DNA from: Halohasta litorea
Lineage (GTDB): Archaea > Halobacteriota > Halobacteria > Halobacteriales > Haloferacaceae
Reading direction: 5' to 3'
Length of the DNA: 64,000 nucleotides
Assembly: GCF_024494645.1 (NCBI RefSeq)
Contig: NZ_JANHDJ010000006.1
Span: 186,001 to 250,000 of the forward strand
Part shown: piece after piece, positions 1 to 64,000 of the stretch
Numbering within the stretch: the first letter of the stretch is position 1
How the letters are laid out: each line of letters opens with the position of its first letter
The notes under the pieces: generated by a model
The model's input: only the letters and a program-made list of their open reading frames with translations
What the model was told of the DNA's origin: nothing
Database searches by the model: none
Program-made: the position numbers and the translations under genes

Positions 1-3000
1 GTTCAAGGTCGCATCCCGAATCTGTTGGCTGACGCCGGAGAGTATGGGTTGCATCTCACCGACGACGTTTTCGAAGAGGCCAATCCGGTCGTCAAGGCGA
101 TCATAGATGTCCGTCTCAACCGTATCCTCGTAGCTGTAGTTGAGAATACGGATTTCGTCGAACCGTTGGCCGATACGGTCAATCCGACCGATACGCTGTT
201 CTACCCGCATCGGGTTCCACGGCAGGTCGTAATTGATGAGCGCCCCACACTCCTGGAGGTTTAGCCCCTCACTCGCGGAGTCGGTACAGACGAGGATATC
301 GACCTGCCCATCATCACGTGAGAATTCACGCTTCACACGCTCTTTCCCGACGTGCTCCCAAGATTCGGTCTCAGGGTCGTACAGCTCGCCGCCACGACCG
401 GAGTACGTCGCGATAGTCGCTCCGAGAAGGTCCGCGAGACTGTCCCGGATGAAGTCCATTGTGTCCGCGTACTGCGTGAAGACAATCACCCGGTTGTGGC
501 CAGCCCGGTCCAGCTCGTCAAGGTCGTCGTACAGCTGCTGGATCTTCGGGTCTGTTTCAACCAAGTCTAAGTCGTTGACGAATGCCTCCAGGGCCTCAAT
601 TTCTTCCTCGATAAGCTGTTTCCCCTCTTCAGTCACGCTCGGGATGAGTTCAGAGAGGTCCAAGTCGTCGCTACTAGCGTCGAGTTCATCCAGAACGTCC
701 CCGTCGTCGAGGTCCGCGTTTTGTAGCGTTTCGAGGACGACCTGCTCCGCATCACCATAGTCCCGATCACGGGCGCGCTCTCGTCCGGCAAGCACGGTTC
801 GTTGCGCCCGGAGTGTCTCAAGCCGGTGTTTCAGACTCTGACTGATGGCATAGACACTCGACGTGAGTCGCTGCCGGTACGTGGTCATCACGAACCCAAT
901 GGCGCGTGTTTGGGCTTCGTCAGTCTGTTGGGCTCGCTTGTAGAACTCACGTGTATACTCGTCGATCTGGTCGTAGACCGCCCGTGCCTCCTCCGTGAGT
1001 TTGATTTTCCGTTGTTCGGGATTCCGGTTCGGAACGGTCGTATCGAGGAGACCGACAGCCTCGTACTTCCGGAGAGTATCCCGCGTATTCCGGTGGATGA
1101 GCGCATCGACGGGTGTAGACGCCGCGAGAACATCGCGGATGACTCGCCAACCGCCCGGGGAGAGTTCGTCAAGTGCGTCCTGTCGGTCACTGCGCGACGC
1201 CATCAACCACTCGTCGGCGTCTTCAGGATAGAGGAGACGTTTGAGTTTCGTATCCTCGCTCGCCTCGAAGCGGTCGATGTCATAATCTGCCATCGCGTCG
1301 TCAACATGGTCAAGATAGCCGTCGTAGGCGTCTCCATAAGCTCGTGCGAGCCGGCACGCGGTCAGCACACGCTCTTTGGCGATGGCACGGTCCTGTCTGT
1401 CCTCATTTATCTCGAGCTCGTCTGCAAGGTGCTGGAAGACTTGTGAAGAGAATGGTCGGTCCGTCGGGAGCCGGTCTTGATGTTCCAGTCCATCGAGCGT
1501 AGCTTGCGTGTTCCAAGAGGCCTCCGCTTCGTCGGATTCTGAACTGGGAGTGCCGAGAACTTCGTTTAGGGCCTGCGACAGCCCGTCTCGGGTTTCGAAG
1601 AACTCCATGAAGGTGTCACGGTTATCCCAACCAGCCGGAAGATCCAGCAGCTGCATCAGATCGTAGAGCTCGCCAGCGTGCAATTGCATCGGGGTAGCAG
1701 TCAGGAGGTAGTAGGCGTGCGTATAATCGCGAAGCTGTTCGAGAAGAGCGTAGAAATTACTGCCGTGCCGGGCGTTATGCGCCTCGTCGACGATGACGGC
1801 GTCCCACACACCCATCCGGTCTTCCGTATCGTGGTCACGTCCGCGACAGCTTGCCGGGATGACGTCCCGAGACCGGTCGGATACCCGGTCTAAGGGAGCG
1901 ACCTGATCCCATCGGTCGTCGAGACGAGCAGTATGCCAGGACATAATGACGATCGTCGGCCCATCCAGCGGCGACGATGCGTCAGTATCAGTCGACTGTT
2001 GCTCGTAGAGGAAGCGCCAGATGGGACTGTCCACCCACTCGGCCTCGCCGGCGAGATCGAGGTCCGTCACCGATGGTGGATAGTGGTCGCGACCACGGAC
2101 ATCTCGGAATACGTGATCTCCCGCTGTGTCCCGGTCAAAGCGAACGGCGTTGATGTTGAATTTCTCCCAGAGCTCTTCTTGCCACTGCCGTTGCAGACTC
2201 GCCGGAACCAGCAATAGCCCAGTTTCAAGCTCGCCTGTAAGCCCTAGCCGGGAGAGTGTCAGGCCGGCCTCAATCGTCTTCCCAAGCCCCACCTCGTCAC
2301 ACAGCAGGAAGCTCTGTGGATAGGTGTTGACGAGTGTATCTGAAACCACTCGTTGATGTGGCCACGGGGTAATCGTGCTTGCTTCCTCGGCGAGTGCGAG
2401 GCCGCCGGGGGAGAGGGGTCCATCTTGAATGATGTTCGCCTTGTCCCGCTCCGTCGGCGGTGCTGTCCCGTTCGCGATCTGAATCGCTTCCTGGAGGTCG
2501 CTCTCGGTGTCGGGAGCTTTCCAGTCGATAATGTCCTCTTCGATAGCCTTCGGGAGGTCATACACTTCGACGAAGGGGTGTTCATCATTCCACAGCCGCT
2601 CGAAGGTCTCCTCGTCGCCGGCGACGTAGTCCGCCTGCTCAGAAACCCACGAACGGTGGACTTTAAACCGCTCGTAGTTGCGAGCCCAGCCGCCAACAGT
2701 CTCGTTGACGCTACCCTCGAACGAAATCGTGTTGCCATCGCTATCGTGGAAGAGTCCGACTTTCGGGTGGAAGATCTCCCAATCGTGAGAGGGAGAGCGA
2801 GGATAGGCGACCTTGATGTGGATTCGGTCTTCGCGGAGGAGACGCGCCAGAATGCGAAGGTTCGCATCCAAACGTTCGTCGTCTAGGTCCTCAAGGTTCT
2901 CTTCGAGGCGGTCGGTGAGCGTCTCAAGAACCGGTCGATCCGACTCGTAGAGTTCGGTGCCGACGATGAGCCGCATTTCGCCGTCGTTCTCGACGAGGGC

Positions 3001-3177
3001 GTGAACGCCGTTAGCAGCAGCCGCGAGTGCCGTACTAGAGAAGTAGCCCGCGATCCGGTCATACTGCTGGCTGCGTTCCAGTGCGGGCTCGTAGAAGTCC
3101 TTGACTAAGTGGGCTCGTCCCTGCTCGGGTTTGCTCTCGTAGATGGACTGCCACTCGCGTTCACGTAGATTAGTCAT
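1..3177 (-). CDS. PLD-domain SNF2-family helicase of a DISARM-like defence operon (3' end missing)
   Basis: Superfamily 2 ATPase; 1059 codons are visible from the ATG at 3177 and the frame is still open at base 1. An N-terminal phospholipase D-like nuclease region shows HPKVGLFH followed by GSVNETVGGW near residues 130-150. The SNF2 motor follows: DEVGLGKT (Walker A) near residue 298, VIVDEAH near 463, and the C-terminal lobe with CTDSASEGLNLQ and RVEQRIGRIDRIGQ near 990-1003. All these motifs are in one frame, so the gene appears intact as far as it goes. It starts 17 nt after the methylase stop and is the last visible gene of a five-gene minus-strand operon. By analogy with DISARM helicases it probably translocates on or remodels invading DNA; pairing with a PLD nuclease suggests cleavage. 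Domain calls are secure; substrate and role are inferred. Confidence 0.9.
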   Translation of the reverse strand, partial: MTNLREREWQSIYESKPEQGRAHLVKDFYEPALERSQQYDRIAGYFSSTALAAAANGVHALVENDGEMRLIVGTELYESDRPVLETLTDRLEENLEDLDDERLDANLRILARLLREDRIHIKVAYPRSPSHDWEIFHPKVGLFHDSDGNTISFEGSVNETVGGWARNYERFKVHRSWVSEQADYVAGDEETFERLWNDEHPFVEVYDLPKAIEEDIIDWKAPDTESDLQEAIQIANGTAPPTERDKANIIQDGPLSPGGLALAEEASTITPWPHQRVVSDTLVNTYPQSFLLCDEVGLGKTIEAGLTLSRLGLTGELETGLLLVPASLQRQWQEELWEKFNINAVRFDRDTAGDHVFRDVRGRDHYPPSVTDLDLAGEAEWVDSPIWRFLYEQQSTDTDASSPLDGPTIVIMSWHTARLDDRWDQVAPLDRVSDRSRDVIPASCRGRDHDTEDRMGVWDAVIVDEAHNARHGSNFYALLEQLRDYTHAYYLLTATPMQLHAGELYDLMQLLDLPAGWDNRDTFMEFFETRDGLSQALNEVLGTPSSESDEAEASWNTQATLDGLEHQDRLPTDRPFSSQVFQHLADELEINEDRQDRAIAKERVLTACRLARAYGDAYDGYLDHVDDAMADYDIDRFEASEDTKLKRLLYPEDADEWLMASRSDRQDALDELSPGGWRVIRDVLAASTPVDALIHRNTRDTLRKYEAVGLLDTTVPNRNPEQRKIKLTEEARAVYDQIDEYTREFYKRAQQTDEAQTRAIGFVMTTYRQRLTSSVYAISQSLKHRLETLRAQRTVLAGRERARDRDYGDAEQVVLETLQNADLDDGDVLDELDASSDDLDLSELIPSVTEEGKQLIEEEIEALEAFVNDLDLVETDPKIQQLYDDLDELDRAGHNRVIVFTQYADTMDFIRDSLADLLGATIATYSGRGGELYDPETESWEHVGKERVKREFSRDDGQVDILVCTDSASEGLNLQECGALINYDLPWNPMRVEQRIGRIDRIGQRFDEIRILNYSYEDTVETDIYDRLDDRIGLFENVVGEMQPILSGVSQQIRDATLN

Positions 3178-3194
3178 GCTGGAAGGGTTTTGAG

Positions 3195-6083
3195 TTAAGC
3201 GTGGTCACCGAGTTCGCTTTGTTCGAGTGTATCTTCTGAAGGGTCAGTAAAATCGGTGGGAGTGAACTCGAGACCGAGAGCGTCGTGGGTCCGACCAATG
3301 GCGAGGTCGCGAGCAGCCTCCCATTCCGAACTGTTCTGGGGAAGAACTTGCAAGAGAGCTTTCAACGTCGCCTTGAATCCCGCGTCGGTGTCGAAGTTTC
3401 GTTCTTTGAGCCAATCGATTGTGACGTCCTCGCCCTGTTTCTCGTAAACGTGCATCGCGGCGTGAACCGCATCAAGGGCGATGGTGTAGGACAGTGCTTC
3501 GGGATCAACCGGCGTCCGGTTGGATCTTTCTTCGGGTGGGAGTGTGATGTCTTGGACACGGTCTTCGTGGGTCTTTAGCTGGATGTCACCACGTTTCTTC
3601 CCCCAGATTTTCGTAGAGCGTTTGATATCGTCGATATCAACGCCAACGCCGAGGCCCAGCTGGTGACCATCATCGTAATGGAAAGTATCGGACTCGTGAA
3701 CCAGCCAGGAGAGAATATACCACTCTGTAATGTCATCCAGGTCATCCAGTCGTTCGCCTTCAAGGTATTCCTCGACGAGGACTCGCGTAACAGCTTCGCG
3801 TGCTTCTTCTAAGGCTCGACGGGGAGGAATTTCGTTGTCCTGGTCGTCAACCACAGGGTACGCATCTGCGTAGACCTGTAGTGTCGGTCCGAAAGCGGAA
3901 ATAATGACGTCTGTTTTCGTCAGAGAGAGGCCAGCATCTAGCAAATCTCTCGCAGCCTCTTTCGCTACCTCACGAGTCTCAGCACGAACATCGCTCCACA
4001 GGGTGGGGAGCTTTTCAGATTCTGTCTTGCTTTCGTGCGGCTTTCTCCCTGTGAGCAGCAGGGTACTGTCAGCTGAACCTCCACCACGGGTGTCGGTCCG
4101 CTGGGGCATCTCGCTGGTGATTGGATGGGTAGATGTGATTGTGAAGCCAGACCGGATCAGCGACTTTGTGAGCGTATCCCACGCACTAGATTCCTTGTGG
4201 GTGAACATGACGGTCATGACTCCGCCGGGCTCAAGAACACGGTAGAGCTCCTGGAAAATCTCGGCCATCTTGTTCTCGTAGTCCTCGGCAGCTAATTCGG
4301 ACTTAGACTTGGAGTCCGAAGCGACCTCCTCGTATTCAGCTACATTAGCGACTGCCTCCTGGCTTTTATCAGTAAGATCGCCAGAGAAGACGTCTGGATA
4401 GATATCTTGGAGATATTCTTTGAGCCAAACATAGCTCATATCCGACATTTCAGAATAGATGATGCTATCGTAGTAAGGAGGGTCAATTACGATGGCCTGA
4501 ATGGAGTCTGATTCAAACGATAGATCAGCAGCATCTCTTTGTGAGACTTGGACATCTTCCGCATCCTCATTACGGAGATAATCAGCTATCTCTTCGTAAG
4601 AATCCCTAACTCTATCAACCGTATCCAGATAGCTCTGGTTCCCCGCCGACGGGTTGTTTTCGACAAACGACCACTGGAGTGTGAAGTGCTTACCACCAAG
4701 GGCATTTCCGAGGAGGCCATTACTGATGTCTAATGGCGCAAAGCGAACATTTCGATCTACAGTCTTACCGGCCACTAACGCCAATACTGCCAGTATTCCC
4801 TCTGCTTTTTGCTTACTGTACTGTTCAAAGATTTCATCTTGGCACTGCTTGTAAGCTTGGAGGTACTCATATTGGGTGACCAGCTGTCTTGGTGTGAACG
4901 CATCCCTCCACTTTGTGACCCCATATGGTCCTGCACGGTCTTCGTCACCGATATAGCGCGGGACATCCAGAAGCGAGCTAAGTTCGAAATCAGATTCAAT
5001 TCGATCGGCGGCCTTTGATTGGGCCTCGTAATCCTCTGGAATAGGCGCTCGCCAAGCGGTCCCTCCACTCGATTTCTCATATTTCACGCCGTAGATTTCA
5101 TACTCAAATTCGTAATTGCGGATCCGGTCTTGAATGGTGTCGGATTCCATTACAATACCGCAATTGAGACATTCGGCCCCACTCCGAGTATGAGGGCCCT
5201 CCTGGGGGTTGTATTCTGACTTTTCAACGTCATCGGGCAATCTAACAACCTCGTACTCAATTTCGGTGCCATCATTGGACACAGAGGGGCGTGCTGCCAC
5301 ACCCTTTGAGGAGGATTGCTTCTGAAGCCACCACTTCTTCGTTATCGGGATATCGCAGCCACATTCTGGACAATCGACTGCGTAGGTACACGCATAGTGA
5401 GAAGGAGTCTGGCGTTCACCATCACTCGGGAAATATGGCTCAAGTTCCTCGCTAGCCAGATTATTAATTCGGTCAGCCCACTGGTTGAGTTCACTCTGAA
5501 GTGAACCAACGCTTGGCGCATACTCAAGAAGAACCTTGAGCATCACAGTCGGGACGGGGTTAAGTTCGTTTGCTGCTGTCGGCAGGCCGTAGCGAAGAGA
5601 TTCAAACGGAATGACGCCCCCGCCAGCAGTCGGATCTAAGACAGTGGGTAGCTCTCCATCCCAATGTTCCCGAAGTAACTCGTGCATCTCCGCTTTCTCA
5701 TCTGTTGTCGGTGTCCGAGTGTACGGGCGAGGATACCCGTAGTGGTCCTCTAAGTTTCCATCTCGGTCATCTTCAGTACGCTTCTTTTCTGCCACGTACT
5801 CTTCAATATCGACATCAATGTCGTCACGGGGCTTGATCTGCATCCAATCAAGCAGCGTGTTGGCGTCCACTTCTGGAGGGAGTACAGACGAAAGAATAGC
5901 GAGTCTAGAAGCGGGAGTCGGACGGCGAGCAAACCACGGGTGAAGGTACCGATGCGGAGGCATAAAGTAAGGATTGGCCTCTTTCAGATTCTCGATACCA
6001 ACCGCCTTCAGGGGAAGGTTCCCCTCAATTGCGACACGCTTCAGCTCCGAATCGCTATCCTGACTTTCCGGGTTTTGACTCAT
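3195..6083 (-). CDS. DUF1156-type DNA methylase
   Basis: 962-residue SAM-dependent DNA methylase, probably an amino (N6-adenine or N4-cytosine) type. The N-terminus carries the DUF1156-like stretch (PPHRYLHPWFARRPTPASR, residues 42-60). SAM-binding motif I is DPTAGGG at 150-156, and the catalytic motif is DPPYYDSIIYSEMSD near 531. Two CxxC pairs near 237 and 303 probably form a zinc knuckle inserted between the motifs. It sits 7 nt after the DUF3780 gene and 17 nt before the helicase gene, so it is translated as part of the operon. In DISARM-like systems such methylases mark host DNA as self; that role here is inference from context. No truncation is visible. Confidence 0.92.
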   Translation of the reverse strand: MSQNPESQDSDSELKRVAIEGNLPLKAVGIENLKEANPYFMPPHRYLHPWFARRPTPASRLAILSSVLPPEVDANTLLDWMQIKPRDDIDVDIEEYVAEKKRTEDDRDGNLEDHYGYPRPYTRTPTTDEKAEMHELLREHWDGELPTVLDPTAGGGVIPFESLRYGLPTAANELNPVPTVMLKVLLEYAPSVGSLQSELNQWADRINNLASEELEPYFPSDGERQTPSHYACTYAVDCPECGCDIPITKKWWLQKQSSSKGVAARPSVSNDGTEIEYEVVRLPDDVEKSEYNPQEGPHTRSGAECLNCGIVMESDTIQDRIRNYEFEYEIYGVKYEKSSGGTAWRAPIPEDYEAQSKAADRIESDFELSSLLDVPRYIGDEDRAGPYGVTKWRDAFTPRQLVTQYEYLQAYKQCQDEIFEQYSKQKAEGILAVLALVAGKTVDRNVRFAPLDISNGLLGNALGGKHFTLQWSFVENNPSAGNQSYLDTVDRVRDSYEEIADYLRNEDAEDVQVSQRDAADLSFESDSIQAIVIDPPYYDSIIYSEMSDMSYVWLKEYLQDIYPDVFSGDLTDKSQEAVANVAEYEEVASDSKSKSELAAEDYENKMAEIFQELYRVLEPGGVMTVMFTHKESSAWDTLTKSLIRSGFTITSTHPITSEMPQRTDTRGGGSADSTLLLTGRKPHESKTESEKLPTLWSDVRAETREVAKEAARDLLDAGLSLTKTDVIISAFGPTLQVYADAYPVVDDQDNEIPPRRALEEAREAVTRVLVEEYLEGERLDDLDDITEWYILSWLVHESDTFHYDDGHQLGLGVGVDIDDIKRSTKIWGKKRGDIQLKTHEDRVQDITLPPEERSNRTPVDPEALSYTIALDAVHAAMHVYEKQGEDVTIDWLKERNFDTDAGFKATLKALLQVLPQNSSEWEAARDLAIGRTHDALGLEFTPTDFTDPSEDTLEQSELGDHA

Positions 6084-6090
6084 AGTTAGA

Positions 6091-6732
6091 TCACTTGATG
6101 TGGTCCGTCAGCAACACTCGAAGTGCCTTTTCACCGTTCGGACTCGACGGAGACCGACACTTTGCGTACCAGTAGTAACACTCCTCATCGCTCATCCGTG
6201 CAACACCTCGAGCCAGCGACCGCATCCGGTCGATACGTTGGATCGGCTTCACGCCACGGAAGGCAACAGCAAGCCGCACGCCTGCCGTCTCGGGTAGGAA
6301 CACGAATCCAGCCCCCCCGGTGAGAACTTCTGATGAATCTCCTGGCGTGCCCTCGATCGCTTCCCGGACGACGTCCTGGAGCGCACGGACGCGGGTCGGG
6401 TCAAGCCGTGCGACCTTTGCGCCGGCCCACTCATCCCACGTCCAACCATCGAGCTTGGAAAGGAGGTCGTCGCCAGCGATGTCCGAGACGAGATCCTCGA
6501 CTGGAGTGATACTCAGCGAACGACCATCCCGCTCCAAGCGATCACGGCGGGCTTCGGCCTGCTCGCGAGGGAGTAGTTCGTGGAGCGTCCACTCGCCGCC
6601 ACCGTCTGTCTCTCGGCGGACGAGCGTGAACGTTGGGCGACCACCGAACATACTCGTTCCGTAGCGGACCAACCGATCCTCCTCTGTTCCCTCAGCAGGT
6701 GAGGTCGCAAAATCCGATCCGCGGCTCGCCAT
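6091..6732 (-). CDS. DUF3780-like protein of the defence operon
   Basis: 213-residue soluble protein placed between the DUF499 ATPase and the DUF1156 methylase, the usual position of DUF3780 proteins in these antiphage operons. The family call rests on this context, the size and the conserved-looking C-terminus (EECYYWYAKCRS) rather than on a known active site. Its ATG overlaps the stop of the upstream ATPase gene by one base (TGATG), implying translational coupling. No catalytic motif, membrane segment or signal is visible, and the biochemical function is unknown. Confidence 0.75.
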   Translation of the reverse strand: MASRGSDFATSPAEGTEEDRLVRYGTSMFGGRPTFTLVRRETDGGGEWTLHELLPREQAEARRDRLERDGRSLSITPVEDLVSDIAGDDLLSKLDGWTWDEWAGAKVARLDPTRVRALQDVVREAIEGTPGDSSEVLTGGAGFVFLPETAGVRLAVAFRGVKPIQRIDRMRSLARGVARMSDEECYYWYAKCRSPSSPNGEKALRVLLTDHIK

Positions 6733-9700
6733 CAGACCGTCACCTCCGAACTCGCCCGAATCGGGCCACGACCCTCGACCCGGACGTCGATGTTGCCCGC
6801 ATCGAGGTCATTATCGAGGCCAGCGAGGAGGTCATCGCCCGCGTCGGTGATCGGTTCGGGCTCGTCGAACTGGAAGCGGAACTGGATTGTTTCTCGATCA
6901 TCGCCGAACGAGCCGGGCTGGTCGATCACGTCCCGGAATCGGCTCGGTGACCCTGTGAATTCGGCGCTGTACGTTCCGTCGTCAGTCCGGGTTTCGTACT
7001 CCATTCGAACCGTCACCGCGTCTTCACGGGCTTTGAATCCAGGGCGCTGACTGACGAACTTGGCCGCCTGGAAGGGATCATCCCCGCCGACCTGGATAGT
7101 CACCTCTTCAAGTAGTGGCGTCCGGTCCGTCCCGGCCTTCGATTCCGCATCACGCCGGACTTCCGAGAACGCCCGTGAGGCAGACATCATCTTCTTGCTC
7201 GCGTCCCAGGACTCGTCGGGCTGGCACTCCTGGCAGCGACCGCGTTCGTCCAGCAACTGCTCGCTAGCGACCTCTTTGCCGCAGGAACTACAGGTCGTAT
7301 CAGACTGGTGTTCCTCACAGTAGTGGGGTTCGGTACCTTCTGGGTTTTCAATCTCCGTCCCACATTCAGCACAGGTAGCGACCGTCTGTTCTGGTCGGTC
7401 GATTTCGTCGAGATGGTCGTCGACAAGCGCGTCGATATCTCGGTAGACGACGAAGGCACTCCCGATCTGGACGTTGCTGTCCCGAATCGATGTCTCAACA
7501 TCGGGGGAATCCACGAACGGTTCGGGGTGTGGCCACGCCTTAGGCTCTGTTGTCCCGGCCCAGTACGCAGTTCCGGACTCGCCATCCCAATAGGCGTACC
7601 CGTGATCACTAACGAGGGTGGAGACAGTCTCGCGAATCGGTTTCGTGCTGAAGAGGTAGTCCAGTCCGGGCTTCTTCGCGTACTGGTTGACCAGCGCGTC
7701 GGTGGACATAACGTCCTGAGTCTGTTGCCAGAGTTTCTGTTGAACGTGCGCGGATCCACGAGCACCGGCGTCGCGTTTCACGATCTTATCTTCGAGCGTT
7801 GTCTGAACAGCATCGACCAACGTCGTCCCGCCGTTAGATTCGGTCGCGCCGATGGTGATGTGAGTTAGCCCGTTCCGGTCTGGGTAGTAGAGGTGACGAT
7901 AGACGTTCCGTACGAGCTCCCCAAGCATCAGCTGTGCCTCGTCGCTTCGCTCTCGGAGCTCCTCGATTTGCTCCGACGAGAGGTCGGCCTTCTGCTCAGG
8001 ACTATCAAGTAAGGCCTCAATTGCTTCGAGACGCCGAGCCTCATCGATCGCTGCATCCATCCGGTCAGCGTCAGGAGCGAGGAACAGGGCGTAGTTTTTG
8101 TAGATACGCGTCTCTGTCTCCCCCTCGTGTTTCGCGGCTTGCTGCTCGTAAAGCTGGGTCACACGGCTTGGCGGCGTATCACCACCATCCTCGACAGCAG
8201 CGGTGTCCGGATGCATAACCGCGAGTTTCGGTGTGTCGGGTGTATCAGGTAAGTCCGCCGGCGATTCGGGGAACACGACTGGCTGGAAGCCACCGTCCCC
8301 AATCTCCTTCGAAGTGAGACGGTTCTCGAAACGCGAATGTGCGGTCGCTTCTGGAGTGGACTCTATCCGCTGATCGATGATTCGAATCAGGTTTGGTTCT
8401 TGCTTGAACCGGATTCGCTCTTCCTCGTAGAGGAAATAACACGCGACGTCCATGTCGTCGCCCCGGAGCGCAGATAGTGCGGCATCGTAGTCGTCGAAGT
8501 TCAGGTCCGGGTGGCCGATGGCGAGGTTCAAGTCGGCGTGTGTCAGGCCGGCTGCCTGCTCACCATACGCGAGACTGTGCCAGAGAACCGTCGTTGTCAG
8601 GTGAGTGCCGAGCGGTGGAAGACCGTTTTCGGTCCATTTGCGGTCCTCAAGTTGGGCGTGAGCAGTCCCGTCATCGTCGTAGATGTCGGCAGTGACTGCA
8701 GGGCCAAGATCGACAAAGTCAAAGAGCCGCTCACGAAGAATCGTCTGAACCCCACCACCGGGATCGTCATCGGCGACTGTAAGGTCGTAAATCCGAATCC
8801 AGTGACGGTCATAACTCTCCGGTTGGTGATTCCAGAGATAGTAGACAGCTCGCGCAAGCAAGCGGAGGGCATCACGAGTACGCTGAAACCGGGGGATTGT
8901 ATCGATCTTGTCCGTGAGCGCATTAATCAGTGAGGGGTGGAAGGGGTACTCACGTGCAAGGACATCTACGTAGCCGGCGTCAGTTGCTTCCTGTGGATAT
9001 TGACGATCTTCCTGGTCGTAGAACTGGAAGTAGGTGTCAGCGGCTTCACGAGAAGTATCGTCTGGAACCTCAGTAAACAGCCGGTGTTGTAGCACTTTAC
9101 CGATCTCATTTTCACCCGTGGGGGTGATTGTCTTGTGTTGTCGGCGACCAATCTCGTTGACCTCCTCGATGTGGTCATTAACGCTGTCCCGAACCCGGTC
9201 GGCCTGCTCGCCGAATGCTGTATCTGCGATAGAGTAGACGACCGTCACGTTATCCGATTCGGAAGCTGCTTCAAGCAGCGCCATCACAAACGAAAGCGTC
9301 TGATCGGCAAGCGTTTTATCGCCGACAGGCATGCCGGCGGCCTTGTTCATGTAGTCAGCAATCTCGTCGATCAGGATCAGCGCCGGCTGGTCATATTGAG
9401 CGAAGAGCTTTGAAAGAGTACCTTCACCAGGAGCAGCCTGGTCTTGATCGTAGTCTTTGACAAACTCGTAGCCATCAAGACCGTAGAGCTGGTAGGCCAG
9501 TTCGCCCCACATTGTACGGGTGTTTGGAGCATTCGGATCGTCGTCAGCGTGGCGAGCATCTTTGCTGTCGGCTTTCGTCCCGATGAAAACGCCGGTCGCA
9601 ATATCGAGATTATCAGCAACTGCGTCCTGGTAGTTGGACGCAAGTGTATCGTCGCCATCCAAAAGATAGTGTGAGAGATTCTTGATCGTGCTCGGGTTTT

Positions 9701-10031
9701 CCGCGAGGTGGTAGGCAGCAATCAAGTCGTGTGTTTTCCCACCGCCGAAGCGTGTGTCAAGACAAAGAATACTCGAGGTGTATGAACCGGGATCGTACTC
9801 TGTCGTCGCAAGAAACCGCCCGGTGAGGTTTGAAAGGAGTGTTTGCAGCCCCTCTGTGGGGTAGGTCATATCATAGAAAGAGCCGGAATCGCGGTAGACA
9901 GGGGCAGCATTATCGGGGTTGTGAACAACGGTAGATAGTTTTGCAGCAAACTGTTCCTCCTGAAGAGAACCGTCGAGCACATCCTCGCGAGGTTGGCAAC
10001 TGTCGAACAGAGAGGGATACTCGCTACTCAT
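6732..10031 (-). CDS. DUF499-type P-loop ATPase of the defence operon
   Basis: 1099-residue P-loop ATPase. Walker A is RFGGGKTH (GGGKT at 96-100), the form typical of DUF499 proteins, and Walker B is LILIDEIADY at about 218-227. Near residues 887-930 there is a cysteine-rich zinc-ribbon region with several CxxC pairs and a CxxH. DUF499 ATPases are found with DUF1156 methylases and SNF2 helicases in DISARM-like antiphage operons, where the ATPase may sense or load onto DNA. The start overlaps the end of the upstream 78-residue gene by 8 nt and the stop overlaps the DUF3780 start. Length is normal for the family. Family assignment is secure; mechanism is not. Confidence 0.9.
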   Translation of the reverse strand: MSSEYPSLFDSCQPREDVLDGSLQEEQFAAKLSTVVHNPDNAAPVYRDSGSFYDMTYPTEGLQTLLSNLTGRFLATTEYDPGSYTSSILCLDTRFGGGKTHDLIAAYHLAENPSTIKNLSHYLLDGDDTLASNYQDAVADNLDIATGVFIGTKADSKDARHADDDPNAPNTRTMWGELAYQLYGLDGYEFVKDYDQDQAAPGEGTLSKLFAQYDQPALILIDEIADYMNKAAGMPVGDKTLADQTLSFVMALLEAASESDNVTVVYSIADTAFGEQADRVRDSVNDHIEEVNEIGRRQHKTITPTGENEIGKVLQHRLFTEVPDDTSREAADTYFQFYDQEDRQYPQEATDAGYVDVLAREYPFHPSLINALTDKIDTIPRFQRTRDALRLLARAVYYLWNHQPESYDRHWIRIYDLTVADDDPGGGVQTILRERLFDFVDLGPAVTADIYDDDGTAHAQLEDRKWTENGLPPLGTHLTTTVLWHSLAYGEQAAGLTHADLNLAIGHPDLNFDDYDAALSALRGDDMDVACYFLYEEERIRFKQEPNLIRIIDQRIESTPEATAHSRFENRLTSKEIGDGGFQPVVFPESPADLPDTPDTPKLAVMHPDTAAVEDGGDTPPSRVTQLYEQQAAKHEGETETRIYKNYALFLAPDADRMDAAIDEARRLEAIEALLDSPEQKADLSSEQIEELRERSDEAQLMLGELVRNVYRHLYYPDRNGLTHITIGATESNGGTTLVDAVQTTLEDKIVKRDAGARGSAHVQQKLWQQTQDVMSTDALVNQYAKKPGLDYLFSTKPIRETVSTLVSDHGYAYWDGESGTAYWAGTTEPKAWPHPEPFVDSPDVETSIRDSNVQIGSAFVVYRDIDALVDDHLDEIDRPEQTVATCAECGTEIENPEGTEPHYCEEHQSDTTCSSCGKEVASEQLLDERGRCQECQPDESWDASKKMMSASRAFSEVRRDAESKAGTDRTPLLEEVTIQVGGDDPFQAAKFVSQRPGFKAREDAVTVRMEYETRTDDGTYSAEFTGSPSRFRDVIDQPGSFGDDRETIQFRFQFDEPEPITDAGDDLLAGLDNDLDAGNIDVRVEGRGPIRASSEVTV

Positions 10032-10260
10032 TTATTTCCCCCGTAGATGATGATATATTGACTGGTTTGGAAACAATAACGAATTCTTCTTCGACACTAT
10101 TCTCTATGATGGCTTTAGCAATTCCCTTCGACTCAGCGACATCTATCTTTATTGGATCGCCGACGTCAGCATCGAATTGAGCAAGTTCAGGACCAGACAG
10201 ATTCACACGGCCTGATTGGCCGGTATTCTGTCCGATTGTTTTCTGAGTCATTTGATACAT
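10024..10260 (-). CDS. Small AbrB/SpoVT-like protein, first gene of the defence operon
   Basis: 78 residues from the ATG at 10260, or 75 from the ATG at 10251. The central segment (GRVNLSGPELAQFDADVGD, then KIDV) has the glycine/valine pattern of a swapped-hairpin AbrB-type DNA-binding or antitoxin domain. It overlaps the DUF499 start by 8 nt, so the genes are co-translated. A TATA-like element lies at 10278-10285 on this strand, 27-34 nt before the second ATG, which favours a near-leaderless start at 10251. It may regulate the operon or be a structural partner of the ATPase. The fold call is a pattern judgement only. Confidence 0.55.
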   Translation of the reverse strand: MYQMTQKTIGQNTGQSGRVNLSGPELAQFDADVGDPIKIDVAESKGIAKAIIENSVEEEFVIVSKPVNISSSTGEINE

Positions 10261-10277
10261 ATATTACGTAATGGTGG

Positions 10278-10285
10278 CCTTATAA
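10278..10285 (-). promoter_or_regulatory. TATA-like promoter element of the defence operon
   Basis: Read on the minus strand this is TTATAAGG inside GGTTATAAGGCCACC. It is about 27 nt upstream of the second in-frame ATG of the 78-residue gene, the spacing expected for a leaderless haloarchaeal transcript. The GCCACC directly after the TATA resembles the promoters at 18.6, 32.7, 45.4 and 50.1 kb. Confidence 0.5.
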
Positions 10286-10332
10286 CCTTTACTTAGTCTA
10301 AACCAGAACCAGTAACAGTGACTTAGCTGCTG

Positions 10333-10449
10333 ATGTCCCCAGAAATCTTAGACGAGGAGTACAGCGTTGTTGACCGGATTATCGAGCTCTCATATACTCA
10401 GTATGCCACCTATAGTTCCAGTTGTTCTTCGAAGAATCTGATTGCGTAG
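10333..10449 (+). CDS. Possible 38-residue acidic ORF, function unknown
   Basis: ATG at 10333, TAG at 10447-10449. The product begins MSPEILDEEYSVVDRIIEL and has the acidic character of haloarchaeal proteins, but ends in a Ser/Cys-rich tail. It overlaps the 3' end of the minus-strand ORF at 10410-10658. It could be the 5' remnant of a larger gene. No family recognised; coding status is doubtful. Confidence 0.22.
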   Translation: MSPEILDEEYSVVDRIIELSYTQYATYSSSCSSKNLIA

Positions 10450-10658
10450 ATGAGTGCTGCGTCAGGGAATCCGACCTCGTTGAAAATCCGGCGGGCCAGG
10501 TTCCGGCCTTTTGGTACCTGGCAGCTGGGACGCCTTTTGTCGTACCGGAGATGGGTCATGGTGGTACAGCCGGGTATGTCAGGAGAGATTTTTGGTGCTT
10601 GGTAGGCCGGAGTCTTTTCTACCTCTACGGTTTCCATAGATTCTGTTTCAAGAGGCAT
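10410..10658 (-). CDS. Hypothetical protein with uncertain start
   Basis: 82 residues from the first ATG (10658). The frame is open and coding-like upstream to a TAA near 10881, adding about 70 residues with no ATG or GTG; that extension reads into the inverted repeat at 10865-10881. Either the start was lost by mutation or the true gene begins at 10658. There are no recognised domains. It is divergent from the interrupted gene at 11144, whose upstream frame also begins at a matching copy of the repeat. Confidence 0.35.
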   Translation of the reverse strand: MPLETESMETVEVEKTPAYQAPKISPDIPGCTTMTHLRYDKRRPSCQVPKGRNLARRIFNEVGFPDAALIYAIRFFEEQLEL

Positions 10659-10864
10659 TGTGATTTCTTCTCTCCGGCGTACTTCGTCGATTCTGCTGTG
10701 TAGGCCTCGAATGTAGTCCTCGCTGCTGGAACTGGATATTACGGCGTTCTCTGCGTTGTGGAACTGGGTTAGATTGATCTGGTCGACGACGTCAGGTCTT
10801 TGATCAGGACCTGTCTCCGGGAGTTGCTTTTGAACCTGTAGATCTGTGGGTCGTAGAGGAGTAG

Positions 10865-10881
10865 CATCGGTCTTTAGTTAA
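10865..10881. repeat. Left arm of inverted repeat (partner 11071-11087)
   Basis: CATCGGTCTTTAGTTAA; its reverse complement matches 11071-11087 at 16 of 17 positions. Similarity continues inward more weakly (about 22 of 30 over the inner flank, with a shared TATTACT). The arms face outward into two divergent reading frames. They are candidate paired promoters or operators, or ends of a small element. Confidence 0.7.
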
Positions 10882-11070
10882 TACTCTCAGTAATACTATT
10901 CTAGCACAGTTTCCGCTCGAATTCTACCCATTTACCCTCGCTACGGTAAGAAAACCTCGTTTCTAGGTTGCTTCATCGCTTGGTTTCGATGGATACGCTG
11001 TCCAACTCGTTCGATTAGTACTTCTCAATACTTCTGAGCATAATACTACAGAGAAATATTACTATCAGAC

Positions 11071-11087
11071 TTAACTAAAGACGGATG
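11071..11087. repeat. Right arm of inverted repeat (partner 10865-10881)
   Basis: TTAACTAAAGACGGATG, the inverted partner of 10865-10881. The 189 bp between the arms hold no gene I can support. An AATATTACTATC stretch about 20 nt upstream of the ATG in this arm could act as a TATA element. Confidence 0.7.
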
Positions 11088-11143
11088 ATCTTATCCTCAT
11101 ATCGCATAGAGAGGACGCACGGGACGTTCATAAGGACGTTCGT

Positions 11144-11527
11144 ATGCTATCCGATCTCGTCTATAAAGAGAGTGAGAAGACTGCAAAAATCTACGAAGGC
11201 GCTGATACAGACGACCCGAAGAAAGTTCTATCTCAGATCCCTCAGACGGATTGGGAGTACGACACTCTAGAAGAATCAGAATAGGAGTGGGATCTGGACG
11301 ACCAGACTGAGGACGTAGATTGGGACGATTTCTGGGGCCAATGCCTCTTTGAGAAGGATAATGGAGAGCGTTGTAAGAATCAGAATGGATTGAATGAACA
11401 CGGGTTCTGCGCTATCCACGACGATTCGGGTCAAGCAGAACGAGTTGAGGAAAATGAAGAGAAGATGATTGAATTCCTCCGTGAGACAGCTCAACGAGAA
11501 GCGAAGGAAGAAAACGAAGATCAATAG
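11144..11527 (+). pseudogene. Acidic zinc-finger protein gene interrupted by an in-frame TAG
   Basis: One frame runs from the ATG at 11144 to a TAG at 11525-11527 but contains a single internal TAG at 11282-11284. Both halves are acidic and coding-like. The first gives 46 residues ending DTLEESE; the second (81 codons before the final stop) begins EWDLDDQTEDVDWDDFWG. The second half carries C-x9-C-x11-C-x2-H (C at GQCLF and ERCK, then FCAIH), resembling a short zinc-binding motif seen in many small microbial proteins. The simplest reading is one gene broken by an amber mutation; two separate genes, the second with a downstream start, is an alternative. Confidence 0.5.
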
Positions 11528-11795
11528 ACGACGAAGGGTTAGCGGGTTTTCGCCGTTCAAAATCTCTTTTCCACCTTGATTTTGTACTCTCAGGCGTTCT
11601 CTATAGGTTCTGGATGGGGTTTCGGGAAAACGACCCGAAAACACCCTCTATATGGGCTATATTCCGACCCCTTCAAACAGCGATTTTAGAGAGTTGAGTA
11701 TGGTAAGGAGCTTGGTCTGTTCACGCCCGCCCGCACGACCGCATTGGAGTGGGGGGTGGGTAGGGTAGGTATGTAAGATCGGTTGGAGTAGTAGA

Positions 11796-12492
11796 GACGG
11801 TGTTCAGATAAGGTTTGAAAAGTGAGGCGGTGCGTTTTCAAAGTGGTCATGCCCGAAAACGACCGCCTCAGCGGCTGTTTGGACAAGATCAACTTAGAGT
11901 TTGTGGAGCGAGAAGCAACACCGCGGCTGTTGATGAAGCTCAGTATTCAGCTCCATTTGGCTGGATTATCGCTTTCGAATACTGTTTCGTTTCTTGAGGT
12001 TTTCGGTGTTGATCGGGTTCGATCCACCGTTCATAACTGGGTTCATAAGGCCGATTTACAGCCGGAATCAGATCGGAGCCCGAATCACGTCGCGGTTGAC
12101 GAGACTGTGATTCAGCTTAACGATGAACAGTATTGGCTGTATGCTGCCGTCGATCCCGACTCGAACGATTTACTACATACAAGGCTTGAGCCGACAAGAA
12201 CGAACGTGATCGCCGATCAGTTTTTTGCGGAACTCCGCGACAAACACGATGTGGACGATGCGATCTTTCTCGTTGATGGTGCGGTTCCACTTCATCGAGC
12301 TTGTGAAAAACATGATCTCAATTTCAAATACGAACGACATGGAAATCGGAACAGCATTGAACGTGTCTTTCGTGAAGTAAAACGTAGAACTACCAGTTTC
12401 TCAAACTGTTTCAGCAACGCCGAAGCAGAAACAGCAAACGAGTGGCTCAGATCTTTTGCCTTCGCATGGAATCAGCTTATCTGAACACGAGG
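11796..12492 (+). mobile_element. IS6-family insertion sequence, about 697 bp
   Basis: A single DDE transposase is bounded by inverted ends: GTGTTCAGATAAG at 11800-11812 and its exact complement at 12476-12488, extending imperfectly outward. GTAGTAGA occurs at 11788-11795 and at 12493-12500, an 8-bp direct repeat of the size IS6 elements generate on insertion. Total length is typical of haloarchaeal IS6 members. The exact outer base of each end is uncertain because the outermost bases do not pair. Confidence 0.8.
11849..12484 (+). CDS. IS6-family transposase
   Basis: 211 residues from the ATG at 11849; a GTG at 11822 would add nine residues but lies close to the left inverted end. DDE catalytic residues are visible: D in HVAVDETVI, D in IFLVDGA, and E in RNSIERVFREVKRRT. 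The short N-terminal DNA-binding region and total length fit haloarchaeal IS6 transposases. The stop lies inside the right inverted repeat, as is common for this family. It appears intact and possibly active. Confidence 0.88.
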   Translation: MPENDRLSGCLDKINLEFVEREATPRLLMKLSIQLHLAGLSLSNTVSFLEVFGVDRVRSTVHNWVHKADLQPESDRSPNHVAVDETVIQLNDEQYWLYAAVDPDSNDLLHTRLEPTRTNVIADQFFAELRDKHDVDDAIFLVDGAVPLHRACEKHDLNFKYERHGNRNSIERVFREVKRRTTSFSNCFSNAEAETANEWLRSFAFAWNQLI

Positions 12493-12540
12493 GTAGTAGA
12501 TAGGCAAACCATTATGAGACACTACAAATAAACGGCAGAT

Positions 12541-12771
12541 ATGTCTACAGAGGAGCGTATCGAGGCTCGAATTGAATCTGAATTTGAAACCAAGCGTAAA
12601 AGCCCTCATCCGAACGGAGATTACACAGTAGAGGTATCTATATCGAGTGCTGGGCTTACTGTTGAGGAAGTTTTAGATCATGAATGGGTCAAAGATGCTT
12701 ATTCAGAGACTGACGGAGAATATGCGGTTCATGTGAAAGCAGAATCTAATATATACGTGGCCTCGACCTGA
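12541..12771 (+). CDS. Hypothetical protein, 76 residues
   Basis: Small acidic soluble protein with no recognised domain. Its stop overlaps the ATG of the next gene (TGATG at 12769-12773), so the two form a coupled pair. It lies just downstream of the IS element, which may supply or disrupt its promoter. Confidence 0.6.
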   Translation: MSTEERIEARIESEFETKRKSPHPNGDYTVEVSISSAGLTVEEVLDHEWVKDAYSETDGEYAVHVKAESNIYVAST

Positions 12772-13211
12772 TGAGTTCTATTGTCGATTTTCTAAAGAAG
12801 GTATATCCTGACTTTGCCCAAGCTCGGAAGTTCAGACGAGATATTAGAAGACAATACAGGCAGAACCTGAAGGCGCTTGATAGAGGAGACGATGTTTCGT
12901 TGGTGATGGTGGGCGAGGATAAGGAGGATTATCTAACACGAAGAGCTGAAAAAGCCGCTGTGAATGCTGATCATCTCGTCAAAAAAAGTGGTTCTCAATC
13001 TGATCCATATGTGTATAGGATCACGTCCGATGAAGATGATGTGAGAGACGCATTCAACGATACAATCGGGAAGATCAATCGCCGAAATTGGGTGAGCTAT
13101 GGAGTAGAATTCCTGTTCGTTGCGTTTGTTTTTCTGGTCTTTGCATTCTCGGTCTCGGTTGGTGCATACGGTATTGAAAACGTCGTAGACTGGATCCAAG
13201 GGGCTGTCTGA
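12771..13211 (+). CDS. Hypothetical protein with a C-terminal membrane segment
   Basis: 146 residues: about 105 charged cytosolic residues rich in Lys/Arg/Asp, then one hydrophobic helix (roughly 110-132, FLFVAFVFLVFAFSVSVGA) near the C-terminus. This suggests a tail-anchored or single-pass protein. It is coupled to the preceding 76-residue gene. Function unknown. Confidence 0.65.
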   Translation: MSSIVDFLKKVYPDFAQARKFRRDIRRQYRQNLKALDRGDDVSLVMVGEDKEDYLTRRAEKAAVNADHLVKKSGSQSDPYVYRITSDEDDVRDAFNDTIGKINRRNWVSYGVEFLFVAFVFLVFAFSVSVGAYGIENVVDWIQGAV

Positions 13212-13296
13212 CGACTACTATCTACAGATTGAATTTTTGAGGTAGAACAGTTCAATCCATCTGGAGGTTTAAATGCGATAGCGCACAACGTAGCAT

Positions 13297-13740
13297 ATGA
13301 CGAAAGAACAATACAAAGTCGAATGGTTACTCAAAGGAGCTGGAGAGCTGTCTGAAGAGGAGAAAATCGAACTAATCGAAGACCTAGCAAAGGAACTCGA
13401 TGCAGAAGACGAGATTGAGTACGGCGGTCAATTCAAACGAAAATCTCTGTCAACCTTCGATGTCTCTGTAGGAATTCTACTTGTTAGTAGCCTCAACACC
13501 CTCATTAACATCTATAAACTCTTGCAGGAACGAGATGATTCTAACATTGGGATACGGCAGGTCAATAACAAGATGATCTTTATCAATGAGATTGATCAGA
13601 CTATAATCGAGGAGAACAACGGCACTGTCCTCGCAAACGTCGATGGGGATGTATTCTACACCTCACCTGATGACATGGAAGACGAGATCGAACTAAAAAA
13701 GAAACTACGAGAGATGAGAGAGGAGGAGGACGAGGAGTAG
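13297..13740 (+). CDS. Hypothetical acidic protein, 147 residues
   Basis: The N-terminal half is a charged helix (KGAGELSEEEKIELIEDLAK). A short hydrophobic segment follows (about 51-66, FDVSVGILLVSSLNTLINIY), then a mixed domain and a strongly acidic tail. The arrangement is loosely like membrane-associated effector proteins in accessory islands, but no family is identified. A TTTAAA element near 13268, about 29 nt before the ATG, supports its own leaderless promoter. Confidence 0.6.
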   Translation: MTKEQYKVEWLLKGAGELSEEEKIELIEDLAKELDAEDEIEYGGQFKRKSLSTFDVSVGILLVSSLNTLINIYKLLQERDDSNIGIRQVNNKMIFINEIDQTIIEENNGTVLANVDGDVFYTSPDDMEDEIELKKKLREMREEEDEE

Positions 13741-13868
13741 ATCCTATTCCAATAGGCGAGAGCAATTATAGAGGAGAAGTGCAAGCTGTTCTTCCTCCGT
13801 CATCTGTTTGTGATATCGTTCGAGTGTGAATAACTGGAGTAGATAACAATCGGATTAGGTATGCCCTA

Positions 13869-13878
13869 TCTTTTTATA
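13869..13878 (+). promoter_or_regulatory. TATA box of the lipoprotein gene
   Basis: CTTTTTATACC centred about 28 nt upstream of the ATG at 13901, the canonical position for a leaderless haloarchaeal transcript. Confidence 0.55.
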
Positions 13879-13900
13879 CCTATGCTCACTCAACTGGCAT

Positions 13901-14509
13901 ATGGACAGAAGACAATTCATCGTCACCTCCGGTGTGGTTGGGATTAGCGCCTTAGCAGGATGTTCTGGAGATGGTGGCACAGATGATGGAGGAAGTGATG
14001 GAGGCAGTAACGATGGTAATAATGACGGGAGCGATGGAGGGAGTGATGGTGGAGATGAGCAACAGACACTCACACACGATATAGGAGAAACATTCACTGT
14101 TGGCGACGGAGCGCAGGAAATTCAATATACCGTGAATGATTATTCAACTATTGAAGACTACATTGGCTCTGGCCCTGATCTTGGGTCTACTCCTGACGGG
14201 ATCTTCCTCGTGGTCAACTTAGACATGGAGAATGTCGGTGACGAGTCTCTGGACATCACCACAAACTTTCTGAAGGTGATTGATGGAGAGGATCGAACAT
14301 TCGATGCAGACACAGAAGCAGGTATTTACGCTGACCAAGACAGCCGGATATCAGCAGAACCGATTTCGTTCGATCAGCTACAGCCGGGCTTGTCGGTCAC
14401 ACGCTCTGTGATTTTTGACGTTCCTTCTGGCACATACCGATTTGCGGCACAACCCGCAGGTATATTCTCTAATTCAGACACTCACTACGTCCCTCTTGGC
14501 GATGTATAG
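13901..14509 (+). CDS. Tat-exported lipoprotein with a DUF4352-like domain
   Basis: 202 residues. The N-terminus MDRRQF is a twin-arginine motif, followed by a hydrophobic stretch and the lipobox ALAGC, so the protein should be exported folded and lipid-anchored outside the membrane. A low-complexity Gly/Asp/Ser linker (about residues 27-52) leads to a beta-rich domain with a pattern like DUF4352 (FLVVNLDMENVGDESLDI). This domain class is usually extracytoplasmic with unknown ligand. It stands alone in the accessory region. Confidence 0.75.
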   Translation: MDRRQFIVTSGVVGISALAGCSGDGGTDDGGSDGGSNDGNNDGSDGGSDGGDEQQTLTHDIGETFTVGDGAQEIQYTVNDYSTIEDYIGSGPDLGSTPDGIFLVVNLDMENVGDESLDITTNFLKVIDGEDRTFDADTEAGIYADQDSRISAEPISFDQLQPGLSVTRSVIFDVPSGTYRFAAQPAGIFSNSDTHYVPLGDV

Positions 14510-14668
14510 ATAGAGTAGGCGTTTCGGATTATCCTGTATTTTCTGAAACTCAACGCCGAATAGACCCATCTACCCTACCCCTCGACCCTCCAAACTCGCC
14601 TCAAATTTCGCAAAATCTCTCAACCGACGAAAAGACTATTACCAATAAAGATACATTAATTATTTGCT

Positions 14669-14917
14669 ATGTCAAAAGAACTTAGAGACTGTTCTAAGGA
14701 AGAGCTGGTAACAGAACTGGTGAATAGATATGTAATTCACTCGACGTTTCTCCCCGAAATCCACGATAAATGTCAGGTAGACGATACGGCTTTTCACGTT
14801 GACGGCGGACACGGTCGAATCATATTGTCGACAGCGTCTGAGATGAGGTCCATACCTTCGTCGGTGAGTCGTCCCCGTGGAAGAGTATCGTCTATACTGG
14901 AGAGAGAGATCGTGTAG
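14669..14917 (+). pseudogene. Fragment of an IS6-type transposase in a chimeric ORF
   Basis: The segment FLPEIHDKCQVDDTAFHVDG lines up with FFAELRDKHDVDDAIFLVDG of the intact transposase at 11849. The residues before it are unrelated, and the similarity stops abruptly where the ORF runs into the antisense 3' end of the MazF-type gene. It reads as a decayed IS remnant rather than a functional 82-residue protein. Confidence 0.5.
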
Positions 14918-15159
14918 ATCGCCCACGGGAGGACGTACGTAGTCTTCTTGAGGTGGGCATTGTTGATGACATCGTTCGGGAGAACAGGCGTTGAGTGCTT
15001 GTACCGCTCGTCGGCCTTCGTGCCGAGACAAACAACAGTTGCTTCCTCTTCCAGGTAGGGCCGGTCAGCATCTGAGATAACAACGACAGGCCGTGGGTTC
15101 GTATGAGCTCCCGTCGGGTCAACCGCAAAGACGAGACTGCCCTGAAAATACCATGTCAT
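14794..15159 (-). CDS. PemK/MazF-family toxin-like protein
   Basis: 121 residues with the PemK/MazF pattern: an N-terminal strand leading to RPVVVISDADR, a central VVCLGTKADER strand, and TTYVLPWAIYTI near position 80. MazF proteins are usually ribosome-independent mRNA endonucleases. Its ATG is 9 nt after the stop of the winged-helix gene at 15169-15621, so the two form a toxin-antitoxin-like operon, partner gene first. The extreme 3' end overlaps an IS remnant on the other strand. RNase activity is inferred. Confidence 0.8.
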   Translation of the reverse strand: MTWYFQGSLVFAVDPTGAHTNPRPVVVISDADRPYLEEEATVVCLGTKADERYKHSTPVLPNDVINNAHLKKTTYVLPWAIYTISLSSIDDTLPRGRLTDEGMDLISDAVDNMIRPCPPST

Positions 15160-15168
15160 ATCAAGTCG

Positions 15169-15621
15169 CTACGCCTGCTCGGAGTCGTCGACGCTCTCAA
15201 TCCAGTCTTCGGGTACAGGTTCTTCATCGGCACCGCTGTGCTGTCTGGTCTCGGAGTGTGCGTCGCTCGTGGGGTGGTCGTCCGTTTGTTCGATATCGTC
15301 AGGAGTGAAGTCATCGTCGTAGCGGTCGGTAAGAGCCTGGACTTGAACGAGGCCGCGGGCGAATCGCCGGAGGTCATCACGGCCCTTGAGGGCGTGGTAG
15401 TAGCCGTCAGCGGTCTTGCCGATGTCGCCGTCGTTGAGAAGACGGGTGAGCGTGCCCGTGATACTTCCCTTTGGGATGTCATCAAGTCGGTTGTGGATCT
15501 CAGAGGGGGTGAACCCGTAGTTGGGATTCGTATAGAGGACGCGGATAATAGCAGCCTTGTTCGTACGCGGGTTGATATGGACGTCGTCGGATGGGTCGTG
15601 AGTTCGAAGGTCGACAGGCAT
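15169..15621 (-). CDS. Winged-helix protein, probable antitoxin of the MazF-like toxin
   Basis: 150 residues from the ATG at 15621, chosen because AGAGG lies just upstream and the longer reading lacks halophilic composition. A winged-helix region spans roughly 20-85 (NKAAIIRVLYTNPNYGFTPS, then GSITGTLTRLLNDGDI), followed by an acidic tail (about 100-150) that could wrap the basic toxin. It is encoded directly upstream of the PemK/MazF gene. Haloarchaea often pair MazF-like toxins with MarR-like proteins, so antitoxin plus autorepressor is the likely role. Confidence 0.7.
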   Translation of the reverse strand: MPVDLRTHDPSDDVHINPRTNKAAIIRVLYTNPNYGFTPSEIHNRLDDIPKGSITGTLTRLLNDGDIGKTADGYYHALKGRDDLRRFARGLVQVQALTDRYDDDFTPDDIEQTDDHPTSDAHSETRQHSGADEEPVPEDWIESVDDSEQA

Positions 15622-16055
15622 GGTGGAAGCCTCTTTGTAGTTGACTGTAGGCGATTGTAGGTGATAACTGTTTGGGAAGGTGAGACGCTGAGAATCAACC
15701 ACGCTGTACGGCATCCTCCGAAGCGCCTGTTGGCAATCAGGCCAATTGCGAGACGCACCATCTGTCGTCTGGTTGGTGGTTTGTAGAAATCCAAACGCCG
15801 AATCTGTGAAAAAAATCGAGGAGATATTCTGTATAGCGAAATACACTTTAAAAGATGTGTTTGTTAGCTCACACAGCCTGTGCGGGGTGATTTCGCCGGA
15901 ATTGGTGAATAGAGCACTACTTATGATTACTTGGATAATCAGAAGTAGTTTGAAGTACCCCGACGCCGTCACACAAACACGAAACGTGATCTCCAAAGAG
16001 AACAGGCCTCTACCCCCGGATTTCGACCGAGAAGCTACCCCGGCGGTGATCCGAG
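15622..16055. other. Intergenic region between the toxin pair and the integrase
   Basis: About 430 bp with no gene I can support; long frames crossing it lack halophilic composition. It holds TGTAGGCGATTGTAGG, a spaced direct repeat near 15645, about 25 nt upstream of the winged-helix start and a possible autoregulatory site. A minus-strand TTTTAAAG lies near 15848. An integrase attachment site could be here, but no duplicated core is identifiable within this window. Confidence 0.4.
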
Positions 16056-17282
16056 ATGCTTAGTGACTCAGGAGCTGGGGGCAGCCTTGACGAGACGTTC
16101 ACTCGCTACTTTCAGGATATCGGGAAGGGTCGAGGCAGCAGCGGGGGCCACTACCGGCGAAACAGCAAGCGAGAGTTAGAACGGTTCGTTGAGTGGGCAG
16201 CTGGCGAGCGAGGCCCCGACGAGTGGACCGGGATTGTCCCCGACGACGCCGATCGCGACCCGAAGTTCGACGACCTCTCCGAAAGCGTGTTTCGCGAGTA
16301 CGCCCGTCACTTAACGAGTGACCGGGGTCTCAAGCAAAACACTGTCCAGACCTACTACGCTTACCTCTCAGCGTGGTGTGGTTGGTGCGTCACCGAAGGA
16401 TACCTCGATACGCACTTCGCGCAGCGGGCGAGCGCGACAGCCCCCTTGCCCGATGACGACGGCCGGAGACCCGGTGATCAACAAGCGTGGACATCCGACC
16501 AGCGACACACCCTCACCCAGTACGTCGACGACGCCGCCTATGAGGCGAGTGAGAGGCTTTCAGAAGTCCCAGCCGATGATCCCGATGCGAAAGCTCGCGC
16601 CCGCTACAAAGCTCTTCGAGCAGCTCGCGATCGCGCACTTGTCTATCTCGTCGCCTACACGGCAATTCGCATTGGTGAGTTAGTCCGTGATGGGAGCGAC
16701 CCCCGCCGTCGAGGAGTCCGCTGGGAGGACGTTAGCCTCAGCGACGGGAGTATCGACGTCTACCGGAAGAAGCAGTCATGGGACAGCGCGAGCCTCCCAG
16801 ATCCCGTAATCGAACCACTACGCCTCTACAAACGGCGTCTCGATCCTCCCTCTGACCAGTGGGCGGTGTTTCCAACCCTCCACTTCGCGACTGTCTCGAA
16901 GCAGGTCAAAGAGGAATTGGCGAATAGAGGGCTCGACGAGGAGGAAATCTCCACTCTCCGTGAGGACAGTGACTACGATATCTTCCTCGCACTCTCAAAG
17001 AACATCCGCGTCCCCTCGATCACGACAGACGGCGCTCGCGGTACGCTGAAACGGATCACTGAGGACAGCGACGTGGACGTCGAGCATTCAAAACACGAGT
17101 ATCTCGCGCCACACGGGGGACGTCGGGGGATGGGAGAAGTCCTAGTGCGAGCATTCGGCTACACGGTCGCTGCTCGATATCTAGACAACTCCGAGGAGAT
17201 GGTTCGGAAACGGTACTCGCACATCGAAGCAGGCGAGCTCGGCGATGCCGCTGCCGAGGCGATCGAAGACATCGACGGATAG
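16056..17282 (+). CDS. Tyrosine recombinase/integrase
   Basis: 408 residues of the phage-integrase fold. An N-terminal SAM-like core-binding region (about 10-125) includes LKQNTVQTYYAYLSAW. The catalytic domain has Arg I in AYTAIRIGELVRD (near 205), the H-x-x-R box HGGRRGM (about 352-358) and the nucleophile Tyr in RKRYSHIEAGEL (near 386). The set is complete, so it should be active in DNA strand exchange. It may integrate the element, resolve dimers, or belong to the accessory island. No adjacent tRNA gene or att core is visible. Confidence 0.88.
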   Translation: MLSDSGAGGSLDETFTRYFQDIGKGRGSSGGHYRRNSKRELERFVEWAAGERGPDEWTGIVPDDADRDPKFDDLSESVFREYARHLTSDRGLKQNTVQTYYAYLSAWCGWCVTEGYLDTHFAQRASATAPLPDDDGRRPGDQQAWTSDQRHTLTQYVDDAAYEASERLSEVPADDPDAKARARYKALRAARDRALVYLVAYTAIRIGELVRDGSDPRRRGVRWEDVSLSDGSIDVYRKKQSWDSASLPDPVIEPLRLYKRRLDPPSDQWAVFPTLHFATVSKQVKEELANRGLDEEEISTLREDSDYDIFLALSKNIRVPSITTDGARGTLKRITEDSDVDVEHSKHEYLAPHGGRRGMGEVLVRAFGYTVAARYLDNSEEMVRKRYSHIEAGELGDAAAEAIEDIDG

Positions 17283-17357
17283 CTGGATTCGATAGCTCAT
17301 AAGTACAGCCCGCATTTCCATATTAACTTTATATAGTAGTGAGCCGTAGCATGGCAC

Positions 17358-18053
17358 ATGAGCCATGAGACGGAATCGAGCCCCGAACAGGGTGTGTCCA
17401 TATCCGTTCCAATACCCGCCTCAGACGCGGATTTATTCAAAAGCAAGGCAACGGACGACATCTTGCTATTTTTAACGAACCACCGATTCAAGCAGTTCTC
17501 ACAGCGCGAGGTGGCTGACCAGATTGGCCATTCCCAACAGACAGTTCGGAGAGCGGTCAACACCCTCGTCAAGAACGGATTAGTGGTTGAACATCCTGAT
17601 AACAACCAGCGGCTCGTTCAGATCAACCGAGAGCGACTTGCTGTGCCGGACGACCCGCTCCTCCGAATACCGCAACCAGAGTTCCAGAAGCCCGTGAAGG
17701 CCGCCGTCGACGAACTCACTGACCGTCTCAACGGCGTCATCGGGATCGTCCTGTACGGAAGCGTGGCGCGTGGCGAAGCCGATCGGCGTAGCGACATCGA
17801 CCTCTGGGTGCTCACCACGAACGAACGAGCCCCAAACCAGCGGGAGGCGAACGCTGTTGGTCGCGACCTCGAAGACGCCGAGTTCGACGGCAACAGGTAT
17901 GCGTACGACATCGACGTTGAAGCGGTCCAAGCGATTCCCACGTATACCGACGACATCCGGGAAATTGTCGTTTCAGGTATCCCGATCTACAGCACTAACC
18001 AGTTTGAGACGGTCGAAAAGCTCCTTCTCGAGGAGGGTGGTAGCGATGAGTGA
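17358..18053 (+). CDS. Nucleotidyltransferase (MNT type) fused to a winged-helix domain
   Basis: 231 residues. An N-terminal winged helix at about 28-85 includes FSQREVADQIGHSQQTVRRA. A DNA-polymerase-beta-type minimal nucleotidyltransferase follows with GSVARGEADRRSDIDLWV, giving the GSxxRG...DxD signature near 135-152. MNT proteins paired with HEPN proteins commonly act as antitoxins, some by adding nucleotides to the HEPN toxin. Its end overlaps the next gene by 8 nt. A TATA (CTTTATATAG near 17330) precedes the ATG by about 28 nt. The fused wHTH would allow operon autoregulation. Confidence 0.82.
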   Translation: MSHETESSPEQGVSISVPIPASDADLFKSKATDDILLFLTNHRFKQFSQREVADQIGHSQQTVRRAVNTLVKNGLVVEHPDNNQRLVQINRERLAVPDDPLLRIPQPEFQKPVKAAVDELTDRLNGVIGIVLYGSVARGEADRRSDIDLWVLTTNERAPNQREANAVGRDLEDAEFDGNRYAYDIDVEAVQAIPTYTDDIREIVVSGIPIYSTNQFETVEKLLLEEGGSDE

Positions 18054-18555
18054 GCGGTCTGACCCAGGTGACATCCTCGATGCCCTAGAACGGGCACAAG
18101 ACGCCTTCGAGCTGATAGGCCGTGGTCGAGCAGAGTTCGAGGACGGGATTAGTGCCGACGAGGACTGGAAGACCCAGCTGACGAAAGCGTGCCGGCTTAT
18201 TGAGGTGACAAACACCCTTCAGACGGAGGGAGACTACTACACAGCGATCATCGAGGTGAGCTTTGGAACCATAGAGAGATCCATCGAAGCGTACGCGCTC
18301 GCGATGTCGGACGATGATCTTGAGGACTTCCAAGATCACGAGTTCAGCTACAGACGCGCACACGAGATTGGTCTGTTCACCCAAGAAACGGCAGAAGACA
18401 TGGAGGATCTGTATAGCGATAACCGAACAGAGAGCTACTACGGAGGCGGGAGACCGACAGAAGAGCAGGCAGACGCAATGGCCGAACTTGCTCTCGCAGT
18501 CCACGAATTCAGTGTGAACCAGATTCGGGAAGGGGGAGTCTGTCTCTGTAACTGA
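18046..18555 (+). CDS. HEPN-like helical protein, probable partner of the MNT protein
   Basis: 169 residues, almost entirely helical and acidic, encoded with an 8-nt overlap after the nucleotidyltransferase gene. The segment YSDNRTESYYGGGRPTEEQ near 120-138 resembles the arginine-plus-tyrosine motif of HEPN proteins from archaeal MNT/HEPN pairs, and the gene order fits. A canonical RxxxxH is not evident, so RNase activity is uncertain. The HEPN call rests on context and helical pattern. Confidence 0.6.
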   Translation: MSERSDPGDILDALERAQDAFELIGRGRAEFEDGISADEDWKTQLTKACRLIEVTNTLQTEGDYYTAIIEVSFGTIERSIEAYALAMSDDDLEDFQDHEFSYRRAHEIGLFTQETAEDMEDLYSDNRTESYYGGGRPTEEQADAMAELALAVHEFSVNQIREGGVCLCN

Positions 18556-18581
18556 CGGGCGATCCGTCTTTGCCGTATATG

Positions 18582-18597
18582 GCATATCACTATATGC
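18582..18597. promoter_or_regulatory. Palindrome upstream of the RPA gene, candidate operator
   Basis: GCATAT-CACT-ATATGC, 6-bp arms with a 4-nt spacer, lying upstream of the G-tract and TATA of the RPA promoter. It has the size and symmetry of a dimeric repressor site. Confidence 0.4.
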
Positions 18598-18602
18598 TAT
18601 TT

Positions 18603-18645
18603 CGGGGGGTGGGTGGGGTTGAGGAGGTATATTTTTAGCCACCGG
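18603..18645 (+). promoter_or_regulatory. Promoter of the RPA gene with upstream G-tract
   Basis: CGGGGGGTGGGTGGGG is followed about 27 nt later by TATTTTTAGCCACCGGG. The TATA-plus-GCCACC arrangement recurs at 32.75, 45.40 and 50.13 kb. The ATG at 18669 is about 33 nt from the TATA. Confidence 0.5.
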
Positions 18646-18668
18646 GTGAGTCCAGAGTGAGTATTAGT

Positions 18669-20075
18669 ATGAGTGGTGTTAGAGACGTATTCGATGAACT
18701 CAACACGGAAATCCCCTTCAGTGAGTTCGAGGAACTGGTCGAGAATAAGGTAGACGAAATGAGCGGCCTCGTCGACGAACACGCCGCCGCCATCCTCGTC
18801 TCTCAGGACTTCGATCAGGGGAAAGTCGAGAGCATCGAGAACCTCACGACGGCGATGGACAGCGCCGAATTCACGGCGAAGGTCACATCAGTCGGCCAGC
18901 TCCGGACCTTCGAGCGAGAAGACGAAGACGGGGAATCTTCCCAGGGACAGGTCTGTAACGTTGAGGTTGGAGACGAGACCGGGCACGTCACGCTCGCGTT
19001 GTGGGACGGGATGGCCAAGGCAGCAGCGCAGAACCTCGAGGCCGGCGAAGTCCTCGAAGTCAAAGGATACCCGAAGGACGGCTATCGTGGTCTCGAAGTC
19101 AGCGTGAAAGATATCGAGCGAGTGTCCGATGACGGGATCGACATTCGGACGTTCGACACCTACCAGATCGACGATCTCCACACCGACCTCTCCGGCATCG
19201 ACGTGACGGGACTGCTCCTCGACACCACTCCTCTGAAGACCTTCGACCGCGACGATGGATCGACTGGTCAGGTCGCAAACCTCATCCTCGGAGACGAGAC
19301 CGGGCGCATCCAAGTCGCACTGTGGGACGACAAAGCAGAGGTCGTCGACGATTTCGAGATCAGCGAAGCGGTCAAAGTCTCCAACGTGAACGTTCGCGAG
19401 CGAGATGAGAAGCTCGAACTCCATGCCGGGAGCTGGTCTACCGTTGAAGAGGTAGACGAGATCATCGAGTACCGCCCGAACACGACCGACATCAAGAACA
19501 TCGACGACGGGGTTGTGACGATCGCTGGGGCCGTCAGCGATGCTTACGACAAGGACAGCTTCACTCGCGACGATGGATCGGAGGGCTCGGTCCGCAACAT
19601 CGTCGTCGAGGACGGCACCGGGTCGCTCCGGGTCGCTCTCTGGGGCGACAAGGCTGACAGAGATATCGAACACGGGGACGAACTGCTCTTAGCCGACCTC
19701 TCGATTCAGGAAGGGTTCGAAGGCGGCACCGAGGGATCGGCCAACTGGAACTCCAGTATCACCACCATCCGGAAGGCGGCCGACGTCCCGAAACGAGAAA
19801 CTGAGGCACCGACGGAGAAGAACTCCCAGGCCACCGGCCTCAACGAGTACGACAACGATGAGTCGGCAGCAGACGATCACGACGAAGACACGGACGAAGA
19901 CGGGGAGACGATCGAAGTCACCGGGACCATACTCGGAACCGGGGAAACTGCCACCCTCGAAGCCAACGACGAGCAGCACACTGTCGTGACTGATGAGGAC
20001 CTCCGACTCGGTCAACAAGTCACCGTACGGGGCGCGGTCAAAGATGGAGAGCTCCACGCCGAAGAGATATTCTAG
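18669..20075 (+). CDS. Replication protein A-like single-stranded DNA-binding protein
   Basis: 468 residues from the ATG at 18669; a GTG at 18657 would add four. At least three tandem OB folds are visible as repeats of a pattern such as GQVCNVEVGDETGHVTLALW, GQVANLILGDETGRIQVALW and GSVRNIVVEDGTGSLRVALW (near 100, 200 and 305). An acidic linker (about 385-420) and a small C-terminal OB-like segment follow. There is no zinc finger. The protein should coat ssDNA during replication and repair. It lies immediately before the origin repeats and orc1/cdc6, forming a replication module. Confidence 0.9.
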   Translation: MSGVRDVFDELNTEIPFSEFEELVENKVDEMSGLVDEHAAAILVSQDFDQGKVESIENLTTAMDSAEFTAKVTSVGQLRTFEREDEDGESSQGQVCNVEVGDETGHVTLALWDGMAKAAAQNLEAGEVLEVKGYPKDGYRGLEVSVKDIERVSDDGIDIRTFDTYQIDDLHTDLSGIDVTGLLLDTTPLKTFDRDDGSTGQVANLILGDETGRIQVALWDDKAEVVDDFEISEAVKVSNVNVRERDEKLELHAGSWSTVEEVDEIIEYRPNTTDIKNIDDGVVTIAGAVSDAYDKDSFTRDDGSEGSVRNIVVEDGTGSLRVALWGDKADRDIEHGDELLLADLSIQEGFEGGTEGSANWNSSITTIRKAADVPKRETEAPTEKNSQATGLNEYDNDESAADDHDEDTDEDGETIEVTGTILGTGETATLEANDEQHTVVTDEDLRLGQQVTVRGAVKDGELHAEEIF

Positions 20076-20104
20076 CCACTCGAACCACCACTCTACCTCT
20101 GAAG

Positions 20105-20505
20105 ACACACCGATTTTCCAGTGTTCTCCCCTGTGTCCATTATTCACAGACCCCCCACACCGTTTTTCCAGTGTTCTTTGCTTCTCGACACACCGTTTTT
20201 CCAGTGTTTATCGTGTCAACGGGTCACAGAGCAACCACACCGTTTTTCCAGTGTTCTTTCCCACGTCCATTATTCACGGGCCCCCCCCACACCGTTTTTC
20301 CAGTGTTCTTTTCCACATCCATTATTCACGGACCCCCTCCCCAGATTTCGTCTGTTCTTCAAGCCATCCATTATTCATTGACCCCCACACCGTTTTTCCA
20401 GTGTTCTTTTCCACAATTCAGCTAATACAGCCTCTATAGAGGCAGACTCCGATCTACGCCCCGATTCCACCTGGTGATAGGGACACACCGTTTTTCCAGT
20501 GTTCT
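20105..20505 (+). repeat. Origin repeats (ORB-like iterons) upstream of orc1/cdc6
   Basis: Core CACCGTTTTTCCAGTGTTCT occurs at 20158, 20238, 20290, 20388 and 20486 (each start plus 19), with variant copies at 20108 and 20191, all in one orientation. TTCCAGTG is the core of haloarchaeal origin recognition boxes. A second motif, TCCATTATTCAC, recurs between several copies (20136, 20266, 20318, and 20367 with one change). The 400-bp stretch carries no credible gene; the frames through it are repeat artefacts. Confidence 0.9.
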
Positions 20506-20660
20506 CAACGAATCCATTGTACTACCCACCTCTATGCCACGACCCATTCTCGTCGTGAGTGATTGATGTATCTCAACTGTCTCTCAGAACGTTCCACCAA
20601 GCACATGAAACGTGGGAAACAGTGGAAACTACTAAGTCGAGTGGGGTTGACGAATCTCGC

Positions 20661-21992
20661 ATGACCGATTCCGTATTCGACTCGAAATCAGAAATCATCG
20701 AGAACGCGGAGGTGTTCGAGGAGGATTATACGCCGGACGAGATTCTCTGTCGGGACGAGATGATGAATGAGTACGTGAAGGTGCTCAGGCCCATCTACAA
20801 AGGTCGCCCTCCGAAGAACGCCTTTCTCTACGGTGACACGGGTGTCGGTAAGACGGCAGTGACTAAGCGGCTCACCGACCAGCTCATTTCAGACATCAAA
20901 GAGCAGAAGGACGACCACACTCTCGTCGCGAACGAATTCTCAATTGTAAGCGACACGGTTGTTCTCCCCCACGAGGTCACCGAAGACGACGACGTCGACC
21001 TCACCATCATCCAGTTAAACTGCCAGAATCTGCCAACGAAGAGCGACACCAATTCCTCCTATCAGGTCGCGATCGCGATGGTGAACGAGATGAGGCATCA
21101 GGAAGATAAGATCGCCACAACGGGATACGCCCCACAGGCGGTCTACAATATGCTCTATGAGGAGATCGACCGTGTTGGCGGGACGTTCCTCGTCATCCTT
21201 GACGAGGTTGACGCCATCGGTAGTGATGATACCATACTCTATGAGCTGCCCCGGTCCCGTTCAAATGGAGACATCCACAACGCCCGGATAGGCGTGATCG
21301 GGATCAGCAACGACTACACGTTTCGGAAAAACCTCTCTCCGAAGGTTCAGGACACGCTGTGCGAACGCGAAATCAGATTCCCGGCATACGAGGCCCAAGA
21401 GTTGGGGGATATTCTCGCGGCCAGATGTGAGGTGGGGCTTGTCGATGGATCGTATTCTGAAGAGAACCTCAGGCTAGCCTCTGCTTTAGCCCGTCGTGAT
21501 TCCTCTGGGAGTGCCCGGAAAGCAATCGATATCATAAAACGAGCCGCCGAGATCGCCGAGGACGAAGGAGCGACAGAGCTCAAAGACACATACATTCGCG
21601 AGGCGCATGAAGACCTCCAGCAGGGCGACATGGTGTCTTCAATCACTCATCAGGACAACCACAAGCTGATCGCCCTCGGCGCACTAGCCGAAGCGGAACG
21701 TCTCGGTCAGACGCCGATCCGAACCAAAACATTCCACGAAGCGTATCAGAAATTCGCGGAAGGGACGAACACAGAGCCATTGACGCTGCGTGGGTTCCAT
21801 AACCATCTAAGCCGGCTCAGCATGTTCGGGTTCGTTGAGGAGCTCACGAATAATGAGGGGAGGAAAGGGGGCCGGTATAATGAGTACCAGTTCTCTGAGG
21901 ATCTGTCTAAAGAGACCGTGAAAGAGGCGTTTGACACGATGAACGACATCAACTGGGTCACGATTCGTATTAGACCAGGCGCGGAGGGGTAA
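20661..21992 (+). CDS. Orc1/Cdc6-family replication initiator
   Basis: 443 residues from the ATG at 20661. AAA+ ATPase: Walker A FLYGDTGVGKTAVTKRL near 53-69, Walker B FLVILDEVDAIG near 174-185, sensor 1 GVIGISNDYTF. The C-terminal winged helix (about 370-435) includes KTFHEAYQKFAEG and LRGFHNHLSRLSMFGFVEE. Archaeal Orc1/Cdc6 binds origin recognition boxes and recruits the MCM helicase. The gene is flanked on both sides by ORB-like repeats, so it almost certainly acts on this element's own origin. Longer in-frame starts exist but would read non-halophilic sequence. Confidence 0.93.
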   Translation: MTDSVFDSKSEIIENAEVFEEDYTPDEILCRDEMMNEYVKVLRPIYKGRPPKNAFLYGDTGVGKTAVTKRLTDQLISDIKEQKDDHTLVANEFSIVSDTVVLPHEVTEDDDVDLTIIQLNCQNLPTKSDTNSSYQVAIAMVNEMRHQEDKIATTGYAPQAVYNMLYEEIDRVGGTFLVILDEVDAIGSDDTILYELPRSRSNGDIHNARIGVIGISNDYTFRKNLSPKVQDTLCEREIRFPAYEAQELGDILAARCEVGLVDGSYSEENLRLASALARRDSSGSARKAIDIIKRAAEIAEDEGATELKDTYIREAHEDLQQGDMVSSITHQDNHKLIALGALAEAERLGQTPIRTKTFHEAYQKFAEGTNTEPLTLRGFHNHLSRLSMFGFVEELTNNEGRKGGRYNEYQFSEDLSKETVKEAFDTMNDINWVTIRIRPGAEG

Positions 21993-22000
21993 CCCTCCCC

Positions 22001-22502
22001 CTGCGGTTTTCCAGTGTTCTTCCTCGAGTTGACCGTACCACCGTCCAGTTCGGGGGCCGGTCACCCACACCCCCACACCGTTTTTCCAATGTTCTTCGCC
22101 GTATCGCGGTTTTCAGACGAGTTGAAGACACCCCGTCTCCTGTTATAAATAAGACGATCTTAAGGGAAATCTACGCAGACAATACCCGCTACGTCTGTCT
22201 ATCTCTCTATTATTATATTGCCTATACAATAAAATATATAATATAGTTATTGAGTGAGTGGCATACAGTAGAAGACACCCTTTGTTTGAGAACACTGGAA
22301 AAACGGTGTGGGAGGGTAATCGATACGACAGTGCTTCTGTCCTTGTGAGATCGGGATCAGACCACCGTTCGCTTCGTTTGGAGTGTCCACCCGATATCGT
22401 GAGAACACTGGAAAAACGGTGTGGGAGGGTAACCGACTAATCGAGGATAGCACTCGAAATACGGTGTGTACGGTGAGACAAGAACACTGGAAAAACGGTG
22501 TG
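22001..22502. other. Putative replication origin: inverted ORB-like repeats around an AT-rich stretch
   Basis: Forward repeats lie at 22001-22020 (variant) and 22076-22095 (one change). Inverted copies AGAACACTGGAAAAACGGTG lie at 22289-22308, 22402-22421 and 22481-22500, with a degraded copy near 22450. Between the two orientations, roughly 22140-22255, the sequence is very AT-rich (for example AATAAAATATATAATATAG), as expected for a DNA-unwinding element. Opposed ORBs flanking an AT-rich segment next to orc1/cdc6 is the classic haloarchaeal origin layout. No gene lies in this gap. Confidence 0.85.
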
Positions 22503-22538
22503 GGGGAGACAGAACCGCCAGAGTAGAACCGCGTGTCC

Positions 22539-23783
22539 CTACGCGAAGGCCGTCGGGCCGCTCATCGCGACCGTCTCTTCCTCGCCGTCGTCCAGCTCCG
22601 CGTACGCATCGCGGAAGTCGCACATCTCCACGGTCTCACGGCCGTTGCGGATCGCGTTCATCCCGGCTTCCGTACAGACAGCCCGAATCTCCGCGCCAGT
22701 GATGGAGCCGACAGCCGTGGCGAGTTCGCCCGTGTCGACATCGTCGTCGACGTTCATGTCTCGCGTGTGGATATCGAAGATGTCCTCGCGGCCTTCTTCG
22801 CCGGCAGCCGGAACCTCCATCAGCCGGTCGAACCGACCGGGACGGAGGATCGCGTCGTCGAGCATGTCGAGACGGTTCGTCGCGGCGATGATCCGGACAT
22901 CACCGCGGTCATCGAACCCGTCCAACTCCGCGAGCAGCTGCATGAGCGTCCGCTGGACTTCCGCATCGCCCGACGTCTTCGAGTCCGTCCGCTTGGAGGC
23001 GATCGCGTCGATCTCGTCGATGAACAGCACCGACGGTCCGTTCTCTCGCGCAACCTCGAAGAGGTCGCGGACGAGTTTGGAGCCCTCGCCGATGAACTTG
23101 TGGACGAGTTCGGAGGCAGCCATCCGGATGAACGTCGCGTCGGTCTCGTTGGCGACCGCCTTCGCGAGCATCGTCTTCCCCGTCCCCGGCGGACCGTGGA
23201 GAAGCACGCCACTCGGCGGGTCGATCCCGACCGAGTCGAACACCTCCGGACTCTCCAACGGCATCTCGATGGTTTCGCGGACCTCTTCGATCTGGTCGTC
23301 GATACCGCCGATGTCCGTGTAGGACACACTCGGAGATTCCTCGACCTGCATCGCCTGTGCGCGGGCGTCGGTCTCTTTGTCCAACTTCCCAGTCACTGCG
23401 AGGTTGTTGTTCACCGTCACCCGGTCGCCGGCCTCGAGATCCTCCAGCATCTCCTCGGTCACGTCCGTGAGGGCTTCCTGGTTGTTCCCGTGCTGCTTGA
23501 CAATCACCTCATCTTCGGTGAGTTCCTGAACCGTCGCGATGAACAGCGGCGACTTCTTGAGCTTCGTATTCTCGCGCGTCACTCGGTCGAGCTGCTGTTC
23601 GGCCCGGTTCTTCTCAGCGGCCGCGTCCAGGAGCTTGTTCTCCATCTCCCGGTTCTGGGTTTCTAGGACCTCGACGCGCTCGCGAAGGTCTTCGGCCGTC
23701 TCTTCTTCCGTGTGGTCGGGGCCTGGCATGTCGCTGCGGTCGGTGGTTTCTGTCATCACTCCGTCCTCAGATGGTATCTCCAT
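22539..23783 (-). CDS. pan: Proteasome-activating nucleotidase (PAN)
   Basis: 414 residues with full PAN architecture: N-terminal coiled coil (about 25-78), OB domain (about 80-145), AAA+ domain with Walker A GPPGTGKTMLAKAVANETDA (near 194), Walker B VLFIDEIDAIASKR and arginine finger LRPGRFDR. PAN hexamers unfold proteins and feed them to the 20S proteasome. The C-terminus ends TAFA, where PANs normally carry a hydrophobic-Tyr-X docking tail; here Phe replaces Tyr, so gate opening may be altered. It is transcribed toward the origin, away from the gene at 23861. Presence on an accessory replicon is unusual. Confidence 0.93.
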   Translation of the reverse strand: MEIPSEDGVMTETTDRSDMPGPDHTEEETAEDLRERVEVLETQNREMENKLLDAAAEKNRAEQQLDRVTRENTKLKKSPLFIATVQELTEDEVIVKQHGNNQEALTDVTEEMLEDLEAGDRVTVNNNLAVTGKLDKETDARAQAMQVEESPSVSYTDIGGIDDQIEEVRETIEMPLESPEVFDSVGIDPPSGVLLHGPPGTGKTMLAKAVANETDATFIRMAASELVHKFIGEGSKLVRDLFEVARENGPSVLFIDEIDAIASKRTDSKTSGDAEVQRTLMQLLAELDGFDDRGDVRIIAATNRLDMLDDAILRPGRFDRLMEVPAAGEEGREDIFDIHTRDMNVDDDVDTGELATAVGSITGAEIRAVCTEAGMNAIRNGRETVEMCDFRDAYAELDDGEEETVAMSGPTAFA

Positions 23784-23860
23784 AAGAAGGTGTTGGGGGT
23801 GACAACCGTCAACACGATTCTGACCAATCTAACTGGCCGACCAGAGCCACGTTGATATAC

Positions 23861-24346
23861 ATGGGTCAACTTACCTGCGGTATGGACCACACGCTACTCG
23901 ACGGACACACGCCCCCGGAGAAAGGCGATCGCGTAAGAGTCCGCGTTCTCAGGTCTTCGAACGGCAATCTTGCTGTTGACCGACCGTTCAAGGATCGCCC
24001 GCTTCGGCTGACCGGCGTCGACGATGCGTTATCTATCCCGGACGCGCCGGGAACGTACGAGGTGCGTGGGACAGTTACTACTGCTGCCTTCGCCGATGCG
24101 AATGGACCCGACTACTTCGTCTTCGAGGAGTACGCAGTCGACCACGTCTCCGAGGACCTCCTCCAGCTACCATCTGAACACTCGGACACCACACCCGACA
24201 GTGGAGAGGTTTCGGGAGTCGACGTCGACGTCGAGGATGTTCTCCCAGGGGAGCTCACCGAAGAACAGGACACGTCGGACGGACTAAGCAGTGGGACGAA
24301 ACGCCTCGGGGACAGTCTCAACGACCTCCTCATCGGCTCTCGGTAA
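23861..24346 (+). CDS. Hypothetical acidic protein with a possible small OB/TRAM-like domain
   Basis: 161 residues from the ATG at 23861; an ATG at 23882 is an alternative. The N-terminal part (GDRVRVRVLRSSNGNLAVDR) has the strand pattern of a small beta-barrel such as a TRAM or OB domain. The second half is a long acidic, probably disordered tail. It is divergent from PAN and the two may share a promoter region. No firm family. Confidence 0.55.
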   Translation: MGQLTCGMDHTLLDGHTPPEKGDRVRVRVLRSSNGNLAVDRPFKDRPLRLTGVDDALSIPDAPGTYEVRGTVTTAAFADANGPDYFVFEEYAVDHVSEDLLQLPSEHSDTTPDSGEVSGVDVDVEDVLPGELTEEQDTSDGLSSGTKRLGDSLNDLLIGSR

Positions 24347-24420
24347 GCCCTGTTCGGCTGATCCGGTGGTTCAGCCACCTCACCGGGTCATTTATGCTAT
24401 CATGCGAAGAGAGCAGTAGT

Positions 24421-24966
24421 ATGAGCGACGTGCCGTATTTCATTAGCGACTCTCGCGACCCTTCGCGTTCCTCTTGGAGCGACGATGAAGATTGGAATGC
24501 CGGCGAGAGCTCGAACCTCGACATCGGAAACGGCGAACTCATCGGGAGAGTTCCGGTGATCGAAACGAGCGAGGTTCCAGCAGACGGAATCTCTCATGCC
24601 TGGACAGACATCACTTATACTAGCTACGAAGGTGAGTGGTCTATCGAGGAGGCCGCACCGACGAGTAGTGAGTTCAGGATCGAAATGGAGGTCACACAGA
24701 ATGGTGGCCACAATGGTGATGAGAGCGTAAAAGTCGAGATGGGCCTACGGATGAAGGATGCTGATGGCTTTACCACTGACACCCTCTCAACAAGTGTGAC
24801 TTTCGGCGGCTCCACGTCAGCCGGGACCACAAAATCGACATCTGTTACAGGAACTGTAACCGCCGGGACCGACTGGGTGCTGTTCATCAAGGGCTACCAC
24901 GCCCCGACGACACCGTTCGGCCCCAATGCGATGAATGCGGATGCGTCCGTCGCGCTTTATGACTAA
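24421..24966 (+). CDS. Modular protein with shared N-terminal module and beta-rich C-terminal domain
   Basis: 181 residues. The N-terminus has the element-wide module: FISDSRDPSRSSWSDDEDW, then AGESSNLDI and a GELIGR end. The rest is a Thr/Ser/Gly-rich beta domain (about 55-181) ending in GTDWVLFIKGYH. There is no signal peptide or membrane segment. The stop overlaps the ATG of the next modular gene by 8 nt, so two members are co-expressed. Fold and ligand of the C-terminal domain are unknown. Confidence 0.65.
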   Translation: MSDVPYFISDSRDPSRSSWSDDEDWNAGESSNLDIGNGELIGRVPVIETSEVPADGISHAWTDITYTSYEGEWSIEEAAPTSSEFRIEMEVTQNGGHNGDESVKVEMGLRMKDADGFTTDTLSTSVTFGGSTSAGTTKSTSVTGTVTAGTDWVLFIKGYHAPTTPFGPNAMNADASVALYD

Positions 24967-25738
24967 CTCCTCCCGTTTTGTGAGCGATCGACGGACCAAC
25001 CAGAATGTCTCTTGGAGTGAAGAACTGGACTGGCAAGCTGGGGAGCGAACCAACGTGGAGATCGTCGACGGAGCTCTCGTGTCTCAGATGGACCCACCGG
25101 AGAGTGGAGTAGCGCGATGGAATTTCGAACAGGACCTCTCAGATTCGTGGGGGACAAACCACGGATCCGACTACACGAGTTCGGGCTACACCTCAGCCCC
25201 TACCGGGGGATACGCGAAAATCTTCAATGGGAGCACAGACCGCGTTGTAGTCCCGAACGCATCAGAGCTCCAGTTTACGAACTCGATCACGATCTCGACC
25301 TGGTCATATCTCAACGGCCGGGACGATGAAAATAGCCGCATCATCACGAAGCGGACTGACGGCCAAACAGTAGAGTCGTACGGGCTCGTCAAGGATCAAT
25401 TCGTAGACGGCGACGACTCAATGGCGTTCCGGGTGTACATAGATGGGGAACACGCTACTCTGGACTCGCCCGAACCAATACCGCTCCGTGTCTGGACCCA
25501 CTGGATAGGCACGTGGGATGGAACTATCCAGAGGCTCTTCAAAAATGGCGTCGAGGTAGGCTCACAGCCCTTGACTGGAACCATCGCAACGAACCCGGAT
25601 GCTCTTGGAATTGGATGTCGGGGCGACGGGAATAACGACTGGTGGAACGGGTATATTGACGACCTTCGGCTGTATTCTAAGGGTATCACCGCAAGTGAGG
25701 CCTCGAATCTTTACACCACAGGTCGGATCAGCGGGTGA
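24959..25738 (+). CDS. Modular protein with LamG/concanavalin A-like domain
   Basis: 259 residues from the ATG at 24959. The shared N-terminal module is RFVSDRRTNQNVSWSEELDW followed by AGERTNVEI. From about residue 48 a concanavalin A-like/LamG sandwich is recognisable: SELQFTNSITISTWSYLNG, WTHWIGTWDGTIQRLFKNG, and WNGYIDDLRLYSKGIT at the end. LamG folds usually bind glycans or proteins. It overlaps and follows the 24421 gene. No export signal is seen, so it acts inside the cell, reaches the outside by another route, or is a particle component. Confidence 0.8.
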   Translation: MTNSSRFVSDRRTNQNVSWSEELDWQAGERTNVEIVDGALVSQMDPPESGVARWNFEQDLSDSWGTNHGSDYTSSGYTSAPTGGYAKIFNGSTDRVVVPNASELQFTNSITISTWSYLNGRDDENSRIITKRTDGQTVESYGLVKDQFVDGDDSMAFRVYIDGEHATLDSPEPIPLRVWTHWIGTWDGTIQRLFKNGVEVGSQPLTGTIATNPDALGIGCRGDGNNDWWNGYIDDLRLYSKGITASEASNLYTTGRISG

Positions 25739-25771
25739 CGACTCGGCAAAAATCGGATCCTCGATCCTCCG

Positions 25772-26311
25772 TTATCGGTACACGAGCCGTCCTTCGCGTT
25801 CCAGCATCGTCACAGCGGCAACCACCTGCTCGATTTCATCTTCATCATTCAGATCGGTGAACGTGTGTCGCGATAGCCCTTCCCTCCCGGAGATCTGGTG
25901 AATCCCGTCCAATTCATCTTCGCCGATTTCAGCGTAGGCGTCGAGTTGGACGCATTTCAGCACCTTCTCGGAGCCATCCGACATTTCGATCCTCTCGAAG
26001 CGAAGCGAGCCCGGTCGAGCCCGGCCAGAGACGATCCGATCGAGTCCATCTTTGTGAGCGACCAGGTACCCGCCCACGCGAGAGAACTCAAGGAGATCGT
26101 TCAGCGAGCCCCGTCCGGTAGCGTTGTCCACGGAAAGCGCCTCGGGATCGAGCGACGGTCCGGTTCCGTAATCGACCAGACCAACGACACCCTCGTCGAG
26201 CAGACCATCGATAACCTCCTCGGAAACATCGGGCGACACCCGGTTCGAAACTACCATAGCACCATCCTCAACAACACGACGGTCACGACCTGCGGCGGCG
26301 GATTCTTTCAT
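25772..26311 (-). CDS. Hypothetical protein, 179 residues
   Basis: ATG at 26311 chosen because the longer version has a non-halophilic Arg/Cys-rich start. The body is acidic and helical: repeated small-residue segments (MVVSNRVSPDVSEEVIDGLL), a central beta part and a C-terminal helix (EIEQVVAAVTMLEREGRLV). There are no catalytic motifs, signal or membrane segments. It is convergent with the LamG gene. Unknown function. Confidence 0.55.
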   Translation of the reverse strand: MKESAAAGRDRRVVEDGAMVVSNRVSPDVSEEVIDGLLDEGVVGLVDYGTGPSLDPEALSVDNATGRGSLNDLLEFSRVGGYLVAHKDGLDRIVSGRARPGSLRFERIEMSDGSEKVLKCVQLDAYAEIGEDELDGIHQISGREGLSRHTFTDLNDEDEIEQVVAAVTMLEREGRLVYR

Positions 26312-26408
26312 GCCAACTACACGGTTGCCGAACCAATTGTTAAGTGTGGCGTTTATGGAGATTGTGTCGCTTCGGATGCGACAGCACCGTCTTGTCAATC
26401 ATTACAAC

Positions 26409-26482
26409 GTGGGACGCCCAACGATTGACAAGAGCCGTGCCGGGGAGTGCCCCGCTGCCATGTTGGGAACTCAACGTCCCAC
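26409..26482. other. Cloverleaf-like structured segment, possible RNA or recombination site
   Basis: The ends GTGGGACG (26409-26416) and CGTCCCAC (26475-26482) pair perfectly. Just inside, CCCAAC (26417-26422) pairs with GTTGGG (26462-26467). A central hairpin is CGGGG-AGTG-CCCCG (26441-26454). Overall length (74 nt) and outer stem resemble a tRNA, but there is no D-loop GG, T-loop or 7-nt anticodon loop, so I do not call a tRNA. It lies in a gene-free gap. Confidence 0.4.
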
Positions 26483-26964
26483 TATGAGTATCGCGACCAC
26501 TGACTAGACGAGAAAATTCAGGACACAGCAAAAGGCAGGACTAGGGGGAACCGTTTCGCCGACTCAGTAGGCGTCACCAATTGCCCATCGAGACAGCATC
26601 TAGATCACCCCGTTACCGCCCGGCCACCTCCGGGGAGACGGCGGCCAGCTCACAACGACCAGAGCGTGGACTGGGAGACTCGGTAATCGCATTACTACGC
26701 CGGGTGTGGTTCTGTTGAGGCATTGTTGGCTTCACCGGCTTTCAGAGATTCTCCTCAGGCGAGGAGGCTACCGGCCCATGACGAGTGGGCCGGCCATGAC
26801 AAACACAATGTTGCTATTCGACTCGAGGGGCCACCCGAACCAGTCTGGGGCAGGCCAGAGTGTCCGGCTAGGGTAACCACAACAACCGCTTCACATACCT
26901 TGATAATAAGTGTCGCGGTCAATCTGAGCGGAATTGCTATGTACTGCCCCGCAGGACTGGGCAT
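26483..26964. other. Gene-free, GC-rich spacer with two tandem hairpins
   Basis: No reading frame here has credible composition. Two adjacent hairpins are present: CTCCTC-AGGC-GAGGAG at 26751-26766 and CCGGCCCA-TGACGAG-TGGGCCGG at 26771-26793. Back-to-back hairpins of this kind occur at the ends of IS200/IS605-type elements, but no tnpA or tnpB remnant is visible. The rest shows nothing I recognise. Confidence 0.45.
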
Positions 26965-27288
26965 ATGACGAGCGCAGAAGCGGTGGTCGTGCTTGGGATT
27001 ATTGATGGAGCGATCGGCACCATCACGCAGTCATGGTACCTCACCGCGATCGCGGTGGTCGCTATCCTCACTGTCGGTCTCTCGATCCTCAGTGGTTTGA
27101 TCGACATCGCCGTGTATCTCACGATGCTGGGATTGGTTGCTCTAGTAGGACTGGGTGTTGTGAACTTCTTCGCCCCCGGTCTAATCCCCATCGTCGTGAC
27201 TCCGGTGTTCCCGTTCGAGGCCAGCACCGCTGAGCCCATGATTCGCTTCACAGAATCAGCAGCGACCCCGCTCATCCCATCAGTCTAA
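26965..27288 (+). CDS. Small membrane protein, 107 residues
   Basis: Three hydrophobic helices at about 5-20, 25-46 and 50-75, with a short C-terminal tail. No conserved residues identify a family. It starts a plus-strand stretch and is convergent with thyA. Unknown role. Confidence 0.6.
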   Translation: MTSAEAVVVLGIIDGAIGTITQSWYLTAIAVVAILTVGLSILSGLIDIAVYLTMLGLVALVGLGVVNFFAPGLIPIVVTPVFPFEASTAEPMIRFTESAATPLIPSV

Positions 27289-27317
27289 CGCAGAACCGCC
27301 GCAACATCGACCCTCTG

Positions 27318-28343
27318 TTATTCAGCAACTCCGAACGACAGTCCCGACTCGGATTCGTAGTCGTGAAGCTCGATATCGTCGAACGTGAGCTCATCGAGGG
27401 GAACATCGCGAACGGACACGCTCGGTCTCGACATCGGCGTCCGAGACAGCTGGGTGAGAAGCCCCGGCACGTGATCTAGTTGGTCGTCTCCCTCTGCTTC
27501 CTCCGGTGCGTTCTCTTCGACCCACTCGCGGACCTGGAGGTACCCGTCGGCTTTATCGACAGCCGCGAGGCGGTCTTGGAGAGCCTCGAGATTTTCATCG
27601 TACCACGCTCCGCGTTCGCCGGCCCCACAATAGACGTGGGCGTCGACGATCGTGTGGCCGAACTCGCCGACCTCGAAGCCGGTCCGCTGAGCGATGATCT
27701 TCAGGAGTAGCGCGTACGCCGCGATGTTGAACGGGATCCCCAGAGCGATATCCCCAGACCGCTGCGTGAGATGGAGGTTGAGTCGATCGCCCTGGACGTT
27801 GAAGACGAAGGTGTAGTGGCACGGCGGGAGCGTCGATACTGCCGCGTTCGACGGGTGCCACGCACTGACGACCAGTCGTCGAGAGTGCGGTGATTCCCGC
27901 AGCGTGTCCAGTACGTACTGAAGCTGATCGAAGGTCCGCACTGTCTCACCATCCTGCGTTTCGGTCGACACCCAGCGGTGGGCGTCATCGGGCCACGATT
28001 CACCCGGTAGTTGCTGTTCGAGCTCCGGGACAGGATACCGCCGCCAGAACCGACCGTACGCCGTGTCGAGTTTGCCGTCTTCATCTGCCCACTCATTCCA
28101 GATCCCGGTTTTCTCGCGAAGCTCTCTGATGTGGGCCTCGCCAGAGAGGTACCAGAGCAGCTCATGGATCATCGACCGCCATCGAAACCCATCCATCTTC
28201 TTCGTCGTGAGAAGTGGGAATCCCTCCTCGAGATCTATCTGGTAGCCAACGTTGAATCGGCTGATCGTATCGACACCCGTCCGATTCGGCTTGTACGTCC
28301 CACCGGCTAATGCCCGCTCAACAGCAGAGAGGTACTGTTTCAT
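27318..28343 (-). CDS. thyA: Thymidylate synthase ThyA
   Basis: 341 residues from the ATG at 28343. It converts dUMP to dTMP with methylene-tetrahydrofolate. Visible signatures: N-terminal RTGVDTISRF phosphate-binding segment, FWRRYPVP, active-site Cys in LPPCHYTFVF, LTQRSGDIALGIPFNIA and the dUMP-contacting GHTIVDAHVY. The C-terminus is longer than in bacterial ThyA (about 264 residues), with an acidic insert (EEAEGDDQ). Together with the ribonucleotide reductase at 60.5 kb it gives the element its own dNTP supply. Confidence 0.95.
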   Translation of the reverse strand: MKQYLSAVERALAGGTYKPNRTGVDTISRFNVGYQIDLEEGFPLLTTKKMDGFRWRSMIHELLWYLSGEAHIRELREKTGIWNEWADEDGKLDTAYGRFWRRYPVPELEQQLPGESWPDDAHRWVSTETQDGETVRTFDQLQYVLDTLRESPHSRRLVVSAWHPSNAAVSTLPPCHYTFVFNVQGDRLNLHLTQRSGDIALGIPFNIAAYALLLKIIAQRTGFEVGEFGHTIVDAHVYCGAGERGAWYDENLEALQDRLAAVDKADGYLQVREWVEENAPEEAEGDDQLDHVPGLLTQLSRTPMSRPSVSVRDVPLDELTFDDIELHDYESESGLSFGVAE

Positions 28344-28447
28344 ACTCTCTCTCACCCCCCCGTCTGTATGAAGTTATGGGGTCTCCACCCCTGAAACAGC
28401 CTTACCGCGTTCCAACTATTCGCCCGAACCATCTGACCGGTCTCTTT

Positions 28448-29062
28448 ATGTCAGAGTACATATTCAGTAGGAGCATGAGGCGACGTCAGTACCTGACAAC
28501 GGCAGTTGGCGCGATCGCAGTTACCGCCGGCTGTACCAGCAACGCCACTACTCAGGCCATCACCGCGGATGTTCGCGATCCCGATCCGAATCTGACCGAG
28601 GCTGGGCTCGCACCCGACCCAATTGATCTTCCCGAGCGCGAAGTCGATGAAAGCCAGTTCACCGACTACAACTCCGAAGGGACGGAGATTCAGCAAGTCC
28701 CGTTGGACGTCGCGTATTATTGGTATCACACCCGGAAGGCCCGATTTGTCGACGCCCGTACTGCCGAGCGGTACAACCAAGTCCACGTGAAAGGGGCGAT
28801 AAGTAGCCCTGCCCCTGACGGAACGGCGGACGATCCCATGAACGACATCGGCGACCACGAGCGCATCGTGACCTACTGTATGTGCCCGCATTACCTCTCA
28901 GGCCTTCGGGCCGCCTCTCGACAGAACTCTGGCAACGCAGGCGCGTATGCGCTCTACACAGGCATCCGACCGTGGGTCGACAAAGGCTACCCCATTGGAG
29001 GCGTCGAAGCAGAGGAGCCGGTGCTTCCTGAAGAAGAAGACTACAGCAACGCCGACAAGTAA
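28448..29062 (+). CDS. Tat lipoprotein with rhodanese-like domain
   Basis: 204 residues from the ATG at 28448; an ATG at 28475 leaves MRRRQYLTTAVGAIAVTAGC, a complete Tat signal with lipobox. A rhodanese fold follows: ARFVDARTAERYNQVHVKGA near 100, and an active-site loop VTYCMCPHYLSGLRAA near 145, where the first Cys would be the sulfur-carrying residue. The second Cys (C-M-C) is unusual. It is expected to be anchored outside the membrane. It sits between thyA and a membrane-protein run with no obvious metabolic partner. Confidence 0.78.
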   Translation: MSEYIFSRSMRRRQYLTTAVGAIAVTAGCTSNATTQAITADVRDPDPNLTEAGLAPDPIDLPEREVDESQFTDYNSEGTEIQQVPLDVAYYWYHTRKARFVDARTAERYNQVHVKGAISSPAPDGTADDPMNDIGDHERIVTYCMCPHYLSGLRAASRQNSGNAGAYALYTGIRPWVDKGYPIGGVEAEEPVLPEEEDYSNADK

Positions 29063-29118
29063 CCACTCCACCCACGTCAGCGAAATACACGACCGCAGCT
29101 GACGCCCACTCAACACCC

Positions 29119-30348
29119 ATGCAAGATACAATCGTTGTCATCGTCACCGCGTTCGTCGGTGCCATCGTCCTACTGATTGGAGCTGCTACTTCACAATTCG
29201 ACCCGCGAGAGGACGAAGAGGAAGGCAGCAGTTCCGTCGAAATAGCGACGGGTGGAAGCGGCGGTCACAGTAGCCACCAAGGGATGAGCGACACGCTCAA
29301 AGCCGAGTACACATCCAACAGTGACGAAGCAGACATCCAAGTTGGGGTCACTGGCCCACTCGACCCCTCACACTCGAAGAAACGCCGGCAGAGCCAGAAG
29401 GTCATCCAGAACAACCCCAAGCAGTGTACTCACTGTGGCGCTCTCAACGGCAGCACTGGTGGCCCGTGTTGGAGTTGTGGGTCACGTCCTGAAGCGACGT
29501 TCTCGAGTGAGGGCATCGACGCGGTCAACAAGCACCTTCGCGAGACGCCCATCGACTCTTCGTATCTTGCCCGCGGCCCCTCAACAGAAGAACAGGAACG
29601 GCCGCGCTCACCAGGCTCGCTTGAAGACCTAGAGAAGGCCAAAGCGGAACGGGACGAACGGCGTAAGCAGGCGACCACCGAAGACGACGTCCGCCGCCAA
29701 AAGGAGATCCCGTTCTACTACAAATGGGCAGGATACGCGCTCGCGTGGGTCGACAAGTGGAAATCCATCATCGACACCCACGCTCGAAGTCTGATGATCG
29801 TCACATCATTCGCAACTTCGATTTGGGGGCTCAGCATCATCTACGGGGCGCTTACGTTCAACGGCACCGGAATGACCGCTCTCGTCATGGCCGTCCTTAT
29901 CGCAATCGTCTCCGCGACGATCGGCGCACTCTGCTTTCTCGCACCTGGGAAGGTCAAAACCGTCCTGCTCGGGTACCCGTTCGCTCTCAACGTGATCCTT
30001 CTGCCGCCCGTCGTCATCGCGGTCTATGACCCACGCCTGAACGTGATCCTCGAACAGAGCGTGCTATTCGCCGAATATCTGCTCACGAACTATGCGACAA
30101 TCCTCGGCCTCGAGACGTGGCTCCGTTCGACGTTCACGCTTGAAGGCATCAATCACCTCTTCATGTGGTTCTCGATCTCTTTCCCGCTGGGCTGGCTCCT
30201 TGGAGGAACAGTCTACGCCGGCAAAACCACGGTCCCGTACACCGTGGAGTTAGCACAGAATATCGCGCGTGAAGCCCGGCGAACACGGACAGCCACTCCG
30301 CAACCACCGACAGAGGAAGAACCACCGGAGATACCAGACTCCAAGTGA
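29119..30348 (+). CDS. Multi-pass membrane protein with zinc ribbon
   Basis: 409 residues. One N-terminal helix (4-24), then a long charged region with a zinc ribbon C103-x2-C106...C117-x2-C120 (CTHCGALN, CWSCG), then four or five hydrophobic helices between about 220 and 370 (for example MTALVMAVLIAIVSATIGAL). The C-terminal tail is Pro/Glu-rich. It heads a row of small membrane proteins (to 31687) that could form one envelope complex, but no family is identified. Confidence 0.65.
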   Translation: MQDTIVVIVTAFVGAIVLLIGAATSQFDPREDEEEGSSSVEIATGGSGGHSSHQGMSDTLKAEYTSNSDEADIQVGVTGPLDPSHSKKRRQSQKVIQNNPKQCTHCGALNGSTGGPCWSCGSRPEATFSSEGIDAVNKHLRETPIDSSYLARGPSTEEQERPRSPGSLEDLEKAKAERDERRKQATTEDDVRRQKEIPFYYKWAGYALAWVDKWKSIIDTHARSLMIVTSFATSIWGLSIIYGALTFNGTGMTALVMAVLIAIVSATIGALCFLAPGKVKTVLLGYPFALNVILLPPVVIAVYDPRLNVILEQSVLFAEYLLTNYATILGLETWLRSTFTLEGINHLFMWFSISFPLGWLLGGTVYAGKTTVPYTVELAQNIAREARRTRTATPQPPTEEEPPEIPDSK

Positions 30349-30387
30349 CTGACGGACCCCGAGATGACATACATTCATACACCAATT

Positions 30388-30446
30388 TTCTTCCAAACCG
30401 TTGAACTATCTACCATCTGTACGCTTCTTCTTCCAAACTGTTGAAC
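30388..30446 (+). repeat. Two direct repeats upstream of the 30512 gene, candidate operators
   Basis: TTCTTCCAAACYGTTGAAC occurs at 30388-30406 and 30428-30446, 18 of 19 identical and exactly 40 bp apart, in the promoter region of the following small membrane protein. Confidence 0.5.
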
Positions 30447-30511
30447 ATTACCGCCGATTTTTCAAATAATCGCCCGTTAGATTCATATTAGCTGGCTTTG
30501 AGTGTTCGAGT

Positions 30512-30916
30512 ATGCGATTGCCAAGTGGAGGAGCCTCACGTATAGGTGTAGCCGCCATGCTGTTTTCCATGGTCCTAATCGGTGCTGGAGGGGCTGTTGG
30601 GATGGTTGCTGCGGACGACTGCCGACTCACAAGCCCTGAGCAACTGTCTGAATGCGAGAACCCCGGCGATAGTGTCGGCGACCTCCTGTTCTCCGATGTG
30701 CTCGACAACATCTTCGACTTCGCGAAAGCCACGCTTCAGTACGCTGGCTTCGTGGCCGTCTTCGCAGGTGTGACGCTCTGGTTCTCGACCGGGAAGAACT
30801 CTGATCGCGGCTCAGTGGGTGTCTGGCTGACCGTCGGTGGTCTGGCCATGATCGTCTTCTACTTCGGGTTCTCGTCCCTCGTCGGACTGGCTCGATACGT
30901 CGCAGAAGGCAACTGA
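30512..30916 (+). CDS. Small membrane protein with VirB2/TrbC-like layout
   Basis: 134 residues: a signal-like N-terminal helix (about 11-33, ending VAADD), a short polar stretch with two Cys, then two hydrophobic helices (about 75-95 and 105-127). Signal plus two helices in a protein of this size is the layout of VirB2/TrbC pilins. Sequence similarity is not strong enough to assert it, and no VirB4-like ATPase is in the window. The two repeats at 30388-30446 may regulate it. Confidence 0.5.
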   Translation: MRLPSGGASRIGVAAMLFSMVLIGAGGAVGMVAADDCRLTSPEQLSECENPGDSVGDLLFSDVLDNIFDFAKATLQYAGFVAVFAGVTLWFSTGKNSDRGSVGVWLTVGGLAMIVFYFGFSSLVGLARYVAEGN

Positions 30917-31028
30917 ATCGCCACTGACCAACCTTCGCGTTCTCCCTCCGTGAGCTTTCGCTATCTCTCCCGACACACGGGGTAGTCTGACCGGGACCAT
31001 TATAGCCATTCAACGAGAGCCGTCATCT

Positions 31029-31337
31029 ATGCCGCAAGACCCCGTTAGCAACCGAGAGTACGAGGATTCCTTAGAGGGATTCAAACTCTGGGCAGACACC
31101 GAGCTCCCGCATGGACTCCCGTTCCTGTACGCAGGCGTTGGCTTCGTCACCATCGGACTGGTCTTTTCGATCGCCGCCGTAGTCGGAACCTGGCTCACCG
31201 GGCTTTCGATACCCAGCTGGGGGTGGGCCGCCATTCCCATCCTCAGTCTGTTCTGGGCGCATGGCGGATGGATCCACGGCCAGGACGCCCGCGACGATCT
31301 CGACACCGATGCCTCATCGTTGGAGTACCGCTACTGA
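31029..31337 (+). CDS. Small two-helix membrane protein
   Basis: 102 residues with hydrophobic helices at about 32-53 and 62-82 and charged ends. Second of three small membrane proteins in a row; no family recognised. Confidence 0.6.
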   Translation: MPQDPVSNREYEDSLEGFKLWADTELPHGLPFLYAGVGFVTIGLVFSIAAVVGTWLTGLSIPSWGWAAIPILSLFWAHGGWIHGQDARDDLDTDASSLEYRY

Positions 31338-31384
31338 GCCCAAAAGGCCAAACAGTTAACAGACAGCCCCTTCTCCGACTCAGT

Positions 31385-31687
31385 ATGTACCCGACACACG
31401 AAAATCAGGTTGAAGCGACCCCATGGCGTCGGAGCCGGCTTCAAGGGTACCTCCTGCTCTCGGGCATCGGAATGTTGTACTTCACGTGGTTAGCTACCAC
31501 CGAGTTCGTTGAAACGGGCGAACTCACAACCACGTTCCTGAGCCACATTGCCGTCGCGTTCTTGTGGGTACTCCATGCGCGACTCCAATACTGGGTCACT
31601 CAGGTCGCCATCAGGAACGAACTCCACACTGCGCGAATGAAACAGCGCCTTGACGAGCTCGAAACAACCGAAGACTCTGGAGCGTAA
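31385..31687 (+). CDS. Small two-helix membrane protein
   Basis: 100 residues from the ATG at 31385, chosen because the upstream extension is an Arg-rich shadow. Helices at about 22-41 and 50-70 are followed by a charged coiled C-terminus (HTARMKQRLDELETTE). Likely acts with neighbouring membrane proteins; unknown. Confidence 0.6.
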   Translation: MYPTHENQVEATPWRRSRLQGYLLLSGIGMLYFTWLATTEFVETGELTTTFLSHIAVAFLWVLHARLQYWVTQVAIRNELHTARMKQRLDELETTEDSGA

Positions 31688-31758
31688 CCTCGCCTTAGCC
31701 GCCAGCTCCCGACAAATCTGACAACAACACCTATCACCCCCCACGCAGACTCCTATAC

Positions 31759-32220
31759 ATGACCCCGAGTGCCAGCGTCGACGACGACAGTCCCGACGAT
31801 CCAGAAGAACCCGATTTCTACATCGGCAACGAAGAGACAGCCACGCCCCCAGCACGAGAGACCAGCCGCCTCTCTGACGTGCTGACCCACGTCCAGACAG
31901 GCGACGTCGTCGAGATCACGTTCGGAACCGCTGAACAGATCGACTCCGTAGAGTGCCGCGTCGAGGCCCGCCGCGGGGAAAACGACCGCCGAACCCCCGA
32001 CATCGACTGGGACTACACACTCGAGCTCGTTGAGCGAACAGCCGGCGATGCGACCTACATGTACCGCACCGGAATCGGTGACCCCACCCGTGAACCGTGG
32101 CAGGTCCGAAGCTACCTCTACTACTCGAAACTCCAGATACTGGACGACGAAAGCGAGTGGGGCCGTGGCTGGGTTGTCGACGCCCGCGTTGTCAACTCCC
32201 CCGAGCCCGTCTCCGAGTAA
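31759..32220 (+). CDS. Hypothetical acidic soluble protein, 153 residues
   Basis: Disordered acidic N-terminus (about 1-35), then a compact beta-rich domain with TGDVVEITFGTAEQ and DWDYTLELVERTAGD. No motif or signal. Follows the membrane-protein run at short spacing, so probably in the same transcript. Unknown function. Confidence 0.6.
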   Translation: MTPSASVDDDSPDDPEEPDFYIGNEETATPPARETSRLSDVLTHVQTGDVVEITFGTAEQIDSVECRVEARRGENDRRTPDIDWDYTLELVERTAGDATYMYRTGIGDPTREPWQVRSYLYYSKLQILDDESEWGRGWVVDARVVNSPEPVSE

Positions 32221-32329
32221 CGCCACCGCCTCTTCGGGCCGATAACTATGCACTTCCAGCCTGTTTTATACCTCTTGTCTAGATTGACAAAATGCCCTAA
32301 TCGCTATAGTTATAGACTCTCCTGTTGAT

Positions 32330-32692
32330 ATGAAATTGATGGCGCAAGAACTCCCCACACAAAGTGGGATTGAATCAGAAATTGAGGAGCACGTTTCCCG
32401 CCTCCCGAGCACCACCGAGGATCATCTCCCACCCGCATTCAGGCTGTGTAAATTCCAACACGTCGGGACGGTCTGGGGAACTGTTATTCTGTACTACTTC
32501 GAGCCAGCTGAACACAGATTCCAGGTCCAAGTGTCTGTTAATGAACCATTCCATGGTTCAAAAGGGATTACTACGGACGACCTCTCTGTAGCTGTGGCGC
32601 AATTACTGGAATTCAAGGACGAATTCCTTCCCCCCAACCCTAGCTTCACAATCGGCCAAGATATTGAGCCTGAGATTACTTGGTGGGATTAG
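32330..32692 (+). CDS. Hypothetical protein, 120 residues
   Basis: Small soluble protein with alternating strands (VGTVWGTVILYYFEPAEHRF) and an acidic end. Less acidic than its neighbours. The first ATG (32330) or the fourth codon (32339) could be the start. No family recognised. Confidence 0.5.
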   Translation: MKLMAQELPTQSGIESEIEEHVSRLPSTTEDHLPPAFRLCKFQHVGTVWGTVILYYFEPAEHRFQVQVSVNEPFHGSKGITTDDLSVAVAQLLEFKDEFLPPNPSFTIGQDIEPEITWWD

Positions 32693-32709
32693 ACCACTCT
32701 CTGAAGATA

Positions 32710-32730
32710 ACCCCCGTCAATAACCGGGGT
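32710..32730. terminator. Weak hairpin after the 32330 gene
   Basis: ACCCC...GGGGT arms around a loop, directly after the 32330 gene. No T-tract follows, so it may instead belong to the next promoter, whose upstream G-tract overlaps it. Confidence 0.2.
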
Positions 32731-32765
32731 GAAAAGCACCGCTGAGATTATTTATAGCCCCCGAG
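32724..32765 (+). promoter_or_regulatory. Promoter of the ATPase operon
   Basis: CCGGGGTG at 32724-32731 is followed by TTTATAGCCCCC starting at 32751. Same two-part form as the promoters at 18.6 and 45.4 kb. The ATG at 32827 is about 70 nt beyond the TATA, so this transcript would have a leader. Confidence 0.5.
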
Positions 32766-32826
32766 GAGCCCTGAAGGGTCTGAGATTAGCTGTAGAGAGA
32801 TTTCAGATCCAGTGAGTGATTCAATA

Positions 32827-34305
32827 ATGTCTCAGAGTCAGTCCAACAGTAACTCCGGGTTCGGCCAGACGGTCAGCGCGACTACCAGCGTTCCCGTGAC
32901 CGATCTGCTCGAACAGGAAGGCACCGTCCCGTTCCTCGGCGTGAACGAAGCCGCACAGGCCACGTATCCAGACGCCGTCTCAACGGCAGGCCGGCGCTAC
33001 GTCTCCAGTGGCACCCAGACGTTCAAAGACGCACTCGAGGTCCTCCCCCACGCAGGCGAAGGCGAGTTGTGGGCCGACAACGAGTTCGTCTCCGAGGCCG
33101 AGGACGGGTCGGGCGTCACCGTCGACGTCGACGCGCTCACCGACGTTCACGGGCTCGATTTGAGCGAGTTGGCGAGTGCGACCGGTCGGACGGTCGACCA
33201 ACTGGTCGCGAACGCCAAGCCGGAATCACAGATCAAGGTCAGTACGCACAAGGACATCGTCGATCGGCGTCGACTCGCGCTCCGGACGCTCGGGTACGAT
33301 GTCAAGTTCCGCTGGCAGATCGCCTCTCGTCGATACAACCCCGGTAACATGCGGTCGTTTTTCAAGCGGAAGATCGCCGCCTGCGAGAAACACGGCGCAA
33401 CGGACGCTTTCGGATGGATTCGCCATTACGACTGGGGTGGCTCAGTCACGATTACGACCATCTACCCATCCAAGGCCTACGAGATCGGGACGCCCGATGA
33501 GACCGACATCGACTTCGAGAACAACGAACTGACCCTCGCGACCGCCGACGCCGACGCCAACACGACGCCGAGTGAAGATTCGGTGACCATCTACTACGGC
33601 GACCGGATGGGCTACGACTTCCGTGGGCATCAGAAGTTGTGGGTAAAGCCCGTGATCTTCATTCCCTCGGTAGGGACGATGATCCCACTGCCGTACGCAG
33701 GGACGGACCTCAGTCGCAAGCACACGGGTGATTTGATGGCCGACGCGATCGACTGGCACGAGACGATTCTTTCCAAGATCGACTCGCTGTGTGCGGACAT
33801 CAACAAGGAGATCACTCGGGCTCGGGCCGTCGCGATGGACTTCGAGGAGCTGCCCTTTTCGATCACGGAGTTCTACCAGTATCTCGGCATCCAAAACGAG
33901 ACGTACGCCGAGAAGGCCGCCGACCGCGCGACCGCGCTTGCGGACCCGCCGAAACGCCCCACGCTGTGGAATCTCCAACTCTCGCTCAAACTCGCCATCC
34001 TCGACAACTACAGCGGCTCGAAGGCCGGGGCGACCTACCAGGAGTACCAAGAGCTCGCCGGAGAGATTCTGCGTCACCCAGCAACCCAGATCACGCTCGC
34101 GAAAGAGCAACACCAGCTCGAAAGCGACACCGACGACACCGAGACGCTCGACGCCGCCCAGCAGACGCTCGGCGAATCCCTCCAAGACGTGATGGACTTG
34201 ACGGGCGTCACCGAAAACCGCCTGAACCCCACCGAGGCACAGAAGATCGAACAGCGCGTCCAGCAGCGCCTTCCGAGCGCCGACAGCGGCGCGACGGGTG
34301 ACTGA
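32827..34305 (+). CDS. Conserved-looking protein of unknown function, partner of the MoxR-like ATPase
   Basis: 492 residues, soluble. Notable segments: a basic region (THKDIVDRRRLALRTLGYD, RYNPGNMRSFFKRKIAACEK, about 140-195), a beta domain (HYDWGGSVTITTIYPSKAYE), and a helical C-terminal half with an acidic tail (DTDDTETLDAAQQTLGESLQ). No catalytic signature. Its stop is 2 nt from the ATG of the MoxR/CobS-like ATPase, implying a common complex. I do not recognise the family; by position it could be the substrate adaptor or target of the ATPase/VWA pair. Confidence 0.7.
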   Translation: MSQSQSNSNSGFGQTVSATTSVPVTDLLEQEGTVPFLGVNEAAQATYPDAVSTAGRRYVSSGTQTFKDALEVLPHAGEGELWADNEFVSEAEDGSGVTVDVDALTDVHGLDLSELASATGRTVDQLVANAKPESQIKVSTHKDIVDRRRLALRTLGYDVKFRWQIASRRYNPGNMRSFFKRKIAACEKHGATDAFGWIRHYDWGGSVTITTIYPSKAYEIGTPDETDIDFENNELTLATADADANTTPSEDSVTIYYGDRMGYDFRGHQKLWVKPVIFIPSVGTMIPLPYAGTDLSRKHTGDLMADAIDWHETILSKIDSLCADINKEITRARAVAMDFEELPFSITEFYQYLGIQNETYAEKAADRATALADPPKRPTLWNLQLSLKLAILDNYSGSKAGATYQEYQELAGEILRHPATQITLAKEQHQLESDTDDTETLDAAQQTLGESLQDVMDLTGVTENRLNPTEAQKIEQRVQQRLPSADSGATGD

Positions 34306-34307
34306 TA

Positions 34308-36122
34308 ATGTCCACGACAGACACCACTTCTCCCGACGCCGTGCCCACCGAGGAGGTCGTTGCCCACTTCGCGAATCGGCTCATCCGAGAGCGCGGCGGC
34401 CCCATCTCGACCGACGACCTCGTCTACTCCGTCGAGAACGCAACCTCGATCAACCGCGACACCGTCGCGAGTCTGCTCAAGGACGCCGACACGTCTCGCT
34501 TCGAGACCGACCGGGACTCCGGCGGAGAACTGCTGATCACACGAGCGACGACGACTGCCCCGGAGCCGGCCGCCGTCACCGCCCACTTCGGCGCACTCAA
34601 CCAGGTGACCAACGACCTCACTGCCATCGAAGCGGTTGATGACGATGTAGAGGCGCTGTTGAACGACGCCGGCTACCGCTCGTTCCGCGACCTGACCGAA
34701 GCAGATGCCGCCGCCCTCCGTGAAACCCTCAACAACGATCTCGAAACGGATCTGGACGCGGCCGACCTCTCCACCATCCCCGGTCTCACCAACTCCGACG
34801 TCGAGGCGTTGGCGAACTCGGGGATCCAGACCGATCAAGAACTCATCGATGCTTCCCCTGAGCAGGTCGTTGAGCAGGCCGACCGAGCCACGCTGACAAC
34901 CGCGAAGATCAACCGTGCTCAGTCCGCGCTCGAAGACGCCTCCCGTACGTTCACGCCGGGAGAAGTGAACCAGATCGTTGGGCAGGCGTACATGAACCTC
35001 CCTGTCGGTGGGGAACTGGCCGCCGAGCAACTCCAGCGTCACCACGACCGCGTGGCCACACTCGGGCGGGCCGGCGCGGTCGTCTCCACCGTGGCCGAAG
35101 AAACCGCCACGGTCGGTCGCCCGCTCATCGACGTGCGTGACGACTTGAGCGTCGATGACGACGGCGGTGTGTACGTCTCGGATACGGGCCACAACGCTGA
35201 CTCACCGGTCAACACGGGACTGACCGTCCTCGAAGACGTTGGCTACGGCATGGTCCCCAAAGCGGCGAACGAGCCGGACGCCGGCCACTCCGCGCTCCCC
35301 GTCGACGATGATGGGGAGGTGATCGCCCCGTCGATCCCACTTGAACGTGACCTCCAGATGCCCATCGACGAGCTGCTCGCGAAGAAACTCGCCCGGAACG
35401 TCCCTGTTCGGATTGTCGGGCCGCGTGGCAGCGGGAAGAACTACCTCACGAAGTACATTTGCCACAAGACGAACCGAGGCTACCGCTCGCTCGACGTCGA
35501 CAAAGCGACGATGCCACAGGACCTGTTCGGGCCGATTTCTCCCAACGAAGACGGGAAGCTCGAACCGAAGAACGCGGACGTGAAGCAGGGTCTCCTCAAC
35601 GGCGACGTCATCGTGATCAACGAGTTCCCCGTCATGCAGAGTGGAGCGGCAATGGCGCTCCACCAGCTGCTCAACGAGAACAAGATCGTCATCAAGTCGC
35701 ACGGACAGACCATCGACCCGCATCCTGAAGCGCGGATCGTCGTGACCATGAACCCGCCAACGCGCGAATACCGCGACTCCGAGCCGATGAACTCGGCCAC
35801 TCGCGGCCGCTTCCGTGGGTTTTGGCAGGGCTATCCCGACACCGTCGACGCCGAAGTCGAAACCTTGGATAAGCAGTTGAACTCGCCGAGGCCTGTCGTC
35901 GACGAGGACACCCTCGAGAAAATCGTCGAGTTCGCCCACCGGACGCGCAAAGACGAATTCACCAACTGGCCGACGCTCTCAACGCGGAATCTGACAATCG
36001 TGATCGAGCATATCGCAGACGGAGCTTCCCCGCAGGCCGCTCTCAAGAACGTCCTCCGGATGGTCGCCGAACCGAACCAGCGGCCCGAAGACGCCCACGA
36101 AGCACTCCGCGGGATATTCTAG
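34308..36122 (+). CDS. MoxR/CobS-like AAA+ ATPase with atypical nucleotide site
   Basis: 604 residues. The N-terminal third carries a winged-helix-like segment (about 8-55) and a helix-hairpin-helix-like repeat (LSTIPGLTNSDVEALANSGI, about 150-170). The AAA+ core begins near 355: Walker A VGPRGSGKNYLTKY (Asn in place of Thr/Ser after the Lys), Walker B VIVINEFPVM (Asn in place of the usual Asp), sensor IVVTMNPP and arginine-rich SATRGRFRGFW. MoxR/CobS ATPases remodel targets with VWA partners (CobS-CobT, RavA-ViaA types). The likely partner is the VWA protein at 42134. Hydrolysis may be weak or altered given the substitutions. Confidence 0.85.
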   Translation: MSTTDTTSPDAVPTEEVVAHFANRLIRERGGPISTDDLVYSVENATSINRDTVASLLKDADTSRFETDRDSGGELLITRATTTAPEPAAVTAHFGALNQVTNDLTAIEAVDDDVEALLNDAGYRSFRDLTEADAAALRETLNNDLETDLDAADLSTIPGLTNSDVEALANSGIQTDQELIDASPEQVVEQADRATLTTAKINRAQSALEDASRTFTPGEVNQIVGQAYMNLPVGGELAAEQLQRHHDRVATLGRAGAVVSTVAEETATVGRPLIDVRDDLSVDDDGGVYVSDTGHNADSPVNTGLTVLEDVGYGMVPKAANEPDAGHSALPVDDDGEVIAPSIPLERDLQMPIDELLAKKLARNVPVRIVGPRGSGKNYLTKYICHKTNRGYRSLDVDKATMPQDLFGPISPNEDGKLEPKNADVKQGLLNGDVIVINEFPVMQSGAAMALHQLLNENKIVIKSHGQTIDPHPEARIVVTMNPPTREYRDSEPMNSATRGRFRGFWQGYPDTVDAEVETLDKQLNSPRPVVDEDTLEKIVEFAHRTRKDEFTNWPTLSTRNLTIVIEHIADGASPQAALKNVLRMVAEPNQRPEDAHEALRGIF

Positions 36123-36155
36123 TGTTGTCGTACAGTCCCGTGAAAGCGGTGTAGT

Positions 36156-37352
36156 TCAGAAGGGTGCTAGTGGCTCCGTGTTGCCGATCACCCCCGGTCG
36201 GTTTGTGAAACACCAACCGTCGGCCCCTCCGATCGTAGAAGAGTAGGAAATACCACTTCCCACCCGAGACGCCCACACAGCAGAACCGTCTACAGCGTTC
36301 ACAGCATGGAGATTTTGATCAAAACCTCCGATATACACTGTCCCATCCACCACAGCTGGCGACGATTTCACCGGATCCTCCGTTGCGTATCTCCACTGTT
36401 CACTCCCAGTGACTGAATCGACAGCGTACAGGTTCCCGTCGTTACTCCCGACAAACACGGTTCCATTCACCACCGCTGGCGAGGAGTACACAACACCACC
36501 CGTCGAAAAAGCCCACTCTCTACTCCCATCCGAAGCGTCAACCGCATGGAGTCTGTCGTCCATACTTCCGACATACACGCTCCCATCTGCCACCGCAACC
36601 GACGAAAAGATACCACCGCCCGTCCCGTATGTCCACTCTTCGACTCCGTCGGCAACCCGAATAGCCCCAAGAGTCCCATTGTAGGTCCCGACATAAACCA
36701 TGCCGTCAACGACTGCTGGGAGCGAGTATATTGATCCTCCAATCGTGTGCGTCCACTTTCCAGTCCCGTCATCCGCGTGTATCGCATGAATCTCCCCACC
36801 GTGATCTCCGATATAGACAACTCCGTCAACAACCGCCGGGGACGACTTGACAATATTCCCCGTAGAATATGTCCACAGCACACTCCCATCCGCGGCAGAA
36901 ACAGCATGGAGCTTACCGTCGTTACTCCCAACGTAGACCGTGCCACCAACAACAGCTGGCGACGATTGAATACTCCCGCCCGCTGAATACAGCCACTTCC
37001 TTGTTCCTTCAAGAGCATCGATAGCGTACAGATTCCCATCTTGTCTCCCAACAAACACCGTCTCATTAACTACAGCCGGTGAAGTGAATTCATCGTTCCC
37101 AACCGAATACGTCCACATCTCACCCCCATCTGTGGCACTAACAGCGTAGAGCCCACTACGCCCCCCGATAACCCGGTGATTACGTACAAATTCAGAGACT
37201 CCACCGTTTTGTACCGGAGGGCGACCCACTAACCCGCCAGCCGTTACTTCTACGTTTTCAGCAGTCCCCGCCGCCCAGTCCGAACCATCGGACCACGACG
37301 CCGCTCCGCGGGCACGCCGATCGCTGGTAAACCGACTCGATCCGTCTGTCAT
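36156..37352 (-). CDS. Modular protein with PQQ-type beta-propeller
   Basis: 398 residues. The shared N-terminal module (SRFTSDRRARGAASWSDGSD, then WAAGTAENVEV and GLVGRPP) is followed by eight repeats of about 40 residues. Each has the form (L/I)xAVxxxDGSxxWxYxTG...SSPAVVDGTVYVGSxDG, a PQQ-like beta-propeller. Such propellers bind proteins, sugars or cofactors; the Trp-docking pattern is of the structural BamB-like kind. No signal peptide is seen. Its first 98 bp are almost identical to those of the neighbouring propeller gene. It points away from the ATPase gene's direction. Confidence 0.82.
   Translation of the reverse strand: MTDGSSRFTSDRRARGAASWSDGSDWAAGTAENVEVTAGGLVGRPPVQNGGVSEFVRNHRVIGGRSGLYAVSATDGGEMWTYSVGNDEFTSPAVVNETVFVGRQDGNLYAIDALEGTRKWLYSAGGSIQSSPAVVGGTVYVGSNDGKLHAVSAADGSVLWTYSTGNIVKSSPAVVDGVVYIGDHGGEIHAIHADDGTGKWTHTIGGSIYSLPAVVDGMVYVGTYNGTLGAIRVADGVEEWTYGTGGGIFSSVAVADGSVYVGSMDDRLHAVDASDGSREWAFSTGGVVYSSPAVVNGTVFVGSNDGNLYAVDSVTGSEQWRYATEDPVKSSPAVVDGTVYIGGFDQNLHAVNAVDGSAVWASRVGSGISYSSTIGGADGWCFTNRPGVIGNTEPLAPF
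37255..37352 (-). repeat. 98-bp direct repeat, copy A (5' end of the PQQ-propeller gene)
   Basis: Matches 38352-38449 at 97 of 98 positions; the only difference is in the second codon (Thr versus Ser). The identity stops sharply at both ends: the upstream regions and the downstream repeat domains are unrelated. Confidence 0.92.
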
Positions 37353-37420
37353 AGCTCTTCAGTCTCTATCAACAATAATATGTATTCCGGTGAGATATGC
37401 TGGAGGATTTCTGGGCAGTT

Positions 37421-38449
37421 TCACAACGGCGAGAACGCCACCGACAACACACGACCACCCGATTCAGTCAACGTCTGCTCCAGTCCCCACCCCGAGGTAT
37501 TGTGGACGTACACGTTGCGGTCGTTTGATCCATACGCAAGAGACCCGCTGTCCGGCGAAAAAGCCACCGAATACAAGGTCTGCCGAGCTTCAGTCAGCGT
37601 CTGTTCAAGCTCCCAATCCACCGTGCTATGGACGTACACGTTAGCGTCGGACCCACCATACGCGAGAGAACCACCATCTGGCGCGAACGCCACCGACCGA
37701 ACGTCGGTCCCCGATTCAGTCAGCGTCTGTTCGAGCTCCCCATCCGAGGTATTGTGGACGTACACGTTGTCGTCGTACCCACCACACGCGAGGGACTCGC
37801 CGTCGGACGAAAACGCCACCGACGACACAATCGATCTCGCTTCAGTCAGCGTCTGTTCGAGTGCCCACTCCAAGGTATTGTAAATATAGACATTCCCCTC
37901 GCCAGATCCATACGCGAGGTAACCACTGTCGGGCGAGAACGCCACCGAAAACACGTTGCTACCCGATTCAGTTAGTGTCTCTTCAAGCGCCCAATCCGAA
38001 GTATTGTGGACGTACACGTTGCCGTCGAACCCACCATACGCGAGAGATCCAGCATCTGGCGCGAACGTCACCGACCGCACGGCACTCCCCGCTTCAGTCA
38101 GCGTCTGTTTGAGTGTCCACTCCGAGGTATCGTAAATATAGACATTGTCGTCACCAGATCCATACGCGAGGTAACCACCGTCGGGCGAGAACGCCACCGA
38201 ATACACGTCGCCCACTTCGCTCAGCGCCCGTTCGCGTGTCCAATCCACCGTGTTATGGAAGTACACATTGCTGTCTCGCGACCCATACGCGAGTTGATCA
38301 GACACTCCACTCACGCTTCGAGAGACCAACTCACCGTTAACCACCGCAACATTTTCAGCAGTCCCCGCCGCCCAGTCCGAACCATCGGACCACGACGCCG
38401 CTCCGCGGGCACGCCGATCGCTGGTAAACCGACTCGATCCGTCTGACAT
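37421..38449 (-). CDS. Modular protein with WD40-like seven-bladed propeller
   Basis: 342 residues. Shared N-terminal module as in the 36156 gene, then seven repeats of about 42 residues with the core SVAFSPDGGYLAYGSGDDNV plus a Y(I/V)(Y/H)(D/N)T end. These are WD40-like blades, seven being the usual propeller number. WD40 propellers are protein-interaction platforms. There is no signal peptide or membrane segment. The module junction is sharp, which suggests domain swapping between paralogous genes. Confidence 0.85.
   Translation of the reverse strand: MSDGSSRFTSDRRARGAASWSDGSDWAAGTAENVAVVNGELVSRSVSGVSDQLAYGSRDSNVYFHNTVDWTRERALSEVGDVYSVAFSPDGGYLAYGSGDDNVYIYDTSEWTLKQTLTEAGSAVRSVTFAPDAGSLAYGGFDGNVYVHNTSDWALEETLTESGSNVFSVAFSPDSGYLAYGSGEGNVYIYNTLEWALEQTLTEARSIVSSVAFSSDGESLACGGYDDNVYVHNTSDGELEQTLTESGTDVRSVAFAPDGGSLAYGGSDANVYVHSTVDWELEQTLTEARQTLYSVAFSPDSGSLAYGSNDRNVYVHNTSGWGLEQTLTESGGRVLSVAFSPL
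38352..38449 (-). repeat. 98-bp direct repeat, copy B (5' end of the WD40-like gene)
   Basis: Partner of copy A at 37255-37352, in the same orientation and 1,097 bp apart, single mismatch near the start codon. Homologous recombination between the copies would fuse one gene's 5' end to the other's body. Confidence 0.92.
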
Positions 38450-38574
38450 ATTCGATTCTTCTCACAACAACCCAATAGCTATTCCGGTCATTGGACCCAC
38501 TAACCCGACCACTTGAATATCACTGTCAATAATCAGGCGCGAACACTCATGCCACCCCCCGAATGTACCTAAAC

Positions 38575-40479
38575 ATGGCAAACGCAGCGACTAACACACG
38601 TTCGAAATCAAATAGCCGTGGATTCTCTATCCGGGAAGTTCTCCAGTACATCCCCGACGGCTCGTCGATGCCGTCCGAGATGTGGAGCTCACGTCACCGT
38701 GGGATTCTGCTTCTAATCGTCGCACAGGTTCCGCTGCTTGTCGCCCTCGGGCTCTTCGAGGGGACGATGCCGCTCACTGGCGCGGAGATTCCGGCCCTCA
38801 TGCCGATGATGATGGCGGCGTTCGTGACGATCATCCTCGGGGCTGCCGCGCTCGCAAGTTGGTCGCGATTCGACCGACGTACCCGCACTGTGCTTGCGGC
38901 GTTCAGCGCGATGACCGTCTCGATGTCGCTCGTGAAACTCTCGGGCGGCTACATCGAGGCCCACTTCCACTTTTTCGTCTTCATCGCTGTTCTCGCGCTG
39001 TATGAAGACTGGCTCCCGTTCGCGGTCGGGATGACCTACGTGGCGATTGGCCACGGTGTGTTCAGCCTGATAGACTCCAGTCTCGTCTACAACCACTCCG
39101 CGGCGATCGCCAACCCCGTCGTTTGGGGCGGCATCCACGCCGTCTTTATCATCGGACTTGCGGCCGCGCTGATGACCAACTGGTACTCAATCGAGAAGTC
39201 CCGTGAAGAGGCAGACGCCAAGCTGGACCAAGTGGCGGCCCAGCAAGAGCAGATCCAGAACGTCGAAGAAGCGAAAGCCGAAGTCGAAGCACAGAGGGAG
39301 GAAGTCGAGGAGCTCAATGCTCACCTCGTAGAGAAAGCCGACCGCTTCAGCACGCTAATGAACCGAGCGGCCAACGGCGATCTCACGGTGCGGACAAACC
39401 CCGAAAGCGACAGTGCCGCGATGGAACAGATTGGAGAGTCCTTCAACGGGATGATGAACGAGATCGAGGCGACGATAACCGATGTCCAGTCGTTCGCCGA
39501 CACCGTCTCCGACGCAAGCGGCGAGACGGGCATCAGTGTCGAACAGGCAAAACGGCGCAGCGAGGAACTCGACGACTCCATCGGCGTCATCGACGACGGC
39601 GCAGACCAACAGCGCGAGATGCTCGGTCAGGTCTCCCAGGAGATGAGCACGTTATCCGCAACGATCGAAGAAGTGGCGTCCTCCGCAGACTCCGTCGCAC
39701 AGGCCGCCAACGAGACGGCATCGGTCGCCGAAGAGGGAGAGGAGACGGCCAAGACCGCGATCGGCACCGTATCGGAGTCGCAAGAGGCAATCCAGTCGAC
39801 CGCCCAGACAGTGGACAACCTCGACGACCGGATGAAGAACATCGGCGAGATCGTGGACCTAATCAGCGACATCGCAGAGCAGACCAACCTGCTCGCGTTG
39901 AACGCCAACATCGAAGCCGCTCGCGCGACTGGATCGAACGGCTCGGGCGAGGGCTTCGCTGTCGTCGCAAACGAGGTGAAACAACTCTCCGAGGAGACAC
40001 AGGACGCGGCTCAGGATATCGAGGCGCTGATCGAAGAAACCCAAGAGCGGACGACCGCCACCGTGAGCGAAGTTCGCGACGTCGAGGCGAACATGGAGCG
40101 GAGTGCCGCCGCCGTCCGAGACGCCGTTGAAGCGTTCGAGCAGGTGGCCGACAACGCCGTCGAGACGAACTCCGGCATCCAAGAGATCAGCACCGCGGCG
40201 GACGAACAGGCCGCCAGTACCGAAGAAACGGTCTCGATGGCTGAGGAGGTCTCGACTATCAGCAGGAAGACGGCCGGCGAGGCCGACGACGCAGCGACGG
40301 CGGCCAACCAGCAGGTCGCCGCGATGGAGAACGCGACCTCGGCGACCGACACGCTCTCCGAACAGGCGAGCCAGCTCCAGAACCTGCTCAGCGGCTTCTC
40401 CGTGGGAACGGCAACACCGTCCACGTCAGCCACCGCTGGGGATGTGGCTGTCGGCGACGGTGGCCACCCGTCGCGGTAA
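38575..40479 (+). CDS. Methyl-accepting chemotaxis-type transducer (Htr family)
   Basis: 634 residues from the ATG at 38575. The N-terminal sensor has about six hydrophobic helices (45-205) with almost no external loop, including the segment EAHFHFFVFIAVLALYEDWL. A coiled coil (about 210-255), a HAMP-like stretch (NRAANGDLTVR) and the methyl-accepting domain follow, with signalling tip DLISDIAEQTNLLALNANIE near 425. It should signal to CheA/CheW of the host. Membrane-embedded sensing of light-, redox- or gas-like cues is possible but not shown. It is cargo between the ATPase and VWA genes. Confidence 0.88.
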   Translation: MANAATNTRSKSNSRGFSIREVLQYIPDGSSMPSEMWSSRHRGILLLIVAQVPLLVALGLFEGTMPLTGAEIPALMPMMMAAFVTIILGAAALASWSRFDRRTRTVLAAFSAMTVSMSLVKLSGGYIEAHFHFFVFIAVLALYEDWLPFAVGMTYVAIGHGVFSLIDSSLVYNHSAAIANPVVWGGIHAVFIIGLAAALMTNWYSIEKSREEADAKLDQVAAQQEQIQNVEEAKAEVEAQREEVEELNAHLVEKADRFSTLMNRAANGDLTVRTNPESDSAAMEQIGESFNGMMNEIEATITDVQSFADTVSDASGETGISVEQAKRRSEELDDSIGVIDDGADQQREMLGQVSQEMSTLSATIEEVASSADSVAQAANETASVAEEGEETAKTAIGTVSESQEAIQSTAQTVDNLDDRMKNIGEIVDLISDIAEQTNLLALNANIEAARATGSNGSGEGFAVVANEVKQLSEETQDAAQDIEALIEETQERTTATVSEVRDVEANMERSAAAVRDAVEAFEQVADNAVETNSGIQEISTAADEQAASTEETVSMAEEVSTISRKTAGEADDAATAANQQVAAMENATSATDTLSEQASQLQNLLSGFSVGTATPSTSATAGDVAVGDGGHPSR

Positions 40480-40611
40480 CGACTTCGCGTCTGCGGTTCT
40501 TTTTCGAGTACCGGATCCACGAACAGCCGCAGAACGCACCCCTCGCCGTCGACACACAGTGTATTATAGTTTTGGACGAGTGAAATGGGATTGTATTGGA
40601 GAGTCCATTCA

Positions 40612-40628
40612 TACACCCCGCGGGTGTA
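40612..40628. promoter_or_regulatory. Palindromic operator candidate before the 40639 gene
   Basis: TACACCC-CGC-GGGTGTA, perfect 7-bp arms with a 3-nt spacer, ending 10 bp before the ATG and downstream of a TATA-like TATTATAG near 40562. Placed so that a bound repressor would block transcription or the leader. Confidence 0.45.
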
Positions 40629-40638
40629 GACAGAGAGC

Positions 40639-41271
40639 ATGGACACCCACGACGTGGAAAACATCGGACCAGACGACGAACTGTATATCGACGGGAGGGA
40701 GGCAACAGTAGACTGGGCGCTCGGCGGTGAATTCTGTGTCACCTACGAAACTGGGGGCTCAAGGACGATCAGCAGTGATGAGGCCCACAACCTGATCAAA
40801 GAAGAGGATCTCAACCGCGAGGGGCGCATCGCCAAGTTCGTACCGTATTTGGGCATGAGATGCCACGATCTTGGCAAGACCACGAGCGAAGAAATCGAAG
40901 AACCGATGGTGGCCATTCACAACAAATTCCATGGTGCCGAATGTGTGTTCAACGCCACCGCGATGAAGCGGGGGCATCTCCACCAATACCAACATGCGAA
41001 TCTGTTGGTCTCCGACCAGCCGTACGTATTCGCCATTTCTCCAGTGGTTAAGAGCGAAACTCACTCTGGCTCAGTCGAATTCAACTACCGCAGTCTCGAC
41101 ATCTCGAATCTGGCGTATGAACTCAAGTTGACCAAGTTCTTTAAGAGAGACGGCATGGGCACCCACAGGTGGGTGCCAACTCAGTGGGACGAGATGAACG
41201 AGATGTTCATCATTGACGTCTCGATGCTCTGTGAAGATATCATCGTCGACCGCAAGACCAATCGGAAGTAG
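40639..41271 (+). CDS. Hypothetical protein, first of a tandem paralogous pair
   Basis: 210 residues. Begins with a small beta region (NIGPDDELYIDGREATVDW) and contains HQYQHANLLVSDQPYVFAIS (about 120-138) and RWVPTQWDEMNEMF near the end. All of these are matched in the next gene at 41400. No catalytic or transport signature. It has its own TATA-like element and a palindrome right before the ATG. Unknown function. Confidence 0.65.
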   Translation: MDTHDVENIGPDDELYIDGREATVDWALGGEFCVTYETGGSRTISSDEAHNLIKEEDLNREGRIAKFVPYLGMRCHDLGKTTSEEIEEPMVAIHNKFHGAECVFNATAMKRGHLHQYQHANLLVSDQPYVFAISPVVKSETHSGSVEFNYRSLDISNLAYELKLTKFFKRDGMGTHRWVPTQWDEMNEMFIIDVSMLCEDIIVDRKTNRK

Positions 41272-41399
41272 GAGGTTGGAAGGCCACAGAACGTGCCCCA
41301 GCCATCTATATAAGCCGTAATAAGTCTTTGTACGAATCGACAGATGGCGATTTGGAGAATCCGTTAATGCACCACCGAGCGAAGTTGCTACTGTTCAAA

Positions 41400-42032
41400 A
41401 TGGGTATCAACGACATCAAAAACATCAGTCCGGGCGATGAACTGATCATCGACGGGAAAAAGGCGGTTGTAGAGTCACCGATCGGTACCGAATTCACTGT
41501 CGCCTACCCGAATGGAGGCACAAAGACGTTCAGCACATCCAAAATCCATCATCTGGTCAAAGAAGAAGACCTCGACCACAACCACCATGTCGCGACGTTC
41601 GTGCCATATTTCGCCAAGTCGAGCTACGATATTGGGGACGCCACAGGCGAAGAGTTCGAAGAGCCGATGGTGGATATTCGTGATGCCGGCCATCGGATCA
41701 AATGTGTGTTCAACTCCGCAGCGGAGGTGCGGGGACGTCTCGGCCAATACCAACATGCGAACCTGTACGTGTCGAACCAGCCATACGTATTCGCTATCTC
41801 ACCAGTGACAGAGAGCGAAACACACACTGGCACGGTCGAATTGAACCGCCGCTCCGTGGACATCTCGAAGTTGGCGGATTCCCTCGGGTTCAAGACGTTC
41901 TACTGGAAGGAGGGCATGGGCAACCACAGGTGGCTGCCAACTCAGTGGGACGAGATGAACGAAATGTTCACCGTGGATGCTTCGTGCCTCACGAGAGATC
42001 CCGTCATCGACCGCAAGACCAACCGAGAATAG
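41400..42032 (+). CDS. Hypothetical protein, second of a tandem paralogous pair
   Basis: 210 residues from the ATG at 41400, chosen because it aligns with the first codon of the paralog at 40639. Shared blocks include GQYQHANLYVSNQPYVFAIS and RWLPTQWDEMNEMFTVDAS. The equal length and end (DRKTNRE/DRKTNRK) show a whole-gene duplication that has since diverged. A TATA-like CTATATAAG lies near 41309. Unknown function. Confidence 0.65.
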   Translation: MGINDIKNISPGDELIIDGKKAVVESPIGTEFTVAYPNGGTKTFSTSKIHHLVKEEDLDHNHHVATFVPYFAKSSYDIGDATGEEFEEPMVDIRDAGHRIKCVFNSAAEVRGRLGQYQHANLYVSNQPYVFAISPVTESETHTGTVELNRRSVDISKLADSLGFKTFYWKEGMGNHRWLPTQWDEMNEMFTVDASCLTRDPVIDRKTNRE

Positions 42033-42133
42033 GCAGTTGAGGAACTGTTGAAAAAGGCCGTTAACCGGTAGGTAGCCTGTTTGTATCTCTCGACTGGTAG
42101 TAGAAGAGTCTCTAGAGGTGTCAATAGAATTCA

Positions 42134-44668
42134 ATGAGTCAATCTCAACATTCCCGGACAAGCAATCTAGCATCGACGCTAACACCCCCCAAGCCGAAAC
42201 AGACACGCTGTTCGGGGAGTCGCACCACCCACCTCCGCGAGTTTGTCCACGGGCTGCTTCCGGCGCACATCACTTCTCGTGTGGAAGTTCGGGTCACCGA
42301 GAACGTCGCCACGGCGGCCGTGGTCCCAGCATCCGCGGAGGCACTCGTCGACGGCGAGCAGACGGAGTTCTCCCCAAGCGAGGCCAGCAACCTTGTCGAA
42401 AGCGTCAACGCCGACTACCTCGTCCTCGTCACGGGGAGGGCCGCTCCACTCGAGTCCGTCTGTCTCAACGACCAGCTCACTGCCGACAGCGCGTATCAGT
42501 TCGGTCTCACAATCCACGAGACGCTCCACATCCTGAAGACAGCCTTTGGGGCGCTCCAGTCACTGACGGAGGATCGAGTCGAGCCTGCCCACCGCGAGTT
42601 CGTCCACGAGCTGATCAACATCACCGAGGACGGCGCGATCGAAAACGAAGCGATGACGGGAGATGACTTCTCTCAGCGGTCGGCCAATCGGCTCACGCTA
42701 ATCAACGAGGCGCTCACGCAGAAACCGGACGAGTACCCCGAAGACCACGAGTTCTCCTTTGGAGATGCCCTCCTCAAGGCCCTCCACGACCGGCTTATCT
42801 ACGACTCAGGCGTCACGGACCTCCTGTTGGACGAGACGGACACCCAGTTCACATTCGCGACCGACGCCGACCGCAAGGCCTTCACCGAGATCGACGCAGC
42901 CATCGACCAACTCGCCACAGACATCCTCTCGTTGCGGTCCGACGCGACCGTCGCCATCCACCACCACGATAAGGCGGCCTCGATCAAGCGGATTAAGCGG
43001 ACGATTCGATTCTGGAACGAGGACCTCAAACCGCTGCTTGCCGACCAGGACGACCCAGAGGGGGACGCCGACGCCAACGACTCCGACGAAGCCGGCGAGC
43101 CCGAATCCCAACAGTCCGGTGGAGACGGCGACACAGAGACCGCCCCCGAAGACGGCTCCGACGGTGGCCCCTCGCTCGAAACGACCGAGAGCGGGGACAG
43201 CCGGCAGTCTGTCGACCAGTATCCGACCATCGGCGACGAACCGGATCCGGACGGCGTCGACGAAGGGGACGAAGACTCGACCGACACTTCAGACGGGACC
43301 GACGCGACCGACACCACTGACGACACCGGCACGACCGACACTTCAGACGACACCGACGACCCCGCAGGTGAGTCGCCGGCTTCAGAGCCCGCCGAGACGA
43401 CGGGAGAGGACACCCCCACCGACGACGAGACAGACACTCCGGACACACCCGAACAGACCACTAGCGGACAAGCATCGCTCACGGACTTCGGACAGGACGA
43501 CGATGGAGACGACGGGGAGACAACTCCGGACACCGACACCGGGGGTGACACCGGCCCCACGGCCTCGCGAGACGAGCCGGCGGCCCCCGACACGGCCGCT
43601 GGGGCACCCGAAGTGGAAACCGCACAGGAGGCAACTGCGCCCGATACAGACACCACCAGCAACCAGCCCCCAACCGAGGAGGAGGGACAGGACTCCCCGG
43701 AGGTCCCCTCACCGGTTCACGAGCCAGAATCACTCTCCTCAGCCGACTTCGAAAGCGATCGCCAACAGGCCGCCGAGACCGCAGCTGACGCCACCGTAGA
43801 TGAAACCGCGCTCGAACGCGACCTCGAAGCTATCGACGACCAGCTCGCCGTTGAGGGCGCTGGGCAGTTCGCCGCCGTTGAGGACCTCGACATCCTCCCC
43901 GAACCGGATCCTCGGGATGTACCCGACATCGACTGGGCGACGATCGAGGGGTCTGCGGCACTCGTGGGCGGCACGCTCGCAAAGGAACTCCGCTTGGATC
44001 AACAAACGAACCACCGTGACGGCCTCTCATCGGGCTCCACGATCAATGTGAAGACAGCCTACCGACTGGGGTATGGCGACCCGCGGACGTTCACCGAAAC
44101 CCTCCCCGGCGATGAGAAGGACTACTTCTTAGTGCTGATCCTCGACCGCTCGGCGTCGATGGGGCCGAGCTACTACGACGACGAGGCGGAAAGCAAGATC
44201 TCCGTCGCGACCAACGGCGTCGCTCGCTTCGCGCTTGCGTGTGAGTCCTTGGATATCGACGTCGCCATCATCGACTTCTACCGCGACGATGTTCGCCTCG
44301 TGAAGCCACCAGCCGTCGAAACGGAGTTCGCCAGCGAACAGATCCTCTCAACAGAGACCGGCGGAAAGACGCCACTCGCGGAGGCACTTTCGTTGGCGCG
44401 GACGCTGGCCGATTCGAGCCCGCGTGAGTCGCTAATCATCTCGATGACCGACGACAAGCCATCGGACATCGACGCCGTCGCTAGCGAGATTGCGGCTTCA
44501 TACGACCCGGTTTGCTCACTGACGATCGCGACCGACTGTAAGCCGGGGCACCCACCGGAACAAGCTGAAACGCTACTCAGAGAATACGATCAGACGACAA
44601 CAGTGTACGACCCGTCACAACTCGAAAGCCGACTCGACGAGCTCGCAAGTCTCCTGTCGGTGTATTAA
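42134..44668 (+). CDS. CobT/VWA-type protein with HExxH-like motif and long acidic linker
   Basis: 844 residues. The N-terminal domain contains LTIHETLHILKT (HETLH at 128-132), like the metallopeptidase-related domains that precede VWA domains, and INITEDGAIENEA. A very acidic Asp/Glu/Thr/Pro linker spans about 305-580. The C-terminal VWA domain has a complete MIDAS: DRSAS (near 670), the Thr in ETGGKTPLAEAL and MTDDKPSD. This order (domain, acidic linker, VWA) is that of CobT and related partners of MoxR/CobS ATPases, so it probably works with the ATPase at 34308. Whether the HETLH is catalytic is unknown. Confidence 0.85.
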   Translation: MSQSQHSRTSNLASTLTPPKPKQTRCSGSRTTHLREFVHGLLPAHITSRVEVRVTENVATAAVVPASAEALVDGEQTEFSPSEASNLVESVNADYLVLVTGRAAPLESVCLNDQLTADSAYQFGLTIHETLHILKTAFGALQSLTEDRVEPAHREFVHELINITEDGAIENEAMTGDDFSQRSANRLTLINEALTQKPDEYPEDHEFSFGDALLKALHDRLIYDSGVTDLLLDETDTQFTFATDADRKAFTEIDAAIDQLATDILSLRSDATVAIHHHDKAASIKRIKRTIRFWNEDLKPLLADQDDPEGDADANDSDEAGEPESQQSGGDGDTETAPEDGSDGGPSLETTESGDSRQSVDQYPTIGDEPDPDGVDEGDEDSTDTSDGTDATDTTDDTGTTDTSDDTDDPAGESPASEPAETTGEDTPTDDETDTPDTPEQTTSGQASLTDFGQDDDGDDGETTPDTDTGGDTGPTASRDEPAAPDTAAGAPEVETAQEATAPDTDTTSNQPPTEEEGQDSPEVPSPVHEPESLSSADFESDRQQAAETAADATVDETALERDLEAIDDQLAVEGAGQFAAVEDLDILPEPDPRDVPDIDWATIEGSAALVGGTLAKELRLDQQTNHRDGLSSGSTINVKTAYRLGYGDPRTFTETLPGDEKDYFLVLILDRSASMGPSYYDDEAESKISVATNGVARFALACESLDIDVAIIDFYRDDVRLVKPPAVETEFASEQILSTETGGKTPLAEALSLARTLADSSPRESLIISMTDDKPSDIDAVASEIAASYDPVCSLTIATDCKPGHPPEQAETLLREYDQTTTVYDPSQLESRLDELASLLSVY

Positions 44669-45318
44669 TCGAAACCAGTCGACCCGACGACACCGAACCC
44701 ACTGTAGCCGTCCACGTCGAGGACGTAATCGAACAGATAGGTGATCATCGAGAGCGTCTGTTCGTCGTGTGAGTCCGGGTCGATGGTGAAGACGCCGACC
44801 GAGTCCGTTGCCTGAATACAACCGACCATTGTCTGGAGGAACCGGAACAGGACCTCGATGTCTGCGTACATGGTCATTGGACAGATCGAATCCAGAACGA
44901 GTCGGACTCGCTCGTACCCACGGTTGTTCATCGACTCGATCATCTTCGTGACTTCCACGCCGACGCCAGTCAGGTCGCCGGGGCCGCCCACCTGGACGAC
45001 AGATGCTTCTCGCACTGAGTACGGTGTGGGGCTCGGCATACAATCGATGATGCCGAGAGGCGGGTGGATGTCGGTTCCCTCTAATCGCGAGTGGTACCGC
45101 TGGGCGACGTTCTTCCCGACTTCGTTGGTCGTAACCACAACTGACGGGTCGGCCAGCATACCGTTATCCGACTTGAGGAGATCTATGACGAAATCTCTCC
45201 GTTCGGGGTCTGAAGGGCCTTTGACCAGAATCGACTTTCCTTTCTCTACTTCATCCACCGGGAGTTCCCGCCCAAACGTATACCCGTTAATGGCGGACCT
45301 CTGTATTTGACTTGACAT
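44665..45318 (-). CDS. RecA/KaiC-like protein with degenerate P-loop
   Basis: 217 residues from the ATG at 45318. Overall pattern of haloarchaeal RAD55/KaiC-like proteins: an N-terminal strand to ILVKGPSDPERRDFVIDLL where a Walker A should be, lacking GKT; RVRLVLDSICPMTMYADIE as the Walker B-like strand; and a C-terminal FDYVLDVDG. Such proteins are usually signalling or regulatory rather than recombinases. It is tail-to-tail with the VWA gene, overlapping by 4 bp. Confidence 0.65.
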   Translation of the reverse strand: MSSQIQRSAINGYTFGRELPVDEVEKGKSILVKGPSDPERRDFVIDLLKSDNGMLADPSVVVTTNEVGKNVAQRYHSRLEGTDIHPPLGIIDCMPSPTPYSVREASVVQVGGPGDLTGVGVEVTKMIESMNNRGYERVRLVLDSICPMTMYADIEVLFRFLQTMVGCIQATDSVGVFTIDPDSHDEQTLSMITYLFDYVLDVDGYSGFGVVGSTGFD

Positions 45319-45370
45319 GGCTCGTGCGTCTCGTGGTGAAAATCTACACAGCACCCCTAATTAAATCCAC

Positions 45371-45412
45371 CGGGGGGTGGGGGGAGCTAGAATTCGGCTG
45401 TTTATAGCCTCC
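45371..45412 (+). promoter_or_regulatory. Promoter of the methyltransferase-like gene
   Basis: CGGGGGGTGGGGGG at 45371-45384, then TTTATAGCCTCC from 45401. G-tract and TATA are 29 nt apart start to start, like the RPA promoter. The ATG is at 45446. Confidence 0.5.
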
Positions 45413-45445
45413 ATAGGGGAGTGAGAGGAATTTGGATTAGAGCCC

Positions 45446-47254
45446 ATGAGCACCATAGCCCACACTACCGCCACCGAGGAAAGCCACCCGAACACGCTTC
45501 TCTCGTACTGGTCAGACACGACCGAGGGGTCAACGTTTCAAAGCGAGAAGCTCCGCTGGTGGACTGAATCACATCTCCAAGACGCAGAGCACATCCTGAA
45601 CCCGTGTGCCGGCGTTGCGAGATTAGACGTACCGGGTGACGTCCTACGTCTTGACATCAATGAAGACGCAGACGCCGACCTCCACATCGACTTTCGGACC
45701 ATCGAAGACCACGTAGAACCAGAGACCTACGACGCGATCGTCTACGACCCGCCCTACACGTGGGGACAGGCGGTGAAGAAGTACGATCTGGATTTAGCCC
45801 GCGACGAGTTCTATTTCTATGACGACGAAGTGATGGAGATGTTCAATCGAATCCTGAAGCCCGGCGGGATCATCATCCAGTTCGGATACTCGACGTCGGT
45901 GATGCCCCTCTCGCTCGGCTATGAGACCGAGGCTGTTGCTCTGTTCAACAAGCTGGGCGCGCAAAACGACTACCTCGCGACGGTGGCCCGGAAGCCGACC
46001 ACCCCAGGGCAGTCCCCCTCAGCCACTACCGTCAGTCAATCCGTCGTCCCAAACGCTGGCGCAGAGAACATCCGCGGGTCGAACATCTCCAAGGGCGGAA
46101 ACGGCGGTGAAAACATCCAGATGGAATACCGCCACTCCCTCAGCAACGGCTCACTCAACAAGGCGCTCAAACCGTCCATCACATCGTGGCTCGATGATGA
46201 CGATCGCGTTCTCCATATCTACCAGGACACCCCGCGGTTCTCGCTCGATGAGTACACCTGTACCACCTGTACCTACACGTCAGCCGACTTCGATACGGAC
46301 GCCGATTCCCTCTCCGCTGATGTGGTCGTCGCCCCGTGGAACATCGACAGCACGTTCGCAACAGGCGAGTTCGACGCGGTCGTCCTCGACATCCCGTATG
46401 AGGCCTTCCAACGCAACATCCGAAGCCCGCAAGCAGAGGCCAGCTCGAAATCTGGAGTCACCCACATCGACACGATCCTCAAGCGGAGCATTACGAACCT
46501 CGTCAAAGGAAACGGCGGGCGTGTGATTCAGATCGGGCAGACAGCGACGCTGATGAGCGGGGCGGATTACGACTACACCCGTCGCGGCGTCACAATCACG
46601 AACCACGCACCGGAACCCCACGACTGGATCATCGCCGTCGACGAGAAACCCCACGAGAACCTCGAGGTTGCCACGCTCGGTGATGGTGAGGTCGATGGAC
46701 TCTACCAAGATCCACACGGGGCACCGAACATCACCGACAAGCAGAACCGGACCAACTTCGAGCCTCACCCCAACTCCTCCCACTGTGAACACTGTGGGAA
46801 CTCCTACTTCCACCACCCTGCGGCCTATGTGGACTGTCCGGATTGCGGCGCGATCGCCGGGAACCTCTGTCTCTCCGAGAGCGGCCAGCCCATCAATCCT
46901 TCCGGAGCTGACCACCGTATCACGGAGTCCGACGTCTGTCCCGGTCGGCTCACAGAAGCAGAAGCACTTCACGACGGGTCCTGTAATCGGAAGGATCCGA
47001 GCTACGTCGCTGCCGATGACGAGCTCGTTTCCGAAATCACCGATCACCTCCCGTCCGATATTCTCTCGGGGGAATACGCCTACATCCGGCGCAAACACCT
47101 CGAACAGGTCCTCGAAGACAAGCTCACAGCAGAACCGCGCTCAACCGACATCGTTGAACGAGTGATCGAGAAACTCGGCACCGGGCCTGCCAGCACCCCA
47201 GAGACCAACACTCCAGCGGACACAACCGCGTGTACGCTCGATGAGTATCTCTAA
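45446..47254 (+). CDS. Methyltransferase-like protein with two catalytic-type domains and zinc fingers
   Basis: 602 residues. The first Rossmann-type half has a motif I-like ILNPCAGVARLD (near 50), the amino-MTase motif YDAIVYDPPYTWG (near 100) and LKPGGIIIQFGYS. The second half repeats the layout with a degenerate motif VVLDIPYEAF (near 314) and NGGRVIQIGQTATLM. A cysteine/histidine cluster (CEHCGNSYFHHP, CPDCG, about 446-475) probably binds zinc. The first half looks competent for DNA N6/N4 methylation; the second may bind DNA or be inactive. There is no cognate nuclease beside it, so it is probably a solitary enzyme. Confidence 0.75.
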   Translation: MSTIAHTTATEESHPNTLLSYWSDTTEGSTFQSEKLRWWTESHLQDAEHILNPCAGVARLDVPGDVLRLDINEDADADLHIDFRTIEDHVEPETYDAIVYDPPYTWGQAVKKYDLDLARDEFYFYDDEVMEMFNRILKPGGIIIQFGYSTSVMPLSLGYETEAVALFNKLGAQNDYLATVARKPTTPGQSPSATTVSQSVVPNAGAENIRGSNISKGGNGGENIQMEYRHSLSNGSLNKALKPSITSWLDDDDRVLHIYQDTPRFSLDEYTCTTCTYTSADFDTDADSLSADVVVAPWNIDSTFATGEFDAVVLDIPYEAFQRNIRSPQAEASSKSGVTHIDTILKRSITNLVKGNGGRVIQIGQTATLMSGADYDYTRRGVTITNHAPEPHDWIIAVDEKPHENLEVATLGDGEVDGLYQDPHGAPNITDKQNRTNFEPHPNSSHCEHCGNSYFHHPAAYVDCPDCGAIAGNLCLSESGQPINPSGADHRITESDVCPGRLTEAEALHDGSCNRKDPSYVAADDELVSEITDHLPSDILSGEYAYIRRKHLEQVLEDKLTAEPRSTDIVERVIEKLGTGPASTPETNTPADTTACTLDEYL

Positions 47255-47311
47255 TGCGAATCTGACCAAAGCACTAATGACCACGTACTGTCCACGGTAT
47301 AACTACAACAC

Positions 47312-48043
47312 ATGAGTCAGGTCCGTACATTCATCTCAGCCACGGGTATCGGTATCGGCGGATACCTTCTCATCGGCATCTGGTCGGGTATCCTCTTGGG
47401 CGCGCTTTACTTCACAACTGGCGCAGTCCCCTTCGAGCAAGAGCTCTTCGTGAGTAACCTCGGCCTGCTGATGGGAGCTATAACTACCACGGCACTGTTT
47501 TTCCAATTCACCGATCACAGGTACCAGTTCCTCAGAGTCAGAACACCAACCTCGAAGGAGATACTGCTGGTACTCGGCGGTGTCGTAGTTCTACTTGCCG
47601 GTGCGATGGGACTCGAATTCCTCCTTGGCCTTCTCAACGTAGGCACCTCCGATCACCAGATCTACGAAGCCTTCACGACCTCAGAATCTCCCGCTGACCC
47701 CACGATCTTACTCGCGCTCATCCCTATCTCGATTCTGATCATCGGCCCGTGTGAGGAACTCATCTTCCGAGGGCTCGTTCAGGGGTCGCTCTACCAATCG
47801 TTCGACCGGCAATATGCTATACTCGTTTCGAGCGTCATCTTCGCGATGGTTCACTTCCCGGCTTACCTAACCGCAAGCGCAGCGGATGCAACGAGTACAC
47901 TCCTGATCGTTCTCTTTCTTTCACTCATCCTTGGCTGGCTGTACGAGACCACAGACAACCTCATCCTTCCCTCTCTCGCACACGGCATCTACAACGCGGT
48001 CCTCTTCCTCTTCCTCTATTTCGAAGTTACCGGGGTTGTGTAA
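47312..48043 (+). CDS. CPBP-family intramembrane metalloprotease
   Basis: 243 residues with about seven hydrophobic helices. The CPBP/Abi signature is complete: GPCEELIFRGLVQGSLYQSF (EExxxR), FAMVHFPAYL (His) and PSLAHGIYNAV (His). The family cleaves prenylated or membrane substrates or acts in immunity to self-made peptides. It is one of three membrane proteins with protease motifs in this half of the window. Neighbours give no substrate. Confidence 0.88.
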   Translation: MSQVRTFISATGIGIGGYLLIGIWSGILLGALYFTTGAVPFEQELFVSNLGLLMGAITTTALFFQFTDHRYQFLRVRTPTSKEILLVLGGVVVLLAGAMGLEFLLGLLNVGTSDHQIYEAFTTSESPADPTILLALIPISILIIGPCEELIFRGLVQGSLYQSFDRQYAILVSSVIFAMVHFPAYLTASAADATSTLLIVLFLSLILGWLYETTDNLILPSLAHGIYNAVLFLFLYFEVTGVV

Positions 48044-48068
48044 CCCCCCTCATTTCAACTGGAAAATA

Positions 48069-48425
48069 TTACGATCCTTCCCCCTCGACCTTGCCTTTGT
48101 AGTCCCAGTTTTGACCGCCCTTCCCGTCCGGTGTGACGATGTACTTGTACGGCCCGTGCGGGCAACCCTTACAGTCTGAACCGCAGTTGTTCCGCCGAAT
48201 AACAACCGTCCCCTCGTCGCTATCTTGGACGTCGACGACCTCGTCTGACTCATCGACATCTAAGTCATCCTCGTCGATCATCTGGTCCTGTTGACCGATC
48301 CGGTATTCGCGTAGTTGGCGGGCGTACTCCTCGATTAGCTCTAACTGATCGATTTCTTGGCGGCGGAGTCCATCAACGATGTACTGCGCGATCTCGTCCG
48401 GTGGGGCCGGTTTGGTGTCTTCCAT
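48069..48425 (-). CDS. Small acidic protein with CxxCxxCPHGPY zinc motif
   Basis: 118 residues from the ATG at 48425. A helical, acidic N-terminal part leads to NNCGSDCKGCPHGPYKYIV and a DGKGGQNWDY end. Cys-x3-Cys-x2-Cys-Pro-His-Gly-Pro-Tyr motifs occur in small DNA-binding-like proteins of haloarchaeal mobile elements. Probably a regulator; no direct evidence. Convergent with the CPBP gene. Confidence 0.6.
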   Translation of the reverse strand: MEDTKPAPPDEIAQYIVDGLRRQEIDQLELIEEYARQLREYRIGQQDQMIDEDDLDVDESDEVVDVQDSDEGTVVIRRNNCGSDCKGCPHGPYKYIVTPDGKGGQNWDYKGKVEGEGS

Positions 48426-48560
48426 CTTGTCAATAGATATGAGCCGCAGCATTGTAAAGCTTGACAAGAAATACTGCTCAAATCCGTTTTTGCCTTCCGA
48501 GAGAAGGTGAGAAGAGGGTTTGAATAGAACCCAGACGCGCTACTACCGACAGACGATACC

Positions 48561-49349
48561 ATGGTCGTATTCATTTCCACCGTCTCCAGTCCTGATCGCC
48601 CAAACAAACTGGCGCAGTTTTACCGGAAACTTGGTGTGCTAAAAACGCAAACAGGAGGCCCATTCTACCTCTCAGATGTCGATGGAACGATGGACTGGCC
48701 TCACCGTGGGATCTACATCTTCTTCGACGAATCCACAGACCCGGAGATCGACCCGGTTAGCGAGTGGCACATCACTCGGATCGGTACTGTCGGCGTTTCC
48801 AAAGGAAGTTCCAGTTCGCTCTGGCAGCGACTCCGCACCCACCGAGGAACCACCAGTGGAAACTACGCAGACGGTGGTAACTGCCGAGGGTCCGTGTTCA
48901 GACTCCATATCGGAAACGCGATCATCGAAGACGAAGGCCTGGAAGACAAATACCCTCACTGGGGCGTTCCGCACCGTCAGCTCCCAGACAACATATCCAC
49001 CTCAGAGATTCGCGCCCAAGAACACCCACTCGAACTACGGGTCTCCGAGCGGATTCGAAACCTCCCGTTCCTTGTGATTGACATCCCTGGCAAGCCCCAC
49101 GCAGACTGCGATCGGGCACGCCTCGAGAAGAACCTCATCGCGCTTGTCTCTCACGCACGCCGAACGAATCCCCATCTGAAAAAGGACGACTGGCTCGGTC
49201 ACCACTCACCGCGGGCCGAGATCAACAAAACCGGACTCTGGAACCTCGACCATGTGAACTCCTTTTACACGGACAGCATCATCTCGGAGGTGACTCCCTA
49301 CATCGAGTCCACCTCTCCCATCAGCGAAACCGATTCTGAGGGCCAGTAG
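48561..49349 (+). CDS. GIY-YIG-like nuclease-fold protein
   Basis: 262 residues. RGIYIFFDE (near 48), ITRIGTVGVSKG (near 70) and SLWQRLRTHRG (near 85) match the GIY, YIG and catalytic-Arg positions of GIY-YIG nucleases. RLEKNLIALVS (near 190) could supply the metal-binding Glu, and TGLWNLDHV the late Asn. The second motif is I-G-T-V-G rather than Y-I-G. It may cut DNA; no HNH or restriction partner is adjacent. Function is inferred from fold only. Confidence 0.65.
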   Translation: MVVFISTVSSPDRPNKLAQFYRKLGVLKTQTGGPFYLSDVDGTMDWPHRGIYIFFDESTDPEIDPVSEWHITRIGTVGVSKGSSSSLWQRLRTHRGTTSGNYADGGNCRGSVFRLHIGNAIIEDEGLEDKYPHWGVPHRQLPDNISTSEIRAQEHPLELRVSERIRNLPFLVIDIPGKPHADCDRARLEKNLIALVSHARRTNPHLKKDDWLGHHSPRAEINKTGLWNLDHVNSFYTDSIISEVTPYIESTSPISETDSEGQ

Positions 49350-49383
49350 TCTTTTGAGCAGGCTCTGTCTACGTGCGTATGCT

Positions 49384-49704
49384 ATGGTCGCAGAAATCAC
49401 TACAGAGGGGCTAATGCCCCGCGTAAAGTCGGGGGTGGGCTATCTGATGGGCTTACTCATCATTATGAACGGCGTGGGGATACTCGCGATGCACTCTGTC
49501 GGGAGTGGGCTCCTGCTACTCTGTGGCGGTGTCTTCCTCTTCCCCATCACCCGGAGGACTATCGAATCTCGGCTGGATACGGAGCTCACACTGATGGTCG
49601 CCGCGAGCATCTTCCTCCTGTTCTTCTTCGCCGCGTCGGTGCTCTTGTTGATGAACGTCGACGTCGCAGAGGAAGGCCCAGAGATGCTGGCCCCCTACTT
49701 CTAA
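49384..49704 (+). CDS. Small three-helix membrane protein
   Basis: 106 residues from the ATG at 49384. Hydrophobic helices at about 17-35, 39-54 and 70-92. No conserved motif. Followed closely by another small membrane protein. Confidence 0.6.
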   Translation: MVAEITTEGLMPRVKSGVGYLMGLLIIMNGVGILAMHSVGSGLLLLCGGVFLFPITRRTIESRLDTELTLMVAASIFLLFFFAASVLLLMNVDVAEEGPEMLAPYF

Positions 49705-49764
49705 CAGCGGTCAATCTGACCGGAGCAGATATTACACCTGCCTTTGAACTCCGAGCTACACCCC

Positions 49765-50097
49765 ATGGTAGCCTACTCTATCATCCTATTCGGGAGTATC
49801 GTCATCATTAGCCTCATCGCGTCTACCGCGATCGGCTTTGGCGTTCAGTGGGCGGCTTCAGAATTCCAACTCGGCCCTCTCCCGAGAGCATTCATCGGGT
49901 TCGCCATCATCATTCCGTCAGTGCTACTGAAAGCAATCGACCTAGGGATGATCCGGATGATCCCGCTGTTCTTGGTCATCTACTACGTCGGCACTTTCCA
50001 GATCGGGACCAAACTCGGTCTCGCAGCTGGCATGGAAGCCCCCGACGACAACGACCCGCCAGACTTCTTCTTCGATATGCTGAACAGATACCAATAA
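49765..50097 (+). CDS. Small membrane protein, 110 residues
   Basis: From the ATG at 49765; a TTG start at 49744 is possible. Three hydrophobic helices (about 4-25, 40-58, 66-86) and an acidic C-terminal tail (EAPDDNDPPDFFFD). No family recognised. Confidence 0.6.
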   Translation: MVAYSIILFGSIVIISLIASTAIGFGVQWAASEFQLGPLPRAFIGFAIIIPSVLLKAIDLGMIRMIPLFLVIYYVGTFQIGTKLGLAAGMEAPDDNDPPDFFFDMLNRYQ

Positions 50098-50130
50098 CCC
50101 GATGAGGATTTTGTCGGACACCGCGATAAT

Positions 50131-50145
50131 CTTTTTATAGCCACC
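50131..50145 (+). promoter_or_regulatory. TATA promoter with GCCACC before the 50179 gene
   Basis: CTTTTTATAGCCACC, about 40 nt before the ATG at 50179. Same TATAGCC core as the RPA, ATPase and methyltransferase promoters, but without an upstream G-tract. Confidence 0.45.
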
Positions 50146-50178
50146 CTGCGGTGTTCAGTATAGGCCATCCGACAACTC

Positions 50179-50490
50179 ATGGCACAACCATCCGCCCCAT
50201 CAGATTCACCGAACAGACCGCACTGGTTCTCCGACGCGATCGGCCGGTCGGAGGCCGGCGTCACAATTACAGACATCTCGTTAGGGTCCACCGCCCTCAA
50301 CGAGATGCTCATCAGACTCGCGGTCAAGTTCGACAACGACTATCGGGAGCCCAGACGGTACTACACGCTCCGACATGATGGATCCTCATGGGAGTGCCAG
50401 ACCCCACGCAAACCGTCAATCTGCGCCTCTGTGACCGAGTGGTTAGACTGTAACCTCAGTTCGCCAGACGGGTTACGAACCCCGTATTAA
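50179..50490 (+). CDS. Hypothetical protein coupled to the LamG-like gene
   Basis: 103 residues, soluble, with an N-terminal disordered stretch and a compact alpha/beta body (ALNEMLIRLAVKFDNDY, WECQTPRKPSICASVTEWL). Its stop overlaps the ATG of the LamG-like gene (TAATG), so the products are made together; a chaperone, anchor or immunity role toward that protein is conceivable. No family recognised. Confidence 0.55.
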   Translation: MAQPSAPSDSPNRPHWFSDAIGRSEAGVTITDISLGSTALNEMLIRLAVKFDNDYREPRRYYTLRHDGSSWECQTPRKPSICASVTEWLDCNLSSPDGLRTPY

Positions 50491-51290
50491 TGCCGGGCGA
50501 GTCGCACCGCTTCACCACCAACAGGCGGCTGAAATCCAATACTAAGGAATTAGGATGGGGCGGCGGTCGCGACTGGCAGTCAGATATTGATGGGAACAGC
50601 GAGATCGAGATCAACTCTGGGAGTGTGTTTCCCTGGGACGGTCCTAACATCCCCACCGAGGGGCTCGTTTCCTACTGGGACCTCAATGCTGGCTCCGGAA
50701 ATTCCATCACCGATATCGAAGGGTCACACGATGGATCGATCCACAATGCTACATGGGCCACTGACAGCGGAAGAGACGGATCGGTGCTCCAGTTCGACGG
50801 GGGCAACGACTACATCGTCCTCAACGGCTGGTCAGGAATAACGGGAACGCACCCGCGGACCTGGGCAATCTGGTTCAAGTCTGGTAGCTCCCGAGACCAC
50901 CGCCTCATCTCATACGGGGCGAACACCACTGGGAACAAATATGATATCCGAATCGATGACGCAAATGGCGATGTCCTGCGTGTCGAAAACGCTAGCGGAC
51001 AGAAATATGGCTCAGTAGATGTTATCGACGGCCAATGGCATCTGCTCACCGTCGTCTTCCCATCTGGTGGGTCAGCTGTCCATGACCACTCGCTGTACGT
51101 TGATGCGACCTTAGATTCAAACACTGGAGGTGGGAATCAGTCTTTGAACACAGCCACGTCGACCAATGTGTTCTTTGGGAAATCCCACTGGCACGGTGAC
51201 GATACGAAAGGGCGTATCGGGGCCGTGTATGCCTACGATCGAGAGCTATCCCAATCGACGATCCAAACACTCTACGACGAGACCAAGTAA
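50490..51290 (+). CDS. Modular protein with LamG/concanavalin A-like domain (second)
   Basis: 266 residues. The N-terminus HRFTTNRRLKSNTKELGWGG, then RDWQSDIDG, is a diverged copy of the shared module. A concanavalin A-like domain follows from about 55: TEGLVSYWDLNAGSG, HPRTWAIWFKSGSSRDHRL, DGQWHLLTVVF and a GRIGAVYAYDRELSQSTIQT end. No signal peptide. Co-translated with the 50179 gene. Likely binds a glycan or protein ligand; the partner is unknown. Confidence 0.78.
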   Translation: MPGESHRFTTNRRLKSNTKELGWGGGRDWQSDIDGNSEIEINSGSVFPWDGPNIPTEGLVSYWDLNAGSGNSITDIEGSHDGSIHNATWATDSGRDGSVLQFDGGNDYIVLNGWSGITGTHPRTWAIWFKSGSSRDHRLISYGANTTGNKYDIRIDDANGDVLRVENASGQKYGSVDVIDGQWHLLTVVFPSGGSAVHDHSLYVDATLDSNTGGGNQSLNTATSTNVFFGKSHWHGDDTKGRIGAVYAYDRELSQSTIQTLYDETK

Positions 51291-51339
51291 ACGCGGGAAG
51301 CCACCCGGCCTTCTAGCCGATCTAAGTTGAGAGAGACGC

Positions 51340-51536
51340 CCGAGATATTGTTTTTACCCTCCGAGAGATGGTGATGAATCGTGGTTGTGTGGAAAGAGAC
51401 ACACAGCCACCGATTCCGACTAGAGGGTAGCTCCGCCGTCAGGAGACTCTTCTAGATTCGTTCGCGGCCTCGCCTCAGGATTGTTTTATATTTCCCGAGA
51501 GGGGTGAGGAGCAGTAGAAAAGAGGTACTCAAAAAA
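51340..51536 (+). promoter_or_regulatory. PCNA upstream region: two promoter-like elements and a strong hairpin
   Basis: TTGTTTTTACCCTCCGAGAG near 51348 resembles the TTTATAGCC-type promoters. TTGTTTTATATTTCCCGAGA at 51481 is the TATA nearer the ATG (51537). Between them, GGTTGTGTG (51383-51391) and CACACAGCC (51400-51408) form a 9-bp stem with one G-U pair and an 8-nt loop. This may be a leader, a small RNA or a terminator. No gene longer than 18 codons fits. Confidence 0.45.
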
Positions 51537-52916
51537 ATGTCCCAAGCAGCAGACTCTCAGTCGAACGGAAGCACCGACACCGAAGACAACGACGCGGGCG
51601 GCATCGTGATCACGAACAAGCCGCAGACGGAACCGAGCGCGAGCGACGTGGAGAACAACCAGCCCGAGGCTGTTGAGGAGCCCGCCGCGGCCGACGAAGA
51701 AGTCGCTGAAGCGTCTGCCGTCGACGAACCCGAGTCGGAGCCGCAGTCCTCTGACTCTGTCGAGGATGTCGAGGAATCCTCTTCAGACGCACCCGACGCG
51801 GAAGGCGAGGGCCCCGCCGAGGCCGGCAAAGCCGAGGACGTCGAGCCGGTCGAGGAAGCCAGCACCGACGCAGCTGCGGTAGAGCCCGACGCCAACCCCG
51901 CCAGTTCCGCTGTTAGCGATGAGGTGACCGAAAGCGATACCGTCGACGAACCCGAAGCAGAAGTCGAAGCCGAACCCGACGACCTCTCCGAGGACGAGTC
52001 TGAGGCTCCGTCCGTGGATGCCGAGGAGGCGGCCACCGAGGAGGCGACCGAGGACGGCTCGACCAACGAGGAATCCGACATGAGCAACACCCAGGCCGAA
52101 CCCGAACCCGCACAGACCGACGATGGCGACTTCTCTGGAGTCGACGAGGACGTGAAGTCCCCGCCCCAGGAGTTCGACGCGATCGTGGAAGCATCCACCC
52201 TCAAAGACGCAATCGACAGCGTCGGCGTTCTCGTGGACGAGTGTAAGATCCGCACGTCCCCTGAGGGACTCCAGATCCGCGCTGTCGATCCCGCCAACGT
52301 GGGGATGGTCGACCTGACCCTCTCCGCTCCCGCGTTCGAGAGCCTCAACACCGACGTCGGCATCCTCGGTATCTCGTGGGATCGGTTCGAGAAGGTCATC
52401 GGCCTCGCGAACAACGGCGACCTCGTCCACCTGGACTACGACCACAAGACGCGCAAGCTCAACGTGGAGATCAACGGCCTCTCGTACACGCTGGCGCTCA
52501 TCGACCCCGACTCCATCCGCCAGGAGCCGGAGATCCCCGACCTCAACCTCCCGGCCGACGTGACCGTCGAGGGCTCGCAGATCGCGCGCGGTGTGAAGGC
52601 CGCGGACATGGTCTCTGACCACATCCGCCTGTCCGTCGACGACGTAGAACAGAGCTTCAGCTTCAGCGCGGAAGGCGACACCGACGACGTCGACCTCAAA
52701 CTCGAGACTGACGACCTCGTGGCTCTCAGTTCCGCTGCGCCCGCGGATTCGCTGTTCAGCCTGGACTACCTGAAGGACATGAACAAGGCCATCCCGAAGG
52801 ATGCCGAGGTTACGATGGAACTGGGCGAGGAGTTCCCCATCAAGCTCCACTTCGGATTCGCAGAAGGCCACGGGCAGACGACGTACATGCTCGCCCCGAG
52901 AATCCAGAGCGACTAA
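51537..52916 (+). CDS. pcn: PCNA sliding clamp with long acidic N-terminal extension
   Basis: 459 residues from the ATG at 51537 (preceded by a run of A). Residues about 212-459 are a complete archaeal [24 protein letters not shown], the centre motif [29 protein letters not shown], the interdomain region [18 protein letters not shown] and a C-terminal [11 protein letters not shown]. The first 210 residues are almost only Glu, Asp, Ala, Ser, Thr, Pro and Val, predicted disordered. Ordinary haloarchaeal PCNA is about 247 residues. The clamp should tether polymerases; the tail may recruit or exclude partners, or mimic DNA charge. Confidence 0.92.
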
Positions 52917-52949
52917 CGCGCTAACACCTTTCGAAAAGTCGGTTACCGA

Positions 52950-54206
52950 TTACCGATCGTTAATCTCCCGCATATCGTCTTGGAGGGACTGTCTCGTCAC
53001 TTGTTCCTCTATGCTATCGCCCTCCTCTTGAGGGGGCTGCCTCCAAGGGTAGTCTGGTGATTCAGATTCATCCTCCTCGTCCGTCTCCTGCTCGTACGGG
53101 CCTGTAGGCTCTTCCGGCTGTTGAGCAACTTCTTGGTTACTGTCCGGGGACTGAGCCGCTTGCTGATCAACGTGGGGCTCAGACGGGTGCTGATGTCCTC
53201 CATCATTTTGATACACTGTCGGACCCTCTGCGTGCGGATCACCCGCCGCCGCCGGATCAGGAGAGACACCACCGCGAAGCCGGCGCTCCTTATCTTGCCG
53301 CATATAGTATTTGATCTCCTTGATAAGCTCACTCGGGTTATCCACTCCGTGGAAGTGAACTTCGCTCCCACCCGTCCCCGCGGTGAAGAAGTCGATGTGT
53401 CCAACACCGTAGAACCGCTCCGGCGGCGGGTAGTGATCTTCGACGTTCTGTATCTCGTGAAGGTCGAATCGCTGTTTCGTCGTGTTGAGGAGGTGAGACC
53501 GGTGAAGGATCTGCCGGTTCGTAACGATGTGCCATGTCGACCCCCGCTCGATCGCCTGCCGGGTAAGCAGCACCACGGACAGACCAATGAGGAACAAGGG
53601 GAAATACCACCAGCGGTCAGGGACGCTCAGATCAAGTACGGAAGGTGTGACGAGCGCAAGCATCTCGTCACCATACCCTAACGGGACGCCGATCGTCACG
53701 ACCACCGCGACAACGAGCATCACGACCGCAACGAGGTACGGCCCCATCATCACCCACCTGCTCGGGTTCCCTTCGTGAACGATGAATTCGTCTTCCCCGA
53801 TCATATCGTCCGGGTAGAAGTACCCCGAAATCCCTTCTTGCGGGTCCGCAGTCCCGGTTATTCTGGGGAGTATCCACTGTACCCCACCGACCAGCAGATT
53901 CGACACTTTACTCGCCGCCACCATCACGATCAGCATCAGTTTAACGTGAATCGGGCCTTCCACATCGGACCACCCCATCGCGTTTGACTCTTCAACTTCG
54001 CCAGCCCCATACCGCTGACTTGGGGGGACATAGTCTTCAGGAAGTTCGTCGAACTGCTCCGATGTAGCCGTTGCTTGGTGCGGATCGGTTTGTTGCTCAC
54101 GGACTGGCGAGGTTGGTTCTCCCCCGTCTTGCCGTAGGTGTGGATCAGAGCCCTCGACACCGCGAGAAGTCTCACTACCGGTCGTCTCTCTATCGGATGG
54201 CGTCAT
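52950..54206 (-). CDS. Membrane protein with bacterial-PH-like (bPH2) domain
   Basis: 418 residues. Disordered N-terminus (about 1-80), a hydrophobic segment (about 88-112), then EDEFIVHEGNPSRWVMMGPY followed by two helices (about 155-178 and 200-217). A PH-like domain (about 222-315) includes WHIVTNRQILHRSHLLNTTK and HEIQNVEDHYPPPERFYGVG. A Gln/Glu/Pro-rich C-terminal tail ends in a helix. This is the YdbS/DUF304 arrangement. The long disordered ends are unusual. Convergent with the PCNA gene; function unknown. Confidence 0.75.
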   Translation of the reverse strand: MTPSDRETTGSETSRGVEGSDPHLRQDGGEPTSPVREQQTDPHQATATSEQFDELPEDYVPPSQRYGAGEVEESNAMGWSDVEGPIHVKLMLIVMVAASKVSNLLVGGVQWILPRITGTADPQEGISGYFYPDDMIGEDEFIVHEGNPSRWVMMGPYLVAVVMLVVAVVVTIGVPLGYGDEMLALVTPSVLDLSVPDRWWYFPLFLIGLSVVLLTRQAIERGSTWHIVTNRQILHRSHLLNTTKQRFDLHEIQNVEDHYPPPERFYGVGHIDFFTAGTGGSEVHFHGVDNPSELIKEIKYYMRQDKERRLRGGVSPDPAAAGDPHAEGPTVYQNDGGHQHPSEPHVDQQAAQSPDSNQEVAQQPEEPTGPYEQETDEEDESESPDYPWRQPPQEEGDSIEEQVTRQSLQDDMREINDR

Positions 54207-54344
54207 AATTTGTTGATCAACTCTCTTACAACCCCAAATTCACCCGCATACGATAATGCTTCCCCTCGTTTTACCCCCTCCCCCTCTTCAGCCAGTAGTC
54301 AGTTCAATCAATATAGTTATAACAAATGACTGCTAACGCCAGCC

Positions 54345-54599
54345 ATGCCCCGAGCGCATAAGAGGTCTCACACCGGTAGGTCAGTAGTGAACACTGGAAG
54401 CAGTGAACTTGGCCAGAACGAACGGTACGAGGACTGTGGCTCCTGTAATGAGTTAACAATTCACGAAGTCACCGTCGAATTCACATCAACTGGCTCAGGT
54501 GGCCCGAAGACCCACGGCAAAGCGCCGTTCCGAGTAACCAAGTGCCTCACGTGCGAGACGACATCGAAGCTGCGCGTGGGTTCGATGAAACAGAGTTAG
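54345..54599 (+). CDS. Zinc-binding small protein, 84 residues
   Basis: Two CxxC pairs (EDCGSCNEL near 30-35 and TKCLTCETT near 67-72) frame a beta segment, a typical zinc ribbon. The N-terminus is basic. A TATA-like TATAGTTATAAC lies 25-35 nt before the ATG. Small zinc proteins of this kind are common in haloarchaea and mostly uncharacterised. Confidence 0.65.
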   Translation: MPRAHKRSHTGRSVVNTGSSELGQNERYEDCGSCNELTIHEVTVEFTSTGSGGPKTHGKAPFRVTKCLTCETTSKLRVGSMKQS

Positions 54600-54716
54600 G
54601 CCATTCCAAAACGCCGGGGATCGGCCCCTCAGAGCAACAGCTTTGGCCAAAAACAGGCGGTACAGACCCTATCTGACAGAACCACATATTACACCCCGCA
54701 GCGGAGCGCCGACTGT

Positions 54717-54872
54717 ATGCCCACGTGTGAGAACTGCGAAAGTCACGTCACCGACAACTACGTCCGAGTCTTCACGCCGGACGGATTAGATAACCCGCGA
54801 GCCTGTCCCCAGTGCGATGACCTTATTCGACACAACGGACAGATCAGGAAGGCCCGTACCCCAAGATTCTAA
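54717..54872 (+). CDS. Zinc-finger micro-protein, 51 residues
   Basis: A short gene starting MPTCENCESHVTDNYVRVF and continuing with ACPQCDDLIRH. Two CxxC pairs, basic C-terminus. This matches the widespread haloarchaeal family of about 50-residue zinc micro-proteins. Its stop is 8 bp from the converging end of the helicase gene. Probable regulatory or RNA/DNA-binding role; not demonstrated. Confidence 0.7.
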   Translation: MPTCENCESHVTDNYVRVFTPDGLDNPRACPQCDDLIRHNGQIRKARTPRF

Positions 54873-54879
54873 CCGCCCG

Positions 54880-57800
54880 CTACTCCGGCTTTCTGGCGTC
54901 CCTTGCGATCGGCTCTATCTCCGAGAGAACGACGTCCGCTTTCACGTCTGTCCAGCCACTCGCCGACAGCTCCTTCGCGAAGTTCAGCTTTATCGTGTCT
55001 TCACCCGCGTCTCCGCTCTCGACCGTGTGTTCGTACACGAGCGGGACGATCTCGTTCTCAGCAACGCGGGTACTGACCGAGACCCACCCGGAAAGGCCAG
55101 CTTCCTCGCCGAAGTAGATCTTCGAGTACGAATCCGCACTGACCGCCTCACCAGTCCGACCACCCGTTTGTGCCGGTTCCTCGCTTGTGACGCTCTTCGC
55201 CGCGACCGTCTCTTCTGACCCCGCCTCCTCAGCCGTTTCTCCGTGTTCATAGCTGAGTGGCGTTTCCTCCCAGAACGTGGACAACGCTCGCCCCACATCA
55301 TCGGGGTTGGTCATGGCGAACTCTCGCTGCTCCTGTTCCGAGAGGTAGTCGTTGACGCCGTAGAACCCCGAAGATCCGTACCGTTCGTCGAGGAGGATCC
55401 GGACGCCGGTCTCCTCGGAGCCGCGGATCACGCGGCCGAAGGCCTGCCGAACCTTCCGGACTGCGGGAACAGTCAGCGCCGTGTCGAACCCGGACCCTTC
55501 CATACGGTCGTCGTAGGCGGCTTTGATCGCCCGGATCGTCGGCTGATACGTCGGCAGCAGCGGGATGCCAATCGCAACGACGCAGTGGAGCTTCCCACCG
55601 TCGTAGTCGACGCCCTCTGTGATCGTCCCGCGCGTACTCGTGAAGATGACCGAGTCCCCATCCGCGAAGAACTCCTCAAGCGTCCGGTCGGTCTCTTGTG
55701 AGGAGCTGGACTGGTCCAGATGGAGCCGCTTCGAACTCTGATCCGTTTTGACGAGTTCGTACGCCCACTCGGCTTCGTTGTAGTTCGGCATCGCGACCAG
55801 CACGTTACCGGGGCTCGACGCAACCTGCTTGATGACTCTCGCGTACTCCTGGCGAACCTCCGTCATCTCTAGCGGATCTTGGGTTGGGCTTCCGCGATTG
55901 TTATTGGTGTACTTCGGCAAGTCGCCGATCAGCGACAACCGATTCTCCTCGGGGAACCGAAGCGGGTACTGCTCGAACTCCGATGGCCGCTCACCGGGTT
56001 TCTCCTCTTCGTCGTCCTCACTCGGGTACGAGACCTCGTCGATACCCACGGCCTCGATGAAGACATCCTCGGGCTTGATGGTCGCGCTCATCAGCACACC
56101 GCCGCCTAACTCGGAGAACACGCCTTGGAGCTCTCGCCGCGGGATACAGTTGAACAGCTGGAGCTTCGGCGTCCACTGGCTGACCCAATCGGGGTACTCC
56201 CCCGGAACGGACTCTTTCGGACTGTGCTCGAGCACCACGTGCCGGTGGTACTCAACGAGGCCTTCGACCGCCCACCGCTTGAAGAAGTCCCCGACACCTA
56301 CACCTTGCGGCGTCCGGTCGTGGATGCCCTCTTCTTCGAGACCCTCATAGACGAATTTGAGGGCGAGCATCACCGGGTAGACCTTTCGGTAGGTTCCAGC
56401 ATCGTAGTCAGACTCTCGAACTGTCTCAGTCATGAGCGTGTCCGGATCGTCCGGGTCTTCAGGGTCGGTCAGCGGATGCTCGATATCGTTCAGGTTCCAT
56501 CCGTAGTCGACCGCCTGCTCCCACGTCACGTCGTCAAACTCCTTGCCGATGCGCTCGGCCCCGTACCCGAGGATCTTCTCTTTGACGTACCGGAGGAACC
56601 GCTCTACTTCAGAGAGATCCTTCACCGAGACCGAATACCCCGGTATCGTACTCAGCGCCTCCTTCGCGAGTTTCTTCGCCGTGTGCCGCTTCTCCGTGGA
56701 CAACCCCGACGACGGCGTCTTCTCGAAATCGCCGTTGGCGTAGTGGCGGGCGATTTCGACATCGGCGATCGCGCGGTCGAGTGTGTAGATATCCATCTCA
56801 TCCGAGAGCATATCTCGGACTCTGGATTCGATCTGGTGTGCCTCGTCGACCACGATGATGGTCTCTTGATCGAGGATGCCCGCCTTCTCTTCTGTGAGTA
56901 GCCGCGTCTGTGGGTCGTACAGGTGGCTGTAGTTCCCCAGCACTACTTCAGCGTCCGACGCGAGGTGCGCCATCGTCTCGTGCGGGCAGATGCCCCTACT
57001 GGCGGCCTTCTCGATCAGCTCGCGCCGGTCGAAGACGTGATCTTCGGCGTCATCGAAACTGAACGGGACAGACGGTCCACCTGCGAAGAACCCAGCGTAG
57101 AACGGGTCGAACTTACCCTGAAGGTCCAACGGCAACTGACCAGTCCCGCGGCGCTCAAGCACTGCCGTGTCGACAACGTCGTTTGTGTGAGGGACGTAAT
57201 CTGGGTAAGGCGTCTCCACCCCATCCACAACGAGGTTATCCGCAGTCTCTGCGCCACCTCTCTCCAGATCTGCCACGATCTGGCGGACGGCCTTCGCCCG
57301 TTCCGGGTCGAATCGGTAGTTCTCTCGGTGTTGCTCGGCCGCTTCCGAGGGATCACTCCAATCGTAATCGTGACGCGAAAAGTCCGGTGGCGTCATCCCG
57401 TCAGGCCAGTTCAACGGGATATTCGAGTCGAACCGGATCAACTCTGCCGTCATCTCACGGAGATCATCGATCTTCGCCGTAACAGGGTGCCGGTCGAACG
57501 GGGCGGCATCCGTGTAGGCGTACGGGAGCATGTCTGTCCGTCCGCGCATGACCACCGTCGAAACCGGGGATACACCGCTAGCGAGGGACTGGTTGATCCC
57601 CCTCATCTCTTCGATGAACTGCTTGAGTTGCTGTTTTAGCGGCGTCGTCACCACGACACGGGAATACTCGGGGAACGCCCCCTCTTCGCTACGGTGTTCG
57701 CTGAGGTAACTCCGGTCGCGAATCGCGTGGATTCCGGCAGTGACAGCCATCAGCGTCTTCCCAGTCCCACACGCGCCCTCGTGGACGTAGTAGCCGTTAT

Positions 57801-58035
57801 CGGCCAGTAGGTCGAGGAACGTGTCTATCGCGTCCACCTGGTCGGAATACGCCGCTTCATACCGAAAATACGGCGTCCACGCTTCGTCCAGCTCAGACAG
57901 GTCGATCGTATCCGACCCACCCGACGAATCCGACCCATCGCTAAGCACGAGCTCGGGTTCCATCGGCTCACCGCCAGTCACCTCTGGAGGTAGTGGTGGC
58001 GGATCTTCCCGGCTCGGATTATTGTCTTGGGGCAT
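54880..58035 (-). CDS. XPD/DinG-like superfamily 2 helicase lacking most Fe-S cysteines
   Basis: 1051 residues. Walker A HEGACGTGKTLMAVTAGIHA (GACGTGKT at 87-94), DEAH box in IIVVDEAHQIESR (near 395), motif VI RQAFGRVIRGSEETGVRIL (near 862). The order and spacing are those of XPD/DinG 5'-3' DNA helicases. Of the four Cys that bind the Fe-S cluster in XPD, only the one in RGICPHETM is visible between Walker A and DEAH. The C-terminus (about 980-1051) adds a small beta domain with a TRAM/OB-like pattern. Likely unwinds DNA during replication or repair of the element. Confidence 0.85.
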   Translation of the reverse strand: MPQDNNPSREDPPPLPPEVTGGEPMEPELVLSDGSDSSGGSDTIDLSELDEAWTPYFRYEAAYSDQVDAIDTFLDLLADNGYYVHEGACGTGKTLMAVTAGIHAIRDRSYLSEHRSEEGAFPEYSRVVVTTPLKQQLKQFIEEMRGINQSLASGVSPVSTVVMRGRTDMLPYAYTDAAPFDRHPVTAKIDDLREMTAELIRFDSNIPLNWPDGMTPPDFSRHDYDWSDPSEAAEQHRENYRFDPERAKAVRQIVADLERGGAETADNLVVDGVETPYPDYVPHTNDVVDTAVLERRGTGQLPLDLQGKFDPFYAGFFAGGPSVPFSFDDAEDHVFDRRELIEKAASRGICPHETMAHLASDAEVVLGNYSHLYDPQTRLLTEEKAGILDQETIIVVDEAHQIESRVRDMLSDEMDIYTLDRAIADVEIARHYANGDFEKTPSSGLSTEKRHTAKKLAKEALSTIPGYSVSVKDLSEVERFLRYVKEKILGYGAERIGKEFDDVTWEQAVDYGWNLNDIEHPLTDPEDPDDPDTLMTETVRESDYDAGTYRKVYPVMLALKFVYEGLEEEGIHDRTPQGVGVGDFFKRWAVEGLVEYHRHVVLEHSPKESVPGEYPDWVSQWTPKLQLFNCIPRRELQGVFSELGGGVLMSATIKPEDVFIEAVGIDEVSYPSEDDEEEKPGERPSEFEQYPLRFPEENRLSLIGDLPKYTNNNRGSPTQDPLEMTEVRQEYARVIKQVASSPGNVLVAMPNYNEAEWAYELVKTDQSSKRLHLDQSSSSQETDRTLEEFFADGDSVIFTSTRGTITEGVDYDGGKLHCVVAIGIPLLPTYQPTIRAIKAAYDDRMEGSGFDTALTVPAVRKVRQAFGRVIRGSEETGVRILLDERYGSSGFYGVNDYLSEQEQREFAMTNPDDVGRALSTFWEETPLSYEHGETAEEAGSEETVAAKSVTSEEPAQTGGRTGEAVSADSYSKIYFGEEAGLSGWVSVSTRVAENEIVPLVYEHTVESGDAGEDTIKLNFAKELSASGWTDVKADVVLSEIEPIARDARKPE

Positions 58036-58190
58036 TGTGATACTGAATATTACAACGGCTCCCCTCTTGAAGGTTGTTTGTTTCAGCGGTCTATTAGAGT
58101 ATTTTCGAGCCCTCAGCCGCTCAATCTCTCACTCAGCGAAGCTCAGATCGATTCTCACACCCGAGACCGTGGCACCTCCGCGAAACAGTT

Positions 58191-58862
58191 ATGCGTGGTA
58201 GTCGAGTCGGTGGATGTACATTGCCGATCTCCATCCCGCCGTGGCTATCCCAGCTTTACTACCTCCTCACAGCTCCTGGCGTGGTCATCCACGAATTAGC
58301 CCACAAGCATACCGCAGAAGACCTCGGCCTCGCCATTGCTGAATATCGGCTCTTCAAGTTCGGTAGCCCGGCAGGATACGTGAAACACGAGACGCCTAGG
58401 ACGTACCGCGGTATCCTCGCAGTATCAGCAGCTCCGTTCCTGTTGAACACGATGCTCGCTTTTAGCCTGTACCTCGCGATCGGCATCTCAATCCACTACA
58501 CAAGTCTCGAGTCTCTATCCTACCTCCAAATCGCCCTCCTATGCGGAGGCTTCTGGATTGCCCTCTCGTCGAGTCTCCACGCCTTCCCGAGCGCACAGGA
58601 CATCTCCAACATCAACACAGCGGCCAAGGCGAGATGGGCGAACACACCGTTGGGGAGTCGCGGGGTTCTTGCCATCCTCGCCATGCCGATATTCCTCCTC
58701 AAGCACCCGTCTGTCGTTTTCTCCCTCCCGCTTGTGGGCGTACTGCTGCTTCTTGACCGGGCAAGAGCCATCGGATCTCACTTCCTCTTTGCTGGAGCCG
58801 TCATCGCGACCGCGTTGTACACTCTCGACATCATCTATCCGTTCCTCGCGACAGCCATCTGA
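58191..58862 (+). CDS. Membrane protein with HELAH zinc-protease motif
   Basis: 223 residues with about five hydrophobic helices. APGVVIHELAHKHTAEDLGL gives HExxH at 34-38, in the first helix, as in M50/site-2-type and related membrane metalloproteases. Later segments (PRTYRGILAVSAAPFLLN) are compatible with that class, but a clear second zinc ligand (NxxPxxxxD) is not seen. It precedes the presenilin-like protease gene by 41 bp and is probably co-transcribed with it. Confidence 0.7.
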   Translation: MRGSRVGGCTLPISIPPWLSQLYYLLTAPGVVIHELAHKHTAEDLGLAIAEYRLFKFGSPAGYVKHETPRTYRGILAVSAAPFLLNTMLAFSLYLAIGISIHYTSLESLSYLQIALLCGGFWIALSSSLHAFPSAQDISNINTAAKARWANTPLGSRGVLAILAMPIFLLKHPSVVFSLPLVGVLLLLDRARAIGSHFLFAGAVIATALYTLDIIYPFLATAI

Positions 58863-58903
58863 GAGCCAGTTTCATAACACCTCGTTGTGAAGCAGAGACC
58901 ACA

Positions 58904-59656
58904 ATGGCCGAATCGAGCACGATCCAGAGCCACTCATATTCGCTTTACACACCCGGTGGACGTCGCACGCTCTTCGTCTCCCTCATCAGTATCGCGATTT
59001 TCACCCCCACGCTTCTAACGGAGTATCTTGAACCGGTTGTGACGTTCTTCCCGATCGTCGCGTTGGTCGCCATCGCGATGGTTCGAACCGGGTGGCCAGC
59101 AGCCATCCCCACGTGGACCATCTTCAACATTTTCAGTGTCTATTTGATGATCTACGCCGGCTATTCGTTCGGGACGAAGCTCCCAGCTACACTCCTCATC
59201 CTCTTTCTTCTCGGGATGCTGGTGTACGATCTGATCGGTGTGAAGGGTGGCCAGATGCAATCAATGGCCGCGAAGATGATCTCATACGGGATTCCGATCT
59301 TTATCCTCGTGCCTCACTCCAAGACCTTCTCGTTCGAGAAGTTCCGAGAGATTGTCTCTGAGGAGGGATTAGAAGGTCTCCACGGTTCGGATCATGGCAT
59401 CTCGATGCTGGGGATCGGCGATGGATTCCTTCCGGGCGCGCTCGCAGTTAGCGCCGGGGCGTACGGTGCTGCCGCTCAGTTTGGCGCACTATCGATCACC
59501 CTCCCGCAGTTCACAACCGCCCTCGGCGGCATCATTGGCCTCGGGCTTCTCATGTGGGCGGAACTTCCGAAGGCGATCGCCGCGCTCATCGTCTCCGTCC
59601 CCGGCGCACTGATCGGATTCGGAGTCGGCCTGCTCGTTGAAACTCTCGTCTTCTAG
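58904..59656 (+). CDS. Presenilin-like intramembrane aspartyl protease
   Basis: 250 residues, about seven to nine hydrophobic helices. Catalytic Asp pair: LVYDLIGV (D109) and ISMLGIGDGFLPGAL (D173), matching the YD and GxGD motifs of presenilin/signal-peptide-peptidase homologues. It should cleave transmembrane segments within the membrane. It follows the HELAH membrane protein, so the two may process the same substrates. Archaeal homologues are known, but the substrate here is unknown. Confidence 0.85.
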   Translation: MAESSTIQSHSYSLYTPGGRRTLFVSLISIAIFTPTLLTEYLEPVVTFFPIVALVAIAMVRTGWPAAIPTWTIFNIFSVYLMIYAGYSFGTKLPATLLILFLLGMLVYDLIGVKGGQMQSMAAKMISYGIPIFILVPHSKTFSFEKFREIVSEEGLEGLHGSDHGISMLGIGDGFLPGALAVSAGAYGAAAQFGALSITLPQFTTALGGIIGLGLLMWAELPKAIAALIVSVPGALIGFGVGLLVETLVF

Positions 59657-59678
59657 AAATTCACGGAGGGCTAAACGC

Positions 59679-60212
59679 CTACAGGTCGCCCGGCATGTGG
59701 CCCGACCCACCATCGCGATCGCGATTGTCGAAATCTGACCCGCTGACCAGAATATCTGACCGTGAGAGGACTCCAAGGATGTCTGAAAACGGCGTCCCGA
59801 ACATCTGGACAAGATCCGAGCCACACTCAGCGTAGTTTTTGTCCTGGATTTCGACACTCTCCAGAACAGGCGATTCTGCCTTTTTTCGGTCCACCACGGC
59901 TTCCAGCGCGTCGATGCTCTCAACTAAGCACTGTAGCGGATCGTGGTAATCTCGCGATTCGTATTCCAGTTCCAACGAAGTTGATCCCACGTTCGTCATC
60001 TGGGGCAATTCGTCGAACTCTCTCATCTTCCGCTGTGTGAATATCTGGCCGAAAACACGACCCCGTATTTCGAACATCTGTAGCCACATCGACAACGGCG
60101 GTGTAACGCTACGCGCCGGAATAAAATGGGCAGATACCACAGGTGGGCGAGAATACGAGACTACATTCTCATGTAGATCCGGTTCACTTCCAGGTCCATA
60201 CCTATTCTCCAT
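59679..60212 (-). CDS. Hypothetical protein, 177 residues
   Basis: Soluble, mixed alpha/beta, with a Gly/Asp-rich C-terminal tail. Segments FGQIFTQRKMREFDELPQMT and QCLVESIDALEAVVDRKKAE are helical. No motif recognised. A TTTATATTC element lies about 30 nt upstream of the ATG on this strand, giving a good leaderless promoter. Convergent with the presenilin-like gene. Confidence 0.6.
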   Translation of the reverse strand: MENRYGPGSEPDLHENVVSYSRPPVVSAHFIPARSVTPPLSMWLQMFEIRGRVFGQIFTQRKMREFDELPQMTNVGSTSLELEYESRDYHDPLQCLVESIDALEAVVDRKKAESPVLESVEIQDKNYAECGSDLVQMFGTPFSDILGVLSRSDILVSGSDFDNRDRDGGSGHMPGDL

Positions 60213-60561
60213 CGTTCTAACTTTTGCTTTTCATTGAGAATATAAATAGACTCCGGAGAAATCAAACGAACGTAAAATGATTTGAAATGACAGCACAGGT
60301 AATTTTTATACAACGATGGTAAAGTGAGTTGATTAGTGATTTAACTAGACACTTAACCACAAGTGATACAACCACTCCGCGAGAATGACTCGATGATAGC
60401 CTATGTACCAAGCCAAATCTCCACTGATTGCTTCGGAGTAATCTGTAGGGTGAGGCCCCAACGGCTACGAACTATGAAAACACAGACAACCAACCTATAT
60501 GGCTGGAACCGACCAGCCTCCGTAGGTGACGCTCACCTACGTCAACCGCCACAGATTGCCC
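60213..60561. promoter_or_regulatory. Intergenic regulatory region before the ribonucleotide reductase gene
   Basis: Holds the minus-strand promoter of the 59679 gene. On the plus strand there is a TATA-like TTTTTATAC near 60304 and a CCTATATGG near 60490. A hairpin GTAGGTG-ACGCT-CACCTAC lies at 60525-60543, ending about 18 nt before the reductase ATG. The enzyme needs B12, but I see no convincing cobalamin riboswitch core. No gene here. Confidence 0.35.
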
Positions 60562-63500
60562 ATGAACACGTCTGACTCACCAGACCTCCCGATCAAGCGG
60601 GAAGAAGCCGATACACTAGCTGAAACGCTCACAGACAACGCCTACTACAACATCCTGCCCGCTCGGTATCTTCGGAAGAACGCCGAGGGCGAGGCTGTTG
60701 AGGCACCTGAAGAACTGTTCGAGCGAGTCGCGCGCAACGTCGCTCTCGCAGAGGCAGTCTTCGAGGCCGACAACCTCGGCGTCGACGTGACTGTCACGCC
60801 CGACCAGATCAAGCCGGACCACCCGCGACGTGACGAACTCGCCGCAGAGGTCTTCGGTAAGGGGACCAAGGCCACTGACGACGCCGAGACGCTCCTAAGC
60901 GTCTACAACGTCAACAAGTTCGCCTACGACACGGTCGTCCCCGAGCTCCCGGATGAACTTCGCAATCACGTCGAGTCGAAAGCGACTGCCTTCCAGGAGA
61001 AGATGGAAGAGCTGTCGTTCATGCCGAACTCGCCCACGCTGATGAATGCCGGAGACGAACTCCAGCAACTCTCTGCGTGCTTCGTCAACAGCCCCGGCGA
61101 CGACATCTCCGACATCCACCACACCGCAAAGGAGGCCGCAGAGGTCTTCCAGAGCGGTGGTGGTCAGGGGTATGCGTTCTGGAAACTCCGCCCATACGGC
61201 GACGCCGTCGGTTCGACCGGCGGGATCGCCTCCGGGCCGATTACGTTCATGCGAACGTACGACCAACTCTGCGAGACAATCGCGCAGGGTGGAGCTCGCC
61301 GTGGCGCACAGATGGGCGTCATGCGAATCTCCCACCCGGATGTCATCCAGTTCATCCACGCGAAGAACAAGGACGTCTCACTCGCCCACTCGCTGCGGCT
61401 GAACGATCCCGACGACTTCACCCACAACTCCTTCAAGGACGCACTTGGTGAAGCTCGCGAACTCATCGACGACGAAGGCCGTGTGCCGGAACACCTCCGG
61501 AACGCGGTCGAGGGCCACCTCTCGAACTTCAACATCAGCGTCGGCATCACCGACGACTTCATGGAGGCTCTAGAGGCGGGCGAGGAATTCGCCTTCACCA
61601 ACCCCCGAACCGAGGAGCCGCACGTCGCGACTCCCGAAACGAAGGAACTCTACGAGATGTTCGGCCTCGGCGAGCACGTAGAAGCCGGAGAGGTCCTCTC
61701 CATCCCCGCACAGGAACTGTGGGACGACATGATCGAGGGCGCTCACGAGAACGGCGAGCCGGGCGTCATCTACCTTGAGCGAGTGAACAAGGAACACTCG
61801 TTTGATGTCGAAGAACACCCGGACCACCGCATCCTCGCGACGAACCCCTGCCTGACCGGAGAGATGAAAGTCGAACTGGCGGACGGCGAGACCGCCACCA
61901 TCGGCGAGTTGGCAGAGGCGGGCGGTCGGGTTGATGTCTTATCGCGAAACAACCGAGAAGTCGTCACCCGATCTGCGAGAGCGTTCCAGACCAAGACAGA
62001 CGCCGACATCGTCAAGGTCGCAACCGAATCTGGAACGGCCATCCGCGTCACCCCGGATCACGAACTGCGGAGTGCCGACGGGAAGTGGGTCAAAGCAGAG
62101 GACCTCTCGGCAGGAGACGCAATCGTCTCTCTGTCGAAGCCCCTCGCCACCCAGCAGGGAGCGGAGTACGAAACCGTCGCGAAGACTGTCGAGAGTGTCA
62201 CCCTCGACGGGACGGCCGATGTCTACGACCTCACCGTCGAAGGCACCCACAACTTCTTCGCCAGCGTATCCGGCGAAGAGGGACTCAACGTCCACAATTG
62301 CGGCGAACAGCCGCTTGAGGAGTACGAGTCGTGTAACCTCGGGCACATCAACCTCTCGACGATCGCAGACCTCAACGCGCCCGACTGGCGTGTGTGGTCC
62401 GCAGAGAACGCAGCCGACTACGACTCTCACGAGGTGGCTGTCGGTGCGTTCCTCAACGAAGCCATCGACTACGAAGAGTTCGACGAGCGGATCGACTACG
62501 GTACTCGGTTCCTCGAGAACGTCGTCACGATGTCGGACTTCCCGGTCGAGAAGATCGAAGAGACCGTCCGCGACATGCGGAAGATCGGTCTGGGCATCAT
62601 GGGACTCGCCCAACTCTACATCCAACTCGGAATTCGATACGGGTCCGACGAGGGTAACGAGGTCGCCCGTCAGCTGATGACCCACATCAACCACGAGTCG
62701 AAGCAGGCGTCTCACCAGCTCGCAGAGGAACGAGGCGTGTTCAACGACTGGAGCGACTCGAAGTACGCGAACCCCACGGAATACCGTGAGTGGTTCGAAC
62801 ACCACACCGGCCTCGACGCCGACGAGTGGGAGGATGGCTTCCCCATCCGTAACCACAACACGACGACGATCGCGCCCACGGGCACGACCTCGATGATCGG
62901 GAACACGACCGGCGGCTGTGAACCCATCTACAACGTCGCGTTCTACAAGAACGTCTCCGACGACGTCCAGGGCGACGAGATGCTCGTCGAGTTCGACGAC
63001 TACTTCCTCCGGACCTTGGAGGAAAACGACATCGACGTCGATTCTGTCAAGCGTGAAGCGCAAGAGCAGATGGCGAACAACGAGTTCGATGGCGTGGACG
63101 GCCTCGACAGCGTCCCCGACGCAATCGGCGAACTGTTCGTCGTCACGGGCGACCTCACGGGAATCGAACACGCGGCGGTCCAGTGTGCCTGCCAAGAGGG
63201 CGTCGACTCGGCGATCTCGAAGACGTGTAACTTCCCCAACGACGCAAGCGCGGCCGACATGGAGGAAGTGTACCGCTACATCTACGACCACGGTGGAAAG
63301 GGCGTCACCGTCTACCGCGACGGCACTCGCTCGAAGCAGGTCCTCACGACCCGCGCGAAAAACGCCGAGTTCGCAGACGAAACAGAAGCGGCCGAAACCC
63401 TCGTCGAGCAGATCAGCGACGTGTTCGGCGGCATCGAAGCGTTCCTCAAGAACGAGGATGTCCAACAGGCGGTCGACACGGAGATCGCAAACATCCTCGA

Positions 63501-64000
63501 GGCGAGCGAACAGCCCCGCATCGACTACAGCCATCGGAGCCCGCGCCCCGACTCTCTCGCGGGCGTCACCCAACGGATCGAAACGGGATACGGGAAGGTG
63601 TACGTCACCATCAACGAGGACGAGAACGGCCGGCCGTTCGAGCTGTTCGCGAACATCGGCCACTCCGGTGGCTACACCAACTCCTTCACGGAGGCACTCG
63701 CGAAGGTCATCTCGACGGCGCTCCGCTCGGGCGTCGACCCCGAGGAAATCGTCGACGAACTCCGCGGAACCCGAAGTCCAAAAATCGCGTGGGACAAAAG
63801 CGAGCAGATCCAGTCGATTCCGGACGCAATCGGCACTGCGCTCCACCGGGCGCTCACGGGAGACATCGATCGGAACACCCCCAAACAGCAGAACCTCTCA
63901 GACGTGGACAACAGCCCCGACGCGGACGCTGTTGACACCACACCGTCAGAGAAGACGGACGGTGGGAGCTCCGTCACAGAGGAACCAGCGGCCGGAACAG
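60562..64000 (+). CDS. nrdJ: Adenosylcobalamin-dependent ribonucleotide reductase, class II, with intein (3' end missing)
   Basis: 1146 codons are visible and the frame is open at the window end. It reduces ribonucleotides to deoxyribonucleotides. Class II features: LSACFVNSPGDDISD with the first redox Cys, GGGQGYAFWKLRPYGDAVGS, and the active-site box NPCGEQPLEEYESCNLG, here interrupted by an intein right before its Cys. The later GTTSMIGNTTGGCEP is the phosphate/active-site loop. The C-terminal part after about residue 960 includes a vitamin B12-type reductase tail (KGVTVYRDGTRSKQVL). With thyA it gives the element control of dNTP supply. Confidence 0.93.
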   Translation, partial: MNTSDSPDLPIKREEADTLAETLTDNAYYNILPARYLRKNAEGEAVEAPEELFERVARNVALAEAVFEADNLGVDVTVTPDQIKPDHPRRDELAAEVFGKGTKATDDAETLLSVYNVNKFAYDTVVPELPDELRNHVESKATAFQEKMEELSFMPNSPTLMNAGDELQQLSACFVNSPGDDISDIHHTAKEAAEVFQSGGGQGYAFWKLRPYGDAVGSTGGIASGPITFMRTYDQLCETIAQGGARRGAQMGVMRISHPDVIQFIHAKNKDVSLAHSLRLNDPDDFTHNSFKDALGEARELIDDEGRVPEHLRNAVEGHLSNFNISVGITDDFMEALEAGEEFAFTNPRTEEPHVATPETKELYEMFGLGEHVEAGEVLSIPAQELWDDMIEGAHENGEPGVIYLERVNKEHSFDVEEHPDHRILATNPCLTGEMKVELADGETATIGELAEAGGRVDVLSRNNREVVTRSARAFQTKTDADIVKVATESGTAIRVTPDHELRSADGKWVKAEDLSAGDAIVSLSKPLATQQGAEYETVAKTVESVTLDGTADVYDLTVEGTHNFFASVSGEEGLNVHNCGEQPLEEYESCNLGHINLSTIADLNAPDWRVWSAENAADYDSHEVAVGAFLNEAIDYEEFDERIDYGTRFLENVVTMSDFPVEKIEETVRDMRKIGLGIMGLAQLYIQLGIRYGSDEGNEVARQLMTHINHESKQASHQLAEERGVFNDWSDSKYANPTEYREWFEHHTGLDADEWEDGFPIRNHNTTTIAPTGTTSMIGNTTGGCEPIYNVAFYKNVSDDVQGDEMLVEFDDYFLRTLEENDIDVDSVKREAQEQMANNEFDGVDGLDSVPDAIGELFVVTGDLTGIEHAAVQCACQEGVDSAISKTCNFPNDASAADMEEVYRYIYDHGGKGVTVYRDGTRSKQVLTTRAKNAEFADETEAAETLVEQISDVFGGIEAFLKNEDVQQAVDTEIANILEASEQPRIDYSHRSPRPDSLAGVTQRIETGYGKVYVTINEDENGRPFELFANIGHSGGYTNSFTEALAKVISTALRSGVDPEEIVDELRGTRSPKIAWDKSEQIQSIPDAIGTALHRALTGDIDRNTPKQQNLSDVDNSPDADAVDTTPSEKTDGGSSVTEEPAAGT
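61849..62298 (+). other. Mini-intein in the ribonucleotide reductase (150 residues)
   Basis: In-frame protein-splicing element from Cys430 (CLTGEMKVELADG, block A) to Asn579 (GLNVHN, block G), with the downstream extein starting with Cys (CGEQPLEEYE). Block B is IRVTPDHELRSADG (TxxH) and block F is VYDLTVEGTHNFFA. No homing-endonuclease domain is present; typical full-length inteins exceed 300 residues. The site is directly before the radical-forming Cys of the NPCGE box, so only spliced enzyme should be active. It appears competent for splicing. Confidence 0.92.

Follow-up and report, generated by a model that had tools for sequence, protein, structure and literature searches.

The plasmid contig C31 of Halohasta litorea carries two orc1/cdc6 genes, orcA and orcB, each of which is accompanied, on the side opposite its own duplex unwinding element (DUE), by an array in which two kinds of boxes (A and B) alternate. 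The preferred reading of this arrangement, held with a probability of about 0.55, is that the locus at orcA (oriA) is an OrcA-dependent origin with a two-initiator regulatory array that would couple it to a second origin (oriB) 25 kb away. oriA itself belongs to the known haloarchaeal ori-orc1/cdc6 type; the novelty lies in the mixed A/B arrays.

The window, i.e. the whole stretch of 64,000 nucleotides that was analyzed, corresponds to C31 positions 186001-250000 in a genome of 3.81 Mb distributed over 34 contigs. C31 comprises 296,994 bases, and its first 120 bases are repeated at position 296,868 near the end (an overlap of 127 bases); the replicon is therefore circular, and C31 is a plasmid of 296,867 bp. 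A near-identical plasmid is present in Halorubrum laminariae R60 (scaffold NZ_JANHDL010000004), a strain assigned to a different genus from the C31 host in the genome set. The whole H. litorea genome contains about fifteen orc genes that pass the family cut-off. The cumulative GC skew of C31 declines along most of its length, the sole rise being at approximately C31:186-204 kb, between oriB at 182.7 kb and oriA at 208.2 kb. oriA is flanked by a gene for an RPA-like single-stranded DNA binding protein (18657-20075, + strand) and by one for a plasmid-borne proteasome-activating nucleotidase (Pan1-like; 22539-23783, - strand). Window positions 16056-18555 harbor a tyrosine-recombinase-like gene, followed by genes for an MNT-type nucleotidyltransferase (MntA antitoxin-like) and a 261-aa ORF product without Pfam match, the latter two possibly forming a toxin-antitoxin pair. 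A thymidylate synthase gene is also carried on the plasmid (window 27318-28355, - strand).

The orcA product is full-length, with AAA+, lid, and winged-helix domains (TIGR02928, Cdc6_lid, and Cdc6_C above the cut-off), and the alignment with its homologue from plasmid pR1SE2 begins near the ATG at 20661. A boxes were searched in the whole window as CACCGTTTTTCCAGTGTTCT with up to three mismatches, with 100 dinucleotide shuffles as control. Twelve matches were obtained, every one within 20108-22500, and none of the 100 shuffles contained a match. The nine left boxes point one way and the four right boxes the other, facing a region of 70-84% AT, and most A boxes show the halophile-specific G-string at the end of the origin recognition box (ORB), as CCCCCACACCG or CGGTGTGGGGG. 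An earlier, sequence-only reading had listed at least five near-perfect and two variant boxes ahead of the initiator gene as well as two forward and three inverted boxes behind it. All of these were recovered: five exact and two variant boxes (one and two mismatches) precede the gene, the three inverted boxes behind it are exact, and one degenerate inverted box comes in addition (Table 1).

Table 1. Boxes, initiator genes, and candidate DUE at the orcA locus, with orcB for comparison (window positions unless marked C31).
Feature	Position	Strand	Remarks
A box	20106..20127	+	1 mismatch (CACCGTTTTTCCAGTGTTCT match starts 20108)
B box	20136..20155	+	TCCATTATTCACAGACCCCC; abuts following A box
A box	20156..20177	+	exact (CACCGTTTTTCCAGTGTTCT match starts 20158)
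A box	20189..20210	+	2 mismatches (CACCGTTTTTCCAGTGTTCT match starts 20191)
A box	20236..20257	+	exact (CACCGTTTTTCCAGTGTTCT match starts 20238)
B box	20266..20285	+	2 mismatches
A box	20288..20309	+	exact (CACCGTTTTTCCAGTGTTCT match starts 20290)
B box	20318..20337	+	1 mismatch
Decayed A box, in register	20337..20358	+	CTCCCCAGATTTCGTCTGTTCT
B box	20367..20386	+	exact; last C is first base of following A box
A box	20386..20407	+	exact (CACCGTTTTTCCAGTGTTCT match starts 20388)
A box	20484..20505	+	exact (CACCGTTTTTCCAGTGTTCT match starts 20486)
orcA	20661..21992	+	443-aa Orc1/Cdc6-family replication initiator; TIGR02928 1e-104, Cdc6_C 8e-16, Cdc6_lid 1e-15
Variant A box just past orcA stop codon	21999..22020	+	3 mismatches (CACCGTTTTTCCAGTGTTCT match starts 22001)
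A box, left flank of candidate melting region	22074..22095	+	1 mismatch (CACCGTTTTTCCAGTGTTCT match starts 22076)
AT-rich stretch, candidate DUE	22141..22255		70% AT; conserved core TATTGCCTATACAATAAAATATATAATATAGT at 22216-22247
A box, inverted, right flank of candidate melting region	22289..22310	-	exact
A box, inverted	22402..22423	-	exact
A box, inverted, degenerate	22447..22468	-	4 mismatches
A box, inverted	22481..22502	-	exact
orcB, second orc1/cdc6 gene	C31:180978-182288	-	OrcB 26% identical to OrcA

Inverted ORB-type repeats flank the AT-rich stretch at oriA, as in haloarchaeal ori-orc1/cdc6 pairs. The core of this stretch reaches 84% AT, compared to 43% for the window; as TTGCCTATACAATAAARTATATAATATAG, it can be recognized in pR1SE2, and two Halocatena plasmids have a less similar version. 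The earlier proposals of an origin at orc1/cdc6 and of a melting site at about 22140-22255 are well supported in silico, by the opposed boxes around the AT-rich stretch, by boxes of this type around the gene in relatives, and by the core conserved in relatives. In the whole genome, A boxes occur on C31 only. Five further copies lie on this contig outside the window, at 7711-7814 (three) and 17115-17184 (two), behind hypothetical genes, without B boxes and away from any orc gene; they are possibly remote titration sites.

The pairing of box and initiator was followed over 30 loci of one Orc subfamily (the window and 29 relatives) from many genera. Apart from the twin in H. laminariae R60, the Orc proteins nearest to OrcA among the plasmids and 197 relatives are 51-61% identical to it. 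Clade-specific variants of CACASCRGTTTKC...TGTT lie beside the gene at all 30 loci, in most cases as opposed sets with an AT-rich stretch between them. The suggested search for the box in replicons with close Orc homologues thus returned boxes of the same type around the gene in 29 relatives, which are 51-61% identical to OrcA. Box profile distance follows protein distance closely (Mantel r = 0.87, a value reached by none of 5000 permutations), a correlation that co-inheritance alone would also give since box and gene reside on linked DNA, and that demonstrates pairing but not binding. Many family members have a box within approximately 35 bp behind the stop codon, with a polarity opposite to that of the box at 21999..22020. 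Other orc loci of the H. litorea genome carry different boxes. The ORB sequence at OrcA loci is specific to the linked initiator family, and the earlier view of a box matched to this initiator is well supported in silico.

A second motif, B (TCCATTATTCAYNGNCCCCC), alternates with the A boxes in the array ahead of orcA and was overlooked in the first reading. Its description of the upstream array as a series of boxes holds for the A boxes, but the array does not consist of one box family, boxes of the second origin being interleaved. In the commonest A/B unit of 49-52 bp, an A box (22 bp) is followed after about 8 bp by a B box (20 bp), and the C-run of the latter adjoins or runs into the C-string of the next A box, leaving one C/G-string common to both. 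Searched in the whole genome with up to two mismatches, B is found on C31 only and in three clusters: four boxes in the array ahead of orcA, two inverted copies at 182560(-)/182912(+), and another four at 180796-180964. The idea that A and B belong to a genome-wide repeat was dropped, as both are confined to this contig. A virus origin of the boxes was likewise rejected, neither box pattern having an exact match in IMG/VR viral contigs.

The latter two B clusters bracket orcB. The inverted B boxes upstream of the gene enclose an AT-rich stretch, and the array behind orcB repeats the 50-bp unit, its B boxes alternating with three A boxes, of which two are exact and one has decayed. The sets flanking the DUEs are unmixed, oriA having A boxes and oriB having B boxes alone, and mixing is limited to the initiator-side arrays. 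In relatives of OrcB, two inverted boxes upstream of the gene are separated by about 300 bp, same-polarity boxes follow the gene, and every relative has a box sequence of its own. The OrcB locus matches this geometry, with the inverted pair around an AT-rich region and boxes behind the gene; the polarity of B is unusual, the strand with its C-run having G in the OrcB relatives. B is regarded, with moderate confidence, as the box of OrcB. The B element has an inner motif, AACCATANCCGC, in common with two OrcB relatives; matches of this kind number three in 140 kb of background. In the oriA DUE, GACAATACCCGC (window 22175-22192) resembles the AACCATANCCGC of the B element and of the origins of these two relatives. 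The DUE-internal motif AAYATANCCGC occurs in the DUE of oriA as well as in the B element and the two OrcB relatives and is absent from the OrcA relatives; GACAATACCCGC and AACCATANCCGC are perhaps versions of a common inner origin motif.

B is not confined to OrcB: five genomes that lack a close OrcB carry a solo B element. The element (C31:182540-182960 in this plasmid) is non-coding, spans about 440 bp, and consists of inverted B boxes around an AT-rich core. It is found once each in G222, G218, G239, G225, and G238, 78-91% identical and with no close OrcB adjacent, and the OrcB-like genes checked in these genomes have boxes that differ from B. The five copies are best described as putative solo origin-like elements. 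A search of phage and plasmid records returned no match to the B element.

The sharing of boxes between two initiator loci was surveyed over 257 same-genome pairs of orc loci, about 250 of them distinct when repeats are discounted and 21 of these on the same contig, within flanks of 1.5 kb, a range that farther arrays escape. Among the approximately 250 distinct pairs, repeated boxes common to both loci were found only for orcA/orcB of C31 and for its twin in H. laminariae R60.

According to the proposed mechanism, OrcA would bind the A boxes that face each other at 22.0-22.5 kb, opening the AT-rich stretch at 22.14-22.26 kb with its core at 22216-22247. The array ahead of orcA would serve as a regulatory array for OrcA and OrcB and not as a second origin. 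At the fused 50-bp unit, both proteins may compete or cooperate through the common C/G-string, which is likely because G-strings are essential for the oriC1 ORBs of H. hispanica (PMC3936714). Both initiators would be titrated by the arrays, and the array ahead of orcA might also adjust orcA expression, as its position allows feedback on orcA transcription. oriA and oriB would then each be set by the initiator of the other instead of being independent. The anatomy of the locus, the box sharing unique to this pair and its twin, and the pairing of box and initiator across the family are observed, and binding of OrcA and OrcB, melting, titration, and coupling are predicted here from box sequence and layout; titration or sensing of both initiators, with coupling of the two origins, is the most likely role of the mixed arrays. 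The more far-reaching model, a circuit within one replicon in which two unrelated Orc1/Cdc6 initiators cross-regulate genes and origins via fused heterotypic boxes with a common G-string, is offered tentatively and at somewhat less than even odds.

Fused units also occur outside C31. In G239, B-CCCCC-A units of the same spacing and diverged sequence lie upstream of cetZ, the product of which was confirmed to contain the CetZ_C and tubulin domains. G218, G234, and G222 have fused units upstream of apparently the same cetZ gene (judged by the first residues), and G215 has a comparable array with another sequence at the place where cetZ would start. In these five genomes, no best match to OrcA exceeds 47% identity. 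The composite unit thus predates the C31 plasmid and is not strictly tied to an initiator gene; in the sister plasmids it may either be used as an operator or be bound by another factor. The assumption that boxes go with initiators stands for the 30 loci with boxes beside an orc gene and fails for the five remote A boxes on C31 and the A/B units upstream of cetZ. Composite sites at L113:6551-6593, L115:8330-8400, and L118:7142-7260 are placed directly before a TATA-like stretch upstream of plasmid cetZ. CetZ was also considered as the partition gene of the plasmid itself and discarded, no cetZ-like gene being found on C31. Two sister contigs share with C31 a 1,250-residue protein and a small conserved protein, the C31 copy of which (290339-290671) is 73% identical to its sister-plasmid relative and gave no match in a Pfam search.

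These units bear on the question of whether the initiators are the main ligands of the mixed arrays. The arrays might instead be operator- or centromere-like sites of another plasmid protein, e.g. the one encoded at C31:290339-290671. Such a role would suit the sister-plasmid A/B unit, which sits before cetZ just ahead of the TATA-like stretch and beside the small conserved protein in the absence of a close OrcA, and the C31 relative of this protein is 73% identical. That protein has no Pfam match, however, and its DNA binding is a guess; it does not neighbor the A/B array of G222 or that of G215. A-type boxes, moreover, accompany OrcA relatives at 30 loci of many genera, and the opposed box sets flank AT-rich regions in an ORB-like manner, which makes this explanation decidedly unlikely.

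The alternative of an ordinary single origin with self-titration, in which the upstream A array would titrate OrcA alone and the B motifs would be functionless imports by recombination between origins, fares slightly better and is still rather unlikely. It conflicts with the decayed A half at 20337-20358, which adjoins a B box that stayed exact, with the retention of the fused unit at the same spacing in diverged plasmids and another gene context, and with the reciprocity of the mixed arrays, present at both initiators and absent from both DUE flanks. In its favor, an orc gene with boxes on either side is a common arrangement in haloarchaea (PMC3528665) and in the OrcA family, A/B tandem repeats could spread through recombination, and small differences between C31 and its twin in H. 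laminariae R60 indicate ongoing change. A third alternative, in which the active origin includes the upstream array at 20.1-20.5 kb and replication starts on both sides of orcA, is very improbable. The AT-rich origin region lies upstream of the gene in most relatives, as this would suggest, but it is downstream in the window and, together with the opposed set, in the closest relative pR1SE2, and the boxes ahead of orcA have a single polarity with no AT-rich stretch between opposed boxes.

The mixed arrays bear on how archaeal replicons coordinate several origins. If the coupled reading is true, reciprocal two-initiator arrays would physically connect two origins of the same DNA molecule, and such coupling might explain the stable maintenance or incompatibility of large multi-orc haloarchaeal plasmids. 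Boxes on both sides of the gene, downstream origins, and linkage-specific boxes have already been published (PMC3528665); for interleaved two-initiator boxes linking two origins of one replicon, an incomplete literature search found no published description.

A near-identical counterpart is the twin plasmid of H. laminariae R60, with the same A/B layout at both origins, OrcA 99.8-100% and OrcB 100% identical, and a few base differences within the array. pR1SE2 of Halorubrum lacusprofundi (NZ_KX906370) encodes the closest OrcA listed in the plasmid collection (61%) and resembles oriA in its AT core and in the opposed boxes downstream of the gene, there CACACCRTTTTGCGAGTGTTAG; it differs in the box core, in having few box-like sites upstream of the gene, and in that no B-like boxes were found. 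Two ORB types beside one orc1/cdc6 gene, as at orcA, are also shown for Hlac_3512 (Halorubrum lacusprofundi) and HQ2959A (Haloquadratum walsbyi), where the two different ORB-like elements near one orc gene are assigned to distinct candidate origins (I and II) with an AT-rich region apiece, and the text describes neither interleaving nor a second box-owning initiator (PMC3528665, Figure 3). In H. hispanica, the ORB cluster oriC2D downstream of cdc6E, which could not be removed, restrains oriC2, probably via titration of Cdc6E, and the chromosomal origins oriC1 and oriC2 appeared to be independently controlled (PMC3936714). oriC2-cdc6E and oriA are alike in that the initiator gene separates the inverted ORBs with their AT-rich DUE from an ORB-rich array; at orcA, seven A boxes lie upstream and the DUE downstream, as for a titration array of the oriC2D type. 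oriC2D, however, contains the boxes of one initiator only, whereas the orcA array includes four interleaved B boxes of the second origin, an arrangement that recurs reciprocally at orcB.
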